Of a stretch of 64,000 bases of DNA, positions 1 through 64,000 are shown in pieces. The notes beneath the pieces were generated by a model, which was not told the DNA's origin, did no database searches, and saw nothing but the letters and a program-made list of their open reading frames with translations. This DNA comes from Fulvivirga lutea (GTDB taxonomy: Bacteria; Bacteroidota; Bacteroidia; Cytophagales; Cyclobacteriaceae): NCBI RefSeq assembly GCF_017068455.1, contig NZ_CP070608.1:2647488-2711487 (forward strand). Direction: 5' to 3'. The stretch's first letter is position 1, and each line of letters starts with the position of its first letter. The translations under genes were made by a program, and so were the position numbers.

Positions 1-73
1 TGGTAAAGAAGAAGCATATGATGTAATTAGAAGGAGTGTTAAGGACTATGAAGATCACTTTAGTGTTTCATAG
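1..73 (+). CDS. 3' end of an unidentified upstream gene (partial)
   Basis: A reading frame open from base 2 ends at TAG 71-73 and encodes the last 23 residues of a protein, ending DYEDHFSVS. The stretch is too short to assign a family. It lies 57 bp upstream of sodC on the same strand. That it is coding at all is inferred only from its openness and ordinary composition. Confidence 0.35.
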   Translation, partial: GKEEAYDVIRRSVKDYEDHFSVS

Positions 74-130
74 TTGATATTCAAAAACAAAATCATTAAA
101 ATAGAAGAGAACCAACTAACAAATAGAAAT

Positions 131-727
131 ATGAAATTTTTAAACAAGTTTTTAGCAATAGCAGCGGTCTTTACCTTAGTATCATGTGGTGGTGCTAAGC
201 AAGAGGAATCTACTGAAGAAGATACAGCTGCTTCAGAAGAAATGGAGATGGAAAAAGAAGAGTCTGCCAAACCAATGGCCATGGCAGCTATTTCTAGTGC
301 TAGCGGAAGTACATTAAGTGGCGAAGCTAATTTTACAGATAATGGTGATGGAACGGTAGCGTTTGAATTATCAGTTTCAGGAGCTGCACCAGGAACCCAT
401 GCTATTCATTTACATGCAAATGGAGACTGCAGTGCACCGGATGCTACATCAGCAGGTGGTCATTGGAATCCAGCCGATGTTGATCATGGTAAAAGAGGCG
501 AAAGCCAAATGTTTCATGCCGGTGATATTGATAACCTAGTAGTAGGTGAAGATAGTACAGGAAGCTTATCAATGTCAGTTAAAGGCTGGAGTGTTGGAGG
601 TGCAGATAGCACTAATGTTGTTGGCAAGGCCATAATTATTCATGCCAGTGCTGATGATTTCACCTCTCAACCGTCTGGTGCCGCTGGCCCAAGAGTAGGT
701 TGTGGAGTAGTAAAAGAAAAAATGTAA
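131..727 (+). CDS. sodC: Lipoprotein Cu/Zn superoxide dismutase
   Basis: The product (198 aa) converts superoxide to peroxide and oxygen outside the cytoplasm. The ATG at 131 is chosen because it starts a lipoprotein signal (MKFLNKFLAIAAVFTLVSC) with lipidated Cys19; the frame is open further upstream, but that would put a polar stretch ahead of the signal. An acidic, Ala-rich linker (about 20-55) precedes the SOD fold. Metal-site motifs are visible: HLH (H93, H95), Cys100 of the disulfide, GGHWNP (H111), HAGD (H129, D132), a further IIHA, and the terminal GPRVGCGVV signature holding the partner cysteine. Length and motifs are typical of bacterial SodC. It is a single-gene unit closed by a strong hairpin. 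Confidence 0.95.
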   Translation: MKFLNKFLAIAAVFTLVSCGGAKQEESTEEDTAASEEMEMEKEESAKPMAMAAISSASGSTLSGEANFTDNGDGTVAFELSVSGAAPGTHAIHLHANGDCSAPDATSAGGHWNPADVDHGKRGESQMFHAGDIDNLVVGEDSTGSLSMSVKGWSVGGADSTNVVGKAIIIHASADDFTSQPSGAAGPRVGCGVVKEKM

Positions 728-751
728 GTATATCTCATTCGTAAATTACAG

Positions 752-780
752 AACCCTGACATTCATTGTCAGGGTTTTTT
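752..780. terminator. Intrinsic terminator between convergent sodC and queE
   Basis: A perfect 10-bp stem, AACCCTGACA / TGTCAGGGTT (752-761 and 767-776), with a 5-nt loop is followed by TTTT on the + strand. The queE stop codon (779-781) abuts the T-tract. It is strongest for sodC. Confidence 0.9.
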
Positions 781-1525
781 ATACGCCCCGTTTGTCGCCA
801 TACAGATGTATATGCAGACGATCAGTAAAATTGAAACCTGACTCTTTGCAGATATCAATAAGCCAGTCTCTTTTAGAACGCAGCTGCTCTGCATTTGTGC
901 CTTGGGGCATCAGGTATATTTTATCCTTAGTAAGGCTGTTCCTTTCAATAATTTGAAACAACTCAGCTAAATCTTTTTCAGTATCAATTACAAATTTGAA
1001 AAACGACTTCGGGGTAGAATTAAAAAAGCTTAAAGCATTCTCTTTAATCCTTAACTTAAGTTCATTATTTGAGTTTGAGAGTTTTGGAGATACATTGTAC
1101 TGATCTACGTGGGTATCAATAGATTCATTTGGAAGCAGTGTGCCATTAGTTTCAACCTCAATAGTATAGCCGTTCTCTTTGAGTAATCTCATAAATGAAA
1201 CCAATTGTTTCTGTTGCATCAGTGGCTCGCCACCAGTAATGATCACCCTTTTGCATGGAAACACTTTTACCTTTTCAAATAACTCATCATCTTCTAATTC
1301 TGTAATCCATCGTTCTTTCTCAAACTTTGTATATTCAGGCTTGTTGTCGTTATTGTGTTTGAACTTCGTTCCTTTCCAATTCCATGTATAATCCGTGTCG
1401 CACCACACACAGTGCAGGTTACATAATGATAAACGAACAAAAATTGCAGGTTTACCGAGGCTTGCACCTTCGCCTTGTATCGAATAAAATACTTCTGGTT
1501 CGTTATTTAGTACAGCTAATTTCAC
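779..1525 (-). CDS. queE: 7-carboxy-7-deazaguanine synthase (radical SAM)
   Basis: QueE contracts 6-carboxytetrahydropterin to 7-carboxy-7-deazaguanine, a step in queuosine (preQ0) synthesis. The 248-aa protein carries the QueE N-terminus with FYSIQGEGASLGKPAIFVRL, followed by the radical-SAM cysteines C35, C39 and C42 (CNLHCVWC) for the [4Fe-4S] cluster. The SAM-binding ITGGEP motif lies near residue 97 and VETNG further on. Length fits the family. No other queuosine gene is nearby. It reads divergently from ccoI and shares that intergenic space. Confidence 0.93.
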   Translation of the reverse strand: MKLAVLNNEPEVFYSIQGEGASLGKPAIFVRLSLCNLHCVWCDTDYTWNWKGTKFKHNNDNKPEYTKFEKERWITELEDDELFEKVKVFPCKRVIITGGEPLMQQKQLVSFMRLLKENGYTIEVETNGTLLPNESIDTHVDQYNVSPKLSNSNNELKLRIKENALSFFNSTPKSFFKFVIDTEKDLAELFQIIERNSLTKDKIYLMPQGTNAEQLRSKRDWLIDICKESGFNFTDRLHIHLYGDKRGV

Positions 1526-1588
1526 AGTGTAAAACTACATAGCAAAATAGTTAACTAAGTTCTTTTTTGAGAAGAATCACGGTAGTGT

Positions 1589-1602
1589 ATGACAGGAGTC
1601 AG
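1589..1602 (+). promoter_or_regulatory. FNR/FixK-type operator upstream of ccoI
   Basis: ATGACAGGAGTCAG contains a perfect TGAC-N4-GTCA palindrome. A -7-like element CATCTTTG (one mismatch to TAnnTTTG) lies at 1625-1632; its final G is 36.5 bp from the operator centre. This places the operator near -41, the usual class II activator position. The start codon follows the -7 element by only 4 nt. Confidence 0.75.
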
Positions 1603-1636
1603 GATTATGACATGCGGTTATTATCATCTTTGACAT

Positions 1637-4009
1637 GTGATTGAATTGAAAGAATCTGTTAGGGAGAAAACAAAGTGCTTTCATTGTGGTGATGAATGCA
1701 TTAATGAACTTATTCAATATGATGACCATGATTTTTGCTGTCATGGTTGTAAGGCTATTTACCAACTTTTTGAAGGAGGCGAGCTAGAAGAGTTTTATCA
1801 TTCCAGAACAAAGGTTGAAAAGGGTAAGTACAACTATCTTGATTTAGATGAAGTTCAAGAGAAGTATTTAAGTTTTAAAACACATGATTTTCAACAGGTT
1901 AAATTAAAATTACCAAGCATTCATTGCAGTTCGTGTTTGTACGTACTTGAAAATCTGTATCAGATAAATGAGGGTATTAAAAAGGTGCGTGTAGATTTTG
2001 GTAGAAAGCAAGCCGAAATATTATTTGACCCTACACTGCTCAAACTATCAGAGTTATGTGAGTTGTTAGACTCAATAGGCTACAAGCCAGACCTTTCCAT
2101 TGACGATAGACCGAAGAAGAGGGTTATTAGCGACATCGCCTTAAAAATTGGGGTGGCTGGCTTCTGCTTTGGGAATGTAATGCTAATATCGTTTCCCGAG
2201 TATTTGGGAATAGATTCTACCACAGACTCTGAGTTCACTTCATTTTTTGGTTACATTAATTTGCTTCTCTCAATACCTGTTCTCATATATTCGGGCAGAG
2301 ATTATTTGATTTCAGCATACAAAGGATTAAAGCATAAGATGATCAATATTGACGTTCCTATTGCATTGGGAATGTTAGTGCTTTTTATTAGAAGTGCTGT
2401 TGAGATTTTGGGACAAACTGGCATTGGCTATTTGGATTCGTTTACAGGACTTATTTTCTTCCTGCTCATAGGTAAATGGTTCCAGGGGAAGACTTTTGAG
2501 AGTTTAACATTTGATAGAGATTATAAATCCTATTTTCCATTATCCGTAATTAGAAAAAACAATGGCCAAGAAGAGAATGTAACCATTCATAATCTTGAGC
2601 CAGGCGATGAAATAATCATTAGAAATGAAGAGATTATTCCATGCGACTCTGAATTGCTAAGTGATTCGGCCAGAATTGATTACAGTTTTGTTACTGGAGA
2701 AAAAGACGCCATCAGATTAAATTGTGGTGATCTTGTTTATGCCGGTGGTAAGCTAATAGGAGGTAGGGCAGCGTTTAGAGTGAAAGCCAAGTCATCGCAA
2801 AGTTATCTGACAAGTTTATGGAATGATAAAGCCTTTAAGAATGAGAAGCACACTACTTCTGAAGAATTAACTAATAAGATCAGCAAGTATTTCACAGTGG
2901 CTGTATTGGCTATAGCCTTGGCAGGGAGCTTATACTGGCTAGTTTATGATCCTACTAAAATATGGCCGGTAGTAACTGCGGTACTTATAGTGGCTTGCCC
3001 TTGTGCACTGGCGTTGGCTGCTCCTTTTACAAATGGCAATGCAATTAGAATAATGGGTCAGAAGGGATTTTTCCTTAAAAAAGCTGCTATCACTGAAAAA
3101 CTGTCAGATAGTGATATCTTAATTTTTGATAAGACAGGTACACTTACTGAGCAGTCAAACCATGCAATCAATTATGTTGGGGACACATTAAGTGAGTTTG
3201 ATTTGGTGGCAATTAAAAGCCTAAGCGCTAATTCAACGCATCCGCTGAGCCAACTGATATACAATAAGCTGGATGCACCTCAAATTGATATCAAAGAGTT
3301 TAAAGAACTAAACGGGAAAGGTATTAAAGGCATTATTGATGGTATTAACTACCAATTAGGTTCAGCAAAATGGCTGGGTGTAAAAGATATTATAAACCAT
3401 GATCAAGCCAGGGTTTATGTAAGTATAAATGGTAATGTTAAAGGTTACTTTGAAATTAAGTTGAGTTATAGAGAAGGGTTGAAAGAACTTATGCATGCGC
3501 TATCTGCCAAATATCAACTTCTTGTTGTATCGGGTGATAATGATAGTGAGCTTAAAAACCTTGAGGCTATTTTCCCGGTTGGAATTCAGTTTCATTTTAA
3601 CCAAAAGCCTGAAGATAAACTGAGGATAGTGGAAGAGTTACAACGAACCGGCAAGAAAGTGATGATGCTAGGTGATGGGCTCAATGATGCTGGTGCGCTT
3701 CAAAAAAGTGATATTGGCGTAGCGGTGACTGATGATATTGCTGCTTTTTCACCTGCTTGTGATGGTATATTGCAGGGAAGTTCATTGACTAAACTTAATG
3801 TCTATCTGCAGTTTGCCACAGTAAATAAGCGTATATTGTTTCAAAGCTTTGGTATTTCGTTTTTATATAATGTTGTAGGTTTGAGTTTTGCTTTAGCAGG
3901 ATTATTAACACCAATAGTAGCTGCTATACTTATGCCTTTAAGCAGCGTTTCGATCATTTTATATACAACCTTATCCAGTAATTATTACGCTAAAAAATTA
4001 ACCTTATAA
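1637..4009 (+). CDS. ccoI: Cu+-exporting P1B-type ATPase for cbb3 oxidase assembly
   Basis: This 790-aa pump supplies copper to the CcoN active site. The N-terminus has the Cys-rich metal-binding module typical of FixI/CcoI (C14, C17, C21, C34, C35, C38), followed by an HMA-like domain with IHCSSC. The membrane CPC motif is C454-P-C456, the phosphorylation motif DKTGT begins at D498, STHP serves as the HP locus, and GDGLNDAGAL closes the hinge. The start is GTG 1637; an in-frame stop lies at 1631-1633, and the only other nearby candidate is TTG 1646. The predicted promoter ends 4 nt before the GTG, so the mRNA may be leaderless. ccoS follows after 3 nt. The gene carries its own FNR-type box. 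Confidence 0.93.
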   Translation: MIELKESVREKTKCFHCGDECINELIQYDDHDFCCHGCKAIYQLFEGGELEEFYHSRTKVEKGKYNYLDLDEVQEKYLSFKTHDFQQVKLKLPSIHCSSCLYVLENLYQINEGIKKVRVDFGRKQAEILFDPTLLKLSELCELLDSIGYKPDLSIDDRPKKRVISDIALKIGVAGFCFGNVMLISFPEYLGIDSTTDSEFTSFFGYINLLLSIPVLIYSGRDYLISAYKGLKHKMINIDVPIALGMLVLFIRSAVEILGQTGIGYLDSFTGLIFFLLIGKWFQGKTFESLTFDRDYKSYFPLSVIRKNNGQEENVTIHNLEPGDEIIIRNEEIIPCDSELLSDSARIDYSFVTGEKDAIRLNCGDLVYAGGKLIGGRAAFRVKAKSSQSYLTSLWNDKAFKNEKHTTSEELTNKISKYFTVAVLAIALAGSLYWLVYDPTKIWPVVTAVLIVACPCALALAAPFTNGNAIRIMGQKGFFLKKAAITEKLSDSDILIFDKTGTLTEQSNHAINYVGDTLSEFDLVAIKSLSANSTHPLSQLIYNKLDAPQIDIKEFKELNGKGIKGIIDGINYQLGSAKWLGVKDIINHDQARVYVSINGNVKGYFEIKLSYREGLKELMHALSAKYQLLVVSGDNDSELKNLEAIFPVGIQFHFNQKPEDKLRIVEELQRTGKKVMMLGDGLNDAGALQKSDIGVAVTDDIAAFSPACDGILQGSSLTKLNVYLQFATVNKRILFQSFGISFLYNVVGLSFALAGLLTPIVAAILMPLSSVSIILYTTLSSNYYAKKLTL

Positions 4010-4012
4010 GCT

Positions 4013-4174
4013 ATGTCAGTAATCTTTGTTTTAATTATGGTGAGTTTGGTAGTGGCCAGTTGCTTTCTTGGTTTGTTCATTTGGGCTAATAAATCAGGGC
4101 AATATGATGATACTGTAAGCCCGGCAATACGTATGTTATTTGATGATAAGAAAGCGAGGAAAGATAAGAAGTAG
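4013..4174 (+). CDS. ccoS: cbb3 oxidase maturation protein CcoS
   Basis: This 53-aa membrane protein starts MSVIFVLIMVSLVVASC, has one transmembrane helix, and then the family signature FIWANKSGQYDD and a short lysine-rich tail. CcoS is needed for insertion of heme and Cu cofactors into CcoN. The ATG at 4013 lies 3 nt past the ccoI stop, so the pair is an operon, the usual fixIS order. The stop is TAG 4172-4174. It is small enough to be missed by length-filtered gene calling. Confidence 0.92.
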   Translation: MSVIFVLIMVSLVVASCFLGLFIWANKSGQYDDTVSPAIRMLFDDKKARKDKK

Positions 4175-4176
4175 CA

Positions 4177-4722
4177 TTATAAAGGCTTTTCTTCAGTTTT
4201 AGTACGTTTGGGCAAATCCTCCAACGCTCTTTTAATTCCCTCTTTAACTTCAGCATAATTCATTTTAGGATGTGCAGGTAGGTATTTTTCAGTAATGGAT
4301 CGAAACACTATTTGACCCAACTCACGATCTGCCACATCTATAATGAGTGTTCCTTTTAAGAAATGATAGTATCGTTCACTCTCATCGTAATGCTCCCAAA
4401 GAGGTAAAGCTTCTTCATGTACGATAGAGTTAAGTGCAGAATCTTCTTTAATTACCACATGATAATTAAGCATCAAATCTGAATTTTCATCACCTTGTTC
4501 ATAACCTTTGTTATACATTTCTTCGGCAATGGCATTGGTAATGTCTTCCAACACTGCTTTAGAATAAATATAATCTGGCCCTTCAAAAGATGGTGTACAA
4601 TTGTTTAACCAACACCAGGTTTTATATTGACTAAAATCTGCTTTGGGGTCTTGTTGAGATTCAATGGTATACTCACCACACGCGGCAAGTATTAGAAGTA
4701 GGGGTATTGCTATCTTTTTCAT
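4177..4722 (-). CDS. DUF4136-type lipoprotein
   Basis: The 181-aa protein has a lipoprotein signal (MKKIAIPLLLILAACGEY, lipid Cys15). The mature part begins with the DFSQYKTWCWL pattern typical of DUF4136, and ends with a region of paired helices and strands (LIIDVADRELGQIVFRS) characteristic of that family. Its function is unknown; the family is thought to sit in the outer membrane or periplasm. It converges tightly on ccoS, with 2 nt between the stop codons, and is divergent from hemN. There is no sign that it belongs to the oxidase regulon, because the operator in the shared intergenic space is positioned for hemN. Confidence 0.75.
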   Translation of the reverse strand: MKKIAIPLLLILAACGEYTIESQQDPKADFSQYKTWCWLNNCTPSFEGPDYIYSKAVLEDITNAIAEEMYNKGYEQGDENSDLMLNYHVVIKEDSALNSIVHEEALPLWEHYDESERYYHFLKGTLIIDVADRELGQIVFRSITEKYLPAHPKMNYAEVKEGIKRALEDLPKRTKTEEKPL

Positions 4723-4781
4723 GATAATACAAATCTAAGAGATGACATGGCTCAGCATTGTGAGGACAATCAAAATGCTTC

Positions 4782-4795
4782 TTGATGTTTGTCAG
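4782..4795 (+). promoter_or_regulatory. FNR/FixK-type operator upstream of hemN
   Basis: TTGATGTTTGTCAG has the TGAT-N4-GTCA core. The candidate -7 element GAGATTTG (4818-4825) ends 36.5 bp from the operator centre, the same spacing as at ccoI. ATG follows that element by 4 nt. Confidence 0.7.
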
Positions 4796-4829
4796 TATTT
4801 TAGACCTATTTCCTGTGGAGATTTGTTAA

Positions 4830-6191
4830 ATGAAAATTCCGGAAAAATTAATCGAAAAATATAACGTTCCAGCTCCCAGGTACACCAGCTATCCTACAGT
4901 ACCCTACTGGGAAGAAGAACAGGTAAGTCCCACTGACTGGCTATCAGTAGTTAAACGCACGTTTAAAGAATCTAATTATACTCAGGGAATTAGCTTATAC
5001 ATACATTTACCTTATTGCGAAAGCCTTTGTACATATTGTGCCTGTAATACCCGCATAACAAAAAACCATGCGGTTGAAGAAAGTTATATCGATGCGCTTT
5101 TAGCAGAATGGGATATCTATCTGAAAACATTTGATGAAACTCCTATATTAAGAGAAATACATCTGGGAGGTGGGACTCCCACATTCTTTAGTCCGGAAAA
5201 TTTAAGTAGGCTACTGTCCGAGATATATTCAAAAAGTGTGTTGCACCCTTTGTTTGAATGTTCTTTTGAGGGTCATCCAAACAATACCAGCCTGGAACAC
5301 CTGGAGGCGTTATACAATTTAGGATCAAGACGAGTGAGTTATGGAGTACAAGATCTTGACTTCAAAGTGCAAAAGACGATTAATCGGGTTCAGCCTTTTG
5401 AAAATGTGCTGGGAGCAACAGAAGATGCACGTAAAATAGGGTTCAAATCAGTAAATTTTGATTTGATCTATGGCTTACCATTTCAGACAGTTACCAGCGT
5501 AAAAGATACCATTGAATCCGTTCTTAAGTTAAAACCTGAACGCATAGCATTTTACAGTTATGCGCATGTGCCATGGAAGAAACCAGGACAGCGAGCATAT
5601 ACTGAAGCAGATTTACCAGATAATTCTTATAAGCGCGAGTTGTATGAAGAAGGTAAAAAACTACTCATAGATAATGGCTACATTGATGTTGGGATGGATC
5701 ATTTTGCCCTTCCTGCTGATCCGCTTTATAAAGCATATCAAACAAAGAGTATGCATAGGAATTTCATGGGCTACACTCATGCCACTACCGACTTACTAAT
5801 AGGCTTAGGTGCTTCTGCCGTAAGCGATGCTAAATATGCCTATGCTCAGAACGCTAAGCATGTTGAAGATTATAAGGAAAAGATAGGTAGAGGAAAATTG
5901 GCTCTAGAGAAAGGCCACTTCTTAACGGAAGAAGATTTACTAATGCGTAAAATCCTTTTAGATATCACCTGCAAAGGTGAATTATGCTGGTCTTCTACTC
6001 CAGATTGGCTTACACTCAATATGCTTATCCAGTTGAATACAATGCATGAAGAAGGGTTGCTAAAACTCTATCCAACAGGGTTTAGAATTACCGATTTAGG
6101 GATGGCCTTTTTACGAAATATCTGTATGGTATTCGATAAGCGCTTGACAGAATACAAGACTGAAAAGCAGATGTTTAGTAAGGCGATCTAA
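4830..6191 (+). CDS. hemN: Oxygen-independent coproporphyrinogen III oxidase
   Basis: This radical-SAM enzyme decarboxylates coproporphyrinogen III to protoporphyrinogen IX without O2, supplying heme when oxygen is scarce. The 453-aa product has the HemN N-terminal signature PAPRYTSYPTVPYW and cluster cysteines C63, C67, C70 and C72 (CxxxCxxCxC). It also shows GGGTPTF (SAM binding), the YGVQDLD stretch and the C-terminal HemN domain. Length is right for true HemN rather than the shorter HemW. The gene sits between ccoIS and ccoNO and carries its own FNR-type operator, as in rhizobial and proteobacterial FixK/FNR regulons. The start codon appears to coincide nearly with the transcription start. 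Confidence 0.95.
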   Translation: MKIPEKLIEKYNVPAPRYTSYPTVPYWEEEQVSPTDWLSVVKRTFKESNYTQGISLYIHLPYCESLCTYCACNTRITKNHAVEESYIDALLAEWDIYLKTFDETPILREIHLGGGTPTFFSPENLSRLLSEIYSKSVLHPLFECSFEGHPNNTSLEHLEALYNLGSRRVSYGVQDLDFKVQKTINRVQPFENVLGATEDARKIGFKSVNFDLIYGLPFQTVTSVKDTIESVLKLKPERIAFYSYAHVPWKKPGQRAYTEADLPDNSYKRELYEEGKKLLIDNGYIDVGMDHFALPADPLYKAYQTKSMHRNFMGYTHATTDLLIGLGASAVSDAKYAYAQNAKHVEDYKEKIGRGKLALEKGHFLTEEDLLMRKILLDITCKGELCWSSTPDWLTLNMLIQLNTMHEEGLLKLYPTGFRITDLGMAFLRNICMVFDKRLTEYKTEKQMFSKAI

Positions 6192-6210
6192 GCCACAAGC
6201 AACTAGATTC

Positions 6211-6252
6211 AAGCTGCAAGTTAGACTATCTTTTTAGTTTAGCTTGCAGCTT
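6211..6252. repeat. Inverted repeat between hemN and ccoNO
   Basis: Arms AAGCTGCAAG (6211-6220) and CTTGCAGCTT (6243-6252) are perfect 10-bp complements around a 22-nt T-rich centre that can extend the stem imperfectly. It lies 20 bp after the hemN stop. It could terminate hemN or shield the mRNA end, but no clean T-tract follows on the + strand. Confidence 0.6.
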
Positions 6253-6274
6253 ATTGCTTTCTACTAGAAGCTTC

Positions 6275-6288
6275 CTGATATTAATCAG
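6275..6288 (+). promoter_or_regulatory. FNR/FixK-type operator upstream of ccoNO
   Basis: CTGATATTAATCAG is a perfect 14-bp palindrome with TGAT-N4-ATCA. A -7-like element TATCTTCG (6333-6340, one mismatch) ends 58.5 bp from the operator centre, two helical turns further than at ccoI and hemN. That suggests a class I-type placement near -62. Confidence 0.75.
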
Positions 6289-6369
6289 TTTTCACTCTAA
6301 TCACCATCATTAATAGCCCCTAAAACCATATCTATCTTCGGGTATATTTTAAATAACCAAAGGTAAACT

Positions 6370-8505
6370 ATGGAACTAGAGAAATTCAGCTATGATAATA
6401 AGGTAGTTAAGTACTTTATGGTAGCTACCGTTATTTTCGGTGTTGTTGGAATGCTAGTGGGTTTAACAGCTGCCATACAGTTGTTTTATCCTATTTTTAA
6501 TTTCGACCTCGAATACACCACTTTTGGCCGAATAAGGCCACTTCATACCAACGCCATCATTTTTGCATTTGTGGGTAATGCCATGTTTGCAGGCGTGTAT
6601 TATTCATTGCAGCGCCTGCTCAAAACCAGGATGTTTAGTGATGCACTAAGCTGGATTAACTTCTGGGGCTGGCAGTTGATAATTTTGGCTGCTGCAATTA
6701 CGTTGCCCTTAGGGCTTACAACCTCTAAGGAATACGCAGAATTAGAATGGCCAATTGATATTGCCATTGCACTTATTTGGGTTGTGTTTGGTGTCAATAT
6801 GATTGGTACCATACTCAAAAGAAGAGAACGGCATATGTACGTGGCTATCTGGTTCTATATTGCCACGTTTGTTACAGTAGCAGTTCTGCATATTGTAAAC
6901 TCATTTGAGATGCCGGTAAGCCTTTTTAAAAGCTATAGCTGGTATGCAGGCGTACAAGATGCATTAGTACAATGGTGGTACGGCCACAATGCTGTTGCAT
7001 TTTTCTTAACCACACCGTTTTTGGGTTTGATGTATTACTTCCTACCTAAGGCGGCTAACAGACCTGTTTATTCCTATAAATTATCAATTATTCACTTCTG
7101 GTCTTTGATATTCATTTATATCTGGGCTGGCCCTCACCACTTATTATACACTTCACTGCCTGATTGGGCACAATCATTAGGCGTTGTGTTCTCCATCATG
7201 CTTATCGCGCCAAGCTGGGGTGGTATGTTAAATGGATTGTTAACTCTTAGAGGAGCCTGGGACAGAGTACGTGAAGATCCTGTTCTAAAATTTATGGTAG
7301 TGGCTGTTACTGCCTATGGTATGGCCACATTTGAAGGGCCTATGCTTTCATTAAAAAATGTGAATGCCATAGCGCACTATACCGACTGGATTGTTGCTCA
7401 CGTACACATTGGTGGATTAGGCTGGAATGGCTTCCTCATTTTCGGTATGATGTACTGGCTGGTGCCTAGAATGTGGGGTACCAAACTTTACTCGGTGTCA
7501 CTAGCTAACACACACTTTTGGATAGGTACACTTGGTATCATATTCTATGCATTGCCATTGTATGTTGCTGGTATTACTCAAAGTTTAATGTGGAAAGAGT
7601 TTAATGCTGAAGGTTTCCTTGAGTATAAAAACTTCCTCGAAACTGTGGTTCAGATTTTACCAATGTACATGCTTAGAGCTGTTGGTGGCGGACTATACCT
7701 GATAGGAGTATTTGTAATGATCTACAACATAGTGAAGACTGCAGGTACCGGAAGCTTTATAGCTAATGAAGAGGCAGAAGCACCGGCACTTTTAAAGGAA
7801 CAAAAAATACACTCAGGTGGATGGCACACTGTGTTGGAGCGTAAGCCAGTATTATTTACTGTACTAACGGTAGTGGCCATATTAATTGGTGGTGTTATAG
7901 AGATGGTTCCAACATTCCTGATTAAGAGTAATGTTCCAACCATAAGCAGCGTAAAACCATACACACCTTTAGAGCTTCATGGACGTGATCTATATATCCG
8001 TGAAGGATGTGTGAGTTGTCACTCTCAGATGGTGAGGCCATTTAGATCTGAAACAGAACGCTATGGAGAATACTCTAAAGCTGGAGAGTTTGTGTACGAT
8101 CATCCATTCTTATGGGGCTCGAAACGTACTGGGCCAGACTTACACAGAGTAGGAGCTAAGTATCCTGATAGCTGGCACTATTATCATATGCTTGATCCTA
8201 GCTCGGTATCTGCTGGTTCTATAATGCCGCCTTACCCTTGGTTGTACGAAAAAAGTATTGATAAATCGATGACAGCTGATATGATCAATGCATTGAGAAC
8301 TATAGGCGTGCCCTATGAAGAAGGCTATGAAAATGTAGCTAATGATGAACTCGATAAACAGGCCGCTGAAATAGTAGCCCGTTTGAAAGCAGAAGACAAT
8401 ATTGAGATTGTACCTGAAGCTGAAATTGTAGCCTTGATTGCTTATTTGCAGCGATTAGGAACAGATATAAAAGTTAAACCAGAGCAAGTCTCTGAAAACC
8501 AGTAA
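6370..8505 (+). CDS. ccoNO: cbb3-type cytochrome c oxidase, fused CcoN-CcoO subunits
   Basis: This 711-aa protein joins the catalytic subunit CcoN (about residues 1-480, roughly 12-13 membrane helices carrying heme b, heme b3 and CuB ligands, e.g. the HNAVAFF and AHVHIGG stretches) to the membrane-anchored monoheme cytochrome CcoO (about 500-711). The heme c motif is C547-V-S-C550-H551 followed by SQMVRPFRSE, and the distal Met appears in SIMPPYPW. Fused CcoNO is known in Bacteroidota. The enzyme reduces O2 with very high affinity while pumping protons. It starts the ccoNO-Q-P-G-H operon; ccoQ begins 3 nt after its stop. An FNR-type box stands upstream. Confidence 0.96.
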   Translation: MELEKFSYDNKVVKYFMVATVIFGVVGMLVGLTAAIQLFYPIFNFDLEYTTFGRIRPLHTNAIIFAFVGNAMFAGVYYSLQRLLKTRMFSDALSWINFWGWQLIILAAAITLPLGLTTSKEYAELEWPIDIAIALIWVVFGVNMIGTILKRRERHMYVAIWFYIATFVTVAVLHIVNSFEMPVSLFKSYSWYAGVQDALVQWWYGHNAVAFFLTTPFLGLMYYFLPKAANRPVYSYKLSIIHFWSLIFIYIWAGPHHLLYTSLPDWAQSLGVVFSIMLIAPSWGGMLNGLLTLRGAWDRVREDPVLKFMVVAVTAYGMATFEGPMLSLKNVNAIAHYTDWIVAHVHIGGLGWNGFLIFGMMYWLVPRMWGTKLYSVSLANTHFWIGTLGIIFYALPLYVAGITQSLMWKEFNAEGFLEYKNFLETVVQILPMYMLRAVGGGLYLIGVFVMIYNIVKTAGTGSFIANEEAEAPALLKEQKIHSGGWHTVLERKPVLFTVLTVVAILIGGVIEMVPTFLIKSNVPTISSVKPYTPLELHGRDLYIREGCVSCHSQMVRPFRSETERYGEYSKAGEFVYDHPFLWGSKRTGPDLHRVGAKYPDSWHYYHMLDPSSVSAGSIMPPYPWLYEKSIDKSMTADMINALRTIGVPYEEGYENVANDELDKQAAEIVARLKAEDNIEIVPEAEIVALIAYLQRLGTDIKVKPEQVSENQ

Positions 8506-8508
8506 GCC

Positions 8509-8703
8509 ATGTTTAAATACTATTTCGAACAAATACATAATGTGGAGATTTGGCCAATTATTTCATTGACAATCTTCATGATATTCTTCCTGTGTCTTTT
8601 GCTGTGGGTGTTTACCACAGATAAAGGATACATCACAAGAATGAAAAACCTGCCCTTTGAAGGCGGTGATCTTCCAGAATCTAAATTGAACAATCATGAA
8701 TAA
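8509..8703 (+). CDS. ccoQ: CcoQ-like small cbb3 oxidase subunit
   Basis: The 64-aa protein has an N-terminal amphipathic part, a single transmembrane helix (WPIISLTIFMIFFLCLLLWVF) and a short charged tail with NLPFEGGD. That layout, and its position between ccoNO and ccoP, match CcoQ/FixQ, which stabilises CcoP in the complex. Its 3' end overlaps the ccoP start by 8 nt, implying translational coupling. The assignment rests on position and topology more than on sequence identity. Confidence 0.8.
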   Translation: MFKYYFEQIHNVEIWPIISLTIFMIFFLCLLLWVFTTDKGYITRMKNLPFEGGDLPESKLNNHE

Positions 8704-9640
8704 GAAATTAGGTTTAATCATATTAATGGCAGTTCTCTCAATAGCGAATGTCAATGCACAATCTACTGCCGATATGGTGAGTACGAATACTGCTCTTTAC
8801 ATTGTGGCCGGGTTTGTATTTATTGTTGCGCTTCTTGTGTTAGGTGTTTCGGTGGTTGTGTTACGATTGTTACGAGTAATGGTGCGACAAGAGTTGGAGA
8901 AAAAAGCCACTGAAAAGGGAGTAGAGTTTGTTGAGGAAGAAAGTTGGTGGTCTAAATTTATGCAGAAGGCGAATGATGCTGTTCCTGTTGAAGAGGAAGA
9001 AACAGTATTGTTGGATCATAACTATGATGGCATCAGAGAGTTGGATAATCACTTACCACCGTGGTGGAAATGGATGTTCTACTTATCGATTGTTTTTGCT
9101 GTTGTTTACATGTTAGGCTACCACGTGATCGGAAATATGCCGCTACAGTTGGAAGAGTATAAGGCAGAAGTTTATGCCGCCAATGAAGCAGCAAAAGCCA
9201 GGTTAGCCAATGCGCCAGTAGAAAATGTTGATGCTAATAGTGTAGTGGCAATTACAGATGCCGCATCATTACAAAAAGGAAAGCAGATATACCTTAATAA
9301 CTGTTCACAATGCCATAAAGATTTAGGCGAGGGTGGTATTGGTCCAAATCTTACTGATGATTATTGGCTTCACGGAGGTGATATTTCAAGTGTATTTACC
9401 ACGATACAAAAGGGTGTTCCTGAAAAAGGTATGATCTCTTGGGAACCACTTTTATCACCGACACAAATGCAGAATGTAGCTTCTTATATTCTCACTCTTA
9501 GAGGTACAAACCCTCCTAATGCTAAAGAACCTCAAGGAGAGCTCTTTGTGCCTGAAGTAATTGAAGATGCATTGGATAGTGTGGATACGGAAGAAGTAAA
9601 AGAAGCTGTAGATAGTCTACAAATGGCTTCGAACAATTAA
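8696..9640 (+). CDS. ccoP: cbb3 oxidase cytochrome c subunit CcoP, monoheme type
   Basis: The 314-aa membrane cytochrome has an N-terminal hydrophobic segment, a second helix (about 25-50), a charged loop, a helix near 125-145 preceded by the HLPPWWKWMFYLS signature of CcoP/FixP N domains, and a cytochrome c domain with heme motif C203-S-Q-C206-H207. Only one CXXCH is present, whereas the proteobacterial CcoP has two. A likely Met ligand lies in KGMISWEP. It passes electrons from soluble donors to CcoO and CcoN. It ends with an acidic tail after about residue 285. ccoG starts 1 nt after the stop. Confidence 0.93.
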   Translation: MNKKLGLIILMAVLSIANVNAQSTADMVSTNTALYIVAGFVFIVALLVLGVSVVVLRLLRVMVRQELEKKATEKGVEFVEEESWWSKFMQKANDAVPVEEEETVLLDHNYDGIRELDNHLPPWWKWMFYLSIVFAVVYMLGYHVIGNMPLQLEEYKAEVYAANEAAKARLANAPVENVDANSVVAITDAASLQKGKQIYLNNCSQCHKDLGEGGIGPNLTDDYWLHGGDISSVFTTIQKGVPEKGMISWEPLLSPTQMQNVASYILTLRGTNPPNAKEPQGELFVPEVIEDALDSVDTEEVKEAVDSLQMASNN

Positions 9641-9641
9641 C

Positions 9642-11057
9642 ATGAATCAAAAGGACTTATACCAATTTGACGAAGAATTTAGGGATACCATAGCCACTGT
9701 TGACGAAACAGGTAAAAGGCTATGGATATACCCTAAAAAACCAAAAGGTTATTATCATAACCTTCGAATAGGGGTAACTATTTTTTTATTGGGAATACTG
9801 TTTGCCGGTCCGTTTATAACTATTGGTGGCAGACCACTTCTATTACTCAATATTTTCGAACGTAAATTCGTGATCTTCGGTCAGGCATTTTGGCCTCAGG
9901 ATTTTTTCCTATTAGCACTTTTATTGATCACATTCTTCGTTTTTGTGATTCTCTTTACTGTGGTATTCGGAAGATTATGGTGCGGGTGGGCTTGCCCTCA
10001 AACGCTCTTTATGGAGATGGTATTCCGAAAAATAGAATATTGGATAGAAGGGGATGCGAACCAACAGAGAAAGCTAGATCAAAAGCCATGGGATTTTGAG
10101 AAGGTTAGAAAGAAAGGCCTGAAGCATATTATCTATGCGCTTATTGCCATTTTAATAGCCCACACGGCCATGTCTTACTTAATTGGAATCGACAAGGTAA
10201 TGGAAATCGTTAGTCAGCCACCATCCGAAAACATTGCAGGCTTTACTGGAATGGTAGTGTTTACAGGAATTTTCTACTGGGTTTTTGCTTATTTAAGGGA
10301 GCAAGCTTGTGTAGCTATTTGTCCGTATGGCAGGCTACAAGGTGTTCTGCTGGATAATAAATCCATTGCCGTAATGTACGATTGGCTGCGAGGTGAGCCA
10401 AGAGGGAAGTTGAAAAAAAATGAGCCGGTTGAAGAGAAAGGCGATTGTATTGATTGTAAGTTATGCGTTCATGCCTGTCCAACAGGAATCGACATCAGAA
10501 ATGGTACACAACTGGAATGCGTAAATTGCACCGCCTGTATAGATGCCTGTGACGAAGTGATGGTGAAAGTAAATAAGCCTAAAGGACTTATTCGTTATGC
10601 CTCGCACGAATCTATAAGTACAGGATCCAAATCGTTATTCAATACGCGTGTAAAAGCATATTCTGTGGTTCTTTTAATACTCGTTAGCATTTTACTCTCT
10701 GCTTTAATGATGCGTTCAGATATTGAAACCACTATATTGAAAGTGCCTGGTCAGTTATACCAAAAGACAGAAAAAGGAACCATCACTAACCTTTACAACA
10801 TTCAATTTGTGAATAAGACTTTCGAGGACATGAAAATTGATTTGAAAGTGATAGATCAGGAGGAAGCGAGTATTATTAAAGTAGGTGAGGCAGATCAGTT
10901 ACTTGAGGCCAACAGCTTAAGTGAAGGCGTTTATTTTATAGAAATTCCAGCGGATAAAATTACATCGGCTCGAATGAAACTGACCGTTGGTGTCTATGTT
11001 AATGGGGAGCTTGAAGAAACAGTAAAGACAAAATTTTTAGGGCCAATAAACAATTAA
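9642..11057 (+). CDS. ccoG: Membrane ferredoxin-like cbb3 assembly factor CcoG
   Basis: The 471-aa protein has about five membrane helices, the N-terminal CGWACPQT motif (RdxA/FixG type) and two [4Fe-4S] cysteine runs, CIDCKLCVHACP and CVNCTACIDACD. A C-terminal IgFixG-like extracytoplasmic domain follows (about 370-471). CcoG is reported to reduce Cu2+ for delivery to the oxidase. Gene order, length and motifs agree. It is tightly packed between ccoP (1 nt) and ccoH (4 nt). Confidence 0.95.
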   Translation: MNQKDLYQFDEEFRDTIATVDETGKRLWIYPKKPKGYYHNLRIGVTIFLLGILFAGPFITIGGRPLLLLNIFERKFVIFGQAFWPQDFFLLALLLITFFVFVILFTVVFGRLWCGWACPQTLFMEMVFRKIEYWIEGDANQQRKLDQKPWDFEKVRKKGLKHIIYALIAILIAHTAMSYLIGIDKVMEIVSQPPSENIAGFTGMVVFTGIFYWVFAYLREQACVAICPYGRLQGVLLDNKSIAVMYDWLRGEPRGKLKKNEPVEEKGDCIDCKLCVHACPTGIDIRNGTQLECVNCTACIDACDEVMVKVNKPKGLIRYASHESISTGSKSLFNTRVKAYSVVLLILVSILLSALMMRSDIETTILKVPGQLYQKTEKGTITNLYNIQFVNKTFEDMKIDLKVIDQEEASIIKVGEADQLLEANSLSEGVYFIEIPADKITSARMKLTVGVYVNGELEETVKTKFLGPINN

Positions 11058-11061
11058 AGCC

Positions 11062-11487
11062 ATGAATTGGGGAACAAAAATAGTTATTGCATTTATCTCA
11101 TTTGCGGGAGTTATTATCACCATGGTGGTGATAAGTATGAAACAAGATATTAGCCTTGTTGCTACTGATTATTACAAGCAGGAGCTTGCTTATCAGGATC
11201 AGATAGATAAACAAACCCATGCCTTAGAGCTTGGTGATCATATTACATTTGAATTTGATGCTAGAGATCATAAGTTCTTCATTAACAGTGACTTAAATAC
11301 TAAAGGTGAAGTTCATTTCTATCGTCCATCAGACGCAAAAAAAGATAGGGTAGTGCCGTTTGAAATAGCAGCAGGAACCAAACAATTTATTAGTACAAAA
11401 GGTATGGACTTAGGTCTATGGAAAGTAAAGCTCTCCTGGTCAGAAGGTGAAAAAGAAGCTTACATCGAAAAGACCATTATCATCTAA
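11062..11487 (+). CDS. ccoH: FixH/CcoH family cbb3 assembly protein
   Basis: The 141-aa protein has a single N-terminal membrane anchor (IVIAFISFAGVIITMVVI), the family stretch SLVATDYYKQELAYQDQI, and then a small beta-rich extracytoplasmic domain. FixH/CcoH associates with and stabilises the oxidase. It sits between ccoG and the TauE/SafE-like gene with 2-4 nt gaps, so it is certainly in the operon. Confidence 0.92.
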   Translation: MNWGTKIVIAFISFAGVIITMVVISMKQDISLVATDYYKQELAYQDQIDKQTHALELGDHITFEFDARDHKFFINSDLNTKGEVHFYRPSDAKKDRVVPFEIAAGTKQFISTKGMDLGLWKVKLSWSEGEKEAYIEKTIII

Positions 11488-11489
11488 TA

Positions 11490-12188
11490 ATGATTGGTTA
11501 TCTCATTATCGGACTAACCATTGGCCTGTTTGGTGGATTCCACTGTATCGCGATGTGTGGACCCGTGGCTGCTTTCCTCCATTCCAAAAGTGGTACTAAA
11601 TTATCCATGCTACTCTACAATGCAGGTAGGTTAATTACCTATGTGTTTTTGGGAGTTGTTGTGGGATTTGTTGGAGTAGGAATTCAATTTGCAGATTGGC
11701 AAAGTGCAGTGTCTGTCATTTCTGGAGTTGCCTTACTTTTAATGATCATCGTACCAAAGCTTGCTAACAGACTTTCGGGTTGGTCATCAGCCAATTTTGT
11801 GGTTTCTAAATTTAGGACTAAACTTTTGTCAATCAATCGAACAAAAAACTCTTTCACTTACTTAATTCTTGGTGTAATCAATGGACTTCTGCCATGCGGA
11901 CTGGTTTATATGGCGCTCATAGCCTCGCTGAATGGTGGAGGCATGCTGGAGTCAATTTTGGTGATGACTGGTTTTGGTTTAGGTACATGGCCATTAATGT
12001 CGGTAGTGATGCTGGGAAGTGGATTTTTAAACAAACAAATTTTATTTAAGAGATTAGTGCCGTCACTTTCAATAATTGTGGGTATACTATTAATAGTAAG
12101 AGGGTTGTCGTTAGATATTCCTTACGTGAGCCCGGTTTTAGCACAATTAGGTTGGGATGCCGGTATCACAACATGTACTACACCATAA
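11490..12188 (+). CDS. TauE/SafE (DsbD-like) membrane protein of the cbb3 operon
   Basis: The 232-aa, roughly six-helix membrane protein opens with GLFGGFHCIAMCGPVAAFLH, the Cys-xxx-Cys signature of the UreH/DsbD_2 family often labelled sulfite exporter TauE/SafE. A second conserved GLLPCGLVYMAL repeat lies near residue 130, as in two-fold pseudo-symmetric DsbD-type transporters. Members next to ccoGH are thought to handle copper or thiol electrons for oxidase assembly. That role is inferred from context only. It starts 2 nt after the ccoH stop. Confidence 0.8.
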   Translation: MIGYLIIGLTIGLFGGFHCIAMCGPVAAFLHSKSGTKLSMLLYNAGRLITYVFLGVVVGFVGVGIQFADWQSAVSVISGVALLLMIIVPKLANRLSGWSSANFVVSKFRTKLLSINRTKNSFTYLILGVINGLLPCGLVYMALIASLNGGGMLESILVMTGFGLGTWPLMSVVMLGSGFLNKQILFKRLVPSLSIIVGILLIVRGLSLDIPYVSPVLAQLGWDAGITTCTTP

Positions 12189-12214
12189 TTAGAATCTTAT
12201 AAAATCATTTTAAA

Positions 12215-13498
12215 ATGAGTTCATTAATAATTGTTAGTAGCAAAGAAGCTATAGATCATATACAGTCAAATCAAAACGTTTACATACAAGGAGCAGCTAT
12301 GACTCCTAATCGTTTGATTGATGAACTATGCAATAACTATGAGTCGCTGGAAAATGTGAATCTGGTTCATATGCATACGGAAGGTGATGCATTGTATACC
12401 CAAGAGCCGTATAGAGGCTCTTTTAAAACAGTAAGTTGTTTTGTGGGTGCCAATGTTCGTAAAGCCATAAACACAGGCTTTGGTGATTATATTCCCATTT
12501 TTTTAAGTGAAATCCATCAATTATTTAGGCGTAATATCATCCCCTTAGATGTTGCGCTTATTCAGGTATCACCACCCGATCAGCATGGATTTTGTTCGTT
12601 AGGAACGTCAATTGATGTTACTATTCCCGCCATTGAAACTGCCGGAATTGTTATCGCCCAGATTAACAAGCACGTTCCTCGTACCCATGGAGATGGTATA
12701 ATTCATATCAGCAAAATTGATTACGCAGTAGAAGTTGATGAGCCGCTTCATTGCTCAACATTGCATCCGCCATCTGAAATTGAAAATAAGATTGGGCATC
12801 ATGTATCTACATTGGTAGAAGATGGAGCAACCTTGCAAATGGGTATAGGAGGTATACCCAATGTGGTTTTGGCCAATTTAGTTAACCATAAAGATCTGGG
12901 CATCCACACAGAAATGTTTTCCGATGGTATTTTAAAACTCGTAGAAGCTGGAGTATTAACTGGCGCTAAAAAAGCAGTGAAGCCGGGTAAAATAGTAAGT
13001 TGCTTTGCTGTGGGGTCTCAGAAGTTGTATGACTTTATGGATAACAACCCTATGGTACACTTAAAAGAGGCTGCTTATACAAACGATACAGCCGTGATTC
13101 GTAGAAATCCAAAGGTTACCGCTATTAATAGTGCCATTGAAATTGACATAACAGGTCAGGTTTGTGCTGATACTATTGGGATGTATCAATACTCAGGGGT
13201 AGGCGGGCAAATGGATTTTATTCGCGGTGCGTCACTTTCAGAGGGTGGCAAGGCTATTATAGCAATGCCTTCAATAACAAGTAAAGGGCTTAGTAAAATA
13301 GTTCCTGCTCTCAAAGAGGGAGCCGGTGTTACAACCACGAGAGCGCACGTTCACTACATTGCTACAGAGCATGGAGTGGTAGACCTTTATGGCAAGAGTT
13401 TGAAGCAGCGTGCAAGGGCTTTAATATCTATAGCCCATCCGGATCATCGAGAATATTTAGAAGAAAAAGCTTTTGAAAGATTCCAAATACCCGTGTAA
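12215..13498 (+). CDS. Acetyl-CoA hydrolase / acetate (4-hydroxybutyrate) CoA-transferase
   Basis: The 427-aa class I CoA-transferase family protein has the glycine-rich QMGIGGIPNVV loop (CoA binding) and the catalytic glutamate in SAIEID (E309). It also has the C-terminal GAGVTTTRAHVHYIATEHGVVDLYGKSL signature seen in two adjacent parts. It would move CoA between acetate or butyrate-type acids and acyl-CoAs, or hydrolyse acetyl-CoA; the substrate cannot be read from the sequence. It lies 26 bp behind the TauE/SafE gene with no terminator between, and a strong hairpin follows it. It is therefore probably the last gene of the oxidase operon. Confidence 0.87.
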   Translation: MSSLIIVSSKEAIDHIQSNQNVYIQGAAMTPNRLIDELCNNYESLENVNLVHMHTEGDALYTQEPYRGSFKTVSCFVGANVRKAINTGFGDYIPIFLSEIHQLFRRNIIPLDVALIQVSPPDQHGFCSLGTSIDVTIPAIETAGIVIAQINKHVPRTHGDGIIHISKIDYAVEVDEPLHCSTLHPPSEIENKIGHHVSTLVEDGATLQMGIGGIPNVVLANLVNHKDLGIHTEMFSDGILKLVEAGVLTGAKKAVKPGKIVSCFAVGSQKLYDFMDNNPMVHLKEAAYTNDTAVIRRNPKVTAINSAIEIDITGQVCADTIGMYQYSGVGGQMDFIRGASLSEGGKAIIAMPSITSKGLSKIVPALKEGAGVTTTRAHVHYIATEHGVVDLYGKSLKQRARALISIAHPDHREYLEEKAFERFQIPV

Positions 13499-13522
13499 AT
13501 TATTTATTAGCTAGGATAAACT

Positions 13523-13559
13523 AAAAAACGCCCATTTTAATTCAAAATGGGCGTTTTTT
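13523..13559 (+). terminator. Strong intrinsic terminator ending the cbb3 operon
   Basis: A 16-bp perfect stem, AAAAAACGCCCATTTT (13523-13538) with its complement at 13544-13559, encloses a 5-nt loop (AATTC). The 3' arm ends in six T. It is symmetric enough to work on either strand. Confidence 0.95.
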
Positions 13560-13617
13560 ATTACTTTTTATTGGAGCCTGCTTCAAGGTTTTAGTATATC
13601 GAAAGTCATATTTAATC

Positions 13618-13631
13618 CTGACTTCTGTCAT
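13618..13631 (+). promoter_or_regulatory. FNR/FixK-type operator upstream of yceI-porin
   Basis: CTGACTTCTGTCAT carries TGAC-N4-GTCA. The -7 candidate TAATATTG (13654-13661) ends exactly 36.5 bp from the operator centre, as at ccoI and hemN. A leader of about 20-25 nt would remain before the ATG at 13686. Confidence 0.75.
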
Positions 13632-13685
13632 TAATAGCCTGCTCATTGACTCATAATATTGTATCGACAAAAAAGATAAAAAGTC

Positions 13686-14252
13686 ATGAAAACGAAGGCA
13701 ATGTTACTCTTGATATTTATTGGAACCCTGTCATCCGCAGGAGCCCAAAGTTATAAGTTAGACAACACATCCAGTTCTCTGGAAGTGCTTGGTACTTCAA
13801 CTTTACACGATTGGGAAATCACTGCAGAAGAGCTCAATGGCACGGCACAATTATCAAGCAAAGATGATGTCTACTCCATCAACTCACTAAACTTTCAGGT
13901 AAAAGTTGAAAGCTTGAAAAGTGGCAAGAGTTCGATGGATAATAACACTTATGAGGCGCTTAATAGTGACGATTACCCCACTATTGATTACAAGCTGAAT
14001 GAAGTGGTGTCGGTCTCTAACAACGGAAACAAGTATGATCTTAAAACAAAAGGCGCTTTAACAATTGCCGGAACAACCAAGGTGATAACAATTCCTGTAA
14101 AGGCTGAAATTAATGAGAATAATATGGTATGCACAGGAGAAGTCACATTTAAAATGACAGACTTCAACGTTGATCCACCAACAGCTTTACTGGGTACAGT
14201 AAAAACAGGCGATCAGATTACCATAAAATTTAAAACCGAGTTTAAAAATTAA
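13686..14252 (+). CDS. Periplasmic YceI-family lipid-binding protein
   Basis: The 188-aa precursor has a Sec signal (cleavage near SSAGAQ-S) and the YceI lipocalin-like barrel. Landmarks are TSTLHDWEITAEEL near the N-terminus, the mid-domain SDDYPTIDYKL, the TIAGTTKVITIPV repeat, and DFNVDPPTALLGTVKTGDQI at the end. YceI proteins bind polyisoprenoids or quinone-like lipids. It heads a two-gene unit with the porin-like gene (22 nt gap) under an FNR-type box. A paralogue under a similar box lies at 17011. Confidence 0.9.
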   Translation: MKTKAMLLLIFIGTLSSAGAQSYKLDNTSSSLEVLGTSTLHDWEITAEELNGTAQLSSKDDVYSINSLNFQVKVESLKSGKSSMDNNTYEALNSDDYPTIDYKLNEVVSVSNNGNKYDLKTKGALTIAGTTKVITIPVKAEINENNMVCTGEVTFKMTDFNVDPPTALLGTVKTGDQITIKFKTEFKN

Positions 14253-14274
14253 TCAATCTTAAAATACCAAAACA

Positions 14275-15549
14275 ATGAAAAATTCAATAAAAGCAACACT
14301 ATTAGTCGGACTATTGGGCATTGCCACAATAGGTACTGCGCAGGTTAACAGAGCCCTGCAATACGATCGACTTCCCGGACAAGCCGGAGTAAATGTTTAC
14401 GAAACTTCTAAAGAAGATACAATTGGCTATGATGGCTTCAAAGTAAGAGTAGGAGGTGACTTTGCCATGCAATTTCAATCAATCACTCAAGGTAATGATG
14501 CAGGTAACTTGGCCAAATTAGGTCAGGACTTTAATCTACCAACTGCTAACTTAAACATAGATGTTCAGTTAGAAGATGGTGTTAAAATGCACTTGAGAAC
14601 TTACCTGTCTTCTAGACACCACGAAGAAGCCTGGGTAAAAGGTGGACACATCCAAATTGATAAAATGGACTTTGTTAAACCTGGTTTTATGTCAGGGTTC
14701 ATGGAAATAGCAACCATTAGAATTGGATTGGATGAATTCAACTATGGTGATGCTCATTTTAGAAGAACAGATAACGCAAGGGCAATTTACAACCCTTTTG
14801 TAGCAAACTACATAATGGATGCATTCTCTACAGAGGCATTTGGTGAGTTAACATTGCAAAAAAACGGAATGTTAGCAGTATTAGGTGTAACCAACGGTAA
14901 GCTAAATCAGAACGTGGTCGTAAACGACAACAGTGATAATAAGCCATCTTTCTTCGGTAAGTTGGGTATTGATAAGCAGCTAGATGATGATAAAAGAGTT
15001 AGATTAACAGGTTCTTGGTACTTGAATAAAGGTACTACCACAGGTACTTGGTTATACGGTGGTGATAGAGCAGGAGCTAGATACTACGGTGTATTACATA
15101 CACAACAAGAAGTTGCTGACAGAGCTGTAAGCGATTTTGAGCCAAGATTAAACGCCCGATTTACAGAGGTTACAGCCATTCAAATTAACCCATTCGTTCA
15201 ACTTGGAGGCTTAGAGTTCTTCGGAATCTATGAAGTAGCTTCTGGAAGTGCTGATGGTAATGACGGTTCTTTCACACAAATTGCTGCTGAAGCACTGTAT
15301 AGATTTGGAGGTAACGACCAATTCTATGCAGGTGGTAGATACAACACTGTGAAGGGAGCTAGAGTTGACGGTGCACCGGATCAGGAAATAAGCAGAATAA
15401 ACTTAGGCGGAGGCTGGTTTATGACAAACAACGTAATTGTTAAGCTAGAGTATGTGAGTCAAAAGTATGACGGTGACGGGTTCACTGGTACTAAATACCA
15501 AGGAGCTAGCTTCGAAGGTGTAAACATTGAAGCAGCCATTAGCTTCTAA
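14275..15549 (+). CDS. Outer-membrane beta-barrel (porin-like) protein
   Basis: The 424-aa precursor has a signal peptide (cut near IGTAQ-V), then many alternating amphipathic strands, and ends in phenylalanine (INIEAAISF-type terminus, here NIEAAISF), as usual for outer-membrane barrels. The early region LPGQAGVNVYE and the paired FGKLGI / LGGGWF strands suggest a phosphate-selective or general porin fold, but I cannot name a substrate. It is co-transcribed with yceI and closed by a hairpin 21 bp downstream. Confidence 0.75.
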   Translation: MKNSIKATLLVGLLGIATIGTAQVNRALQYDRLPGQAGVNVYETSKEDTIGYDGFKVRVGGDFAMQFQSITQGNDAGNLAKLGQDFNLPTANLNIDVQLEDGVKMHLRTYLSSRHHEEAWVKGGHIQIDKMDFVKPGFMSGFMEIATIRIGLDEFNYGDAHFRRTDNARAIYNPFVANYIMDAFSTEAFGELTLQKNGMLAVLGVTNGKLNQNVVVNDNSDNKPSFFGKLGIDKQLDDDKRVRLTGSWYLNKGTTTGTWLYGGDRAGARYYGVLHTQQEVADRAVSDFEPRLNARFTEVTAIQINPFVQLGGLEFFGIYEVASGSADGNDGSFTQIAAEALYRFGGNDQFYAGGRYNTVKGARVDGAPDQEISRINLGGGWFMTNNVIVKLEYVSQKYDGDGFTGTKYQGASFEGVNIEAAISF

Positions 15550-15570
15550 AACCGATTAATTTTAAACTAG

Positions 15571-15596
15571 AAAAGGGGGCATTGCCCCTTTTTTTT
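15571..15596 (+). terminator. Intrinsic terminator after the porin gene
   Basis: An 8-bp stem AAAAGGGG / CCCCTTTT (15571-15578 and 15585-15592) with a 6-nt loop continues into a run of T ending at 15596. Confidence 0.9.
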
Positions 15597-15613
15597 ATGG
15601 CCAGTTATATTTA

Positions 15614-15627
15614 TTGACAATAATCAG
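15614..15627 (+). promoter_or_regulatory. FNR/FixK-type operator upstream of the tonB-like gene
   Basis: TTGACAATAATCAG matches TTGAC-N4-ATCAG, close to the textbook FNR/FixK half-sites. The -7 candidate TAACTTTT (15651-15658) lies about 37.5 bp from the operator centre. Confidence 0.7.
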
Positions 15628-15688
15628 AACAGAGCCTAATAGGAGTCATCTAACTTTTAAGGTAAAAAAGGGAAATTCATAGTAAAAC

Positions 15689-15695
15689 AAGGAGG
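15689..15695 (+). promoter_or_regulatory. Strong Shine-Dalgarno sequence for the tonB-like gene
   Basis: AAGGAGG lies 5 nt before the ATG at 15701. Such a complete site is unusual for Bacteroidota and for this window, and it fixes the start. Confidence 0.75.
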
Positions 15696-15700
15696 TTATT

Positions 15701-16507
15701 ATGGGACTTCATAGAGATTACTTCGATAGACAAGCAGATTTCAGGATTCTGCATAAAAAAGAGCCAAAGCAAAAACTAGTTAGGCTTTATGATCAGGCTA
15801 AAATATTTAATGACCTGTTTGAAATAAAGCAGGCAAAAAAGAAACAATACGAAAGCTTAAGAGGCTTACTCTTTAATATCGGCCTCTTTTTAAGTTTAAC
15901 TATTGTTACCCTAATCATTAACTGGAAATTCTATGATACAGGCAAACTGGTTGACCTAACAGCCAATGCGATTTATGAAGATGAGTTATTTGAAGTGCCG
16001 CCTACAGAACAAACACCTCCAGAGCCAATTAAAGTGTTGAAACAACCCAATATTATTGAGGTGCCAGATGAAGAAACCATTAAGGAAGAGATAAAAATTG
16101 ATTTGGATATAAGCATAGATGAAGACACTGAATTTGAAGCAATAGATATTATAGCAAGCGAAGAACCTATGGAAGAAGTAGCAGATGAAGTATTTACTAT
16201 TGTTGAAAATCAACCAGTACCTAATGGAGGCCTCGCAAGTTTTTACAGCTATATCAATAACAATATAAAATACCCTGCAGCAGCCAGAAGATCTAATGTA
16301 CAAGGTAAGGTCTTCGTGCAGTTTGTTGTTAACAAAGACGGCCGTTTAACTGACCTTGAAGTAATAAAAGGTATAGGCATGGGTTGTGATGAAGAAGCTC
16401 TTAGGGTAATTGCAAATGCTGATCCCTGGATCCCAGGTAAACAGAGAGGTAAACCTGTACGAGTTAAAATGGTTATCCCTATACAATTTGTTTTAAATCA
16501 GCAATAA
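15701..16507 (+). CDS. TonB-family energy transducer
   Basis: The 268-aa protein has an unusually long cytoplasmic N-terminus (about 53 residues, basic), one membrane helix (about 54-75), and an acidic, proline-containing periplasmic linker (about 85-170, many Glu/Asp/Ile rather than the usual Pro-Lys). The C-terminal TonB domain has YPAAARRSNVQGKVFVQFVV, LEVIKGIG and the terminal VKMVIPIQFVL. It would couple proton-motive force to outer-membrane receptors. An FNR-type operator suggests extra synthesis when O2 is low. The next gene begins 20 bp downstream. Confidence 0.88.
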   Translation: MGLHRDYFDRQADFRILHKKEPKQKLVRLYDQAKIFNDLFEIKQAKKKQYESLRGLLFNIGLFLSLTIVTLIINWKFYDTGKLVDLTANAIYEDELFEVPPTEQTPPEPIKVLKQPNIIEVPDEETIKEEIKIDLDISIDEDTEFEAIDIIASEEPMEEVADEVFTIVENQPVPNGGLASFYSYINNNIKYPAAARRSNVQGKVFVQFVVNKDGRLTDLEVIKGIGMGCDEEALRVIANADPWIPGKQRGKPVRVKMVIPIQFVLNQQ

Positions 16508-16527
16508 AGCCTATCTTGTTGAGGCGA

Positions 16528-17037
16528 ATGCAAAACTTATCAGATAAAGTACGAGAATTCAATAAGGTAAAGGGATTTTTCACAAGAGATGAAAAGGTTC
16601 TAAGTTATTTTAAAGAACACTTTAATTCCAATTCAATATCAGATGTTTTAATAAAACTGAATGAATGTGGAAATCACTTTCATCACCAATTAAACCTTTC
16701 AGCATTAAGCGATTTTATTTTAAAACTTAACCTAGACAAACTCTTAAAAAGCGGAGACCCTACTGCAGTTCAAAAAATCTGTGAGTTTGATAACTCCAGC
16801 CTAATTATTTGTGACGTAGCGTCCAGATATTGCAATTGGCACAACCCTGATGCATATGCCATCTGCGATAGTATTACTTTGGAACTGTTATATAAAAAAA
16901 GAGCCACCGAGCTCAAAGAATTCGATTATCAAACATTTCTGATTGATGTAAATAAATGGAGAAAAGAGATGAAGCTCGATGAGTTTAATTACAGAGAGTT
17001 GTATAAATTTCTATGGCTGTTCAATTCTGGTTTGTAA
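16528..17037 (+). CDS. Uncharacterised protein in the tonB unit
   Basis: I do not recognise the family. From ATG 16528 the product is 169 aa (an upstream in-frame TTG 16516 would add four residues). It has no signal peptide or membrane helix and looks all-alpha, with several Cys/His (NECGNHFHH, SRYCNWHNPDAY). The phrase YCNWHNPDAYAICDS recalls a motif in scattered hypothetical proteins, but I cannot assign a function. It sits 20 bp behind the tonB-like gene, presumably co-transcribed. Its 3' end overlaps the convergent second yceI by 27 bp. Confidence 0.65.
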   Translation: MQNLSDKVREFNKVKGFFTRDEKVLSYFKEHFNSNSISDVLIKLNECGNHFHHQLNLSALSDFILKLNLDKLLKSGDPTAVQKICEFDNSSLIICDVASRYCNWHNPDAYAICDSITLELLYKKRATELKEFDYQTFLIDVNKWRKEMKLDEFNYRELYKFLWLFNSGL

Positions 17038-17601
17038 GCTAAGGCTAACATCTATAGTCTTATCTACTTTTATTAAACCCATTAAAGCAGAGGGAGGGTT
17101 GAGGTTAAAATCGTTTATGTCAAATGTTGAATTCAACTTGATTTTGAATGTATCTTCATCAAGTTGACTTATGTCGTAATTTAATAGGTATCGGTTTGTT
17201 ACACCGGCAATAGTTACCAATGTCTCAGCTTTTGAGTTATTGCAATTCAGATTATCAAAATTAATAATACTTAGTAGTTCAAACTGCATAAAAGGATACT
17301 CCTCAGCTTTAAGGGTCTTTTTCATATCCCTCGTTATAAAATTACTACCACAATCAAACTGATTAACAGGTATTGAGAACTTCGTATTGTCAAATTTTAC
17401 AGTGGTTGCCTGTAAATTGTAGCACACATCCACACTTTCTCCGCAAAAACCTTGTACTATCTGGCAATCAAACGAGTTAACACTAGACTTCCCGCTTATC
17501 CTAAATGTGCTTTCATCTTCAATGATCATTGTTTGTCTAACAGTCTGGCTTTGCGCCACCAATGGTATTGATAGTAAGAAAAACGAAATAAGTCTTGTCA
17601 T
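17011..17601 (-). CDS. Second YceI-family periplasmic protein
   Basis: The 196-aa precursor has a signal peptide (cut after VAQSQ). The C-terminal half carries YceI landmarks: the MKKTLKAEEYPFMQFEL stretch, VTIAGVTNRYLLNYDI, and DFNLNPPSALMGLIKVD, which parallels DFNVDPPTALLGTVKTG of the yceI at 13686. Several cysteines in the N-terminal half (CQIVQGFCG, VDVCYN, FDCGSNF), absent from that paralogue, suggest disulfides or a cofactor. An FNR-type operator lies 50-63 bp upstream of the start. Confidence 0.82.
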   Translation of the reverse strand: MTRLISFFLLSIPLVAQSQTVRQTMIIEDESTFRISGKSSVNSFDCQIVQGFCGESVDVCYNLQATTVKFDNTKFSIPVNQFDCGSNFITRDMKKTLKAEEYPFMQFELLSIINFDNLNCNNSKAETLVTIAGVTNRYLLNYDISQLDEDTFKIKLNSTFDINDFNLNPPSALMGLIKVDKTIDVSLSLQTRIEQP

Positions 17602-17995
17602 AATTTAAATTTAATGATGGCAAATAACGGTGAATGATGTTTAAGGATTAATGACATAGATCAGGTCTAGACATGAGAGAAATGGCATTTGTGTTCAGTT
17701 TGTATAACGATGACAAGGCTTTAATAATTTAGTGTAAAATATAATTTTCGGAAAGACCAATTATTAGTAGTACCTTTGTAGCACAATTAGCAGGAGTATC
17801 ACTTCTTTATTCTATCCAACCGATTCAATAATTAATTTTTTACCCCTTCTAACATTTTTTATTAACACTAGAAACGGGGATTAATATCTTTTAAAGTTTA
17901 TCAATTTATACACTTATCCAGTCGGCACTAAAATTTAAATCTGTCGATCTGGACTAGTGAAATAATGCCTATTTCTAAGGTTAGAACATAACCAT
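17602..17995 (+). promoter_or_regulatory. Intergenic region with operator, promoter and long leader of the DEAD-box gene
   Basis: This 394-bp gap has no gene. It holds the operator at 17651-17664 and a perfect -7 element TACCTTTG (17771-17778) for the helicase gene. From there a leader of about 210 nt runs to ATG 17996. Long AT-rich leaders are usual for cold-inducible RNA helicase and csp genes, where they can fold as thermo-responsive elements. The function here is inferred. Confidence 0.55.
17651..17664 (-). promoter_or_regulatory. FNR/FixK-type operator upstream of the second yceI
   Basis: On the minus strand CTGATCTATGTCAT gives TGAT-N4-GTCA. A TTTG ending at 17621 (minus strand, within GTTATTTG) lies exactly 36.5 bp from the operator centre, as at the other class II sites, though the TA part of the -7 element is missing. 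Confidence 0.65.
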
Positions 17996-19210
17996 ATGAA
18001 TACAACAAAAACAAAGAGATCCAGAAATGCTGGATTCAAAAATCGTTCTGCAAGCAGACCTTCAGGACAAGGTAGAAGAAGTAACTCAAAGAAAAAAGCT
18101 ACCACTTCAATTGATATTAACCAGTTGGTAAAAAAGGTACAACCTTCCATCCAACAAAAATATATATCAGAAAGGACATTTGATGAAATGCCTTTAGATG
18201 TTAATCTTAAAGCAAATCTTCATAAGAAAGGATATCAAACGCCTAGTCAAATACAAGACGAAACGTTAGAGCCATTATTAGATGGCAGAGATTTAATGGG
18301 CGTAGCCAACACCGGAACGGGTAAAACAGCTGCATTCTTAATACCTATCGTTCAACGCTTGATGAAGGACAAAGCTCCTATGAACGCACTAATTATAGTG
18401 CCAACACGAGAGCTGGCTTTACAGGTAGAAACTGAATTTAAAAGTTTGGTCCATGGCTTAGGCTTATTTGCCTCAAGTTTTATTGGTGGAACAAGCGTTG
18501 GAAAAGATTTAGCGCAACTGAGAAGAAAGAATCATATTATAATAGGTACACCAGGTAGATTAAAAGACCTGATGGACAGAAAGGCATTGAGATTAGACAA
18601 AATACCAGTATTAGTCCTGGACGAGTTCGATAGAATGCTGGACATGGGATTTGTAAACGATATTAAGCGTATTGTAGGCGATATGACGAGCAGATCTCAG
18701 ACTATGTTATTTTCTGCCACAGTAGATAAATCTCAGAAAAGCCTGATAAGCACCATTCTTACGAACCCTGTAGAGGTTAAGGTGAATGCCGGTGATAGTT
18801 CAAGCGATCAGGTAGATCAGGATATCATTAAAGTAGGCGAGGGTGAAGATAAATTCAAAGTACTCTCTGACATGCTTTCTGAAAGCGATTACCAAAAAGT
18901 ATTAGTATTTGCTGAAACCAGAAGATGGGTTTCAAAGATTACGAAAAAGCTAACTGAATCTGGTATTAAAGCCGATCAAATTCACGGTGATAAGTCACAA
19001 AATTACCGTGTAAATGCACTTAATAGATTTAAGTCAGGAAAGCTTCAAGTTTTAGTAGCTACAGATGTGGCAGCTAGAGGTATTGATGTGAATGACATTA
19101 CCCATGTTATCAACTATTCAATACCGTTAACTTATGACAGTTATGTACACCGTATTGGAAGAACAGGTAGAGCAGGAAAAACGGGTAAAGCACTGACATT
19201 TATTAACTAA
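17996..19210 (+). CDS. DEAD-box family ATP-dependent RNA helicase
   Basis: The 404-aa protein has a basic, Ser/Arg/Lys-rich N-terminal extension (1-40) for RNA contact, then the helicase core: Q motif (GYQTPSQIQ), motif I ANTGTGKT, Ia PTRELALQ, Ib GTPGR, II DEFD, III SAT, V ATDVAARGID and VI HRIGRTGRAG. The protein ends almost directly after motif VI, so it lacks a C-terminal extension. Motif II is DEFD, not DEAD. Such helicases unwind RNA in ribosome assembly and mRNA decay at low temperature. It precedes two cold-shock-domain genes. Confidence 0.93.
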   Translation: MNTTKTKRSRNAGFKNRSASRPSGQGRRSNSKKKATTSIDINQLVKKVQPSIQQKYISERTFDEMPLDVNLKANLHKKGYQTPSQIQDETLEPLLDGRDLMGVANTGTGKTAAFLIPIVQRLMKDKAPMNALIIVPTRELALQVETEFKSLVHGLGLFASSFIGGTSVGKDLAQLRRKNHIIIGTPGRLKDLMDRKALRLDKIPVLVLDEFDRMLDMGFVNDIKRIVGDMTSRSQTMLFSATVDKSQKSLISTILTNPVEVKVNAGDSSSDQVDQDIIKVGEGEDKFKVLSDMLSESDYQKVLVFAETRRWVSKITKKLTESGIKADQIHGDKSQNYRVNALNRFKSGKLQVLVATDVAARGIDVNDITHVINYSIPLTYDSYVHRIGRTGRAGKTGKALTFIN

Positions 19211-19238
19211 CAAACACGAATTATTAAACAATAATATA

Positions 19239-19433
19239 ATGAAAGAAGGAACAGTAAAATTTTTCAATAACACCAAGGGATTTGGTTTTATTACACCTGA
19301 AGGTGAATCTGAAGATGTTTTTGTCCATGAAAGTGGATTGATAGACAGAATCAACGAAAACGATAAAGTTGAATTCTCTGTTGAGAGAGGTAAGAAAGGC
19401 ATGAATGCCGTTCAAGTGAAAGTAATTGGATAA
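19239..19433 (+). CDS. Cold-shock protein (CspA family)
   Basis: The 64-aa protein is a single cold-shock domain: EGTVKFFNNTKGFGFITPE contains the RNP1 motif KGFGFI, and DVFVHESGL contains RNP2 (VFVH). It binds single-stranded nucleic acid and acts as an RNA chaperone. It lies 28 bp after the helicase gene and is followed by a terminator. Confidence 0.95.
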   Translation: MKEGTVKFFNNTKGFGFITPEGESEDVFVHESGLIDRINENDKVEFSVERGKKGMNAVQVKVIG

Positions 19434-19445
19434 TTAATAAATAAT

Positions 19446-19480
19446 GAAGGCTTTCGAAATTTTGAAAGCCTTCTGTTTTT
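19446..19480 (+). terminator. Intrinsic terminator after csp
   Basis: A 10-bp stem GAAGGCTTTC / GAAAGCCTTC (19446-19455 and 19464-19473) with an 8-nt loop is followed by GTTTTT. Confidence 0.9.
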
Positions 19481-19495
19481 GACTAAATATACTAT

Positions 19496-19948
19496 ATGGG
19501 AAGATCACAAAACACATTTTTAAAGAAAGAAAGAGAAAAGAAGAAACTTCAAAAGCGTAAAGAAAAGCAAGAGAAGAAAGAAGAAAGAAAAGCTAACTCA
19601 ACCAGCGGAGATTTAGATGAAATGATGGCCTATTTGGATGAGAATGGAAACATTGTAGATTCGCCACCAGATGAGACTAAAAAGAAAAAAGAGATAAAGG
19701 CCAAAGACATAGAAATTGGTGTGCCTAAGTCTGCCCCACAAGATTTAACGTCAGAGCGAAGAGGTAAAGTAGCCTTTTTTAATGATGCTAAAGGGTACGG
19801 TTTTATAGACCAGAATGAAACAAATGAGCGCTTTTTCGTTCATGTAAATAGCTTAAAATCTCAAATAAGAGAAGGAGATAAAGTAGGCTTTAAGCTTGAA
19901 AAAGGGCCTAAAGGTTTAGTGGCAATTGAAGTGAAGGTAGTTAGATAA
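19496..19948 (+). CDS. Cold-shock-domain protein with charged N-terminal extension
   Basis: The 150-aa protein starts with a very basic Lys/Glu-rich helix (about 1-33, probable coiled coil) and an acidic linker with DLDEMMAYLDENGN. A C-terminal cold-shock domain (about 85-150) has KVAFFNDAKGYGFID and FFVHVNSL. The extended layout is recurrent in Bacteroidota and probably lets it sit on ribosomes or RNA, which is inference. ATG 19496 directly follows the csp terminator. It converges on the response-regulator gene, with 2 nt between the stops. Confidence 0.9.
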   Translation: MGRSQNTFLKKEREKKKLQKRKEKQEKKEERKANSTSGDLDEMMAYLDENGNIVDSPPDETKKKKEIKAKDIEIGVPKSAPQDLTSERRGKVAFFNDAKGYGFIDQNETNERFFVHVNSLKSQIREGDKVGFKLEKGPKGLVAIEVKVVR

Positions 19949-19950
19949 TA

Positions 19951-21018
19951 CTACCTGGCCACGTGCCATTTTTGTATTTGCTCCAGCTTTTCAATTTCTT
20001 TAATGAGTATTTTTCCTGATTGAATTTCAATAATTTTCTCGTCTTTTAAGTCAGACAATACTCGTATCACAGATTCGGTGGCAGTTCCCACCATGTTAGA
20101 TAAGTCGTCACGAGATACTTTTATTGGCTCATTGGCTTCAGAGCCAAACTTTTCGAATATCTTGAGTAATGCACCTGCAGTTCGCTGCCTAACAGAGTTG
20201 TAGGCTAAGTCAATAAGCTGCTGCTCTCTATCAACTACATTCTTCGAAAGCATTTGAATGAACCTTTGAGCCACATCTCGGTTGGTGTATAGCAAGTCAA
20301 AGAACTCAGTTTTTGGTATTTGTATGATAGATGAATCTTCAATGGTTTCTGCTGAGTCTTCGTGCTTAATTTCTTCCAGCATTGCCTCGTACCCAAAGAA
20401 ATCTCCAGCGGCATAAATACCTGTAATCAGCTCTTTTCCATCTTCATTAGATTTGATTGTTTTTACCTTTCCGCTAACAACCAAATACAAATGATTTGGG
20501 TAATCACCATTTCTAAAGATTTCATTTTTCTTTTTGAACAATCGAGGTTCGTAACTAGAGGTAAGGCTTTCAAGGTTATGATGCTTTTTTACATCCTTAA
20601 TAAATTTATTAACACCTTCAGGACTATTGCTATAATCCTTCTTTAGAGCATCTACTTTTCTCAACCTCGATTCTATTGAATCTAGAAGCTCAGTATCATC
20701 AAACGGTTTGGTTAAATAATCATCTGCACCCAAACCCATGCCTTTACGTAGGTCCGCCTTCTCAGCTTTAGCAGTAAGGAAAATAAATGGAATAGAGGCT
20801 GTAGCTTCCTTTTTTGACAGAATATGAAGTACGCCATAGCCATCTAATTCGGGCATCATAATGTCACAAATAATCAGATCAGGTTTTTCTTTTACTGCCA
20901 AATCAACACCCACTTTGCCATTTTCGGCTAATATCGTTTTGTAATCTGCCAGTTCTAAAATTTCACTGATATTCTCACGAATCTCATTGTTATCCTCTAT
21001 GATCAAAATCTTTTTCAT
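19951..21018 (-). CDS. Response regulator fused to a CRP/FNR-type transcription factor
   Basis: The 355-aa protein has a CheY-like receiver (1-120) with phosphoacceptor D52 and switch residues T83 and K104, a linker (about 121-150), a cyclic-nucleotide-binding-type beta-roll (about 155-265) with GDFFGYEAML, and a dimer helix. A CRP winged helix (about 275-345) follows. In its recognition helix TESVIRVLSDL, E315 and R319 align with FNR E209/R213 and CRP E181/R185, which read TGA/TCA half-sites. The only cysteine (C51) is in the receiver, so it cannot hold an FNR-type Fe-S cluster. It would receive phosphate from the kinase encoded just upstream (4-nt ATGA overlap) and bind the TGA-N8-TCA boxes found in this window. 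This is inferred, not shown. Confidence 0.93.
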   Translation of the reverse strand: MKKILIIEDNNEIRENISEILELADYKTILAENGKVGVDLAVKEKPDLIICDIMMPELDGYGVLHILSKKEATASIPFIFLTAKAEKADLRKGMGLGADDYLTKPFDDTELLDSIESRLRKVDALKKDYSNSPEGVNKFIKDVKKHHNLESLTSSYEPRLFKKKNEIFRNGDYPNHLYLVVSGKVKTIKSNEDGKELITGIYAAGDFFGYEAMLEEIKHEDSAETIEDSSIIQIPKTEFFDLLYTNRDVAQRFIQMLSKNVVDREQQLIDLAYNSVRQRTAGALLKIFEKFGSEANEPIKVSRDDLSNMVGTATESVIRVLSDLKDEKIIEIQSGKILIKEIEKLEQIQKWHVAR

Positions 21019-22220
21019 AATGGTAAAGTTACTGTAAATGTGGTGCCTTCATTTTCCTTACTCTCAAAAGTAATTGTGCCATTCAGCATTTCAACATATT
21101 TTTTTACAATATTCAGTCCTAAGCCTGTACCCTGAATGTTTATGGCGTTTTTAGCTCTAAAAAACCGATCGAACAAATGACTCTGTTCATTGGCTGGAAT
21201 ACCAATTCCGTAGTCTTTAATAGTTAATTGAACACTTTGAGGTTTAAATTCAGTGATGATATCAATATTACTACTGCTGTACTTAATGGCATTGGAGGTT
21301 AAGTTAATGACTATATTCTTTACAATTTTCTCATCACTTACTATGTTCTTCTCCTCGCCAATAATTTCTAAATTAATTTTTTGATCTGGCTTTTTCAAAG
21401 CTTCCATTTCCTCAATAACCTCTTTCACTGTGCATATCACAGACAGTTGATTCTGATCAATGTCAATTTTCCCTTCTTCCAGCTTGGCCAACGAAAGAAA
21501 GTCGTTAAGTATATTATTTAAATTACTGATAGCCGATTTAATCTTTTCTATATGTTTCGATCTGTTTTCCTGCTGATCAGTTTTTTCATATTTGCCAATA
21601 AGAGAGGCAGATGATAGTATGGTACTTAGTGGTGTTCTAAATTCATGTGATGCCATTGAAACAAACCTCGATTTGAGTTCATTTAACTCTCGTTCTTTTT
21701 CCAGAGCCTTAATTACCTCTTCCTGTGCTTTTTTTCGTTCAGAAATTTCCTTCTCCAGCTCTTCGGTTCTTTTGCTAACTCTATCTTCCAGTTGTGTGGC
21801 GTATAAAATCAATTGTTCTTCACTTCGTTGTAGAGCATCTTCAACTCTTTTACGTTCAGAAATATCTATCACAAAAGCCACAATGTGAGGCTCATCATCT
21901 AAATGAACTTTATTTAAGCTTATTTCAACAGGAAATTGTGTGCCGTCTTTTTTTAATCCCAGCAAGTCTCTACCTACACCCATTTTTCTGGGTTTAGGGT
22001 TTTCAATATAAACTTCTCTCTCTTTAACATGCTTATGTCTGATTTTATCTGGTATGAGTGTTTCTATAGTTTTACCTAGTAGCTCTTCAATTTCATACCC
22101 AAATAGTTTTAGTAGTGAGCTATTGGCCAAGGCAATTTTTCCCTCAATATCTACAGCAATAATGCCTTCTTCGCATGCTTCAAATATGGCTTTATAGGCT
22201 GTTTCGTTTGACTCTCTCAT
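21015..22220 (-). CDS. Soluble PAS histidine kinase, FixL-like
   Basis: The 401-aa kinase has one PAS domain (about 5-125), a coiled coil (about 125-185), HisKA with phosphoacceptor H192 (SHEFRTPLS) and HATPase_c with N, G1 (DYGIGIP) and G2 (GTGLGL) boxes. There is no membrane helix, so it senses a cytoplasmic signal. PAS residues H64 and R84 (GVGR) are exactly 20 apart, as are the proximal heme His and distal Arg of FixL (H200 and R220), and the segment continues with RKDG-like KKDGTQFP. Heme binding is therefore possible but unproven, since many non-heme PAS domains look similar. I start at ATG 22220 because the frame upstream is poorly conserved in character and overlaps the operator region. 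It is translationally coupled to the response regulator. Confidence 0.88.
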   Translation of the reverse strand: MRESNETAYKAIFEACEEGIIAVDIEGKIALANSSLLKLFGYEIEELLGKTIETLIPDKIRHKHVKEREVYIENPKPRKMGVGRDLLGLKKDGTQFPVEISLNKVHLDDEPHIVAFVIDISERKRVEDALQRSEEQLILYATQLEDRVSKRTEELEKEISERKKAQEEVIKALEKERELNELKSRFVSMASHEFRTPLSTILSSASLIGKYEKTDQQENRSKHIEKIKSAISNLNNILNDFLSLAKLEEGKIDIDQNQLSVICTVKEVIEEMEALKKPDQKINLEIIGEEKNIVSDEKIVKNIVINLTSNAIKYSSSNIDIITEFKPQSVQLTIKDYGIGIPANEQSHLFDRFFRAKNAINIQGTGLGLNIVKKYVEMLNGTITFESKENEGTTFTVTLPL

Positions 22221-22232
22221 AATGCTAAAAAT

Positions 22233-22246
22233 ATGACAAAAATCAT
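22233..22246 (+). promoter_or_regulatory. FNR/FixK-type operator between kinase and usp-like genes
   Basis: ATGACAAAAATCAT carries TGAC-N4-ATCA. It lies 71 bp upstream of the usp-like ATG (22317) and 13 bp from the kinase start, so it could activate the former and repress the latter. No convincing -7 element was found at the spacing seen elsewhere. Confidence 0.6.
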
Positions 22247-22316
22247 TAAATGCATTGACCATTTTAACAGGATATGGACGGAGGATCAATTTATATTGCA
22301 TTGGAGAGCAGATAGA

Positions 22317-22727
22317 ATGTTAAAAAAGAAGGCGCTATACCCAATTAACTTAAAGGAAGACACTACCTATTGTTTGAATAAAGCTGTTGAGCTTTGTGAA
22401 AAAAACAATTGGGAGTTAATCATATTATACGCTTACCGGCTCATTAAACCCTACAACGAAGGAGATGGCACTTCTCAAAGTTTTAAAAAAGAAATAGAGA
22501 ATAAGGCGAAATTCATTTTTGATAAAATAGAGGTGGACCTATTAAAGTCGAAAGGAATTGACTATCGTTTTCTATCTGAAGTAGGGTTTATGGCCGATAG
22601 AATAAAAATCAACATTAAAACGCAAGATATTGATTATCTTATTTTGTGTCCCTCCATGCAGGAATCTTTAAAAAATGAAATTCATGAGGAATTTCTTGGA
22701 AAGGCTTCCGTTCAGCTTGTAGCCTAA
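22317..22727 (+). CDS. Universal-stress-protein-like protein
   Basis: The 136-aa product starts MLKKKALYPINLKED and follows the UspA layout: a first strand, helix CLNKAVELCEKNN, strand WELIILYAYRL, a long helix, and the C-terminal strand DIDYLILCPSM followed by ASVQLVA. The ATP-binding GxxGxxxS loop is not evident (MQESLKNEIHEEFLG). ATG 22317 gives a domain-length protein; an upstream in-frame ATG at 22233 lies inside the operator and is rejected. USP genes are frequent FNR-regulon members. It is divergent from the kinase gene. Confidence 0.7.
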   Translation: MLKKKALYPINLKEDTTYCLNKAVELCEKNNWELIILYAYRLIKPYNEGDGTSQSFKKEIENKAKFIFDKIEVDLLKSKGIDYRFLSEVGFMADRIKINIKTQDIDYLILCPSMQESLKNEIHEEFLGKASVQLVA

Positions 22728-22816
22728 AAACTGCTATCTATATATTATTAATGCGTATTAATCGGGATTAGAATAATTAAATTTTTAATTTTAATATTCG
22801 ATTAATGTAATACTGA

Positions 22817-25354
22817 GTGCGTTTACCAATTTTAAAATCAATTCTCTTAATCACTGTCGTGCTATTTAGCCGTGCTGTGCTCTATAGCCAGGGTAGCATC
22901 AATTCGAAGATTGATTATTATAATGATTTGGCTGAAGAATATTGGCACTCTAATACCAAATTAGCCATTCAATATAGCGATTCCGCCTATCAATTAGCAC
23001 AAGGCTCCAAATACAAAGAAGGCCTGTTAAGGTCTTTGGCCAATAAAGGAATATCAGCCTATACAAACGGAGACTACATGGCTGCAGAAGACTATTATAA
23101 GCGGGCCATTGAAATTGGGAAGTCAGAAAAAATTGAAAATGATGCATTTCAATTTTATTTGAACTTGCTACTAAAAAAAGGGGAAGCATCAAAGGTTGTT
23201 CGTTTAGTAGATTCTGCAGTAGTTGTCGAAAATAAGGCAGAGGTCAAAATCGATTATTTGCTTTCAAGAGGCTTTGCTTTGGTGGATCTGGGTGATGTGA
23301 ATGGAGTTTTAAATACGTTGGTGTCAATAAGTAATGTGCAGGCGGCAGATTACAGGTCTAATTCTATTCTCTTATTAAAGGCCGAATACGAAAGATTAAC
23401 AGGAAACTATGCCAATGCCAAAGAATACCTAGAAGCAAATATATCAACTCACAAAGCCTCAGGTGATTCCCTCAACATGGCTGCTACTTTGGTAAAATTG
23501 GCAAAGGTGAAAAGTGTAAATGGTAATTATGATAATGCGCTGCTAGACTTGACTGAGGCTGAAAGGTTATATAAAGCAAGTGGCTATGATTATGGGCGTG
23601 GGTTGTGCTATTATCAATTGGGCGGCTTGTATTCTGAATTGGGTCAGATAGATCTTTCTGTTGAGTATTACTTCAAGGCACTTGAAATATTTCAGGACCA
23701 GAATAATAAAAAGGAATTAGCAGAAACGTATTATGAACTTGCCTGGATGTATTTTAATCAGGATGAAGCAAAATCAAGGTCGTTGCTTAGGCGTGCGGAG
23801 ATTATAAGTGATGACATTGGCAACAAGTCGATTAAAGCGGTAGTGTATAATTATTTAGGTACGTTACTTACCCGACAATTAAAGTATGATAGTGCAATAT
23901 ATGCGTATCAGAAGAGCGCTCAACTTAAACGAGAGCTTAATCACAAAAGAGGTGAGGCGGTAGCCATTTTTAACCTGGGGTATGTTTATGAAAAACTAGG
24001 TGAAGATAAGAAGGCACTAGAAAATTACTTGCTTACATATCCTGTCGATCTGGATATGGGTAATCAATATGGTGCTGCCGTAAGCGAATATACTATAGCC
24101 AATGTTTACATAAAGCTGGAACAATATAAGCAAGCTCGAGAGTATATAGAAAAGGCAATTGAAAGGGCTGAGAAACTAGGAGCAAAGTCTATAATAGTTG
24201 AGTGCTTGCTGATTAAATCTAAACTCTATGAGAAACTTGGTCAGGTAAATGTTGCTCTGGACTATTATAAGAGATATTCTGCAATGAAAGATAGTGTGTT
24301 TAGCACTGAAAAAGAGGTGCGCTTGGCTGAATTGGAGGCCAGGTATACACTGAAACAAAAAGATCAGGAAATCAGGGTGCTGAATTTGGAAAATCTGAAT
24401 AGGCAACAGGATTTAGAAATTCAGAGTAAGACCATAAAGAATCAGCGTTTTTTATTAGGGTTAGTCACTTTAGGTATAGTGAGCATTTGTATAGTACTTT
24501 TTATCACATTCAGGCTGTTGAAAATTAGGAGCAGGACCAATAAACAACTTCAAGAACTCAATAGAGAAATTAGTGAGAAGTCCGAAGAGATAACAGCGCA
24601 ATCTGAGGAGCTTCGGGAAGCGAATGAGGAAATATTATCTTTAAATGAAGGGCTCGAAACAGAAGTAGAAAGAAGGACTAAACAGCTAAATGAAGCGCAT
24701 AAAGATTTGGATACCTTCTTTTACCATGCTGCACATGATTTTAGAAGGCCATTAACTACCTTTCTTGGTTTGGCTGAAATAGCGCGTACAGTTGTAAAAG
24801 ACGAAAGCGCACTTGAGTTATTTGAAAAGGTAGAAGACACTGCCGGGAGCTTAAACAGAATGGTTAATAAGTTAAAAGCAGTGAGTATTGTAGGCTTTGA
24901 TAAATTGGAATTTAAAAAGCTCGATATTACGAAAATTATAGATACCAGAATAGACAAGCAGGAATACTTATTCAAAGAATATAACGTTCAAATTGACACC
25001 GAATTACAAATATCTGAATTCAAGTCCTCTAAAGATATTCTTGAAATTATCGTTGATAACCTGTTAGAAAATGCCATTTTGTTTAGTAAGAAGGAGTCAA
25101 TCAACCATATTAAAATCTCTACCAGACAAAAAGATAAAAATATTATGCTCACCGTTACAGATAATGGACAGGGGATCGATCCTGCGTTACGTGATAAGGT
25201 CTTCGAGCTATATTTTAGAGGCAATGAAACTTCACAAGGCAATGGTCTGGGTTTATATATCACCAAAAAGGCCGTTGAACGGCTAAAAGGTTCGATTGAT
25301 TTTACTTCTGAACTGGGAGTAGGAAGTAGGTTCGTAGTTACACTGCCATTATAA
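22817..25354 (+). CDS. TPR-containing membrane sensor histidine kinase
   Basis: The 845-aa protein has a signal peptide or signal anchor (about 1-25) and about 500 residues of tetratricopeptide repeats in the periplasm, with repeat blocks such as AEDYYKRAIEIG and ALENYLLTYPVD. One membrane helix follows (about 545-567), then a coiled coil with QELNREISEKSEEI. The kinase core has H640 (AAHDFRRPLT), an N box NLLENAILFS, DNGQGID and GNGLGLYI. The start is GTG 22817, since the next ATG lies well inside the TPR region. No response regulator is adjacent, so it is an orphan. The ligand is unknown. Confidence 0.9.
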   Translation: MRLPILKSILLITVVLFSRAVLYSQGSINSKIDYYNDLAEEYWHSNTKLAIQYSDSAYQLAQGSKYKEGLLRSLANKGISAYTNGDYMAAEDYYKRAIEIGKSEKIENDAFQFYLNLLLKKGEASKVVRLVDSAVVVENKAEVKIDYLLSRGFALVDLGDVNGVLNTLVSISNVQAADYRSNSILLLKAEYERLTGNYANAKEYLEANISTHKASGDSLNMAATLVKLAKVKSVNGNYDNALLDLTEAERLYKASGYDYGRGLCYYQLGGLYSELGQIDLSVEYYFKALEIFQDQNNKKELAETYYELAWMYFNQDEAKSRSLLRRAEIISDDIGNKSIKAVVYNYLGTLLTRQLKYDSAIYAYQKSAQLKRELNHKRGEAVAIFNLGYVYEKLGEDKKALENYLLTYPVDLDMGNQYGAAVSEYTIANVYIKLEQYKQAREYIEKAIERAEKLGAKSIIVECLLIKSKLYEKLGQVNVALDYYKRYSAMKDSVFSTEKEVRLAELEARYTLKQKDQEIRVLNLENLNRQQDLEIQSKTIKNQRFLLGLVTLGIVSICIVLFITFRLLKIRSRTNKQLQELNREISEKSEEITAQSEELREANEEILSLNEGLETEVERRTKQLNEAHKDLDTFFYHAAHDFRRPLTTFLGLAEIARTVVKDESALELFEKVEDTAGSLNRMVNKLKAVSIVGFDKLEFKKLDITKIIDTRIDKQEYLFKEYNVQIDTELQISEFKSSKDILEIIVDNLLENAILFSKKESINHIKISTRQKDKNIMLTVTDNGQGIDPALRDKVFELYFRGNETSQGNGLGLYITKKAVERLKGSIDFTSELGVGSRFVVTLPL

Positions 25355-25599
25355 AAAGACTCATTTTGTAGCTTTTTAGTGACTTTAATTGGAAATAATA
25401 TTCCGTATTACACTCATATTAATGCTTTGTTAAGAATAATATTCTGTAAAATATAAAATATCGAAATATTAATACCATTCTATTGAGCTGGATATCCTTT
25501 AAATTTTTCCGGTCAATTTATTTCTGGTTTATTTTCATAATAACCTTACATGAAACTTACATAACGATTATTCAATCGTTTAGATGGTAAACAGCCAAT

Positions 25600-25607
25600 T
25601 ACCTTTG
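25600..25607 (+). promoter_or_regulatory. -7 promoter element for the gene at 25641
   Basis: TACCTTTG is a perfect match to the Bacteroidota TAnnTTTG element and is followed by GCAGC. It leaves a leader of about 30 nt. The rest of the 25355-25640 gap is AT-rich with no gene. Confidence 0.6.
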
Positions 25608-25640
25608 CAGCGCAAAATAACCCAGAAATATCAAATTAAA

Positions 25641-26201
25641 ATGAAAAACTTATTAGTAGCCCTAGCATTAATTGCAAACATCACAGCTTTCGGATCAGAG
25701 CGTTCAAAAGTGAAAGTAACGAACGATTCAACTGCAATTTTTAAAGTGTATTACACTAGCCCTGTTTCTAACAAAGTTAGAGTAAACATCTACAATGAAG
25801 ATGGAAAGAAGGTTTTCTCTGAAATCATTAAAAATGAAAATGGTTTTGTGAGACCTTACAACATGAGCAACCTACCAGCAGGTAACTACAAATTCGAGAT
25901 TGTAGACAATGAAGATGTAAGAGCTTACGAGTTCGCTTTTAATAACGCACCTGCTAATGCAGAAGGATTAACAGTATTTGTTAACAAGTTTTCTGATAAC
26001 AAGTTCTTTTTAGGATTAGGTAACGCGTCTAACCAGGAAGTTACTATTAAAATAATGGATGAGAATAGAAATGAGGTGTATTCAGCTACTGAAAATGTTG
26101 TAAGCCAGTTCTCTCAGCTATTCAATTTAGAAGCAGTAAAATCAGGCGTTACTTTCAAAGTAATGAGCAACGGTATAACTGTAAAAGAAATTTCTTTCTA
26201 G
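25641..26201 (+). CDS. Small secreted protein with Ig-like strands, unknown function
   Basis: From ATG 25641 the product is 186 aa with a signal peptide (MKNLLVALALIANITAFGSE). The mature part appears to be two beta-sandwich-like repeats of about 80 residues. The first contains KVRVNIYNEDGKKVFSE and LPAGNYKFEIVD, a pattern like T9SS sorting or carboxypeptidase-regulatory folds. The second contains EVTIKIMDENRNEVYSA. I do not recognise a specific family. An earlier in-frame ATG at 25584 lies upstream of the -7 element and is rejected. A terminator follows. Confidence 0.75.
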   Translation: MKNLLVALALIANITAFGSERSKVKVTNDSTAIFKVYYTSPVSNKVRVNIYNEDGKKVFSEIIKNENGFVRPYNMSNLPAGNYKFEIVDNEDVRAYEFAFNNAPANAEGLTVFVNKFSDNKFFLGLGNASNQEVTIKIMDENRNEVYSATENVVSQFSQLFNLEAVKSGVTFKVMSNGITVKEISF

Positions 26202-26225
26202 TAAAGAAAGAGTTTAGGTTGATTG

Positions 26226-26258
26226 AACCCGGTTTCAGAAATGGAGCCGGGTTTTTTT
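26226..26258 (+). terminator. Intrinsic terminator
   Basis: AACCCGG (26226-26232) pairs with CCGGGTT (26247-26253) across a 14-nt loop and is followed by a run of T. The remaining gap to 26481 shows only a possible -7 element AACCTTTG (26437-26444) for the next gene. Confidence 0.8.
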
Positions 26259-26481
26259 GTATAAAAATTATCATCAAATTGTTGCCTAAATCATAGAAAT
26301 TGGCAATATTCGAGGATGCAAAAATTCTACTTCTGCATTCATTATTCAGTACGACTACTTCGGTGTTCTTTTGTAGGATTACTTGCTAACCCACTTAACC
26401 TTACCAATTTACAGCCCATATTTAATTGCTAGATAAAACCTTTGCTTAGTTTAATCTAGTTCTCAACAAAATTTTATTTAA

Positions 26482-27411
26482 ATGAATAATAAATATGCGC
26501 TTGCCATACATGGTGGGGCAGGTACAATACTTAAATCAAAAATGAGTCCGGAGCAAGAAGTAACTTATAAAAAGGTACTAGAGGAGTCATTAATACAAGG
26601 CCAGAAGATTTTGAATTCAGGTGGTAGTTCACTCGATGCAGTGGAAGAGTCAGTAAAGGTTTTAGAAGATAGCCACTTATTTAATGCAGGTAAAGGAGCA
26701 GTATTTACAGCCGATGGAAAGCATGAAATGGAAGCTTCTATCATGTGTGGAAAATCTTTAGAAGCGGGTGCGGTTGCTGGAATTACTACACTAAAAAACC
26801 CCGTAACATTGTCGCGCAAAATATTAGCCGACAAAAATTATGTTTTTCTCTCAGGGCATGGTGCTGAAGAATACGGTGCTTTGCATAACTTGGAGATGGT
26901 TACAAATGACTATTTCTATTCCGATATGCGCTATGAACAGTGGCAGGCTTTAAAAGGATCTGATAAAACAGCGCTTGATCATACGGACGATAGAAAATTT
27001 GGAACCGTAGGTGCCGTAGCGCTGGATGTTCATGGTAATATTGCGGCAGCAACCTCTACCGGTGGCTTAACGAATAAAAAGTATGGAAGAATAGGAGATA
27101 GCTCTGTCATTGGAAGTGGTGTTTATGCTAATAATGATACTTGCGCTATTTCATGTACGGGTTACGGTGAATTTTTTCTTAGAGGAGTGGTTGCTTATGA
27201 TATATCATGTTTGATGGAATACGCCAATCTTTCTTTACAGGATGCAGCAGAGAAGGTGATTATGGAAAAGCAAACCAAATTAGGTGGAGAAGGTGGTATT
27301 GTTGGCGTAGATGCCAATGGTAATATGGCTTTGGTGTTTAATTCAGAAGGAATGTACAGGGGAATGGTGAACGAATCTACTCCACCAAAAGCCTTTATTT
27401 TCAGAGATTAA
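26482..27411 (+). CDS. iaaA: Isoaspartyl peptidase / L-asparaginase (Ntn hydrolase)
   Basis: The 309-aa cytoplasmic enzyme (no signal peptide) is a plant-type asparaginase. It opens with LAIHGGAGTI and carries the autocleavage site before T175 in KFGTVGAVALD, which becomes the N-terminal nucleophile of the beta subunit. TSTGG and SGVYANN follow as substrate and oxyanion loops. The family cleaves beta-aspartyl dipeptides, including beta-Asp-Arg released from cyanophycin. It converges on the carrier gene, with stop codons overlapping by 4 nt, and stands beside two cyanophycinase-like genes. That makes the last step of cyanophycin breakdown its likely job. Confidence 0.9.
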   Translation: MNNKYALAIHGGAGTILKSKMSPEQEVTYKKVLEESLIQGQKILNSGGSSLDAVEESVKVLEDSHLFNAGKGAVFTADGKHEMEASIMCGKSLEAGAVAGITTLKNPVTLSRKILADKNYVFLSGHGAEEYGALHNLEMVTNDYFYSDMRYEQWQALKGSDKTALDHTDDRKFGTVGAVALDVHGNIAAATSTGGLTNKKYGRIGDSSVIGSGVYANNDTCAISCTGYGEFFLRGVVAYDISCLMEYANLSLQDAAEKVIMEKQTKLGGEGGIVGVDANGNMALVFNSEGMYRGMVNESTPPKAFIFRD

Positions 27412-28793
27412 TTCCAGCTAAAAAATAATACAGGAGGTATTAATAATAACATAGCCAATATCGATAAAATGATGAAGAGTGGAAGCATCCATTTGAACCA
27501 TTTTTCATAAGGGATATTGGCTATGGTTAGTACCCCCATAGTTACTCCACTGGTAGGTATAATTAAATTCGATAACCCATCACCTAGTTGAAATGCCAGT
27601 ACCGCTGTCTGCCTTGAAACATTAATTAAATCACTAAGTGGGGCCATAATAGGCATGGTCAATGCTGCCTGCCCACTGCCTGACGGTAAGAAGAAGTTTA
27701 AGAATGTCTGTAATCCGAACATCAATTGAACAGACACTGCATTTGGAAAGCCATCCACACTGCTAGCCATAGCATTAAGAATCGTGTCAATAATTTTACC
27801 ATCAGAAGCTATTATGAGTATACCCTTGGCAATGGCAATCACAAAAGTAACTTTAATCATTTCAGAAGCACCTTTAACAAAACTGTCAATAGCAGTACCA
27901 CTATTCATTCTAAATACTATGGCAGAAACAACTGCCATGCAAACGAACAATGCCGATATCTCGTTGATGTACCAATCCCAGGCATTAACGCCATAAATAA
28001 GTGCAACAAGCCCTAGTAGAAAAATGATTATTACCGCCCTGTGTCTATTGGTAAATGTTATATGCTCCTGAGCCTGATTTTTATATTTTGAATTTTTATC
28101 GATATCGTACATCGGGCTTTTTTCTGGGTTCTTTTCTATTTTGCTGGCATAGATCATTACGAAAATGATAGCAGCTGACGTAAGAATAACCCATACAACA
28201 AGCCTGTATTCCCAACCGCTAAAAGGAGCTAATTCAGCAATTCCCTGAGCAATACCAACTGTGAATGGGTTTAAGAATGCTCCTGCAAAACCAGCACCTG
28301 CTCCAACAAACGGAATGCTAACACCAACAACAGAATCATACCCCAGAGCAAAGGAGAGGGGTAGAGTAATTAAAATAAACACTAAAACCTCTTCGCTCAT
28401 ACCGAAGGTGGCACCAGCAATGGAGAATAAAATCATCAATAAAGGAATAACCAGGCTTTTATATGCCTTATTTTTTTGGCTGGCTACTACAACACTTTGC
28501 AATCCAGCCTCAATAGCCCCTGTCTGATTAATTACACCGAAAGACCCCGCTACGAGAAATATAAATGTAATAATCTGAGCGGAAGATATAAATCCTTTGA
28601 TTGGGGCCAGAATGAAATCGAAAAGACCAGCAGGATTTGATGCTACTTCTTTATAACTATCTGCTACCACCAACTCTTTACCATTTACTACCTCTCTATC
28701 AAATTCACCCGATGGAACGATCCAGGTGAGTAGTGTGAAAACCAAAAGAATTGCAATAAGAAGAAGGAGGGTGTCAGGTAATTTAAATTTCAT
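27408..28793 (-). CDS. YfcC/DcuC-family inner-membrane carrier
   Basis: The 461-aa protein has about 12 membrane helices and the YfcC hallmarks: WIVPSGEFDRE after the first helix, FGMSEEVLVF, a mid-protein GAGAGFAGAFLNPFTVGIAQ, and a C-terminal LFLPSGSGQAALTMPIMAPL-like stretch ending FQLGDGLSNLIIPT. Members are annotated as basic amino acid or C4-dicarboxylate carriers. Here import of beta-Asp-Arg or arginine is the contextual inference. Its ATG overlaps the cyanophycinase stop by 4 nt (ATGA), so the two are translationally coupled. Confidence 0.85.
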   Translation of the reverse strand: MKFKLPDTLLLLIAILLVFTLLTWIVPSGEFDREVVNGKELVVADSYKEVASNPAGLFDFILAPIKGFISSAQIITFIFLVAGSFGVINQTGAIEAGLQSVVVASQKNKAYKSLVIPLLMILFSIAGATFGMSEEVLVFILITLPLSFALGYDSVVGVSIPFVGAGAGFAGAFLNPFTVGIAQGIAELAPFSGWEYRLVVWVILTSAAIIFVMIYASKIEKNPEKSPMYDIDKNSKYKNQAQEHITFTNRHRAVIIIFLLGLVALIYGVNAWDWYINEISALFVCMAVVSAIVFRMNSGTAIDSFVKGASEMIKVTFVIAIAKGILIIASDGKIIDTILNAMASSVDGFPNAVSVQLMFGLQTFLNFFLPSGSGQAALTMPIMAPLSDLINVSRQTAVLAFQLGDGLSNLIIPTSGVTMGVLTIANIPYEKWFKWMLPLFIILSILAMLLLIPPVLFFSWN

Positions 28794-29665
28794 TTTACTA
28801 ATGCGAATTTATCTCCCGGCAATAATACACTAACTTCAAGGTTTTCAGCGCCTAAAAGATGTTTGTTTTTTCTTAGCTGTTTATCATTATTGATAACCCT
28901 GATGACTTGAGACAGCCCAATAACTTCAGCACTATCGCCACTTACAATCAGGGCTGTAGACTCATCTATGCCTAAGCCTATTAAATCAGGATTTTCAATA
29001 CAAACACTAAATAATCTGTTATATCTACCGCGTTTAATAAAATGCTGATCTACCACAGCTGTGGTTAGCAATCCTAATCCCTGAGCGGTGATTATATTAT
29101 TACTCTCAATAGATCGGAGTGTATTGTCATAATCAGGATAATTACGCTCATTGCCCGTAATCATTAATTCACTCATAACAGCGGCACCTGCACTGGTTCC
29201 TGCTATGACACTTCCTTTCTTGTAAGCAGTTTTGATAGCTTCTTTTATTTCCGTGCCAGCTATAATATCCATGAATTTATTTTGATCGCCCCCTGAGATA
29301 TAGATAAGTGAAGCATTAGCAATAGAATCGATTTGTGATGGAGTAGGAGAGTCGCCTTTTTCAAAGTTCATTCCTACTACATTTGAAATACCTGCGTTGA
29401 GAAATTGTAGGTTGGCGTAATAAATAGCGGAATCGGGTTCTGAGCTAGACATAGGTAGAATGATGCCATAAGCACCACTTTTAAGGTTAGCCAGTTCTAT
29501 AATTTTATTCACCAAAATGGGCGGGCGACTACCACCTCCAATGATAAATAATTGCCCTTGGGCAGTGTTGGTAACTTCATTTACAGATTGCTCTTCGACT
29601 GGTTGCTCGTTACAAGCCAGTAACAAAGTACTGATACTAAAAAGTAAAAAATATAGTTGTTTCAT
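28790..29665 (-). CDS. cphB: Lipoprotein cyanophycinase (peptidase family S51)
   Basis: The 291-aa protein from ATG 29665 has a lipobox (TLLLAC). In numbering that adds three residues from an upstream TTG, the landmarks are GGDQ at 128-131, the nucleophile S161 in GTSAGAAVMSELMI, VDQHFIKRGRYNRL with H211, and GIDESTALIV with E238. All match the serine-exopeptidase cyanophycinase rather than PepE. Cyanophycinase releases beta-Asp-Arg dipeptides from cyanophycin. Lipidation puts it in the periplasm or on the cell surface. It has its own promoter and is coupled to the carrier gene. Confidence 0.9.
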   Translation of the reverse strand: MKQLYFLLFSISTLLLACNEQPVEEQSVNEVTNTAQGQLFIIGGGSRPPILVNKIIELANLKSGAYGIILPMSSSEPDSAIYYANLQFLNAGISNVVGMNFEKGDSPTPSQIDSIANASLIYISGGDQNKFMDIIAGTEIKEAIKTAYKKGSVIAGTSAGAAVMSELMITGNERNYPDYDNTLRSIESNNIITAQGLGLLTTAVVDQHFIKRGRYNRLFSVCIENPDLIGLGIDESTALIVSGDSAEVIGLSQVIRVINNDKQLRKNKHLLGAENLEVSVLLPGDKFALVK

Positions 29666-29671
29666 TGAATT

Positions 29672-29679
29672 CAAAGTTA
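29672..29679 (-). promoter_or_regulatory. -7 promoter element for the cyanophycinase-carrier unit
   Basis: TAACTTTG on the minus strand is a perfect TAnnTTTG. It sits 6 nt before the ATG at 29665, so any leader would be only 1-3 nt. It directly follows the T-tract of the preceding terminator. Confidence 0.55.
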
Positions 29680-29680
29680 T

Positions 29681-29716
29681 AAAAAAGAGGCCTCAACCGT
29701 TGTTGCAGGCCTCTTT
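29681..29716 (-). terminator. Intrinsic terminator after the SusCD-lipoprotein operon
   Basis: Perfect arms AAAGAGGCCT (29684-29693) and AGGCCTCTTT (29707-29716, + strand) enclose a 13-nt loop. On the minus strand the stem is followed by six T. It separates the PKD/propeller gene from the cyanophycinase gene. Confidence 0.9.
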
Positions 29717-29753
29717 CAATAAAAAGTATTTCACCTAAACCAAATGAATACTT

Positions 29754-30887
29754 TTATGGGATGAAGAATAAACCTCTAGGATCATTGAAGTCAGAGCTTA
29801 GCGTAACTTTATCACTACCGTCAAGGTTGATCATAAATACACTACCACTATTTCTTTCTGAATAGTATAATTTGCCATTGGTGTTGTCAACAACCAAACC
29901 ATAAACTCTGTTTCCAGTAGCTATTACGGTCTGAATTCCAGAACCATCGAGATTTGCCATCAAAATATTACCGGTGTCTGTATCATCAAAGTAGATTTTC
30001 TCATTCACTTTGTCTACTGCAATTCCATATCCATACCCGCCTGCATTATAATCAATGATTCTTGTAACACCGCTTCCATCAGTATTACCTACCCAAACAG
30101 ACTCTGCATCTATTTCAACACAAGTTATATATAGATTATTGTCGTAAAAATCTATCCCAACAGGTAATTCTCCTAAGCCATCATTTGCATTGTCATATAA
30201 TACAGTAGAGTTCCCACTTGACAAGTCGATTTCGTGTACAGCATGGACGCCAGCACCTCTATCGGTGATGTAAGCCTTATTATTATCCAAGTCTAAAGCA
30301 ACATCTCTTGGGTCTTCAAATCCTTCCGCTACAATTTCAGCGTCAGAACCGTCTAAATTAACCCTCCACAACTTACCTTCTCCCAGTACTTCGGCATCAG
30401 TGTAGTAAATCAATTCATTATCTGAGTCATACTCTATTCCTGTACCAAAACCATCTATTCCAAAAGATCCACCATTCACTTCACCGATCAATAAATCTGC
30501 TGCGTCAATTACAAAAAGCCTTGTTAGAAGTGCATCCGGATCTTTTATTACAACGGTTTTTTCGACAAAATCAAGATCGTCTTCTGTGACGGCAGTTAAT
30601 GTCACGGTATAGCTGCCCGGGCTTTCATAAAAATGGGTAGGATTTTCTTCGGAAGAAGAAGTTCCATCGCCAAAAGACCAATTAAAAGTTGCTGTCTTAC
30701 CTTCAGCCACTCTGGTCTCATTAGTAAAAGTGACAGTAGCCGGAGCAAATGCCTCATTATCAATGCTGAATGAATATTCTACATCAACAGTTGATGCCTG
30801 TGGCACAGGAAAGTCATCATCATTGCTACATGCAGCAACGACAAAGATTGATGCTGCAATAAATAATCTATTTAATAAATATTTCAT
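29754..30887 (-). CDS. PKD plus YWTD-propeller lipoprotein (A)
   Basis: The 377-aa lipoprotein (lipobox VVAAC followed by SNDDD, an acidic surface-export-like signal) has a PKD domain (about 30-115; FNWSFGDGTSSSEENPTHFY) and a six-bladed beta-propeller of YWTD/LDLR-B type. The propeller repeats motifs such as IYYTDAE, LWRVNLDGSD, DPRDVALDLDNNKAYITD and IYFDDTDTGNI. No catalytic residues are evident, so it probably binds ligand or partner proteins at the surface. It ends the susC-susD operon and is a close paralogue of the preceding gene, separated by 7 nt. Confidence 0.82.
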   Translation of the reverse strand: MKYLLNRLFIAASIFVVAACSNDDDFPVPQASTVDVEYSFSIDNEAFAPATVTFTNETRVAEGKTATFNWSFGDGTSSSEENPTHFYESPGSYTVTLTAVTEDDLDFVEKTVVIKDPDALLTRLFVIDAADLLIGEVNGGSFGIDGFGTGIEYDSDNELIYYTDAEVLGEGKLWRVNLDGSDAEIVAEGFEDPRDVALDLDNNKAYITDRGAGVHAVHEIDLSSGNSTVLYDNANDGLGELPVGIDFYDNNLYITCVEIDAESVWVGNTDGSGVTRIIDYNAGGYGYGIAVDKVNEKIYFDDTDTGNILMANLDGSGIQTVIATGNRVYGLVVDNTNGKLYYSERNSGSVFMINLDGSDKVTLSSDFNDPRGLFFIP

Positions 30888-30894
30888 GATTTCT

Positions 30895-32271
30895 TTAGTT
30901 AGATTTTCTAATAATCAGGCCACGAATATCAACAGTTGTATCGATAAGTACTTTTTCTTCAGAACCATCTAGGTTAGCCTCTTTAATTACTCCATCGCGG
31001 CTTGCAAAGTAGAATTTACCCGTCTCGTTATTAATAGCAATTCCATATACGCGGTCAGATGGGGCGCCAACAGTTTCAATATTTGACCCATCTAAATCAG
31101 CTCTTAGAATATTACTTCCGTCATTGTCATCAAAGTAAATTTTCTCGTTTACTTTATCTACTTCAATTCCATAGCCAAAGCCACCGGAACTGTAGTCAAT
31201 GATTTTGGAAATACCTGAACCATCAACATTTCCTGTCCAAACAGTTTCAGCATCGAAATCAACTGCAGTTGCATAAAGGTTGCCATTGTATAGATCTAGC
31301 CCCACTGGCAGTAAGAATAAACCATCATCAGCTACACTATATACTACCGATTTAGTACCAGTAGATAAATCAACTTCAGTGATTTGATCGGATGATCTTT
31401 CTGTTACAAATAATCGATTATTGGCAACATCCAATGCAATATCCCGAGGTCCATTTAGTCCATCAGTGATTTCAACTTCATTACCACCATTAACTGAATT
31501 TCTGAAAATTTTGAACGCATCATCATCGGAAAAATATAGCTCATCAAATTCAGGATCATAGGCTAAGCCAAAACTAAACCCTGGTAAATCAAAGACATCC
31601 ACTATTGTTTCAGGATCATTCAAATTGATTTTTTGAACTTTTAAGTCGGTATTGTTAATGAAGTATAGTTCAAAGTCATTTGGATTAATAGTTATTGTAA
31701 CCGTTGATGAACTTTCTCCGCCCGTTCCTGTGGCTGTTAGCTTAACATCAAAATCTCCTGCTGTGGTATAAACAAAGGTTGGATTTTCTTCGGTACTAGT
31801 AGAGTTATTCGCATCGCCAAAATCCCACACATAGCTAATTCCATTAACAGTTTCATTTACAAACTGAACGGTTGTGGAAACACGTAAATCATCTGAATTT
31901 TCTACTGAAAATGCCGTTTCAGGAATTAAACCTTCAATTATTACTTCTTGTGATGCCAAATCTCTTTGGCCATTGCCAGAAGCTTCTAGTGTAACAGTAA
32001 ATGTACCTGGCTCACTGTATACATGTGTCACAGACTTTCCAACAGCTACATTTCCATCTCCAAAAGACCACTTGTAAGAGAACGCATTAACTGCGGATGC
32101 TGTAAAAGTAACTTCCTCACCTTGTTTTAAAATACTGGACTCAGCAATGGTGAAATCAGCTGTAGGAGCGGGCCCAAGCTCATTATCGTCATCATCGGAG
32201 CAGCCTCCAAAAATGGCTAATGACAGAAATAAAGCCATTAACCAATGATTATTTTTTATATATGTTTTCAT
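30895..32271 (-). CDS. Double-PKD plus YWTD-propeller lipoprotein (B)
   Basis: The 458-aa lipoprotein (AIFGGCSDDDDNE signal with acidic +2 residues) has two PKD domains (about 35-115 and 118-200; YKWSFGDGNVAVG and YVWDFGDANNST). A YWTD-type propeller contains LYFSDDDAFKI, PRDIALDVANNRLFVTER, VGLDLYNGNLYATAVDFDAE and IYFDDNDGSNI, nearly identical to blades in lipoprotein A. It begins 1 nt after susD on the coding strand, so it fills the SusE/SusF slot. It is likely a surface substrate-binding protein, by inference from position. Confidence 0.82.
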   Translation of the reverse strand: MKTYIKNNHWLMALFLSLAIFGGCSDDDDNELGPAPTADFTIAESSILKQGEEVTFTASAVNAFSYKWSFGDGNVAVGKSVTHVYSEPGTFTVTLEASGNGQRDLASQEVIIEGLIPETAFSVENSDDLRVSTTVQFVNETVNGISYVWDFGDANNSTSTEENPTFVYTTAGDFDVKLTATGTGGESSSTVTITINPNDFELYFINNTDLKVQKINLNDPETIVDVFDLPGFSFGLAYDPEFDELYFSDDDAFKIFRNSVNGGNEVEITDGLNGPRDIALDVANNRLFVTERSSDQITEVDLSTGTKSVVYSVADDGLFLLPVGLDLYNGNLYATAVDFDAETVWTGNVDGSGISKIIDYSSGGFGYGIEVDKVNEKIYFDDNDGSNILRADLDGSNIETVGAPSDRVYGIAINNETGKFYFASRDGVIKEANLDGSEEKVLIDTTVDIRGLIIRKSN

Positions 32272-32272
32272 A

Positions 32273-33598
32273 TTAATTGTATTCTGGGTTTTGTACTAAT
32301 GTTCCATCAGAGATATTAATCTCTCTTCTTGGTATAGGAAAAATCCTTCTAAAGCTTTCTAAGCCACGAATCGATTCCATTCTTCCATAGCGCACCATGT
32401 CAAACCAGTAGTGGCCTTCAAAGGCAAACTCTGCTCTTCGCTCATTAAGTAGCACAGTCAGTAGTTCTGCATCACTGGCAATATTTGTAAATGAAGTTAA
32501 ACCTGCTCTATTTCTTACCGCATTGATATCCGGTAAGGCATCATTAGGAACTCCATCTCTTCCTAAGGCTTCAGCACGGATTAAATACATCTCAGATAGA
32601 CGAATTATAATCGTATTTTCACCATCTTCTTGAGGGGTTGTGCCATATTTAATACATCTGTTTAATCCACTACTTGTTGTTTCAAATAGCATTCCTCGCT
32701 CATTTTCATTTCTATTGTTGAAAAAGTCGATGAGATTATTGGTTACTGAAACTTCAGGAGGGTTGTTATACATTTCTATTGACCATACATTAGGATCATC
32801 TTGTTGTATAAACTCCAACTCAAAAATAGCTTCGGATGATTCTTCAGTTGTGTAGATTTCGTTATAGTCATCAGGTAAATTACCTAGCTCATTGATCACT
32901 TCAGTTGCTAAAGTTTCTGCTTGATCGAACTCATTTTGATAAAGATGCACTCGTGCTTTAAGTGCTTTTGCTGCAACTTTTGAAGCAAAGAATGGGCTTG
33001 CACTTTCTAGTCGATCTATAGCCTCCTGTAAGTCAGACTCAATTTGAGTATACGAGTTTGCAACAGTAGCACGAGCTGTTTCCGAAGGTGCCAGTGAGGG
33101 CTGTAGTTTTAATGGAATTCCAAATTCAGAACTAACATTAAAAAATTCACCATATTGTCTCAATGCATCGAAAAATGCCAAACCTCTTATAAAATAGGCC
33201 TGGCCGAGCATATCACTTTTTTCTGATTCTGTAAGTTCAGATATTTGCGGAATATATTCAATCACAATATTTGCTGCATTGACTGTAGCATATAGTGCTA
33301 TCCAGCTATCCTCAACATGAAAGTTTGATGCTGGTACTCGACCACTTGCTAACTCTTGCCAAAATGCCTGAAATGCTGATGCAGTACCATTTCCAGCTAC
33401 CATTTCTGTCGCCATTATGTATCTTCCACCGTAATAATCACCATCTTGCAATGTATGATATAAACCGTTTACGGCAGCCGTAGCTGATTGTCTATCAACT
33501 AGAGCATTTTGGGTTTGAACAAACGTCTCTGGTTCTTGATCTAAAACATTACATCCAGTCAAGAATAGTCCATATATAATTATGTATTTCAATTTCAT
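32273..33598 (-). CDS. susD: SusD/RagB-family outer-membrane lipoprotein
   Basis: The 441-aa lipoprotein (MKLKYIIIYGLFLTGC, lipid Cys16) has the SusD beginning NVLDQEPETFVQTQNAL, TPR-like helices with FIRGLAFFDALRQYGEF, and the C-terminal region RLSEMYLIRAEALGR, INAVRNRAGL and FAFEGHYWFDMVRYGR. That full set is diagnostic. SusD lids the SusC pore and binds ligand. It is shorter than many glycan SusDs (about 500-550 aa), leaving room for a different ligand. It lies 11 nt downstream of susC. Confidence 0.95.
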   Translation of the reverse strand: MKLKYIIIYGLFLTGCNVLDQEPETFVQTQNALVDRQSATAAVNGLYHTLQDGDYYGGRYIMATEMVAGNGTASAFQAFWQELASGRVPASNFHVEDSWIALYATVNAANIVIEYIPQISELTESEKSDMLGQAYFIRGLAFFDALRQYGEFFNVSSEFGIPLKLQPSLAPSETARATVANSYTQIESDLQEAIDRLESASPFFASKVAAKALKARVHLYQNEFDQAETLATEVINELGNLPDDYNEIYTTEESSEAIFELEFIQQDDPNVWSIEMYNNPPEVSVTNNLIDFFNNRNENERGMLFETTSSGLNRCIKYGTTPQEDGENTIIIRLSEMYLIRAEALGRDGVPNDALPDINAVRNRAGLTSFTNIASDAELLTVLLNERRAEFAFEGHYWFDMVRYGRMESIRGLESFRRIFPIPRREINISDGTLVQNPEYN

Positions 33599-33609
33599 AT
33601 TAATTGATA

Positions 33610-36600
33610 TTATAGTCCAATATTAATTCCAATACTATAGCTTCTTGCCTGACCCAATGTTCCGAAGTCTTCTCCTTGCGATGTGTTCAATGCTTCATCA
33701 GAATCTGTATTTGTGGATACTTCAGGGTCAAAGCCTAAGTAATCAGTCCAGGTAATTAAATTCCTCCCTTGTACGTAAATTTCAACATTTGATAATTTAG
33801 CTTTTTCAATAATTGACTTTGGTAAACTATAAGATAGCTTCACGTTCTTTAATCTCATGAAATCTCCATCTTCCAAATATTGAGTGCTAAATCTTTGCCA
33901 TTGAGCATCAGGATCGCTAGGACCGGCTAAAGATGGTCTTGGAATATTTGTTATATCACCGGGTTGTCTCCAATAATTTAATGATTCTATACTTTGGTTT
34001 CCATAAGGCAAACCACTTTGCAATGACCCATAGTTTTGATAGGCATGCCTACTCTGATTAAAGATTTTATTACCTCCACTGAACTGAAAAAAGACATCTA
34101 ATGATAAGCCTTTGTAAGTAAACGTGTTGTTAAATCCACCAAAGTAAGTCGGAATACCTGACCCAACAGCTTGACGATCATCTAAATTAATGATGCCGTC
34201 ACCGTTAAAATCTTCAAATACAGCATCTCCCGTAAATGGGTCTACACCTTGAAATTTTATTAAGTACAATTGACTTATTGGTTTCCCTTCAAGAAGGACA
34301 AAGTTTCTTGATAATACCTGTCCATTATTAATTACATCCACAACTTCATTCTCAATGTGAGTAAAGTTTGCATTTGCCGACCACGTAAAATCACCTCTTC
34401 TTAGGATATTCGCATTTATACTGAATTCAAAACCTTTATTGTTGATTTCTCCTTCATTTGAGATAATATCTCTGAATCCTGTTGTGCCTGGAATATCTTG
34501 ATCAAAAAGAAGATCAGTTGTTTCTTTTTCGAAATAATCGGCAGTTAAACTTATTTTTCCATCAAATAATGAAAAATCCAGGCCTAAATTCAGTTGAGTT
34601 GTAGACTCCCAACTCACAGTGGGGTTACCTAGTTGAGAAGCACTTGCTCCACCTGAACCATTATAGGAATCATCAAAACTATATATATTCTGTGATCTAA
34701 AGTTGCCTATTTCAGCATTTCCAATTGTTCCATAGCTGGCTCTCAATTTAAAATCACTAAATACATTGGCCAGAGGAGTAAAAAAATTCTCATTTGATAA
34801 TCTCCACCCTAAAGAAACAGAAGGAAAGTTTCCTATTCTGTTGTCTTTACCAAACCTTGAAGAACCATCACTTCGGTATGTTAAATTAATTAAATACTTG
34901 TCTCTGTAATTGTAATTTATTCGACCTATCACAGACTCAAAACCAAAAGAAGTAACTGATGAACTTCCAGTTCTATTTGCAGCAGTGGAAATTGTTTGTA
35001 CCCTATTATCAGAAAAACCAGTACCAGATACGTCTGAAAATTTGGCCCTTGATTCTTGCAGGGTATAGCCAGCTAATAAATTGAATCTGTGATCATTATT
35101 TAAAGTAAAATCATAGGTTAATGTGTTCTCATTTAACCACGAAGATTCACTATAAGTTGCATAAATACCTGAACCAACAGATGCCTGTTGACTTCCTATA
35201 GGTACGAATCCTTCGTCAATTAAAGAATTAATATCTACCGACCAGGATGATTTGAAATTTAAGTTTTCAATGATTTCATAAGTTCCTGATATGGTGGCAA
35301 ACAATCTTGTTGTTTCAGATTCATTTTTATACTCATTCGCAATATAAACTGGGTTTTCTAATGCCCACCAGCCATTATAATCGAATGGATTGGAGTAAGA
35401 ACCGTCTTCTTCAAATAAAGGAGCGGTAGGGTCCCAAGCTTGTGCATTAACAACTACACCATATTCATCATTTTCACCAATGGTGCGTTGATGATTCGTT
35501 CTGGAAACATAGAGGTTTGAACTTATTCCCAACTTTTCCGAAGCAGAGTGGTCTAAATTTAATCGACCTGAGATACGTTCAAAATTTTGTCCTAATTGAA
35601 TGCCTTCTTGATCGAAATAATTCCCTGAAAAGAAAAACTTTGTTTTTTCATCACCACCTTGCGCGCTTAAATCCACATTATGCGCTATGGCTGTTCTCAA
35701 TATTTCGTCATATGCATTGTACGTTGGTAAATTAGGGTCATTTGGATCTCCTAAAGTTGAATTCCAGTAGTTAGGGCCTAAACCATCAAACTCCGCAGCT
35801 GCATTCATAAATTCAATCCATTGTTTTGAACTCATCAATTCTGGAATGTTGTTGACCTTTGAGATACTAGTATTATAACCAATATTAAATTTGGTTTTTC
35901 CAGCTTTACCGCGTTTTGTAGTTATTATAATAACGCCATTAGCACCTCTTGATCCGTAAATGGCAGCGGCAGACGCATCCTTTAATACTGATATAGTTTC
36001 GATATCATTAGGGTTAATATCTGCTAATGGATTTAATGGTTGAATATTTGAGCTTAAAGCTGAGTTGTTTGATGCTACAAGTGGTATACCATCAACAACA
36101 TATAGTGGTTGACTACTTGCTCCGAATGAGGTTACACCTCTGATATTGACAGATGCACGGGCACCAGGAGTAGCACTTGAAGTAGCAATATTTAATCCAG
36201 CTGTTCTACCTTGCAAAGCACCATCAAAACTCGAATTAGCAGGTACATTAGCAATTAATTCATTATCAACAGTCGATATAGAACTCGTAATATCTTTTCG
36301 TTTTTGAGTTCCGTAACCTACAACTACAACTTCTGAAAGTTGTGTGATATCAGGTACAAGTTGAACATCAATAACCGATTGATTACCAACAGTGATTTCT
36401 TCGGTTACCATTCCTATAAAGGAGAAAATTAGAGTGCTTTCAGGGTTAGGGGCTTCGATAGTATATGCACCATCAATATCAGTTACCGTACCTGAGGTAG
36501 TTCCTTTAATAACTACACTTACGCCAGGTAAAGGTTCACCATCTTCAAATGAGGTGACTTTACCACTCACTTTGGTTTGTGCAATTGCAGAAATGCTAAT

Positions 36601-36645
36601 ACACAAACACATAGAAAAGAGCATTGCTATGCGCTTCATATACAT
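33610..36645 (-). CDS. susC: SusC/RagA-family TonB-dependent transporter
   Basis: The 1011-aa receptor has a signal peptide, a carboxypeptidase-regulatory-like domain (GEPLPGVSVVIKGTTSGTV, TDIDGAYTI), and the TonB-box region LSEVVVVGYGTQKRKDITSSI. The plug contains RGVTSFGASSQPLYVVDG and VLKDASAAAIYGSRGANGV, and a 22-strand barrel ends SIGINIGL. It imports a ligand captured by SusD. In this locus the best inference is oligo- or dipeptides from cyanophycin. ATG 36645 is followed two codons later by a second possible ATG (36639). No ECF-sigma/anti-sigma pair is adjacent. Confidence 0.95.
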   Translation of the reverse strand: MYMKRIAMLFSMCLCISISAIAQTKVSGKVTSFEDGEPLPGVSVVIKGTTSGTVTDIDGAYTIEAPNPESTLIFSFIGMVTEEITVGNQSVIDVQLVPDITQLSEVVVVGYGTQKRKDITSSISTVDNELIANVPANSSFDGALQGRTAGLNIATSSATPGARASVNIRGVTSFGASSQPLYVVDGIPLVASNNSALSSNIQPLNPLADINPNDIETISVLKDASAAAIYGSRGANGVIIITTKRGKAGKTKFNIGYNTSISKVNNIPELMSSKQWIEFMNAAAEFDGLGPNYWNSTLGDPNDPNLPTYNAYDEILRTAIAHNVDLSAQGGDEKTKFFFSGNYFDQEGIQLGQNFERISGRLNLDHSASEKLGISSNLYVSRTNHQRTIGENDEYGVVVNAQAWDPTAPLFEEDGSYSNPFDYNGWWALENPVYIANEYKNESETTRLFATISGTYEIIENLNFKSSWSVDINSLIDEGFVPIGSQQASVGSGIYATYSESSWLNENTLTYDFTLNNDHRFNLLAGYTLQESRAKFSDVSGTGFSDNRVQTISTAANRTGSSSVTSFGFESVIGRINYNYRDKYLINLTYRSDGSSRFGKDNRIGNFPSVSLGWRLSNENFFTPLANVFSDFKLRASYGTIGNAEIGNFRSQNIYSFDDSYNGSGGASASQLGNPTVSWESTTQLNLGLDFSLFDGKISLTADYFEKETTDLLFDQDIPGTTGFRDIISNEGEINNKGFEFSINANILRRGDFTWSANANFTHIENEVVDVINNGQVLSRNFVLLEGKPISQLYLIKFQGVDPFTGDAVFEDFNGDGIINLDDRQAVGSGIPTYFGGFNNTFTYKGLSLDVFFQFSGGNKIFNQSRHAYQNYGSLQSGLPYGNQSIESLNYWRQPGDITNIPRPSLAGPSDPDAQWQRFSTQYLEDGDFMRLKNVKLSYSLPKSIIEKAKLSNVEIYVQGRNLITWTDYLGFDPEVSTNTDSDEALNTSQGEDFGTLGQARSYSIGINIGL

Positions 36646-36663
36646 TAAGTTTAATTAGTTAAT

Positions 36664-36706
36664 AAAAAGTAATAAATAGAGGATGACGTAATCGCTTAAG
36701 AGTCAA
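36664..36706 (-). promoter_or_regulatory. Leader motif upstream of susC shared with the secreted cyanophycinase gene
   Basis: This 43-bp stretch matches 39149-39191 at 32 of 43 positions without gaps, centred on AGAGGATG (+ strand). A second, weaker block (36752-36782 versus 39197-39227, 20 of 31) lies further upstream with different spacing. Both precede genes of the same pathway, so a common regulatory or mRNA-leader role is likely. The 36646-36889 gap has no gene. Confidence 0.5.
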
Positions 36707-36889
36707 GCGAACATCAATAAGGAAATAGCAAAAATCTAGCAGTTGAAGATAGGCTGCAAATTCAGTAAACTGATTGGCTTGGCGCCTTTTGCACCTATTG
36801 GACGTAAAGATGTTTTTGGTAAACGATTCATCAACACTTTTTCGATGTTATTCCAATGATAAGTTAATTTTAACTTTAAGTCAAGAATA

Positions 36890-39127
36890 TCAATCGTTTA
36901 AAATAATCACTTTTTTTCTTTCAATAATTTTCTCATTTCTTCCAATAACTAAATAAGTTCCTGATTTTAAGGTAGATACATCCATTACTTGCTCTTTAAT
37001 ATCTGTATTGGAATAAATTAAATTACCTAGCAAATCATAAATAGAATATGTCCAATGGGAATTGGATTCTAATTTGAGTCGTCCGGTTGTGCACGGATTA
37101 GGATAGACTACTAGATTATTTTGTATTGCGTTGTCAGTTGAAGTTATTACGCGATACTGAACTATTTCTGAATAGCATGACTCTATGGAGCCATCAACCG
37201 CTTTTATTCTATAAGAAATTAATTGATTGTTTATAAGATCTGTATCTATTGCACTTCGCATTTCACCCGATATTTCTGCTAGTATTTCAAACTCACCTTC
37301 ATCTATCTTTTTCTCAAGAATAAATTTTTCAGGGTTTTGATAATCATAGTCAAATGTGATCACATTATCAGTAATAGTTAAATTGGTTGGTCTGGCCAAT
37401 TCATTTGTGAATTGTATGTCTGATGATAATGAATTACCCAGCTTCAATATTGAATTGTGGACGAAAGAAACCTTCATCTGATCAAACCCGGCAACATTTC
37501 TTACATTACCTCCAGCGTTTACTTGTTGATTGGCAAAATCTCCACTTGTAGAAGTGTTTGTTACGACAATGCTTGAATAATTACCACCACCTGTTAGTAA
37601 TGTCTCGTCATTTTCGTTAAAAATATCAACGATTGAGTTTCTATTAATTAATATTCCATGCTGAAGATTGTATTTGGCTAATCCGTAAAATATAGAACTC
37701 GTATTATTTTCGTAAAAATCTGTGGTTGAACTGCTGTAAGCATCAGTTATTACTAAACCATTGATTAGACCTATACCATCCTTAAATTCCAAATCACCAA
37801 AATATGAGTTAAAAGGGTCAGATAGATTGTTGGTTACCCACTTTTGCCCAGCGACCTTGGCATTATCACCTAAAAAGAAAGAAACCGTTTCATCAGCCAA
37901 TAACTTGTCGGCAATAACCTGACCATTAGGGTTGTCTAGCAGAAACTGGCTAAGTACTTCCAAATCATTACCTACAAATAGAAATACATCAGTTTCTCTA
38001 ATTTTATTTCTTAATGAGGCATAGCCACATTCTTCATCTGCTACGGTGCTTGGAATTAGAGTTACTTCAAAATTTAATGATTCTAAAGCATTTTTATATT
38101 CTTCTTCTATACTGCTTTCCATTTCTGAAACTACAATGGCATCGGCCTTTTCAAGAGTAGAAAGGATATCAAGCACACTATTATTTTCATTAGCGTTGCT
38201 GGATCCGCTAATAATTACTCTTGATCTTTTATAACTATCGACATTTGGAGAGGTGTTTTCTGTATAAGTATCAAGCTGTGTTTTTGCTGTTAGATCGTAA
38301 GAAGACTCATGCAGTAGTTGGGTAACTGTAATGTCTTTCTCATTTAATTTCCCATCTGTTTGATTGAGTGATGAAGCGCTAAATATATTTACTGCACCGG
38401 TTCCGTATACAGTACCTACATTATTTTCATCGATACAAAAAGCAGTTCTGTCGTCTACGCCAATACCACCTACCAACTCATTAGTAGCTTCGTACCAGTT
38501 GGCCATGAAAGCTATAAGTCTGGGAAACCTGCCTCGCTCAACGAAATGGGTATCAACGATGTAATCATCCAATAAATTAATGAAATCGTTTTTTAGTGTA
38601 ATCTTAGAATCAAGAACATTGGCTAATGCCTGGTCAGGGTAGAGGGTACCGTTTTCTGCGGAGTAAAATGGATTAGAAATCATGGCCATTCCGGCAGAAG
38701 TTCCGGCAATGACTCCACCAGCGTTAAACTTATCTAAAATGGCATTTTGCACTTCACTGCCCTGGTAAGTGAGATAGTAGTTTGACTGATCTCCACCTTT
38801 AAAGAAGAATACGTCATATTCCATAAGGGTATTGTAAGTGTCAATGCTATTAGCCAGATCAGTGGTGTTAATAATAAAATTAACAGCATCAACAGCCCCT
38901 AGACTCTTAAAGTAGTCTGGCAGCCATTCCGGATCACTGCTTTCTGAAAATGATATGATGCCTACCTTTTTATTGGTTGACTGATCGACTGCCCATGAGT
39001 AAGGTTGGTTACTCCAACTCCAGGATTCGTCTCGTTCGCCACCACCACCCACAAGCATGAGTTTACCCTGAGCGTTTAATTTATTGATTGTGAGTATAAG
39101 AACTATGTATATTAGTAACTTCTTCAT
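36890..39127 (-). CDS. T9SS-secreted cyanophycinase-like protein with a second degenerate domain
   Basis: The 745-aa precursor has a signal peptide (cut after LNAQ). A first S51/cyanophycinase domain (about 21-270) has GGDQ 111-114, nucleophile S144 in GTSAGMAMIS, and DTHFVERGRFPRL with H194; GVDDRTAF replaces the usual GIDE-TA. A second copy (about 300-520) keeps the fold cues (VFLFVGNDLE, GQVIADKLL) but has GDNAK at 420-424 where GTSAG is expected. A fibronectin-like segment (about 575-660) and a C-terminal T9SS sorting domain (VVYPNPCTTGRLKLES, STLKSGTYLV) follow. It would start cyanophycin attack outside the cell. It lies directly upstream of the susC operon on the same strand. Confidence 0.85.
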   Translation of the reverse strand: MKKLLIYIVLILTINKLNAQGKLMLVGGGGERDESWSWSNQPYSWAVDQSTNKKVGIISFSESSDPEWLPDYFKSLGAVDAVNFIINTTDLANSIDTYNTLMEYDVFFFKGGDQSNYYLTYQGSEVQNAILDKFNAGGVIAGTSAGMAMISNPFYSAENGTLYPDQALANVLDSKITLKNDFINLLDDYIVDTHFVERGRFPRLIAFMANWYEATNELVGGIGVDDRTAFCIDENNVGTVYGTGAVNIFSASSLNQTDGKLNEKDITVTQLLHESSYDLTAKTQLDTYTENTSPNVDSYKRSRVIISGSSNANENNSVLDILSTLEKADAIVVSEMESSIEEEYKNALESLNFEVTLIPSTVADEECGYASLRNKIRETDVFLFVGNDLEVLSQFLLDNPNGQVIADKLLADETVSFFLGDNAKVAGQKWVTNNLSDPFNSYFGDLEFKDGIGLINGLVITDAYSSSTTDFYENNTSSIFYGLAKYNLQHGILINRNSIVDIFNENDETLLTGGGNYSSIVVTNTSTSGDFANQQVNAGGNVRNVAGFDQMKVSFVHNSILKLGNSLSSDIQFTNELARPTNLTITDNVITFDYDYQNPEKFILEKKIDEGEFEILAEISGEMRSAIDTDLINNQLISYRIKAVDGSIESCYSEIVQYRVITSTDNAIQNNLVVYPNPCTTGRLKLESNSHWTYSIYDLLGNLIYSNTDIKEQVMDVSTLKSGTYLVIGRNEKIIERKKVIILND

Positions 39128-39148
39128 TGCATTTGAATTGATTGAAAG

Positions 39149-39191
39149 AATAAGAAATAAAAAGAGGATGCAATGATCTACTAACAGTCAA
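39149..39191 (-). promoter_or_regulatory. Leader motif upstream of the secreted cyanophycinase gene
   Basis: This is the partner of 36664-36706 (32 of 43 identical, core AGAGGATG on the + strand). It lies 22-64 bp before the start at 39127 and therefore probably in the 5' leader. Confidence 0.5.
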
Positions 39192-39278
39192 AAACTGGCT
39201 GTAGATTACGAAGTTGAATTGGTTTGGAGAAGAAATCAATTCTCATGATTTCAATTATAATCAAAAAAAATTTTAGAG

Positions 39279-39602
39279 CTAAACTAATTTGTTCATTTCT
39301 TTAAGTTTACTAATGAGCAAATTCAATGATGACTCTTTACCATCTAATTCAATAATTAGTTTTAAATTTTCTTGGGTAGTGCTGGAATCTGTAAATTTTT
39401 CATTTTTGGTTATACTGCAAAGTTCATCGAGTGTGATACCATATAAACCAGCAATTTTAACAGCCTGATCTAATTTAATAGGGGTTTTTCCACTTTCATA
39501 TTTACCATAAGTGGTATAATCTACACCTATTTCTGATGCTAAATACTCTTGTGTAAAGTTCGCTTTAAACCGTAAAAACTTAAGTTTTTTATAAACTGTC
39601 AT
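39279..39602 (-). CDS. XRE-family helix-turn-helix regulator
   Basis: From ATG 39602 the product is 107 aa (a TTG three codons upstream is rejected). Residues about 5-60 form a Cro/C1 HTH: LRFKANFTQEYLASEIGVDYTTYGKYESGKTPI in two adjoining parts, with the typical Q-E-L-A turn and Y-x-x-x-E-x-G recognition end. The C-terminal 45 residues, DGKESSLNLLISKLKEMNKL, could dimerise. It lies upstream of, and on the same strand as, the secreted cyanophycinase (150-bp gap), making it the best candidate regulator of the locus. Confidence 0.85.
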   Translation of the reverse strand: MTVYKKLKFLRFKANFTQEYLASEIGVDYTTYGKYESGKTPIKLDQAVKIAGLYGITLDELCSITKNEKFTDSSTTQENLKLIIELDGKESSLNLLISKLKEMNKLV

Positions 39603-39912
39603 AAATATCAAAGATATCTATCAGGTTAACGTTATTATAGGAGAATTAATCTTGTAATATGAGTTTATATAGGAGTATAGAAGAAGGTTTATACTTAATA
39701 AGATTAAAAGATCATTAATGAACTTATTGTTAAACAATAATTGCTCTTTTCTGATTTAAATAGCTTTATTATTAAATTATATCATGTTTATATAATACAA
39801 AAAAATAATATTGTTTAATAAAGGGAGAAATAAAATTATATTTAGAGCAGAAAGGTTACATTCATCCATAATTTGTCCACCACCAAATTATTTTATAATG
39901 TAATATCCAGCT
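39603..39912. other. AT-rich intergenic region
   Basis: These 310 bp between divergent genes are very AT-rich and hold no plausible gene or hairpin terminator. They must contain both promoters, but I could not single out a convincing -7 element. Confidence 0.5.
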
Positions 39913-40869
39913 ATGGCCAGTTTTGATAATGATGAATTGTTAAAAGTATTTTTCAATGAGTCTCCTGATGCCCTTTTTCTAATTAACACTACAGATTACG
40001 CTATCGAAATGTGTAATGACGCTGCTGTGCAGTTATTTGAAATGGATTCTGCTGAAAGCTTCCTATCGAAATTTGGTCATGATTATCATGTAGATGAATT
40101 TACGCCAGAAGACATTGCGCTTATACAACAAGCCCTGGATCGAAATCAGGTCTATCGCAATGAATATCACTATAAAACCGAAAAGGGAAAGTATTTCTGG
40201 GCGATATTTGAAACAAAAAGGGTCACAATTAATAACAAGGTATTTCAGTATGTCAGGTTAATAGATATTACAGAGGAGAGGTCAAAGAGAGATTCTAAAG
40301 AACTGGAATTGAGAAACCTTATTAAGGAGGCAAATCATCGAATAAAGAATAACTTATCATCCATATTATCTTTAATTCACTTATCTATAGGTAATTCTGA
40401 TAATGAGAATGATACCAGGCTTCAAGAGTTGCATTCAAGAATATCTGCTGTTGCACTGTTGCATGAAAAGTTGAGTAAAACAGCTGATTCTAATATCAAA
40501 ATAAAAAAATATTTGGTTGAAATTATTGAAAAGGCTTTAATGTTGCATCCAAGCATTAATATCTTAAAGCTTAATTTCGAAATTGAAGACCTTGATTTAG
40601 CCAATGAAGTAGCACTAAATTTAGGTTTAATTACAAGTGAATTAATTAGTAATACCATTAAGCATGCCTACGACCCTGAGAATCATAATTTTATTAAATT
40701 AAATCTCCAATCCAGCCAAGCAATGCGCAAGTACACATACACGGATAACGGACTGGCCAATATTAAACAGGTTAATAGGGGTTTAGGAGATGAAATACTC
40801 GAGGTATTAGCCTCCCAAATTAATGGTGAGATTGTTTCACGTGTGCCTGTGTTTAAACTTAAATTTTAG
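39913..40869 (+). CDS. PAS histidine kinase of the HisKA_2 type
   Basis: The 318-aa soluble kinase has a PAS domain (about 8-125; SPDALFLINTTDYAIEMCNDAA at its start). It then has a HisKA_2-type phosphoacceptor box EANHRIKNNLSSILSL (His about 142) and an ATPase domain with LITSELISNTIKHAYDP and a DNG motif (YTDNGLAN). The GLG box is short (NRGLGDEI) and the domain compact. The class resembles light/stress HWE and LOV-type kinases. No partner regulator is adjacent. Its 3' end overlaps the convergent DUF885 gene by 11 bp. Confidence 0.87.
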   Translation: MASFDNDELLKVFFNESPDALFLINTTDYAIEMCNDAAVQLFEMDSAESFLSKFGHDYHVDEFTPEDIALIQQALDRNQVYRNEYHYKTEKGKYFWAIFETKRVTINNKVFQYVRLIDITEERSKRDSKELELRNLIKEANHRIKNNLSSILSLIHLSIGNSDNENDTRLQELHSRISAVALLHEKLSKTADSNIKIKKYLVEIIEKALMLHPSINILKLNFEIEDLDLANEVALNLGLITSELISNTIKHAYDPENHNFIKLNLQSSQAMRKYTYTDNGLANIKQVNRGLGDEILEVLASQINGEIVSRVPVFKLKF

Positions 40870-42619
40870 TTCTTGAGATGTAACCATCAACTTGCTCTTC
40901 AAGAACAGCCAACGGGATTGAACCATTCTTTAATATTACGTGATGAAATTCACGAATATTAAAGTCTTCTCCTAAAGCATCTTCTGCCTTTTTACGAAGT
41001 GCTTTAATCTTAATTTCACCGATTTTATAACTAATTGCTTGCCCTGGCCAACCAATGTATCGATCAATTTCAGTAGTTACTTCGTGAATTGAAAGGGCAG
41101 TGTTGTTGGCCATATAATCTAAAGCCTGTTGGCGAGTCCAACCTTTGTAGTGAATACCTGTATCTACTACTAATCGGCACGCACGCCACATTTCATAGGT
41201 ATATCTTCCAAATAAGTCGTAAGGCGTTTCATACATCCCCATTTCTTCCCCTAAATATTCACTGTATAAGCCCCAACCCTCACCAAACGCACTGATATAG
41301 TAGTTGTTTCTGAATTCAGGAATGTTATCTAACTCACCTGCAATAGCCCCTTGCAAATGGTGGCCTGGTACAGCCTCATGTAATGTTAATGCCGGTAAAG
41401 TATATAATGTTCTGCTTGGTAAATTGTAGGTATTCACCCAATAAATACCCGCTTTATGTGCTTCCCAAGATCCTCCAACGTATCTACCGGTAGTATACGT
41501 AGGGGCAATGCTCATTGGCACTGGCTCAACAGTAAAAGGGAGAGAGTATAAATGATCAAATAATTTTGGCAATTGGCCTTCTGCCTTTTTGCTTAACCAT
41601 GCTGCATAATTTAAAAGCTCTTGCGGAGTTTTAGGATAAAACTGCTCGTCAGTACGCAAGAATTTTAGAAAGTCTTCAAAGGAACCTTCAAATTTTAGTT
41701 CCTCAATAATTTTATCCATCTGACTTCTGATACGCGCCACCTCGCTTAGTCCAAGATTATGTACCGAATCTGGCGTTAATGGCAAAGTGGAGTAGTGCTT
41801 CACACGATTCTCGTAGTAAGATTTACCTTCTGGTACGAACATAATCCCCGGTTGTTCTTTTGCCGCAGCCATATATTCATTTCGCATTAATTGATCGAAC
41901 TCTTTTAAGGTGGTATTGATAGCTATGAGTTCATTTTCAATGCTTTTCATCAATTCTGCATTCTCTGTGTCAACAACATTTTCCATTTTTTTTAGAGGCT
42001 GATATAACACATTATTTTTTAGGTCTAGCCAAGGCTGAAGTAGTTGAATGTTATTCTGTACAACGATCTTGGGTGCAACCACACCTAGCTCCAGGCCTTT
42101 TTTTACTAACGCAATGTTTTCTTTAAGTCTGTTATGATAATTAGGCAGCCAACCTAGATAATCGATATAGTGTTCAGTTTTATCGAAAGGTAAGTTGGGT
42201 ATTACAAATGCCATTTGATTGTAAAAACCACCCTCTGCATTGAACGGGATGAGGTTCATCTTATAATTGACAGCATCAACCATATCCTTCAAACGAATAA
42301 GCATCACTTTTTTACTTATCAAGTCCTGTTCACCAAGAGACTCATTAGAAATGGCTTCCAATTGCGTGATAAATTGTTGAATATTCTCAGCATCTTTTAT
42401 TTGGCTTGATTCAGACACAGAAGCCCACTCAGAATGCACATGATGTCCATAATATAGGCTGTCCTCAGGTGAAGAAAGGAAATCACTAATCTCTTCAAAT
42501 AAAGAATGTAATTCTTCGTTTTTTGAAGTCGCAGGCTCTTCTTGGTTCGTTGTATTTTCTTTATTACATGAGAAAAGACCTAATAGTAGAAGCAGAGGGA
42601 TTAATTTTTTCATTTTCAA
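40859..42619 (-). CDS. DUF885-family lipoprotein, probable metallopeptidase
   Basis: The 586-aa lipoprotein (LLLLLGLFSC) belongs to DUF885: it has the zinc-peptidase-like motif TLHEAVPGHHLQ near residue 410, followed by a downstream FGEGWGLYSEYLG glutamate motif and the arginine-rich WRACRLVVDTGIH segment. Family members are predicted thermolysin-like or carboxypeptidase-type enzymes; the substrate is unknown. Lipidation suggests the periplasm or outer membrane. It appears to be a single-gene unit. Confidence 0.87.
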   Translation of the reverse strand: MKMKKLIPLLLLLGLFSCNKENTTNQEEPATSKNEELHSLFEEISDFLSSPEDSLYYGHHVHSEWASVSESSQIKDAENIQQFITQLEAISNESLGEQDLISKKVMLIRLKDMVDAVNYKMNLIPFNAEGGFYNQMAFVIPNLPFDKTEHYIDYLGWLPNYHNRLKENIALVKKGLELGVVAPKIVVQNNIQLLQPWLDLKNNVLYQPLKKMENVVDTENAELMKSIENELIAINTTLKEFDQLMRNEYMAAAKEQPGIMFVPEGKSYYENRVKHYSTLPLTPDSVHNLGLSEVARIRSQMDKIIEELKFEGSFEDFLKFLRTDEQFYPKTPQELLNYAAWLSKKAEGQLPKLFDHLYSLPFTVEPVPMSIAPTYTTGRYVGGSWEAHKAGIYWVNTYNLPSRTLYTLPALTLHEAVPGHHLQGAIAGELDNIPEFRNNYYISAFGEGWGLYSEYLGEEMGMYETPYDLFGRYTYEMWRACRLVVDTGIHYKGWTRQQALDYMANNTALSIHEVTTEIDRYIGWPGQAISYKIGEIKIKALRKKAEDALGEDFNIREFHHVILKNGSIPLAVLEEQVDGYISRTKI

Positions 42620-42738
42620 GTTTAAATAATTAAGATGAGTACTTGCAGAGATTGTTTTATTTATTTTTATCTTACGAGATCATTTTTTGATGAGTGGTTG
42701 GCTTTGTTTATAAATTAAGAACTACTCACATTACTAAC

Positions 42739-43110
42739 ATGATTTTTAGAAGAAAAAGCAGTAAAGAAGAAGCCAAAAAGCTCGAGGAAAGTCACTTGAA
42801 AAACTTAATGGTATTGGCTAAAGCAGATGGCCATTTATCAGAAATTGAGTTACATCTACTAGAAGCTATAGCACATAGAATAGGGCTGACCAAAGAAGAT
42901 ATAAGTACAATTGAGCAACAGTTAGATAAAATAGAATTTGTACTACCGGAAAAGTATGACGATCGGTTAGAGCAGTTTGAAGATTTACTCACTCTAATGG
43001 CTATTGATGGTAATATTGACCCAGAGGAAGAAGAGATTTGCAGAAAATTTGGTAAGCACTATGAGCTGATGGAAGCTACAATCGAAAAAATGATTGATAA
43101 ACATCGCTAA
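42739..43110 (+). CDS. TerB-like protein (A)
   Basis: The 123-aa cytoplasmic, all-alpha protein has two TerB-type acidic repeats, LAKADGHLSEIELHLLEAIAHRIGL and MAIDGNIDPEEEEICRKFG, split by FVLPEKYDDR. These D-G-x-(I/L)-x-x-x-E motifs resemble the metal-binding sites of TerB. ATG 42739 is preferred to an upstream TTG-type start at 42694 because the region between is not TerB-like. A paralogue lies at 47864. Confidence 0.75.
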   Translation: MIFRRKSSKEEAKKLEESHLKNLMVLAKADGHLSEIELHLLEAIAHRIGLTKEDISTIEQQLDKIEFVLPEKYDDRLEQFEDLLTLMAIDGNIDPEEEEICRKFGKHYELMEATIEKMIDKHR

Positions 43111-43114
43111 TATA

Positions 43115-43513
43115 TTAATGGCTATTATTTAATTGATGCGTAACTAACCACTCTTCAGCATCATCAAATGTTGTAAAAGCTTTGTTGTCAAATCCTCTTT
43201 TACGACTAATTTTTTCCCAAAAATCAGCTAGTTCAAAGTATCTATCAGCTACTAACCCGGCAATTCTTAACTCCTTAAATTCTTTGAGTTGGTTCTCATA
43301 AATTCTAACCAGATTGAAGGCTTCAGAAAGATTAAGATCAAATTGTACTTCTCGGTAATCACAAAGAATATTATTGCATTCAAATTTAATAGCAAGTTCG
43401 AGAACGTTTCGAGATCCCTCCAAAAGTTGATGAGTACTATTTTTTATACCACTAGCTTTAATTAGCAGATAGTTATCTCTTTGCTCAAATGAATAAGCCC
43501 CATTAGTCATCAT
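43115..43513 (-). CDS. STAS/SpoIIAA-like domain protein
   Basis: The 132-aa protein has the pattern of a SpoIIAA-like (STAS) fold: FEQRDNYLLIKASG strand pair, helix LLEGSRNVLELAIKFECN, strand NILCDYREV, and a C-terminal helix with AFTTFDDAEEWLVTHQ, the common end of this family. The DYREV strand-turn is typical. Its role is unknown; related proteins bind lipids or act in stress signalling. It converges on TerB-like A with a 4-nt gap. Confidence 0.65.
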   Translation of the reverse strand: MMTNGAYSFEQRDNYLLIKASGIKNSTHQLLEGSRNVLELAIKFECNNILCDYREVQFDLNLSEAFNLVRIYENQLKEFKELRIAGLVADRYFELADFWEKISRKRGFDNKAFTTFDDAEEWLVTHQLNNSH

Positions 43514-43659
43514 AAGGATTAATGTAGTTAATTAATCAATTCAATACAATCTAAAAACCTACGCAATTACCACTTACTAGCTATTTTTTGCGCTCATGGA
43601 AATATATGAACTATTAAACGTTGCACAAGTATAAAGGCATAACCCAAACTCAACTACTT

Positions 43660-46098
43660 ATGATACGCTTTTTCATTACCGCTAAAAGAAACATAGCGAG
43701 AAACAAAGTTTATGCTTTCATCAATTTCACAGGACTTTCGATTGGAATAGCACTTACACTGCTAATTTTCATTTATGTAAGAGAAGAAGTTAGTTACGAT
43801 CAATTTCATTCCAAATCAGAGCGTATATACCGTTTAAATTATGCACTTCCTGCTCAGGGAATGGAATTAGCAAGCAGTCCTCCACCTATTGCTCCAAAAC
43901 TTCCAGATTATTTTAATGATGTAGAGACTACTGCACGTGTTTTTGGTAGAAACGTGAGTATTAAAAGAGATGATAACCCGGAGGAAGTGTTTGAAGAAAC
44001 GAATGTATTTTTTGTGGATACAACCTTTACAGACATTTTCGATTTGCAGTTTGTAGCGGGTAACCCGGAGTCGGCATTATCAGAAAATCAGGTGATTATA
44101 ACGGAAGAGATGGCTGAAAAGTACTTCGGTAAAGATGATCCGATTGGGCAAACATTAAATTTTGCTAATAGAGTAAGCTTTTCAGTATCTGGGGTGGTTA
44201 AGCGTTTTCCATCCAATAGCCATATTTCATTCAACATGCTGCTGCCCTATGATAACATGTATGATCTGGAAAATGCTCAGGCAGCACAGATCATGCGCAA
44301 TAACCTATCCACGAATTTTGTAATTAGCCATTCTTACACGTATGCATTATTAAAAGAAGGAGGGAACCCACAGACCGTAAATGACGGTATGGAGCAGTTT
44401 TTAAAAGATAATGCGAATCCAAACATGCATTTAGGTCAAGTTTTTACGCTGATGCCATTAGAGGATATTCATTTAAGTTCTACTTCATTAGCTGAGCCTT
44501 CAGCCACCAACTCCTGGTCGAATATCAACTTATTTATTGCCGTGAGTGTGCTTACTCTGTTAATAGCTTCAATTAACTATGTAAACCTGGCTACAGCTCA
44601 ATCCTTTTCGAGGATTAAAGAAATAGGGATAAGAAAGGCGTTAGGGTCAGGTAAAGCTCAGTTGATTAGACAGTTTCTGAGTGAAGCATTATTATTTGTG
44701 ATTATCTCCATATTGGTGTCCTACTTACTTGTGTATTTCGGATTGCCGATACTCAATGATCTTACAGGAAAGGATTTTGTTTATACTGAAGTTGTTGATT
44801 CACAACTTATAACCATTACAGTTATTATAACTGCTCTTATCACACTATTAGCCGGAACATATCCTGCGTTTTTTGTTACCGGATTTAATACCATTAATGC
44901 ACTAAAAGGTAAAAAAATACAAGCTACAGGCGGAGGAAGCTTACTAAGAAAGTCGTTAGTTACATTTCAATTAACTGTAGCCAGCTTTCTTTTGGTTGGA
45001 TCAATTTTAATCTATAAGCAACTCAATTTTATTAACAATAAATCTTTAGGTTTTGATAAAGATCAGGTGGTTATGATTCAGCTCTTCAGCCAAAACTTAA
45101 ATAGCCTTTTTTCAGGTGCTGATTCCACTTTTCAAATGCGCTTGAAAACCTTTTCTGATAAGTTGGAATCACAGTCAAGCATCAAAGCAACAACTCGGGT
45201 ATCCGCACCGATCGGTCAAGGAACGGTATATAGGGGGGTAATTCCGGAAGGATTTTCTCGTGAGGATAATATGATTATGGCCAATATAGGTGGTGATTAT
45301 GACTTTTTAAGCACATTTGACATAGAGGTGATTGCCGGAAGAGCCTTAAGTGAAGAGTTCCCCTCGGATGTAGCAGGTGCTTATCTGGTGAATGAAACTG
45401 CGGTAAAAGATTACGGTTGGGGCACACCTGAGGAAGCGATAGGCAAAGAACTCAACATAGAAGGGCAGCAGGGTAAAGTAATTGGAGTGGTAAAGGATTT
45501 TCATTTTATTGGTTTAACACAGCCGTTAACTCCATTGTCTATTGGAATTAACTTACAAAATAGTCCGCTGCTGGCTGTAAAGGTAGTAGGTGATGATATT
45601 CAGAGTGTAGTTAAAAATATGGAGAATTCTTGGAATGAGCTGTTTCCAGAAAAATCATTTGAATACACTTTTCTAGAAGATGGCATTGCCAGGCAGTATG
45701 CTGGGTTCAATAATTTTGGGGATATGATCAAATACTTTAGCCTTATTGCCATTATCATATCGTGCTTGGGCTTATACGGAATGATCTTGTATACTACTCA
45801 AAGCAAGATGAAGGAAATCGGGATTAGAAAAGTATTGGGCGCAGGAGTAGGCACTATTCTTAAATCAATATTTAAAGAGTTTTCTATACTAATAATCCTG
45901 GCCTTTACAATTGCTATTCCTGTTTCATATTATGCAGCCGTTGATTGGTTGAATGCCTTCCAATATAAAATTGAAATTGATGTATTTACCTATCTGATTG
46001 GGCTGATTGTAATACTTATTGTAGTAGGGTTGACTATAGGGTATAATGCCACTAAAGCCGCACTAATTAACCCCGTAGAAACATTAAGAAACGAATAG
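43660..46098 (+). CDS. MacB/FtsX-type ABC transporter permease
   Basis: From ATG 43660 the product is 812 aa (an upstream TTG at 43621 is rejected). It has the MacB_PCD/FtsX double arrangement: a membrane helix at about 20-42, a large periplasmic domain (about 45-280), three helices carrying IKEIGIRKALGSGK, a second periplasmic domain (about 450-680), and three more helices with MKEIGIRKVLGAGVGT. No ATPase gene is adjacent, as is common for this Bacteroidota family. The substrate is unknown; lipoprotein or peptide export is typical for the family. Confidence 0.9.
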   Translation: MIRFFITAKRNIARNKVYAFINFTGLSIGIALTLLIFIYVREEVSYDQFHSKSERIYRLNYALPAQGMELASSPPPIAPKLPDYFNDVETTARVFGRNVSIKRDDNPEEVFEETNVFFVDTTFTDIFDLQFVAGNPESALSENQVIITEEMAEKYFGKDDPIGQTLNFANRVSFSVSGVVKRFPSNSHISFNMLLPYDNMYDLENAQAAQIMRNNLSTNFVISHSYTYALLKEGGNPQTVNDGMEQFLKDNANPNMHLGQVFTLMPLEDIHLSSTSLAEPSATNSWSNINLFIAVSVLTLLIASINYVNLATAQSFSRIKEIGIRKALGSGKAQLIRQFLSEALLFVIISILVSYLLVYFGLPILNDLTGKDFVYTEVVDSQLITITVIITALITLLAGTYPAFFVTGFNTINALKGKKIQATGGGSLLRKSLVTFQLTVASFLLVGSILIYKQLNFINNKSLGFDKDQVVMIQLFSQNLNSLFSGADSTFQMRLKTFSDKLESQSSIKATTRVSAPIGQGTVYRGVIPEGFSREDNMIMANIGGDYDFLSTFDIEVIAGRALSEEFPSDVAGAYLVNETAVKDYGWGTPEEAIGKELNIEGQQGKVIGVVKDFHFIGLTQPLTPLSIGINLQNSPLLAVKVVGDDIQSVVKNMENSWNELFPEKSFEYTFLEDGIARQYAGFNNFGDMIKYFSLIAIIISCLGLYGMILYTTQSKMKEIGIRKVLGAGVGTILKSIFKEFSILIILAFTIAIPVSYYAAVDWLNAFQYKIEIDVFTYLIGLIVILIVVGLTIGYNATKAALINPVETLRNE

Positions 46099-46099
46099 A

Positions 46100-46984
46100 T
46101 TAATTTTCAGCAAACAGGTCGGAACTTAGGTATCGATCGCCTCTATCGCAGGTAATACAAACAATTACTCCCTGACTGAGGCCTTTGGCTACTTCCAATG
46201 CTGCGAATAAGGCTCCACCGCTACTCATCCCGGCAAGAATTGCCTCTTCTGAGGCCATTCTTCTGGTCATGTTAGTAGCTTGTTCGGTGCTTACTTCTAC
46301 AATGCTGTCAACACGATCGGGCTCATAAATTTTAGGTAAAAATTCAGGAGACCACCTTCTTATACCAGGTATGCTGGAGCCTTCAGTGGGTTGTGTGCCC
46401 ACTATTTGTACGTTCTTATTTTGCTCTTTTAAATACCGGGAAACACCCATGATTGTACCAGTTGTCCCCATCGCTGAAACGAAGTGAGTTATATGACCTT
46501 TGGTATCTTTCCATATTTCTGGCCCAGTAGTGCGGTAGTGCATTTTATAATTATCGTCATTCGCAAACTGATTGAGCATGTGATATTCGCCTGAATCAGC
46601 CATTTCTTCGGCCAGAGTTCTTGAATACTCAATTGTTTTTTCTGCAGGAGTTAAAATAACCTTTGCCCCATAAGCAGTCATGCTTTGAACACGCTCTTTG
46701 GTAGAGTTGTCAGGCATAATTAGAGTCATATGCACACCCTTAAGGTTGGCAATCATAGCCAAAGCAATTCCTGTATTTCCGCTTGTTGCTTCAACCAATT
46801 TGTCTCCAGGCTTAATTTCGCCTCTTTCCAGTGCCCCTGAAATCATGCCATAGGCCGCTCTGTCTTTTACACTTCCACCAGGGTTCTGGCCTTCCAGCTT
46901 ACAGTAAATCTTAACCATATCATTTTTATGGATATTAGTGATCTCCACCAAAGGAGTGTTGCCAATGAGCTGCTCAATATTCAT
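46100..46984 (-). CDS. cysM: Cysteine synthase B (O-acetylserine sulfhydrylase)
   Basis: The 294-aa PLP enzyme makes cysteine from O-acetylserine and sulfide or thiosulfate. K40 in GGSVKDR binds PLP, TSGNTGIALA is the substrate loop, GTTGTIMGVSRYL the phosphate loop, and SSGGALFAA the C-terminal site. The short length and IRRWSPEFLPKIYE region fit CysM rather than CysK. It directly follows the serine acetyltransferase gene with 2 nt between, so the two steps are made together. It converges on the permease gene with 1 nt between stops. Confidence 0.92.
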   Translation of the reverse strand: MNIEQLIGNTPLVEITNIHKNDMVKIYCKLEGQNPGGSVKDRAAYGMISGALERGEIKPGDKLVEATSGNTGIALAMIANLKGVHMTLIMPDNSTKERVQSMTAYGAKVILTPAEKTIEYSRTLAEEMADSGEYHMLNQFANDDNYKMHYRTTGPEIWKDTKGHITHFVSAMGTTGTIMGVSRYLKEQNKNVQIVGTQPTEGSSIPGIRRWSPEFLPKIYEPDRVDSIVEVSTEQATNMTRRMASEEAILAGMSSGGALFAALEVAKGLSQGVIVCITCDRGDRYLSSDLFAEN

Positions 46985-46986
46985 AA

Positions 46987-47817
46987 CTAATGGTTTTCGA
47001 TACGTTGATTTATTTTTTGATTTTCCACATAAGTGAGTCGTGATTTTTGGGGAACGCTCTCAGTTATCCAAACATTACCTCCAATAATGGAATCTCTTCC
47101 AATGACTGTTTTTCCACCTAAGATAGTAGCACCTGAATAAATGACTACATTATCTTCAATAGTAGGGTGCCTTTTTGTTTTGGCATCTTCTTTTTTAACA
47201 CTCAAGGCCCCGAGCGTAACACCCTGATAAATTTTCACATGATTGCCAATCAGCGTAGTTTCACCAATTACAACACCTGTACCATGATCAATACAAAATG
47301 ATTTGCCAATTGTAGCTGAAGGGTGGATGTCGATGCCAGTTTTGCTGTGGGCATATTCAGATATTATTCTAGGGATAAGTTCAAGATTGAATAAAGAAAA
47401 CTGGTGTGCAATGCGGTGAGCAGCAATGGCAAAAAAGCCCGGGTATGTTCTAATGACTTCTGTTTTTGATTTAGCTGCTGGATCGCCCGCAAACAAAGCC
47501 TCAATATCCTCATCCAGCATTAATTTAATGGACGGAAGGCTGTTCATAAAGCTTGAGGTAACATCTTTAATAGTAGGCTGGTCGCATGTATCTTTTTGAA
47601 TAATTTCATGAAGTTCTGACTTCACATCCTGAATATGCCCTTTAAATTGATCTATATCATGAAAAGTTAAACGGGATAATTCAGGGTAGAGGATGTGCAA
47701 TATAGATTCAAATAAATGAACTACTGCCGCAGGTTGTGGGCAATCCGAAGCCTTTTGATAATCAGAAAATAATTGATTGATGAATTTCTCTTCCACGAAC
47801 GCTAATTGTTTTCTCAA
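46987..47817 (-). CDS. cysE: Serine O-acetyltransferase
   Basis: The 276-aa enzyme makes O-acetylserine. An N-terminal helical domain (1-140) precedes AHRIAHQF and the left-handed beta-helix with the hexapeptide run IHPSATIGKSFCIDHGTGVVIGE and YQGVTLGALSVKK. The loop TKRHPTIEDNVVIYSGATILGG is diagnostic for CysE/EpsC-type. It forms an operon with cysM. Confidence 0.93.
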   Translation of the reverse strand: MRKQLAFVEEKFINQLFSDYQKASDCPQPAAVVHLFESILHILYPELSRLTFHDIDQFKGHIQDVKSELHEIIQKDTCDQPTIKDVTSSFMNSLPSIKLMLDEDIEALFAGDPAAKSKTEVIRTYPGFFAIAAHRIAHQFSLFNLELIPRIISEYAHSKTGIDIHPSATIGKSFCIDHGTGVVIGETTLIGNHVKIYQGVTLGALSVKKEDAKTKRHPTIEDNVVIYSGATILGGKTVIGRDSIIGGNVWITESVPQKSRLTYVENQKINQRIENH

Positions 47818-47863
47818 ACTTAACGTTAGTGAGCCTGAAATGATTAAAGAAATTAAAAGTTAT

Positions 47864-48298
47864 TTATAACATCCAGGCTATTCTTTTGTATGTGTCATCA
47901 GAGGAGTTACCGTTCTCAATATTTCCCTGGATTGTTTTAATCAGTTCGTCCATTCTTTTTTTATCGTAACCGAATTTTGCACCAAATAAATTGCACAGCT
48001 TCATTTCTTCGTGGTGTATTTCTTTGTCAACAATCATCATATGAACAAGATCATAGAACTGACCAAATTTGTCTTCTGCTTTCTCAGGCACCTCAAACTC
48101 TACGGATTCAGGATTATTTTGAATCTCCTTTAATTTTGATTCAGATATTCCATGCTTTTTAGCAATAGATTGAAGCAGCTTGTATTCTACATCATCAAAG
48201 TTGCCATCTGCTGCAGCTATTTCAATCAAGTTTTTTATATGGCTATGAGCCTGACTTTTTCCTTGTTTGAAAAGGTTGAGTATTTCAGTGAACTTCAT
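47864..48298 (-). CDS. TerB-like protein (B)
   Basis: The 144-aa all-alpha protein has the repeats IAAADGNFDDVEYKLLQSIAKKHGI and MMIVDKEIHHEEMKLCNLFGAKFG around FEVPEKAEDKFGQF. It is clearly paralogous to the protein at 42739 (shared hinge VxPEK-xDxxxQF). The second acidic site is altered (VDKEIHHEE instead of DGNIDPEEE). It is upstream of cysE on the same strand, 46 bp away, and may or may not be co-transcribed. Confidence 0.75.
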   Translation of the reverse strand: MKFTEILNLFKQGKSQAHSHIKNLIEIAAADGNFDDVEYKLLQSIAKKHGISESKLKEIQNNPESVEFEVPEKAEDKFGQFYDLVHMMIVDKEIHHEEMKLCNLFGAKFGYDKKRMDELIKTIQGNIENGNSSDDTYKRIAWML

Positions 48299-48404
48299 AG
48301 TGGTTAGGTGAGGTGAAAGATATCTGAAATATAAAATAATTAAATCATAAATAGAAGCTGTTCAGGCCATAAGTAATTGAAAATGTTCTAGATTAGAAGC
48401 ATTT

Positions 48405-48986
48405 ATGATCATTTCATTATTCAATCTGATTTTTAAATGGAAAGGGTGGAAGTTATTCACTCCTTGTCCTGCTGAGGCACATAACTGTGTAATGCTGGCA
48501 GCGCCACATACCAGTAATTGGGACTTTGTATATGCTATGGTGGCACTCAAGAAGCTAGGTCTCAAGCCACGATTTACAATAAAAAAAGAGTTTAATAAGC
48601 CGCTCATAGGGGCTTGGATTCAAAGTTTAGGCGCATTATGGATTGATCGATCTCCTAAAGTACCCGGCCAAAAAAGGAGAAGCATGATTGAAGTGATGGT
48701 AGAGCTCATTAAAGAATCGAAGGAACCACTAACCGTGTTGGTTACACCGGAAGGCACCCGATCTAAAACTGAAGAATGGAAAACCGGCTTCTACTACACA
48801 GCGTTGGAGGCAAAAGTGCCTATCTGTCTCGCTTTTATGGATTATAAAAAACGCATCACTGGAGTGGGCCAATGTTTTATGCCGTCAGGCGATATTAATG
48901 CAGACATGAAAATCATCATGGATTTTTATAAAAATAAGGCAGCCAAATTCCCTGAAAATTTTAGTGTTGATAAGCGATACTCTTAA
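48405..48986 (+). CDS. Lysophospholipid acyltransferase family protein (PlsC-like)
   Basis: The 193-aa protein carries acyltransferase motif I HTSNWD (H35, D40), the LGALWIDRS acceptor-binding stretch, and motif III PEGTRS (115-120). It lacks strong membrane helices apart from the N-terminal hydrophobic part. The glycerophosphate-acyltransferase fold is clear, but the acyl acceptor is not. Confidence 0.88.
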   Translation: MIISLFNLIFKWKGWKLFTPCPAEAHNCVMLAAPHTSNWDFVYAMVALKKLGLKPRFTIKKEFNKPLIGAWIQSLGALWIDRSPKVPGQKRRSMIEVMVELIKESKEPLTVLVTPEGTRSKTEEWKTGFYYTALEAKVPICLAFMDYKKRITGVGQCFMPSGDINADMKIIMDFYKNKAAKFPENFSVDKRYS

Positions 48987-48987
48987 C

Positions 48988-49001
48988 ATGATCAATATCA
49001 T
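48988..49001 (+). promoter_or_regulatory. FNR/FixK-type operator upstream of the globin gene
   Basis: ATGATCAATATCAT carries TGAT-N4-ATCA. The -7 candidate TTTCTTTG (49046-49053, one mismatch) ends 58.5 bp from the operator centre, identical to the ccoNO spacing. It begins right after the acyltransferase stop codon. Confidence 0.65.
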
Positions 49002-49071
49002 TTATTGCACTGATTAACGTTGTCAAGAATAATATCCAATGCTATTTTCTTTGTATAAAGAAAGTACGGTT

Positions 49072-49488
49072 ATGGAAGTGGAGTCAATTCAAGATAAAAT
49101 AAGCATAGTTCAGAACAGCTATGGAAGATGTCTGGCTTCTGGTGATGTGTTGGATACATTTTACCAGGAATTTTTAGGCAGCAGCCCAGAAATTAAGGAA
49201 AGATTTAAAAATACCGATTTCGAAAAGCAGAAGAAGTTATTAAAACATGGCATTAATCTGATGATTATGTTTGCTGCTGAGAATTTGGCTGGAAAAAGCG
49301 GATTAAAGCGAATTAGGGAATCACATGATAGCAAGCATTTAAATATCAACCCTAAATTATATGACTTGTGGAAATTCTGCTTGCTTCAAGCTATCAAGAG
49401 CCACGATTATAAATATAATAACCTGGTTGAAAGTTCCTGGAATAACGTGTTGGATAAAGGAATAAGGTATATCAAAGAGGGTTATTAA
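49072..49488 (+). CDS. Single-domain bacterial globin
   Basis: The 138-aa protein has a globin pattern: FYQEFLGSSPEIKERF with CD1-type Phe45, E-helix KKLLKHGINLMIMF, and F-helix IRESHDSKHLNINPKLYDLW, in which H85 is the likely proximal heme ligand. The G/H helices run to the end. Likely roles are O2 or NO binding in low oxygen. ATG 49072 is chosen over an in-frame ATG at 49039 because it lies downstream of the predicted -7 element. Its stop overlaps the convergent marR-like gene by 4 nt. Confidence 0.85.
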   Translation: MEVESIQDKISIVQNSYGRCLASGDVLDTFYQEFLGSSPEIKERFKNTDFEKQKKLLKHGINLMIMFAAENLAGKSGLKRIRESHDSKHLNINPKLYDLWKFCLLQAIKSHDYKYNNLVESSWNNVLDKGIRYIKEGY

Positions 49489-50087
49489 ACGGTAGAGTGT
49501 TCTGGACAATCTACTCTCAGATTTTTTGTTTCCAATTGTTTTTTAAGTAAGCTGCATTTGTGGGTATCATCTTTGTTACCCACATAATGAAAGCAAGTGA
49601 AGCAGTTTCGTTCAGGAATTACTTTTTCAGTACTCACCAATTGATTTAAAAGAAGTAGGTTCGATTTTAATAAATTTTCCTGATCGTCATTTTTCAATTG
49701 CTGTATAGCATTGACCAAAACATTCGGGTACTTATTTAACTCTTTATTTAATTTCTCTCCCTCTTTGGTGAGTCGAATAAAACTGCTTCTCGTATCTATC
49801 TTATCTTTTTCCTTTACAACTAACTTTTTCTTGATAAGTGTATGAAGAGTTTCCGTTATTGTTGGTTTAGAAACCATAAACTCTTTGGCTAACTGAGCCG
49901 GTTTGCATAAGCTTTTATCATGATGTTCAATAAACAGCAAGATGTTTAATTGAAGGGGGCTAAGTTTATAATTTTTAGCAGTTTCCCACTGATAACCTTT
50001 GATAAGGTCGTGAATCTTCTCCAAACTGGCATAAACCTTAGCACTTACATTGTTCGATTGATGGTCAAGGTCAAAAATATTTTTCAT
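49485..50087 (-). CDS. MarR-family regulator with C-terminal cysteine cluster
   Basis: The 200-aa protein has a MarR winged helix (about 40-135) with LSPLQLNILLFIEH, KPAQLAKEFMVSKPTITETLHTL in adjoining parts, and the DTRSSFIRLTKEG wing. An added C-terminal segment has C162-x2-C165-x12-C178-x15-C194, not part of the standard MarR fold. It could bind a metal or Fe-S cluster or form disulfides. It ends a minus-strand operon with a thioredoxin-like and a DUF2024 gene, and overlaps the preceding gene by 4 nt. It probably controls its own operon through the paired palindromes upstream of 51675. Confidence 0.85.
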   Translation of the reverse strand: MKNIFDLDHQSNNVSAKVYASLEKIHDLIKGYQWETAKNYKLSPLQLNILLFIEHHDKSLCKPAQLAKEFMVSKPTITETLHTLIKKKLVVKEKDKIDTRSSFIRLTKEGEKLNKELNKYPNVLVNAIQQLKNDDQENLLKSNLLLLNQLVSTEKVIPERNCFTCFHYVGNKDDTHKCSLLKKQLETKNLRVDCPEHSTV

Positions 50088-50704
50088 GATGAAGTATGTT
50101 CATTTTCAAGTAACAGCTTCAGCTTATTCCTAATATCTTGTACGGAAGCATAGCCGAACCATTCACCAAATATATTTAATTCATCATCAACAATAAGAAA
50201 CGTTGGAGTACCTCTAAAATGATTCAATGTAAATGTATGGTAAATATGTTGTAGGCTACTCAGGTAATTTGTCACCTTTTCGCGTAACAAATTTTGATCA
50301 AACTCAGACCAAAATTCAAAGTTTGGATTGGTTTTGCAAATGGAGATAATAATGTCTGGTGTGATTGCTTCATCCTTACTGATGACTTTATCCATCACTA
50401 CATTAAAATTAATTGGATTTTCAAGAGTACTTTGATTCAAATATTTGGCGGTTTCACCTACTAAGGCACCATTATGCACCAGAGATTTTGTGTTCTCAAA
50501 ATTATTTTTGTCAAAATCCTCGAAGGCGGTAGATATTCCCACAAACCCCACTTTGTTTTTAAACTCATCTTGCATGCGATGCATCAATGGAATCCCGTAG
50601 AGGAAGCATCCGGGGCAGTTAACCTGAAACAAAAGTATCAGGTTAACTTTTTCCAACCGAATGTCGTGGTCTATTACGTCATAAGATAGTGATAGCTTTC
50701 TCAT
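50084..50704 (-). CDS. Thioredoxin-fold protein with CPGC motif
   Basis: The 206-aa cytoplasmic protein has a strand VNLILLFQVNCPGCFLYGIP with the redox motif C30-P-G-C33, a long insertion, and the late cis-Pro element FRGTPTFLIVDDE. The layout is that of an AhpC/TlpA- or DsbA-like thioredoxin fold, but it has no signal peptide. Its start is 4 nt after the DUF2024 stop and its end overlaps the marR gene. It is presumably a thiol reductase or sensor partner of that regulator. Confidence 0.8.
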   Translation of the reverse strand: MRKLSLSYDVIDHDIRLEKVNLILLFQVNCPGCFLYGIPLMHRMQDEFKNKVGFVGISTAFEDFDKNNFENTKSLVHNGALVGETAKYLNQSTLENPINFNVVMDKVISKDEAITPDIIISICKTNPNFEFWSEFDQNLLREKVTNYLSSLQHIYHTFTLNHFRGTPTFLIVDDELNIFGEWFGYASVQDIRNKLKLLLENEHTSS

Positions 50705-50708
50705 GTTA

Positions 50709-50966
50709 TTAGCAACCTTGCATTTCTATTATGAAATACCCCTGCTCACTGAATGATCGGATCATTTCAGGACTTGCCTCTTCAATGTGGCAAAACTGGC
50801 ACTCTTTTGTGGTTATTGATTGTCCCTGCTGGTTTTTACTTTCAAGGTAATTTTGACCATAGATTAATACCTTCTTGGGTAATTCATTAGCGGGCACAAC
50901 AATATCAAAGTGCATAAGATTACCATCCTTTTTCGTCACGTAAGTGTCATAAACTGCTGCTTGCAT
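50709..50966 (-). CDS. DUF2024-family small protein
   Basis: The 85-aa protein from ATG 50966 starts MQAAVYDTYVTKKDGNLMHF, continues with DIVVP, and ends ECQFCHIEEA...GYFIIEMQGC, the DUF2024 pattern. C56, C59 and H60 plus C85 could bind metal or be redox active. The function is unknown. A longer frame from 51044 would overlap the upstream gene and is rejected. It sits between the secreted-protein gene (7 nt) and the thioredoxin-like gene (4 nt). Confidence 0.85.
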   Translation of the reverse strand: MQAAVYDTYVTKKDGNLMHFDIVVPANELPKKVLIYGQNYLESKNQQGQSITTKECQFCHIEEASPEMIRSFSEQGYFIIEMQGC

Positions 50967-50973
50967 AATATTC

Positions 50974-51675
50974 TTAGTTTGATGATACAGTGTAAGGGAG
51001 TGATAAATTACCTGAAGCAACACTGTGTACCTTATATACGCCAAGCATTGGAAGATTTGTGTTACTTGTGTTTACTTTCATGAAAGCGGCAACCCCATCA
51101 AATTTAAAGTCTTGCTTAGCATGAATTCTATAACCGGGAACAATCACCTTAATGCTATTGCCTTTGGTAATCACAGGATATCCTGGAGAGTCCATGTACA
51201 TGGGCATTCCCGGGTTAGTAGGCGGTAACACCACGCTTTTGTCCTCTTTGTTAAATTGCTTTACTGCTAAACCACCTTCAACGCGATCATCTTTGGTAAG
51301 CACTACCCAATGCGGATGCCATACAATACCGTCATTATCGCATTTTGTATCTTTATTTTCGTCCCATAGAGGCGTGTCGTCAAAATCGGGATGCGAAGTT
51401 AATGCTAGTGCTACTATGCCATCAGTATCGCTAAAACCTACTTGGGAAGATTTGAGCGTGGTTGGAAACACATAGCCTTCAACAGGAGCGCCATCCATTT
51501 GTCCTGCAGGTGTAGGAGTAGTTTTTCCTGCTGTGCCTTCTACTACAATACTAAATACAAACTGATCAAGTTCCTGATGATAATCAACAGTGGCTGATTG
51601 AATCATAAAGTCTTTGTTCTGGGCATGACATCCAACAGAAAAAGTAAGTGCTAATAATAAAATAATTGTTCTCAT
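50974..51675 (-). CDS. Uncharacterised secreted protein of the marR operon
   Basis: The 233-aa precursor has a signal peptide ending near VGCHAQ (a lipoprotein site at that Cys is possible). It shows FMIQSATVDYHQELDQFVFSI, an acidic DENKDTKCDNDG patch, and IVWHPHWVVLTKDDR, with His residues that could bind metal. I do not recognise the family. It is the first gene of the operon ending in the MarR regulator. Confidence 0.7.
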   Translation of the reverse strand: MRTIILLLALTFSVGCHAQNKDFMIQSATVDYHQELDQFVFSIVVEGTAGKTTPTPAGQMDGAPVEGYVFPTTLKSSQVGFSDTDGIVALALTSHPDFDDTPLWDENKDTKCDNDGIVWHPHWVVLTKDDRVEGGLAVKQFNKEDKSVVLPPTNPGMPMYMDSPGYPVITKGNSIKVIVPGYRIHAKQDFKFDGVAAFMKVNTSNTNLPMLGVYKVHSVASGNLSLPYTVSSN

Positions 51676-51698
51676 AAGTTTATTTGATTTGTTTAAGA

Positions 51699-51706
51699 CA
51701 AATATA
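51699..51706 (-). promoter_or_regulatory. -7 promoter element of the marR operon
   Basis: TATATTTG on the minus strand is a perfect TAnnTTTG, 23 bp before ATG 51675. The first palindrome lies 2 bp upstream of it. Confidence 0.7.
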
Positions 51707-51708
51707 AA

Positions 51709-51723
51709 GTTAGAAATACTAAC
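51709..51723 (-). promoter_or_regulatory. Putative MarR operator 1
   Basis: GTTAGAAATACTAAC has 5-bp inverted arms GTTAG/CTAAC around a 5-bp centre and lies just upstream of the -7 element, where a bound regulator would block RNA polymerase. Confidence 0.65.
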
Positions 51724-51744
51724 TAAAAATTAAATCAAAATAAA

Positions 51745-51759
51745 ATTAGTATTACTAAC
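51745..51759 (-). promoter_or_regulatory. Putative MarR operator 2
   Basis: On the minus strand GTTAGTAATACTAAT matches operator 1 at 13 of 15 positions. The two centres are 36 bp apart. Confidence 0.65.
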
Positions 51760-51782
51760 TATAATTTTACTAAAATGTCAGA

Positions 51783-52652
51783 TTAACGACTATTTCTTTT
51801 CCAAATCAGATTGGCTGTGGAAGAATCTTTAGGAATAAGTTGAGCCTCTTTTAATGCGAAAACAACATTTACAAGGGTTTTATCTGTTACCCAACTATCA
51901 GCTGCCCATTCTGTGCTGTGGTACCAGTATTCTGAATCTTTATAATCTAACTCATAACGTTTACTCACCATTTCAGGAGCGGAGCTGTTATTCATAAACT
52001 GTTCGCAAGAATTGTGTAGTACTTTCAGGAAAGTGTCGAGCACGTTAGGTTCTCTTTCGATAATTTCATTAGTAGCAGCGATCATAAAGCATGGCCAGGG
52101 TGAGTTAAATTCACCTATGCGTTTGAGATTGCCATTTTTTACAAATGGTTTAGTTGTGTATTTCTCCCAATAAAAAACACCGGTTTCTCTTTTATCGAGC
52201 GACTTAAGAGCTCCATGTATATCTTTAATTATAATAAACTGCTCTTCGCTCAGAGATTTGCCCTGCATCAGAGCATCAACAATTGGCATTAGATGTGAGC
52301 CTGAACCTTTACGGCTAATGGCAATTTTTTCAGTAAACAGTGCTTCACCAACTTCACTTTCATTATCAATAAAAGTATGAATGCCCCATGTTAACGGAGT
52401 CTTAACATAGCCGCTTATGATTTTTGAAGGGTTCCCTTTAATAATATCTGCAACAATGCCTTCAGTAAGTAATATACAGATATCCACTTCATTGTTTCTT
52501 AAGGCTTGGGTCATTGCTCCTGTTCCACCAGGATAATCTTCCCAAATAACTTCTATACCGTTCCGGGAAAAATCTCCATTTTCAATAGCCAGGTGTACCG
52601 GCAAATTAAAATGTTCTGGCACTCCGCCTACACGTAATCTTGTTTTGTTCAT
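51783..52652 (-). CDS. NMT1/SsuA-like periplasmic-binding-fold protein lacking a signal peptide
   Basis: The 289-aa protein has the type 2 binding-protein fold of the NMT1/THI5/SsuA group: LRVGGVPEHFNLPVHLAIENG, the EVIWEDYPGGTGAMTQAL loop, DICILLTEGIVADI, and a late PNVLDTFLKVLH helix. Unlike transporter binding proteins it lacks a signal peptide and has no ABC transporter genes nearby. It may be a cytoplasmic ligand-binding or enzyme-like member. It follows the HxlR gene (56 bp gap, same strand). Confidence 0.75.
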   Translation of the reverse strand: MNKTRLRVGGVPEHFNLPVHLAIENGDFSRNGIEVIWEDYPGGTGAMTQALRNNEVDICILLTEGIVADIIKGNPSKIISGYVKTPLTWGIHTFIDNESEVGEALFTEKIAISRKGSGSHLMPIVDALMQGKSLSEEQFIIIKDIHGALKSLDKRETGVFYWEKYTTKPFVKNGNLKRIGEFNSPWPCFMIAATNEIIEREPNVLDTFLKVLHNSCEQFMNNSSAPEMVSKRYELDYKDSEYWYHSTEWAADSWVTDKTLVNVVFALKEAQLIPKDSSTANLIWKRNSR

Positions 52653-52708
52653 GAGTTTGTAAAACTAGATAAAAAAGAAACATGTATATCTTTCAAATTT
52701 TCGAACTG

Positions 52709-53044
52709 TCAGGCATTTGTCGTGGCTAATACATGCTCCTTACCCCATTCTGCCATTGAATGTAAAATTTGACCTAAACTTTTACCTAATCCAGTAAGCT
52801 CATATTCAACTCTGGGCGGAATCTCATTAAATTGTTTACGATTAATCAAATTGTCTTTTTCAAGTTGCTTCAACTGTTCTGTTAATACTTTACGAGAAAG
52901 ACCAGGAATACGAGCTGAGATTTCACCAAACCTCCTTTTTTTATCACCTATGGCATAAATAATTATTGGCTTCCATTTGCCTCCAATTAGACTCATTGTG
53001 GCAGTTACAGGGCATTTAGATAAGTCGTTACAATCTTGTTTCAT
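52709..53044 (-). CDS. HxlR-family transcriptional regulator
   Basis: The 111-aa winged-helix protein has the HxlR pattern: C11PVTATMSLIGGKWKPIIIYAI, FGEISARIPGLSRKVLTEQLKQLE, and a C-terminal YELTGLGKSLGQIL helix. The conserved N-terminal Cys (CPV) can act as a redox sensor in relatives such as YodB/HypR. It reads divergently from the NmrA-like oxidoreductase, with two GTTAC palindromes between them. Confidence 0.92.
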   Translation of the reverse strand: MKQDCNDLSKCPVTATMSLIGGKWKPIIIYAIGDKKRRFGEISARIPGLSRKVLTEQLKQLEKDNLINRKQFNEIPPRVEYELTGLGKSLGQILHSMAEWGKEHVLATTNA

Positions 53045-53073
53045 AGTTACATAAAGGTTCCTACTATTTAAAA

Positions 53074-53089
53074 GTTACCTATTGGTAAC
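53074..53089. promoter_or_regulatory. Palindrome 1 in the HxlR/NmrA-like intergenic region
   Basis: GTTACCTATTGGTAAC is a 16-bp inverted repeat with perfect 6-bp arms. It lies between the divergent genes, 30 bp from the hxlR start, and is a likely HxlR operator. Confidence 0.65.
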
Positions 53090-53114
53090 ATGTTACAAAA
53101 GTAAACTAATATAA

Positions 53115-53129
53115 GTTACTTTGTGTAAC
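53115..53129. promoter_or_regulatory. Palindrome 2 in the HxlR/NmrA-like intergenic region
   Basis: GTTACTTTGTGTAAC shares the GTTAC/GTAAC arms with palindrome 1 and overlaps the -7-like TTACTTTG (53116-53123) of the oxidoreductase gene. Binding there would repress it. Confidence 0.65.
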
Positions 53130-53153
53130 TAATAACAATATAAATTTAAAAAT

Positions 53154-54005
53154 ATGATATTAATAACAGGAGCAACAGGAACCTTTGGAAGTCATGTGGC
53201 AAATCAGTTGATAAGCAATGGTGAAAAAATAGTGGTAGCCTCTTCAACAAAAGAAAAGCTAGAGTCGAAATTTGGAGGCAAAGCAGTCATTCGTTCTTTT
53301 AATTGGGGGGACAATGAATCTTACGATGCAGTTCTTAAGGACATTACAACGGTATATTTAATCGCGCCACCGTTTTCAGTTGGCTTCGATAAAAATGTAG
53401 AACGTTTTGTAACTGCAGCATCAAAAAATGGCGTTCAGCATATTGTGCTTACAACGGCCTTTGGTGTAGATCAGGCAAAAGGCACATCCGGCTATAACTC
53501 TGAACAGATATTGAAGAATTCGGGAATTAATTTTACCATTTTAAGGCCAAACTTCATATTTCAGAATTTCATTAATTATGATCTCGATTTCATTAAAAAT
53601 GGTAAAATCTTTTATTCTGCAGGCAATGGAGCTACGTCATACATTGATGTAAGAGATGTGGCTGCTGTTTCAGCTATTATTTTAATGCATCCTGAAAAAT
53701 TTACATCGCAAGAGCTTACACTTACGGGAACAGAAGCTTTGACTCACTATGAAATGGCTGACATATTTTCAGAGGTATTGGGAAGAAAGGTTGAATATGT
53801 TAATCCAACTGAGGAAGAATATAAAGCAACATTAAATTCATATAATGTGCCTGCAAATGTTTATGATTTTATGGCTACTTTATATCAAGGTATAAAAGCT
53901 GGCTATATGGCATCTGTTACTTCAGTTGTTGAAGATGTTCTGAATAAAAAGCCAAACAGCTTTAGGTCATTTGTAAAAGAAAATAAGAATATATTCAATA
54001 GTTGA
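53154..54005 (+). CDS. NmrA-like NAD(P)H-binding oxidoreductase
   Basis: The 283-aa atypical SDR opens with a Rossmann motif, MILITGATGTFGSHVANQLI (GATGxxG), followed by an NADP-type loop VVASSTKEKLESKF. It then has HIVLTTAFGVDQ, ILRPNFIFQNFI, and ALTHYEMADIFSEVLGRKVEYV. It resembles QorB/azoreductase-like quinone reductases. It is divergent from hxlR, the usual arrangement for electrophile- or quinone-induced reductases. Confidence 0.87.
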   Translation: MILITGATGTFGSHVANQLISNGEKIVVASSTKEKLESKFGGKAVIRSFNWGDNESYDAVLKDITTVYLIAPPFSVGFDKNVERFVTAASKNGVQHIVLTTAFGVDQAKGTSGYNSEQILKNSGINFTILRPNFIFQNFINYDLDFIKNGKIFYSAGNGATSYIDVRDVAAVSAIILMHPEKFTSQELTLTGTEALTHYEMADIFSEVLGRKVEYVNPTEEEYKATLNSYNVPANVYDFMATLYQGIKAGYMASVTSVVEDVLNKKPNSFRSFVKENKNIFNS

Positions 54006-54044
54006 AAATTCTTCGTTTTTAAAATTCATATGAATTTCAATATA

Positions 54045-54073
54045 CAGCACTTATTAAAGAGTGCTGTTTTTTT
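54045..54073 (+). terminator. Intrinsic terminator after the NmrA-like gene
   Basis: A 7-bp stem CAGCACT / AGTGCTG (54045-54051 and 54060-54066) with an 8-nt loop is followed by seven T. Confidence 0.9.
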
Positions 54074-54160
54074 ATCCAATTAATTCTAAAAAATATAGGT
54101 GTCTCAAAGATATTACGGCTTACTATCTTAAAATTTCTTTTGTATATTCAGCTTTTATCT

Positions 54161-55438
54161 ATGGTTACTTATCTGGTTTCGGTTTTCATATTTGGCTACA
54201 TCCTCATTTCACTCGAGGAAGTCATTAAAATTAACAAGACTGCAGTTGCATTATATACAGGAGTAGTTTCCTGGGTAGTTTATGTAGTTAATAGTGGTCA
54301 TGTAGATGATTTCGCTGGTGAGCTTACATTGCAGCTTGGTCATATTTCAGAAATTCTGTTCTTTTTGATGGGAGCGATGACCATCATCGAATTAATCGAT
54401 ATACATCGAGGTTTTGATGTTATCACCAATAGAATAAAAACAACCAATAAGCGAAAATTGCTTTGGCTTATTGGGGGTATTTCATTTTTCCTATCAGCAT
54501 TATTAGATAACCTTACAGCCTCCATAGTAATGATCTCACTTCTGAGAAAACTGATGGATGATAAGGAAGACATTAAGCTTTATGCCGGAGTGTTAATTAT
54601 TGCTGCAAATTCTGGCGGTGCATGGTCACCAATAGGTGACATAACTACGACAATGCTTTGGATAGGAGGGCAGATAACAGCTGAGAATATTATGGCTTCT
54701 TTATTTATACCCAGTATTATTAGCCTTTTAGTACCGCTCATAATACTTTCTTTTACTTTGAAAGGGGATCTACACAGAGTCGAAAATGAAGATGAACATC
54801 CTAAGAAAAAGGAAAAGATTCGAGGTAGTAAGCAAATGCTTGTTGGCGGTCTTGGGGCGCTAATATTTGTTCCAATTTTTAAATCTATAACTCACTTGCC
54901 ACCCTACATGGGTATGTTGCTAGGTCTATCTGTAGTATGGATACTGTCTGAACTTATCCATTTCAGAAAAGATGAGCAGGAGAAAAAGCCATACTCAGCA
55001 GTATATGCGTTAAGCAAAATTGATGCGCCTAGCGTGTTGTTCTTTTTAGGAATTTTATTGGCTGTAGGGGCTTTGGAACATGCTAATATATTATACGGAC
55101 TGGCTATTTGGATGAGCAGCACCATAGGAAATCTTGATCTGATAGTATTTTGCATGGGTATCCTTTCTTCTATAGTTGATAACGTGCCATTGGTAGCAGC
55201 TACGATGGGAATGTATTCCTTGGCTGAATTTCCAGCAGACAGCCAATTGTGGGAGTTTACTGCTTTCTGTGCAGGTACAGGTGGTAGCATATTAATAATT
55301 GGCTCAGCAGCTGGTGTAGCTGTAATGGGCATGGCAAAAGTAAGTTTTGGCTGGTACCTCAAAAAAATATCTCTACTCGCCCTTGCCGGATATTTAGCCG
55401 GAGCAGCCTATTATTTGCTTGTTAATAGTTGGTTGTAA
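54161..55438 (+). CDS. nhaD: NhaD-type Na+/H+ antiporter
   Basis: The 425-aa protein from ATG 54161 (TTG 54140 is rejected) has about 12-13 membrane helices. NhaD/arsenite-permease landmarks are INKTAVALYTG in the first loop, LLDNLTASIVMISLLRKL, IIAANSGGAWSPIGDITTTMLWI, and the second-half SSIVDNVPLVAATMGMY and CAGTGGSILIIGSAAGV. It exports Na+ (or Li+) in exchange for protons, and fits a marine lifestyle. The next gene follows after 9 nt, so the two are probably an operon. Confidence 0.92.
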   Translation: MVTYLVSVFIFGYILISLEEVIKINKTAVALYTGVVSWVVYVVNSGHVDDFAGELTLQLGHISEILFFLMGAMTIIELIDIHRGFDVITNRIKTTNKRKLLWLIGGISFFLSALLDNLTASIVMISLLRKLMDDKEDIKLYAGVLIIAANSGGAWSPIGDITTTMLWIGGQITAENIMASLFIPSIISLLVPLIILSFTLKGDLHRVENEDEHPKKKEKIRGSKQMLVGGLGALIFVPIFKSITHLPPYMGMLLGLSVVWILSELIHFRKDEQEKKPYSAVYALSKIDAPSVLFFLGILLAVGALEHANILYGLAIWMSSTIGNLDLIVFCMGILSSIVDNVPLVAATMGMYSLAEFPADSQLWEFTAFCAGTGGSILIIGSAAGVAVMGMAKVSFGWYLKKISLLALAGYLAGAAYYLLVNSWL

Positions 55439-55447
55439 CTTTGAATT

Positions 55448-56116
55448 ATGAAAAGAGCAATTAAAATAATCATCGGCCTCCTTTTAATAATAAGCTTCAC
55501 TATTGGGCTCAGCATATTCTTTCTAAGTGAAGATTTACCTAAAGGCACTCAAGGTCCAAAAGCTGAAGAGTTGGCTGACAAAATGTTGAAGGCTCTAAAT
55601 AAACCTGCTTGGGATTCTATAAAGGTAGTAAGCTGGTCATACCCGCGAGGACACGATTACGTTTGGGACAAAGAAAATAAATCTGTTAAAGTAAAATGGG
55701 ATGATTATGTGGTGGTAATTAATACCGACACAGAAACAGGCGAAGTTTATGAAGCTGGAAACAAAGTAAATGATGATGATCTATTTACTACAGGCCTGAA
55801 ATATTTTTATAATGATTCATTCTGGCTGATCGCACCTTTTAAAGTAAAAGACCCGGGCACAATCAGAAGTATTGTTAATTATGAAGGATCTGACGCTTTG
55901 CTAGTACAATATACTTCAGGCGGAGTAACTCCTGGAGACAGCTATTTGTGGATTTTAGATGAAGAGCATAAACCAAAAGCATGGAAATTTTGGACGAGTC
56001 TTGTTCCTATTGGCGGAATGGAGTTTACCTGGGAGAGATGGGTAAACCTGCATGGCGCTCAAATAAGCACATTCCATGACGGTATCATCGATATTGAGAT
56101 TAGCAATTTAAAATAG
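55448..56116 (+). CDS. Membrane-anchored protein of unknown function
   Basis: The 222-aa protein has an N-terminal membrane helix (IIIGLLLIISFTIGLSIFFL) and an exported domain with ELADKMLKALNKPAWDSIKVVSWSY, HDYVWDKENKSVKVKWDDYVVVINT, and a C-terminal beta-rich section ending STFHDGIIDIEISNL. The pattern is common among Bacteroidota hypothetical proteins, perhaps lipid-binding; I cannot name a family. It is probably co-transcribed with nhaD. Confidence 0.75.
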   Translation: MKRAIKIIIGLLLIISFTIGLSIFFLSEDLPKGTQGPKAEELADKMLKALNKPAWDSIKVVSWSYPRGHDYVWDKENKSVKVKWDDYVVVINTDTETGEVYEAGNKVNDDDLFTTGLKYFYNDSFWLIAPFKVKDPGTIRSIVNYEGSDALLVQYTSGGVTPGDSYLWILDEEHKPKAWKFWTSLVPIGGMEFTWERWVNLHGAQISTFHDGIIDIEISNLK

Positions 56117-56121
56117 CCTGG

Positions 56122-57072
56122 TTATTCTAACCTGCGATTAATCGTTCTAATCTGCAAATCAAGACTTTCACATGTTTGTTTGATATTGTTTATGATTCGA
56201 GCTTTCTCTGCTGTATCTAATGATTTGATTTCCAATAAGTGAATAAGCCCAAGCATCGTAGCTACAGGTCCTCTTATTTCATGTGAGTTTTGAAAAATAT
56301 AATCAGATATAACACTTTTCTTTTCTTGTAATTCGCTGCTAACATCTTCTATTTTACTTAATAATGCCTCGTTAAGTCTTTTTATCTCATTATTTCTAAT
56401 CTCAATTAATTGACGCTGATTTTCAACACTTTCTAGTGTTAACTCAAGCTCATATTTAGATTCCAAAAGTTGTCTGTTCGTTTCTATTAAACGAAGCTCA
56501 AATTGGCTGTTTTGTTTTTTAAGAAATAATAAAGCACCATTAATAAATAAGTAAATAACAATAGGTAAGAGCTTATAAAAAAACTTATTCTCGATAACAA
56601 TGGGAACGACATCTGCATTATCCGATGCGAACTTTATCATCAAATCATCGATAAACAATAGAATGGTAAAGTAATAGAAAATTCCAGCCATATACATCCA
56701 TTTATTTTCTTTGAAAGAAAATAAAACTGAGGGCGCCAGTGATCCGGCTACAACGGCATATGGAAACCAAAAAAAGTATTCATTAATAATTTTCCCGAAC
56801 AAAAATTGAAACAATAGGATAATTGAAATCGGAAAAAAAGACACCAGAAATTTAGATGCTTTATAATATTTATAGTGATAGCAAAGTAAGGAAACTAAAC
56901 TAACCAGAATTAAAAGAATAGGGCTGGCTGAGATATAGTTCGGGAATGAACTTAAATTTTGGAGTGCATCAAAGATTAAAACCACTACACCAACCACGAA
57001 AATTAACCAGGTGATGATCAATGTTAATTGGCGTATTTTCGTTTCAGAAGAATAGTGCGATTCTATATTCAC
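56122..57072 (-). CDS. Membrane sensor protein with HisKA domain but no ATPase domain
   Basis: The 316-aa protein has about six membrane helices (25-190), a coiled coil (about 190-255), and a phosphoacceptor helix QNSHEIRGPVATMLGLIHLLE with the two-helix HisKA hairpin. It stops directly after it at RTINRRLE. There is no HATPase_c, and the DNA beyond the stop codes for the convergent neighbour, so this is a naturally short protein rather than a frameshift. It could be a phosphotransfer or partner subunit for another kinase. Confidence 0.8.
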   Translation of the reverse strand: MNIESHYSSETKIRQLTLIITWLIFVVGVVVLIFDALQNLSSFPNYISASPILLILVSLVSLLCYHYKYYKASKFLVSFFPISIILLFQFLFGKIINEYFFWFPYAVVAGSLAPSVLFSFKENKWMYMAGIFYYFTILLFIDDLMIKFASDNADVVPIVIENKFFYKLLPIVIYLFINGALLFLKKQNSQFELRLIETNRQLLESKYELELTLESVENQRQLIEIRNNEIKRLNEALLSKIEDVSSELQEKKSVISDYIFQNSHEIRGPVATMLGLIHLLEIKSLDTAEKARIINNIKQTCESLDLQIRTINRRLE

Positions 57073-57141
57073 TTCAATAATCTAGTTGCTTAAGTGTTGT
57101 AAAGATAATTTACTATCAGTAAAATTAAGCTAAACAAACAA

Positions 57142-57861
57142 ATGTCTATGAAAGATAAAATAGCCTATATAACTGGCGGAAGTAAAGGTATTGGATTTGG
57201 AATAGCAGAAGCCATTCTGAAAGAAGGAGGGAAGGTTGCCATAACATCCCGATCAATGACTTCTGCCGAAAAGGCAGCACAGGATTTAAAAGACAAAACA
57301 GGTAACGAAGCTGTCTTGGCCATCGAAGCTGATGTGAGAGATTTAAATTCACAAATGGAAGCAGTTAAAAAAATAACAGATAGCTGGGGAAGAATTGATG
57401 TAGTTGTGGCAAATGCTGGGTTAGGGCATTTTGGTTCTATTGAAGATTTGAGTTTAGAACAATGGAATGAGACAATTGATACAAATTTAACGGGCGTCTT
57501 CACTACAATAAAATCGACAGTAGAAGCTTTAAAAAAATCTAAAGGCTTTTTTATTACTATAAGCAGCTTGGCTGGTACTAATTTTTTTGCAGGTGGTGCC
57601 GCATATAATGCCAGTAAATTTGGGTTAACAGGTTTTACGCAGGCTGTCATGTTAGATTTAAGAAAATACGGTATAAGAGTAAGCACGATTATGCCCGGTT
57701 CAGTAGCCACATATTTTAATGGACATACACCTGGTTCTAATGATGACTGGAAAATACAAATTGAAGACATTGGTGAAATGGTGGTGAGCTTAGTCAAACT
57801 AAATCCACGAACCTTACCAAGTAAAATTGAAGTTAGGCCTAGTATGCCGCCTTCAGCTTAA
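57142..57861 (+). CDS. Classical short-chain dehydrogenase/reductase
   Basis: The 239-aa oxidoreductase has TGGSKGIGFGIAEAI (cofactor loop), VVVANAGLG (NAG motif), catalytic ISSLAG Ser and YNASKFG Tyr-Lys, and PGSVATYFNG after it. Arg residues after the second strand (ITSRSMTS) suggest NADP. The substrate is unknown. An ATG two codons later (57148) is an alternative start. Confidence 0.9.
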   Translation: MSMKDKIAYITGGSKGIGFGIAEAILKEGGKVAITSRSMTSAEKAAQDLKDKTGNEAVLAIEADVRDLNSQMEAVKKITDSWGRIDVVVANAGLGHFGSIEDLSLEQWNETIDTNLTGVFTTIKSTVEALKKSKGFFITISSLAGTNFFAGGAAYNASKFGLTGFTQAVMLDLRKYGIRVSTIMPGSVATYFNGHTPGSNDDWKIQIEDIGEMVVSLVKLNPRTLPSKIEVRPSMPPSA

Positions 57862-57932
57862 CGTGAGCAATAATCTGGAGGGTTAAAAATTAGTTTAAAC
57901 GTTATGACAACGTTCATTCATAATTTAATAAT

Positions 57933-57952
57933 ACTCACTGATATCAATGAGT
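57933..57952. promoter_or_regulatory. 20-bp near-palindrome upstream of the endonuclease gene
   Basis: ACTCACTGATATCAATGAGT is self-complementary at 18 of 20 positions. It ends 11 bp before the -7 element, so it covers the -33 region. This is a likely operator, with no candidate regulator in view. Confidence 0.45.
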
Positions 57953-57963
57953 AAAGAAATAGC

Positions 57964-57971
57964 TAAGTTTG
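57964..57971 (+). promoter_or_regulatory. -7 promoter element of the endonuclease gene
   Basis: TAAGTTTG is a perfect TAnnTTTG, followed by GCAG and a 24-nt gap to ATG 57996. It shows that the in-frame TTG at 57969 is not the start. Confidence 0.6.
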
Positions 57972-57995
57972 CAGTTTCAAAAACTTGTAAACTTT

Positions 57996-60089
57996 ATGTT
58001 TCGATCGAAGGCCTTTCTTTCATTAGTATTTCTATTTTTTTCCTTTTTATTATCTGCACAACCAACTCCTCCATCTGATTTAGAAGGTAGTGCGCTGAGG
58101 TCTTGGCTCAAAACGAATTGGTATGACGGATTTCACACTGAATTAAGCTACAGCCAGGCCAGGATTGCAATGTATGGTACAATAGATGTTGAGACTGACG
58201 GCCAGGTTTACTGCGTATATTCGGGTTTCAATCAATCTTCTGATGCAGTTTCCTTCTTAGATCCTATTAATGCAGAGCATACTATACCTCAAAGTTTTTT
58301 TGGCTCAAGTTTACCTATGCGTTCGGACATACACCACCTTTTTCCAACCCACATGAATGTGAATTCAGCACGTGGTAGTGACCCATTTGGAGAAATAAAT
58401 GATGCTTCTACTGATACTTGGTATATTGGTAATAGTTCTGGAATTCAAACATTATCATCAATTCCTTCTTCCAATATTGATAACTACAGCGAGGATACAG
58501 GTTTTCTATTTGAACCTCGTGAAGACCATAAAGGCGATTTGGCAAGGGCGGTCTTTTATTTTTATACTGTTTACCCTTCGCAAGCAGGACCAATTGAAGA
58601 TATTGTTGATGGTGGGGATTTAAATATATTATATGAATGGCACCAGAACGACCCTGTTGATGCTTGGGAAACCCAAAGAAATAATAGAATAGAGGCTGCA
58701 CAAGGAAACAGAAACCCTTATGTAGATTATCCAGATATTGTATGTAAAGCTTGGGGCTTTTCTTGTTCTACTACACCCACTCCCATAATAACTCTCAACG
58801 AATCCATTACTGATTTTGGAACCGTAGCTTTTGGTAATGTTTCTACAACTCAATCTTATACCGTTTCTGGATCAGACTTAACGGCTAATCTTGAAATTAA
58901 TGTGTCTAGTAATTTTCAAATAGCTGAAATAGATAATGATGCAGACTATACCAATGCAATATCAATAACACCTACTAGTGGTTCTGTGACTAACAAAACA
59001 ATCTTTGTTCGGTTTAATCCAACTTCGGATATAAATGGGACGGTTAATGGTCAAATAACACATTCCTCTTCTGGAGCTTCTAATGTAAATGTAAGCTTAT
59101 CCGGAGTAGAACAGTCGGATGTTCCACCACCATCGTTAAATTTATCAGAAAGTAGTTTAGACTTCGGGACCATAGCATTTGAAAGTGCATCGACAGGCCA
59201 ATCTTATATTATCAATGCAACTAATCTAACGGCAGACCTTATTATTACAAGCTCTAGCAGCTTTGAGGTTAGTTTAGATGATGTAGATCAGAGCTATGGC
59301 AACTCGTTGAGTATAACACCTGAATCAGGTTCAATTACCGATCAGCAAATCTTTGTGCGATTCACACCAGCATCAAATGTTAACGGTTTAATTGAAGGAA
59401 CAATTTCTCATACCAGTTCAGGACTTAGTGAGCAGATAGTCACTGTTTCAGGAACTGAAGAGATCGATACTCCAGCTACACCTGAGATCAATTTTAACTT
59501 CAGTCAGTTGACGGTTCGTGATGGTGATTCTTATGAAGTGAAACTCTTTGCGGATGTGGCACCTGCACAGGAAATGATTGTTACTATTAGCCAAAATAGT
59601 TTGGTTAATATGGACTTATCTGATTTTACCACGACACCGGCCAGTACCAATAGTGAGTTAGAGCTGACCTGGGAATCAGGTACTACAACTGCATCTTTCC
59701 GTTTTCAGGTAACTAATGCAGAATTGTTTTCTGAACCTTCCTCAAAATCAGTTGGGTTTGTTATTAATTCATCATCAAACAGTAGTTATTCTGTAGGTAC
59801 GAATAATAGTATCACACTATTTATTGAAGGTGATGTTGTGAACTCGCTGAATGACAAACAAAAAAATACATTTCTTACATACCCAAATCCGGCCAGTGAA
59901 GTTGTATTTGTACAAACAAAAAGTGCTCAATTTCAGTATTCTATTATCAATTTAACGGGTAAAATTGTGTTAAATGGATATAATAAAAATGACTCTTTAA
60001 TTGATGTAAGTAGTTTATTTTCAGGTACTTACATACTTCAAGTTATCACCGATAATTCTATAAGTTCACAACTTATACTAGTGGAGTAA
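57996..60089 (+). CDS. T9SS-secreted endonuclease I family nuclease with ASH-type repeats
   Basis: The 697-aa precursor has a signal peptide (cut near LLSAQ) and an EndA/NucM-type domain (about 20-265) with DPINAEHTIPQSFFG (catalytic His) and SDIHHLFPTHMNVNSARG, then GDLARAVFYFYTVYP. Two ASH/choice-of-anchor repeats of about 110 residues follow (DFGTVAFGNVSTTQSYTV and DFGTIAFESASTGQSYII; IFVRFNPTS and IFVRFTPAS). A further beta domain comes next, then a C-terminal T9SS sorting signal (TYPNPASEVVFVQT, SGTYILQV). It would degrade extracellular DNA for nutrients. Confidence 0.92.
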   Translation: MFRSKAFLSLVFLFFSFLLSAQPTPPSDLEGSALRSWLKTNWYDGFHTELSYSQARIAMYGTIDVETDGQVYCVYSGFNQSSDAVSFLDPINAEHTIPQSFFGSSLPMRSDIHHLFPTHMNVNSARGSDPFGEINDASTDTWYIGNSSGIQTLSSIPSSNIDNYSEDTGFLFEPREDHKGDLARAVFYFYTVYPSQAGPIEDIVDGGDLNILYEWHQNDPVDAWETQRNNRIEAAQGNRNPYVDYPDIVCKAWGFSCSTTPTPIITLNESITDFGTVAFGNVSTTQSYTVSGSDLTANLEINVSSNFQIAEIDNDADYTNAISITPTSGSVTNKTIFVRFNPTSDINGTVNGQITHSSSGASNVNVSLSGVEQSDVPPPSLNLSESSLDFGTIAFESASTGQSYIINATNLTADLIITSSSSFEVSLDDVDQSYGNSLSITPESGSITDQQIFVRFTPASNVNGLIEGTISHTSSGLSEQIVTVSGTEEIDTPATPEINFNFSQLTVRDGDSYEVKLFADVAPAQEMIVTISQNSLVNMDLSDFTTTPASTNSELELTWESGTTTASFRFQVTNAELFSEPSSKSVGFVINSSSNSSYSVGTNNSITLFIEGDVVNSLNDKQKNTFLTYPNPASEVVFVQTKSAQFQYSIINLTGKIVLNGYNKNDSLIDVSSLFSGTYILQVITDNSISSQLILVE

Positions 60090-60214
60090 TATCCTCACAC
60101 TCTCTTAACATTTTAGTAACGTTTCGTGGTTTCTTTATTACATGAGAATCGTGTAAATTGCAACCCGTTTTTAGACTATGTAAAAACTTTTGTTTCGCAA
60201 CTAACTAAACCACT

Positions 60215-63200
60215 ATGATAAAATTTTACGATTCAATTAAACTTATTATATGCATTCTTCTGCTGTTTTTTGTAGGAGGGAATGTTTTCAGTCAGACCAC
60301 AAGCCAGTTGGGCGGAGGTATAATAATTAATGAGGTATTGGCTGACCCTAATGGCGCGAATAATTTTGACACTGATGGCAGTGGAACTTTTGACACTAAT
60401 GATGAATTTATAGAATTACACAATTTATCTGGTAGTCCTATTGATATAACAGGATGGGAAATTTGGACTGGTAATACATTTGCAGAGCACGTTTTTGCTA
60501 GTGCGACTATACCAGCAGGAGGTTATGCAGTTGTTATTTCTGGTATTTCTGCTGGAGGAGATATCGCCAATATCCCTGGAGATGTTGTAGTTGTAGCTTC
60601 TGGATCAATGTCTCTAAGTAATACTTCCGATGTTATTATTTTATATGATCCAGTAAATGATGAACATATAAAGTTCGTTTATAATGGAAATACTGATACT
60701 GATTTTGAAACGACTAATTCTACTTCTATATTAATTGGTTCAGCAGAATCTACAAGTGATTCTGACGGGCTCTCCATGTCAAGAGAATTTGATGGTAGTA
60801 CAACATTTGTAAATCAGACTCCAACACCAGGGGAATTAAATGGTACACCTCCGTGTACTGCACCAACATCTCAAGCTTCAACGTTAATGTTCGCTTCGGT
60901 TACAAATAATAGTATGGACTTAAGTTGGACAGGAGGTGACGGAGATGCGGGTGTAATTGTATTGGCTAAAGAAGGTAGTGCAGTAGATGCAGATCCAGTA
61001 AGTGGAACAACTTATATAGCCAATTCAGTATTTAGTACTGGTGAGGAGATTGGTACAGGAAATTTTGTGGTTTATGTAGGTGATGCAGATGCTGTTTCCC
61101 TCACAGGATTAACTCAGGGAACAGATTATCATTTCGCAGTTTATGAATATAATACAACAGACGTTTGTTATTTAATACCAGCCCTTATTGGAAACCAGTC
61201 AACAACTACTTCTTTAGATACGGATTCTGATATTACTGCACCCGTTACTCAAGTGGCTGCAGGTACCATATCTTCTGTAGCTAATGCATCGGGTGATGCA
61301 GTAAGCGTGTTTACTTTTACAATTACTGACTCCAATTCCGGTGACGGACAGCCTACCTTAGTTAATTCTGTCGTTATTGAACGTGGAGCCAATACAACAG
61401 CTGCAGACTGGTCTGGTATTATTGAAGGAGCTAAATTAAGTGACGGTACTGATATTACAGTAACAGGTGTAACCATCAATGCAACAGACATTACTTTTGA
61501 TTTAGTGGGTAATGAATATTCAGTTGCCAATAACTCCTCTCAGGAAATTACACTTCAAATTTGGTTAGCTACTTCTGTTACAGATCAAGATGTGTTGGAA
61601 TTTGAAATACCAACAAATCACAGCTTTGGTGCTAATGCAAGTGGTTCAACCTTTGTAACTAATTTATCTTCATCGATTACTTCAAATTTACAAACTGTTG
61701 AGGTTGAAGCTACTGATTTTAGCTTTGACGTTAATAGTAGTGTGCAAGTAAGTTCTGATTTTGAGTTAACTGTAACAGCTGTAGATGCTAACGGAAATAC
61801 GGATTTAGTTGCAAGAAATGTGACAATTAGTAGAAATGCTGGTACGGGTAATTTAACGTCAGGTAGCGTTGGACTGGGAGCGTTGGCGATGACAGATGGC
61901 GTATATACTTGGTCTGACTTACAATACGATGTAGCAGAAAGTATTACAATTGACGCAACTGATGATGCGACAGTCACAACAACATCTGCTGCTATTGAAG
62001 TTTTTGAACCAGTTTCCGGTGTATTTATTTCTGAATATATTGAGGGTGGTGGTAATAATAAAGCTGTAGAAATTTATAATGGATCTGGAGGAACAATAGA
62101 TCTTTCAGAATTTGTAGTTGGTCTTTATGCGAATGGATCACCTACTATTGGAAATAATTTGACCTTATCTGATATTCAGCCAACATTGGCTGATGGAGAA
62201 GTATTAGTTATATCTAATGCAAGTTCATCACTTGCTGAAATAATCTCAGAAAGTGATATTACAAGTGACATAACCTTCTACAATGGTGATGATGCCTTGG
62301 GTTTGTTGCAAAATGGAGTATTAATTGACGTGTTTGGTGAAATAGGGAATGATCCTGGTTCTTCATGGACTGTGGGTGGTGTTTCTGGAGCTACAGCAAA
62401 CAAAACATTGGTTAGAAAACCAGGAGTGAGCACGGGAAATAATGTAAACTTATCTTCTTTTGGAACTTCTGCATTAGATACTGAATGGATAATATTAGAT
62501 CAAGATAATGCTTCAGACATTGGTTCACATACTGTATGTTCTGCACCATCAGTTCAGACTTCAGCAGTTAATTTCGGGGCTACAGATGAGTCTTCAATGA
62601 ATATTAATTGGACTCGCGGTAATGGAGATAAGGCTTTAGTAGTAATGAAGGAGGGAAGCGCTGTAGATTTAGCACCAGTTTCTGGTAGTGATTATTCAAC
62701 TGCAACCTCAATATTTTCGGATGCAATAGTTGATTTAGGATCAGGAAACATAGTTGTATTTGATGGCGCCTCTACTGATGAAAATGTAACTGTTACTGGA
62801 TTAACACAAGGCACAACCTACCATGTTGCTGTTTTTGAATATAACTCATCAGGGAACTGTTTTAACTTTACTGCTCCGGCAAATGGTAACAATGCAACTT
62901 CTACAAATGCTGTTTTGACTGTTGTTGAGTCAATTACGGATTTTGGTAGTATTGATAATGGAAATACAAGTGCTTCACAGTCATTTACAGTGGAGGGATC
63001 AGGTTTAACTACTGATATTGAAGTGACTGCACCTACCTATTTTGAGGTTTCAACTGATGATGCTACTTACTCTAACTCTGTTACTTTAACTCAATCTGGA
63101 GGTATTGTAACAACAACTACAGTTTTTGTGAGATTCGTTCCTTCATCTGGTTCTAATTCGGCACAAGGAGGAGATTTGGTTATTTCTACTGCTGGGGCAA

Positions 63201-64000
63201 CAGATGAGATTATTGCTTTAACAGGTACTGAGACAGGTAATGGTGCTCCATATACGGAAGATTTTAGCAGTTGTGTTGATCTTAATGGCTGGAATGCACA
63301 AAGTGTAATTGGGGCACAAGTTTGGAGTTGTACAACTTTCGGAAATACAGGTGATGGAGCTCAAATGAGTGGTTTTCAAAGTGGCGTTGGTGCTCAGGAT
63401 AATGAAGATTGGTTGATTTCTCCTTCTCTGGAATTAACCTCAATATCAGCTCTATCTTTTTGGTCAAGAGCTGCTTTTCCAGGTTTGTCAATAGAGGTTA
63501 AAATATCCAGTGATTACACAGGTACAGGTGATCCAACATTAGCAACATGGACTGATTTAGCTCCAACTTTACCAGCAATTGATTCTGATGTATGGACAGA
63601 AACAGCAGGAGTTGACTTATCATCGTTTGCAGGTAGCGAGAGATACATTGCTTTTGTGTATTATTCAAACCCCTCTGATGGTGCGGCCAGATGGACTATT
63701 GATGATGTAACAGTAACAAATGCTGAACTTTCAATAACTCCACCAAGTTTAACAATCGTAGAGTCTCTAACTGACTTCGGTTCTGTGGATAATGGAAACT
63801 CTTCAGCTTCACAGTCATTTACTGTGGCAGGTGCTAATTTAACAGATGATATTACGGTTACTGCTCCAACAAATTTTGAAGTTTCTACTGATGATGTTGC
63901 TTTCTCAGGTTCTGTAATTCTAACTGAATCAGGAGGTACTGTTTCTACCACTACGGTATTTGTAAGATTTACTCCGGTCTCGGGTTTTAACAGTGTCAAG
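60215..64000 (+). CDS. Giant multidomain surface protein, lamin-tail and ASH repeats (3' end beyond window)
   Basis: From ATG 60215 the frame is open for 1262 codons to the window end, read through codon by codon without a stop. Domains in order: signal peptide (cut near FSQ); lamin-tail domain (about 35-200; IIINEVLADPNG, EFIELHNLSGSPIDITGWEI); a fibronectin-like domain (MDLSWTGGDGDAGVIVLAKEG); a beta domain; a second lamin-tail domain from about residue 600 (VFISEYIEGGGNNKAVEIYNG); a second fibronectin-like copy; an ASH repeat (ITDFGSIDNGNTSASQSFTV); a choice-of-anchor J domain (YTEDFSSCVDLNGW, ARWTIDDVTV); and another ASH repeat. Probably T9SS-secreted and surface-bound. Minus-strand frames here are shadows. 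Confidence 0.88.
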   Translation, partial: MIKFYDSIKLIICILLLFFVGGNVFSQTTSQLGGGIIINEVLADPNGANNFDTDGSGTFDTNDEFIELHNLSGSPIDITGWEIWTGNTFAEHVFASATIPAGGYAVVISGISAGGDIANIPGDVVVVASGSMSLSNTSDVIILYDPVNDEHIKFVYNGNTDTDFETTNSTSILIGSAESTSDSDGLSMSREFDGSTTFVNQTPTPGELNGTPPCTAPTSQASTLMFASVTNNSMDLSWTGGDGDAGVIVLAKEGSAVDADPVSGTTYIANSVFSTGEEIGTGNFVVYVGDADAVSLTGLTQGTDYHFAVYEYNTTDVCYLIPALIGNQSTTTSLDTDSDITAPVTQVAAGTISSVANASGDAVSVFTFTITDSNSGDGQPTLVNSVVIERGANTTAADWSGIIEGAKLSDGTDITVTGVTINATDITFDLVGNEYSVANNSSQEITLQIWLATSVTDQDVLEFEIPTNHSFGANASGSTFVTNLSSSITSNLQTVEVEATDFSFDVNSSVQVSSDFELTVTAVDANGNTDLVARNVTISRNAGTGNLTSGSVGLGALAMTDGVYTWSDLQYDVAESITIDATDDATVTTTSAAIEVFEPVSGVFISEYIEGGGNNKAVEIYNGSGGTIDLSEFVVGLYANGSPTIGNNLTLSDIQPTLADGEVLVISNASSSLAEIISESDITSDITFYNGDDALGLLQNGVLIDVFGEIGNDPGSSWTVGGVSGATANKTLVRKPGVSTGNNVNLSSFGTSALDTEWIILDQDNASDIGSHTVCSAPSVQTSAVNFGATDESSMNINWTRGNGDKALVVMKEGSAVDLAPVSGSDYSTATSIFSDAIVDLGSGNIVVFDGASTDENVTVTGLTQGTTYHVAVFEYNSSGNCFNFTAPANGNNATSTNAVLTVVESITDFGSIDNGNTSASQSFTVEGSGLTTDIEVTAPTYFEVSTDDATYSNSVTLTQSGGIVTTTTVFVRFVPSSGSNSAQGGDLVISTAGATDEIIALTGTETGNGAPYTEDFSSCVDLNGWNAQSVIGAQVWSCTTFGNTGDGAQMSGFQSGVGAQDNEDWLISPSLELTSISALSFWSRAAFPGLSIEVKISSDYTGTGDPTLATWTDLAPTLPAIDSDVWTETAGVDLSSFAGSERYIAFVYYSNPSDGAARWTIDDVTVTNAELSITPPSLTIVESLTDFGSVDNGNSSASQSFTVAGANLTDDITVTAPTNFEVSTDDVAFSGSVILTESGGTVSTTTVFVRFTPVSGFNSVK

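Follow-up and report, generated by a model that had tools for sequence, protein, structure and literature searches.

Cyanophycin is a nitrogen-rich storage polymer of cyanobacteria, and most of the SusCD pairs that have been studied have glycans as their substrate. Within the SusC family, RagA is a peptide importer. Citromicrobium, one of the organisms compared below, is an alphaproteobacterium. Among the Bacteroidota, a "cyanophycin utilization locus" has been described for strain L21-Spi-D4 (Salinivirga; Ben Hania 2017), which, as far as the account in PMC10206079 goes, includes cyanophycinases, an isoaspartyl dipeptidase and a transporter, and serves for scavenging. One of the two S51 proteins of this strain carries a Por secretion domain, as the relevant part of PMC6243061 implies. 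In Citromicrobium sp. JLT1363 a TonB-dependent transporter adjoins a cyanophycinase (PMC3400609, in the portion dealing with this locus). In view of these publications, the remark of an earlier sequence-only reading of the DNA studied here, that a cyanophycin version of such a system was not known to it from any description, has to be amended, although the excerpt of PMC10206079 concerned does not state the SusCD content of the 2017 locus.

The locus of Fulvivirga lutea reported here shares with that of L21-Spi-D4, when the two are compared by the partial descriptions in the citing papers, the combination of cyanophycinases, an isoaspartyl dipeptidase and a transporter, but the dipeptidase is IadA there and IaaA in F. 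lutea. It resembles the Citromicrobium system in that cyanophycin was proposed from gene context as the substrate of a TonB-dependent transporter, whereas the description of the latter, in the portion of PMC3400609 concerned, includes neither a SusD nor a two-enzyme set. CphE of Pseudomonas, as presented in the relevant section of PMC3235067, is an extracellular cyanophycinase and likewise an exported S51 protein with Thr at the position of Gln173, as in the secreted F. lutea enzyme; however, CphE is exported by the Sec route, while the F. lutea enzyme, a predicted T9SS cargo, has an Asp in place of the catalytic Glu and carries an additional S51-fold domain. A SusC/SusD pair with further lipoproteins is also found in RagAB and other SusCD importers, but they differ in substrate, and the degradative enzymes of the F. 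lutea locus are S51 cyanophycinases.

Gene Set and Proposed Route

The F. lutea genome is a single contig of 4.14 Mb, from which a window of 64,000 nucleotides (the whole stretch of DNA that was analysed) was taken. Every gene named in the sequence-only reading proved to be an open reading frame at the position listed here:

26482-27411, + strand: isoaspartyl peptidase, IaaA type (Asparaginase_2; PF01112, 345.8 bits; 2zak, E. coli-type, 312.4 bits)
27408-28793, - strand: DcuC/YfcC-family inner-membrane carrier (PF03606, 356 bits; YfcC model, 388.5 bits)
28790-29674, - strand: S51 cyanophycinase lipoprotein (TIGR02069, 151.8 bits, cut-off 126.6; 7uqv, 114.3 bits)
29754-30887, - strand: lipoprotein with one PKD domain and a YWTD-type beta-propeller (LDL-receptor class B repeat, 40.2 against a cut-off of 21)
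30895-32271, - strand: lipoprotein with two PKD domains and a propeller-like part (LDL-receptor class B repeat, 20.5, just under the cut-off of 21)
32273-33598, - strand: SusD surface lipoprotein (PF07980, 97.7 bits; PF14322, 78.3 bits)
33610-36645, - strand: SusC, TonB-dependent outer-membrane importer (TIGR04056, 906.5 bits)
36890-39127, - strand: S51 enzyme, predicted to be secreted by T9SS (TIGR02069, 92.4 bits, below the cut-off; PF03575, 38.5, cut-off 23.9; TIGR04183, 43.9 bits, cut-off 23)
39279-39611, - strand: XRE-type HTH protein, of doubtful membership in the locus (family profile matches)

Cyanophycinase genes, an isoaspartyl dipeptidase and a transporter thus occur together, which is the combination that defines the published cyanophycin utilization locus; carbohydrate-active enzyme families, the criterion for a polysaccharide utilization locus, were absent from the locus proteins scanned. 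The two S51 genes share their strand with the adjoining susC and susD, further lipoprotein genes are present, and from the gene spacing we infer that the S51 and susCD genes form one operon. The isoaspartyl peptidase gene, earlier counted in this set, is indeed present, but it lies on the opposite strand and is convergent with the operon. The only two S51 matches of the whole genome are found at this locus, the genome contains just four SusC genes above the cut-off and two matches to the locus SusD, and the set is retained outside the species; hence, the grouping is not due to chance. Within the genus its distribution is patchy: of the 14 genomes searched, 2 contain a protein that closely matches the secreted enzyme (E of 1e-187 or below).

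Based upon the gene families, conserved gene order, pocket residues, predicted domains and export signals, we consider it very probable that this is a SusCD locus for extracellular cyanophycin; the substrate, the order and sites of the steps, and the specificity of the carrier would then be as follows. The T9SS-secreted S51 enzyme would shorten the polymer outside the cell, SusD and the two PKD/propeller lipoproteins would hold the polymer or its oligomers on the cell surface, and SusC, energized by TonB, would import oligomers or dipeptides. On the periplasmic side the S51 lipoprotein would complete the cutting to beta-Asp-Arg, which the YfcC-type carrier would move into the cytoplasm and IaaA would cleave to Asp and Arg. 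The core of this proposal, first made from the DNA alone, is at the sequence level strengthened by the pocket residues, the synteny, an unbiased sample of genomes and the existence of separate CphA1 clusters.

The Two S51 Enzymes

The S51 lipoprotein passes the TIGR02069 cut-off for cyanophycinase, and the secreted enzyme only the Pfam cut-off for S51. In the predicted structure of the latter, a catalytic S51 domain (residues ~20-287) is followed by a second S51-fold domain (~300-517) that lacks the catalytic serine, a low-confidence linker, and a T9SS type A C-terminal domain (~670-745). The C-terminal part showed fold matches to T9SS C-terminal domains, and the T9SS translocon protein SprA is encoded in the genome (2496.7 bits). 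This sorting domain and SprA support the predicted T9SS secretion of one of the cyanophycinase-like proteins, as had been suggested.

The pocket and catalytic residues of CphB given in the relevant section of PMC3235067 (Gln101, Asp172, Arg178, Arg180, Arg183 and Ser132) are kept in both locus enzymes. The lipoprotein contains all nine catalytic and pocket residues, including Ser-His-Glu, with Gln at position 173 as in CphB. In the secreted enzyme, Ser and His are kept, Asp replaces the catalytic Glu201 of CphB, and position 173 is occupied by the Thr that the same section reports for CphE. None of the nine positions varies among the 84 S51 rows of the lipoprotein class, which represent 83 distinct loci (L061 being the same as L142) and exclude the broken L126. 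The same residue set, with Thr or Ser at position 173, was observed in all 17 S51 proteins adjoining CphA1, whereas the control, E. coli PepE, deviates at Gln101, Asp172, Gln173 and Arg178. Among the second S51 proteins of related loci (n = 48), Arg178 is present in 32 and Glu201 in 26, with Asp instead in the other 22. The two locus enzymes fall in separate clades. The nearest solved structure to both is 7uqv, and in view of its title, "pseudo-CphB", the substrate may be a variant of cyanophycin.

The S51 lipoprotein probably faces the periplasm, as judged from the residues after its lipid cysteine (CNEQPVEEQ). These lack the acidic run seen in the propeller lipoproteins (CSDDDDNEL in 30895-32271 and CSNDDDFPV in 29754-30887), and of the two sites of trimming previously left open for this protein, the periplasm is therefore likelier than the surface. 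Lipoboxes and signal peptides were called with a crude pattern, which overlooks some likely lipoboxes (e.g., that of L081), or were judged by eye.

SusC, SusD, and the Propeller Lipoproteins

The matches to SusC included RagA (377.4 bits), the best being another SusC homologue (492.8 bits). In SusD, the lipid cysteine is followed by NVLDQEPE. The model of the 29754-30887 lipoprotein has a pLDDT of 88.0, and the top Foldseek matches of its propeller were those of megalin, LRP, LDLR and nidogen, a likeness seen at the level of the fold and in this one protein. In a quick tree of 62 S51-linked and 32 unlinked SusD proteins, with SH-aLRT as the sole support measure, the two labels changed five times, compared with a mean of 26.8 for shuffled labels. 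SusD relatives of 35-40% identity (L070-L079) have no S51 gene nearby, 3 of these 10 genomes are without any S51 match, and some of the loci share their chromosomal site with full loci. Hence, this branch of SusCD is not everywhere tied to cyanophycin.

Conservation among Related Loci

The survey of synteny that had been proposed as a check showed that the grouping recurs in many Bacteroidota. Among the best 80 of 294 relatives of the S51 lipoprotein, a sample skewed to close relatives, SusC or SusD was found within 11 kb in 65 and both of them in 59; propeller lipoproteins were present in 58 loci and a second S51 protein in 39. Three of the 65 contain only a distant SusC (L127, L128, and L133), and 15 loci have neither SusC nor SusD, some of them being interrupted by contig ends. 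When 198 genomes were sampled without bias, the SusC/SusD pair was found to adjoin 5 of 9 S51 genes of the lipoprotein class (class A) versus none of 18 weaker-scoring ones (class C; Fisher p 0.0016); four of the nine class-A loci lack the pair, and 9 of the 18 class-C genes adjoin a cyanophycin synthetase. Of two loci from Salinivirgaceae MAGs, L113 has S51, SusC and SusD, and L133 has S51, the distant SusC, IadA and a second S51 split into two frames.

The HTH gene read earlier as the XRE regulator is present, but its role as regulator of the locus was rejected because it is not conserved, no homologue better than E 1.6e-4 being found in loci L061-L228. A FecR and an ECF sigma factor occur in 20 of the 80 related loci. 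A promoter consensus of the phylum had two matches in the window and none in the locus, against 4.7 expected, and scans for sigma-70 promoters and terminators gave no excess over shuffled sequences.

The Carrier, the Dipeptidases, and the Last Step

The carrier lies below the YfcC equivalog cut-off (388.5 versus 500 bits) and belongs to the wider DcuC family; its association with cytoplasmic dipeptidases suggests that it would import beta-Asp-Arg. The isoaspartyl peptidase, in which no signal peptide was seen by eye, matches its family but is under the NCBIfam equivalog cut-off (352.4 versus 567 bits). IaaA is kept beside an S51 gene in two more Fulvivirga genomes (L081 and L084), and in one of these, F. 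aurantia (L084), YfcC is absent.

A dipeptidase of one of three types (IaaA, IadA, or M20) was found in 48 of the best 80 loci, two types never occurring together, and none of the three lies nearby in the remaining 32. YfcC is present in 39 of the 80, in 23 with IaaA or IadA and in 16 without any of the three dipeptidases; IaaA or IadA without YfcC was seen in six. An exported M20 peptidase was found in 19 loci, none of which has YfcC, a mutual exclusion with a Fisher p of 2.7e-7 when kinship is ignored; 16 of the 19 are from flavobacteria, the others being L085, L102 and L160. Examples of the exported M20 are those of Gelidibacter, Aequorivita and Winogradskyella (L086, L091, L105). From these distributions the final step appears to be an interchangeable module, consisting either of a YfcC carrier, mostly with a cytoplasmic IaaA or IadA, or of an exported M20 peptidase, and the M20 proteins are candidates for new beta-Asp-Arg dipeptidases. 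The fuller version of this proposal is tentative, and we rate it at slightly below an even chance as a whole: a widespread, modular SusCD system for cyanophycin in Bacteroidota, with a secreted tandem S51 enzyme whose second domain is dead, a periplasmic S51 enzyme, two M20 families as new beta-Asp-Arg dipeptidases, and an end formed either by YfcC with a cytoplasmic IaaA, IadA or (class B clusters, e.g., L196) M20, or by an exported periplasmic M20 without a carrier.

Alternative Explanations

The locus could instead encode a general SusCD importer for isoaspartyl peptides, such as those from aged or damaged proteins or the beta-Asp bridges of peptidoglycan, with S51 enzymes whose substrates would be beta-aspartyl peptides rather than cyanophycin in particular. 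The existence of peptide importers in the SusC family, with RagA among the matches to our SusC, is consistent with this, as are the 32 of 80 loci with no nearby dipeptidase of the three types, the loss of Arg178 from 16 of the 48 second S51 proteins, and the promiscuity of IaaA and IadA, which IaaA retains even in cyanophycin clusters (PMC10206079). However, both locus enzymes keep the cyanophycin pocket despite belonging to separate clades, whereas PepE does not, and the sole endopeptidase near S51 genes, in the subset of recurrent neighbour clusters run against Pfam, is a subtilase, which three loci encode on the opposite strand. We regard this explanation as improbable.

Although the general role of SusCD pairs would favour an ordinary glycan locus lying beside unrelated cyanophycin genes, this was rejected as highly implausible in view of the lack of carbohydrate-active enzymes among the scanned locus proteins, the recurrence of the S51-SusCD association in 65 of the best 80 of 294 relatives, its absence from all 18 class-C genes, and the resemblance of the modelled propeller to YWTD propellers of animal receptors.

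The search for CphA1 covered 50 of the 80 S51 loci, and CphA1 above the cut-off was found in nine of these 50 genomes. In the eight examined that have an unbroken CphA1 and an S51 locus, CphA1 lies elsewhere in a separate cluster with another S51 gene and IaaA, and the S51 protein beside CphA1 falls in a different clade from that of the SusCD locus. The nine positive genomes might point to recycling of the cell's own cyanophycin, but with no CphA1 above the cut-off in F. lutea (best 108.3 versus 850 bits), export signals on both locus enzymes and separate CphA1 clusters in 8 of 8 genomes, this has hardly any probability and was rejected. The idea that S51 loci without SusCD mark cyanophycin makers was also rejected: none of the eight such genomes among the 50 has CphA1 above the cut-off, seven having no match at E 1e-60 and L125 a partial one (257.6 bits).

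Implications

To the reading of the locus as a SusCD system for cyanophycin, the present work adds the predicted second S51-fold domain of the secreted enzyme, the apparently swappable last step and the candidate M20 dipeptidases. The isoaspartyl dipeptidases of Bacteroidota were stated to "remain undiscovered" by Sharon and Schmeing (PMC10206079). That statement was meant for genomes with CphA1, and of the 17 loci with CphA1 in the present survey, 16 have IaaA beside it; the M20 candidates belong instead to scavenging loci. The survey yields two families of M20 peptidases as candidates for beta-Asp-Arg dipeptidases. Extracellular consumers of cyanophycin, and the means that they employ, are little described in the literature searched. 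If the proposed function is correct, it would widen the range of the SusCD importers to include an isopeptide-branched polymer that is not a glycan, and it would provide a gene marker for the consumers of cyanophycin.

Organization of the locus in Fulvivirga lutea

The F. lutea genome (G000), which is a single contig of 4.14 Mb, contains the following genes in the window.

26482-39611 (together with the peptidase below), minus strand: in order, an XRE regulator, a secreted S51/T9SS enzyme, SusC, SusD, two PKD/propeller lipoproteins, an S51 lipoprotein and a YfcC carrier
Within 26482-39611, convergent to the minus-strand run: an isoaspartyl peptidase

The intergenic gaps from SusC through the second propeller gene are 1 to 11 bases long, and the genes for the S51 lipoprotein and the carrier overlap by 4 bases. 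The sequence-only reading had described this gene set, which was observed here as well, and had interpreted it as a SusC/SusD locus devoted to extracellular cyanophycin; this interpretation largely holds, with the substrate still putative. The only S51 matches in the whole genome are these two genes; four SusC genes exceed the cut-off, and no cyanophycin synthetase (CphA1) was found at the cut-off (best match 108.3 versus 850 bits). Two SusC matches are nearly equal (G000:C1:93042-96203 and 3861695-3864856; 652.4 and 651.7 bits), and no SusD was found beside either of them with the window SusD as query. Within the genus the distribution is patchy: of 14 genomes searched, 2 had a protein closely matching the secreted enzyme.

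Conserved residues and branching of the S51 proteins

For both S51 enzymes the closest solved structure is 7uqv (114.3 bits for the lipoprotein, 57.9 for the secreted enzyme), which carries the name cyanophycinase but the title "pseudo-CphB"; Synechocystis CphB (3en0) ranks after it (75.7 and 34.6 bits, respectively). The critical residues of CphB, as given in PMC3235067, are Gln101, Asp172, Gln173, Arg178, Arg180 and Arg183, with Ser132 as the catalytic residue, and in the extracellular cyanophycinase CphE Gln173 is replaced by Thr. The window lipoprotein retains every one of these CphB residues plus the His and Glu, and the nine positions are invariant in all 84 lipoprotein-class rows (83 distinct loci, leaving out the broken L126). 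The secreted enzyme has Thr at position 173, as in CphE, and Asp instead of Glu. Among the second S51 proteins of related loci, Arg178 is missing in 16/48 and Asp replaces Glu201 in 22/48; the S51 proteins adjoining CphA1 retain the residue set in 17/17 cases, with Thr or Ser at 173. Four positions differ in E. coli PepE, a related aspartyl dipeptidase. We infer that the substrate is cyanophycin; the Arg178 and Glu201 changes in the second S51 proteins count against this. In the records, the S51 genes of L126 and at L133:17764-19719 are split into two frames.

Tree reconstruction with 98 S51 domains placed the secreted-type proteins in one group (21 rows, support 100/100) and the CphA1-linked proteins in a separate one (17 rows, 93/89). 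The lipoprotein class (38 rows) lies across a 97/98 branch together with PepE, the placement of which is unsure.

Distribution of the locus among Bacteroidota

The S51 lipoprotein alignment gave 294 matches, and the neighbourhoods (11 kb) of the best 80 were searched using models built from these loci, with thresholds of 200 bits for SusC and 50 bits for SusD. SusC or SusD was present in 65/80 loci and both in 59/80, with a propeller lipoprotein in 58, a second S51 in 39 and YfcC in 39. Three of the 65 positive loci have a distant SusC alone (L127, L128, L133), and of the 15 loci without either protein, five (L084, L109, L121, L129, L143) are on contigs shorter than 9 kb. The hosts among these best 80 include Fulvivirga, Flammeovirga, Chryseolinea, Gelidibacter, Winogradskyella, Polaribacter and Christiangramia, as well as Bacteroidales and Salinivirgaceae MAGs. 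A Bacteroidota-like SusCD-S51 locus (L136) is on a contig labelled Halorubrum, an archaeon MAG, which is probably a binning error. One Flammeovirga locus encodes, between its propeller and S51 genes, a protein of 509 aa that combines RTX repeats with a C39-like peptidase domain (L130:8117-9643), and in L134 the corresponding place is occupied by a gene of equal size.

The S51 matches at E 1e-30, which came from 42 of the 198 Bacteroidota genomes in an unbiased sample, were divided into class A (at least 278 bits; 10 including the window), class B (210-245 bits; 13) and class C (below 140 bits; 30). SusC and SusD were both present in 5 of the other 9 class A loci, in contrast to none of the 18 class C loci examined (p = 0.0016); no SusC/SusD pair was found in the 13 class B loci. 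CphA1 was present in 0/9, 0/13 and 9/18 loci of classes A, B and C, respectively. Class B represents a second cyanophycinase-linked cluster (L190-L202; e.g., L196:770-11477), containing relatives of the non-SusC TonB-dependent receptor (11/13) and RpiR-type regulator (11/13) of L196, a cytoplasmic-looking M20 peptidase (10/13), YfcC (6/13) and a T9SS-tail protein (12/13). At L184:7343-9538 and L186:6884-9388, class A S51 genes have as their neighbour a protein of the penicillin-amidase family or one with DUF4953/DUF5117.

Association of SusD with S51

A tree was built from 94 SusD proteins, of which 62 have an S51 no more than 12 kb away and 32 do not. On it the S51 label required 5 changes versus 26.8 in shuffles, and the well-supported branches force at least 3. 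Thus, the SusD-S51 link is clustered, yet the association of SusCD with S51 was gained or lost on more than one occasion. A group of nine rows, all of them S51-linked, contains the window SusD (SH-aLRT 98). One chromosomal site, with flanking genes read as IscA-like and epimerase without a family search, holds the full S51-SusCD locus in L063 and L166 and SusCD alone in L070-L073, L075 and L161 (L161 and L166 by gene sizes), which counts against a strict tie between SusCD and S51. An S51 match is absent from 3 of the 10 genomes of L070-L079 (G124, G070, G065).

Putative storage and scavenging sets

CphA1 was above the cut-off in 9 of 50 genomes drawn from the 80 loci; each of the 9 belongs to the group of 42 genomes in which S51 adjoins SusC or SusD. 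In the eight genomes with an unbroken CphA1 it is always accompanied by a class C S51 and IaaA, and these clusters are on contigs of a different size from those of the S51 loci, although most of these genomes are drafts. These genomes thus keep the set for storage separate from the one for scavenging.

Predicted cellular location and proposed last step

In Bacteroidota, acidic runs after the lipid cysteine mark surface lipoproteins. At positions +2 to +6 after the lipobox cysteine, the propeller lipoproteins have a mean of 2.9 acidic residues (at least two in 50/53), SusD 1.9 (47/60) and the S51 lipoproteins 0.7 (7/33), where the lipobox was located by a crude pattern that saw none in 41/94 propeller, 10/70 SusD and 51/84 S51 proteins. 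These counts suggest that the propellers and SusD are surface-exposed and that the S51 lipoprotein is periplasmic.

Three types of candidate dipeptidase were seen in the best 80 of 294 loci, namely IaaA in 16 (15 with YfcC), IadA in 13 (8 with YfcC) and M20 in 19 (none with YfcC); no locus had two kinds, and 16 YfcC loci had none nearby. By eye, all 15 M20 N-termini inspected look Sec-signal-like, and most of those of IaaA and IadA do not. The GHxDT, DMKGG and GDEE motifs are invariant in all 19 M20 proteins, and for the one searched the nearest solved relative is carboxypeptidase G2 (95 bits). The dipeptide would be cleaved in the cytoplasm where the carrier is present, and in the periplasm by M20 where it is not.

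Relation to described systems

No description of a cyanophycin SusCD locus was found in the accessible portions of the open literature on cyanophycin or cyanophycinase (including PMC3400609 and PMC11573002), nor any link between cyanophycin and SusD in the accessible portions of papers naming both. A Bacteroidota strain is reported to carry cyanophycinase, iadA and transporter genes in one locus (Ben Hania 2017, as told in PMC10206079), and the same source ascribes a cluster of this type to Flammeovirga pacifica WPAGA1. The kind of system was thus already known, and the suggestion that no cyanophycin version had been described needs to be qualified. As read here, the WPAGA1 locus (L123) also has SusC, SusD and a propeller, its gene content being S51/T9SS-type, SusC, SusD, propeller, S51, IaaA, YfcC and S51. 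What this work adds, as far as the literature consulted shows, is the SusCD pair, a second S51 domain in the secreted enzyme and the M20 module.

According to Sharon and Schmeing (PMC10206079), who refer to genomes with CphA1, isoaspartyl dipeptidases "remain undiscovered" in Firmicutes and Bacteroidota. As IaaA is near CphA1 in 16/17 of the CphA1 loci examined here (8/9 and 8/8; some matches weak), the candidate M20 proteins would instead close the dipeptidase gap of the scavenging loci.
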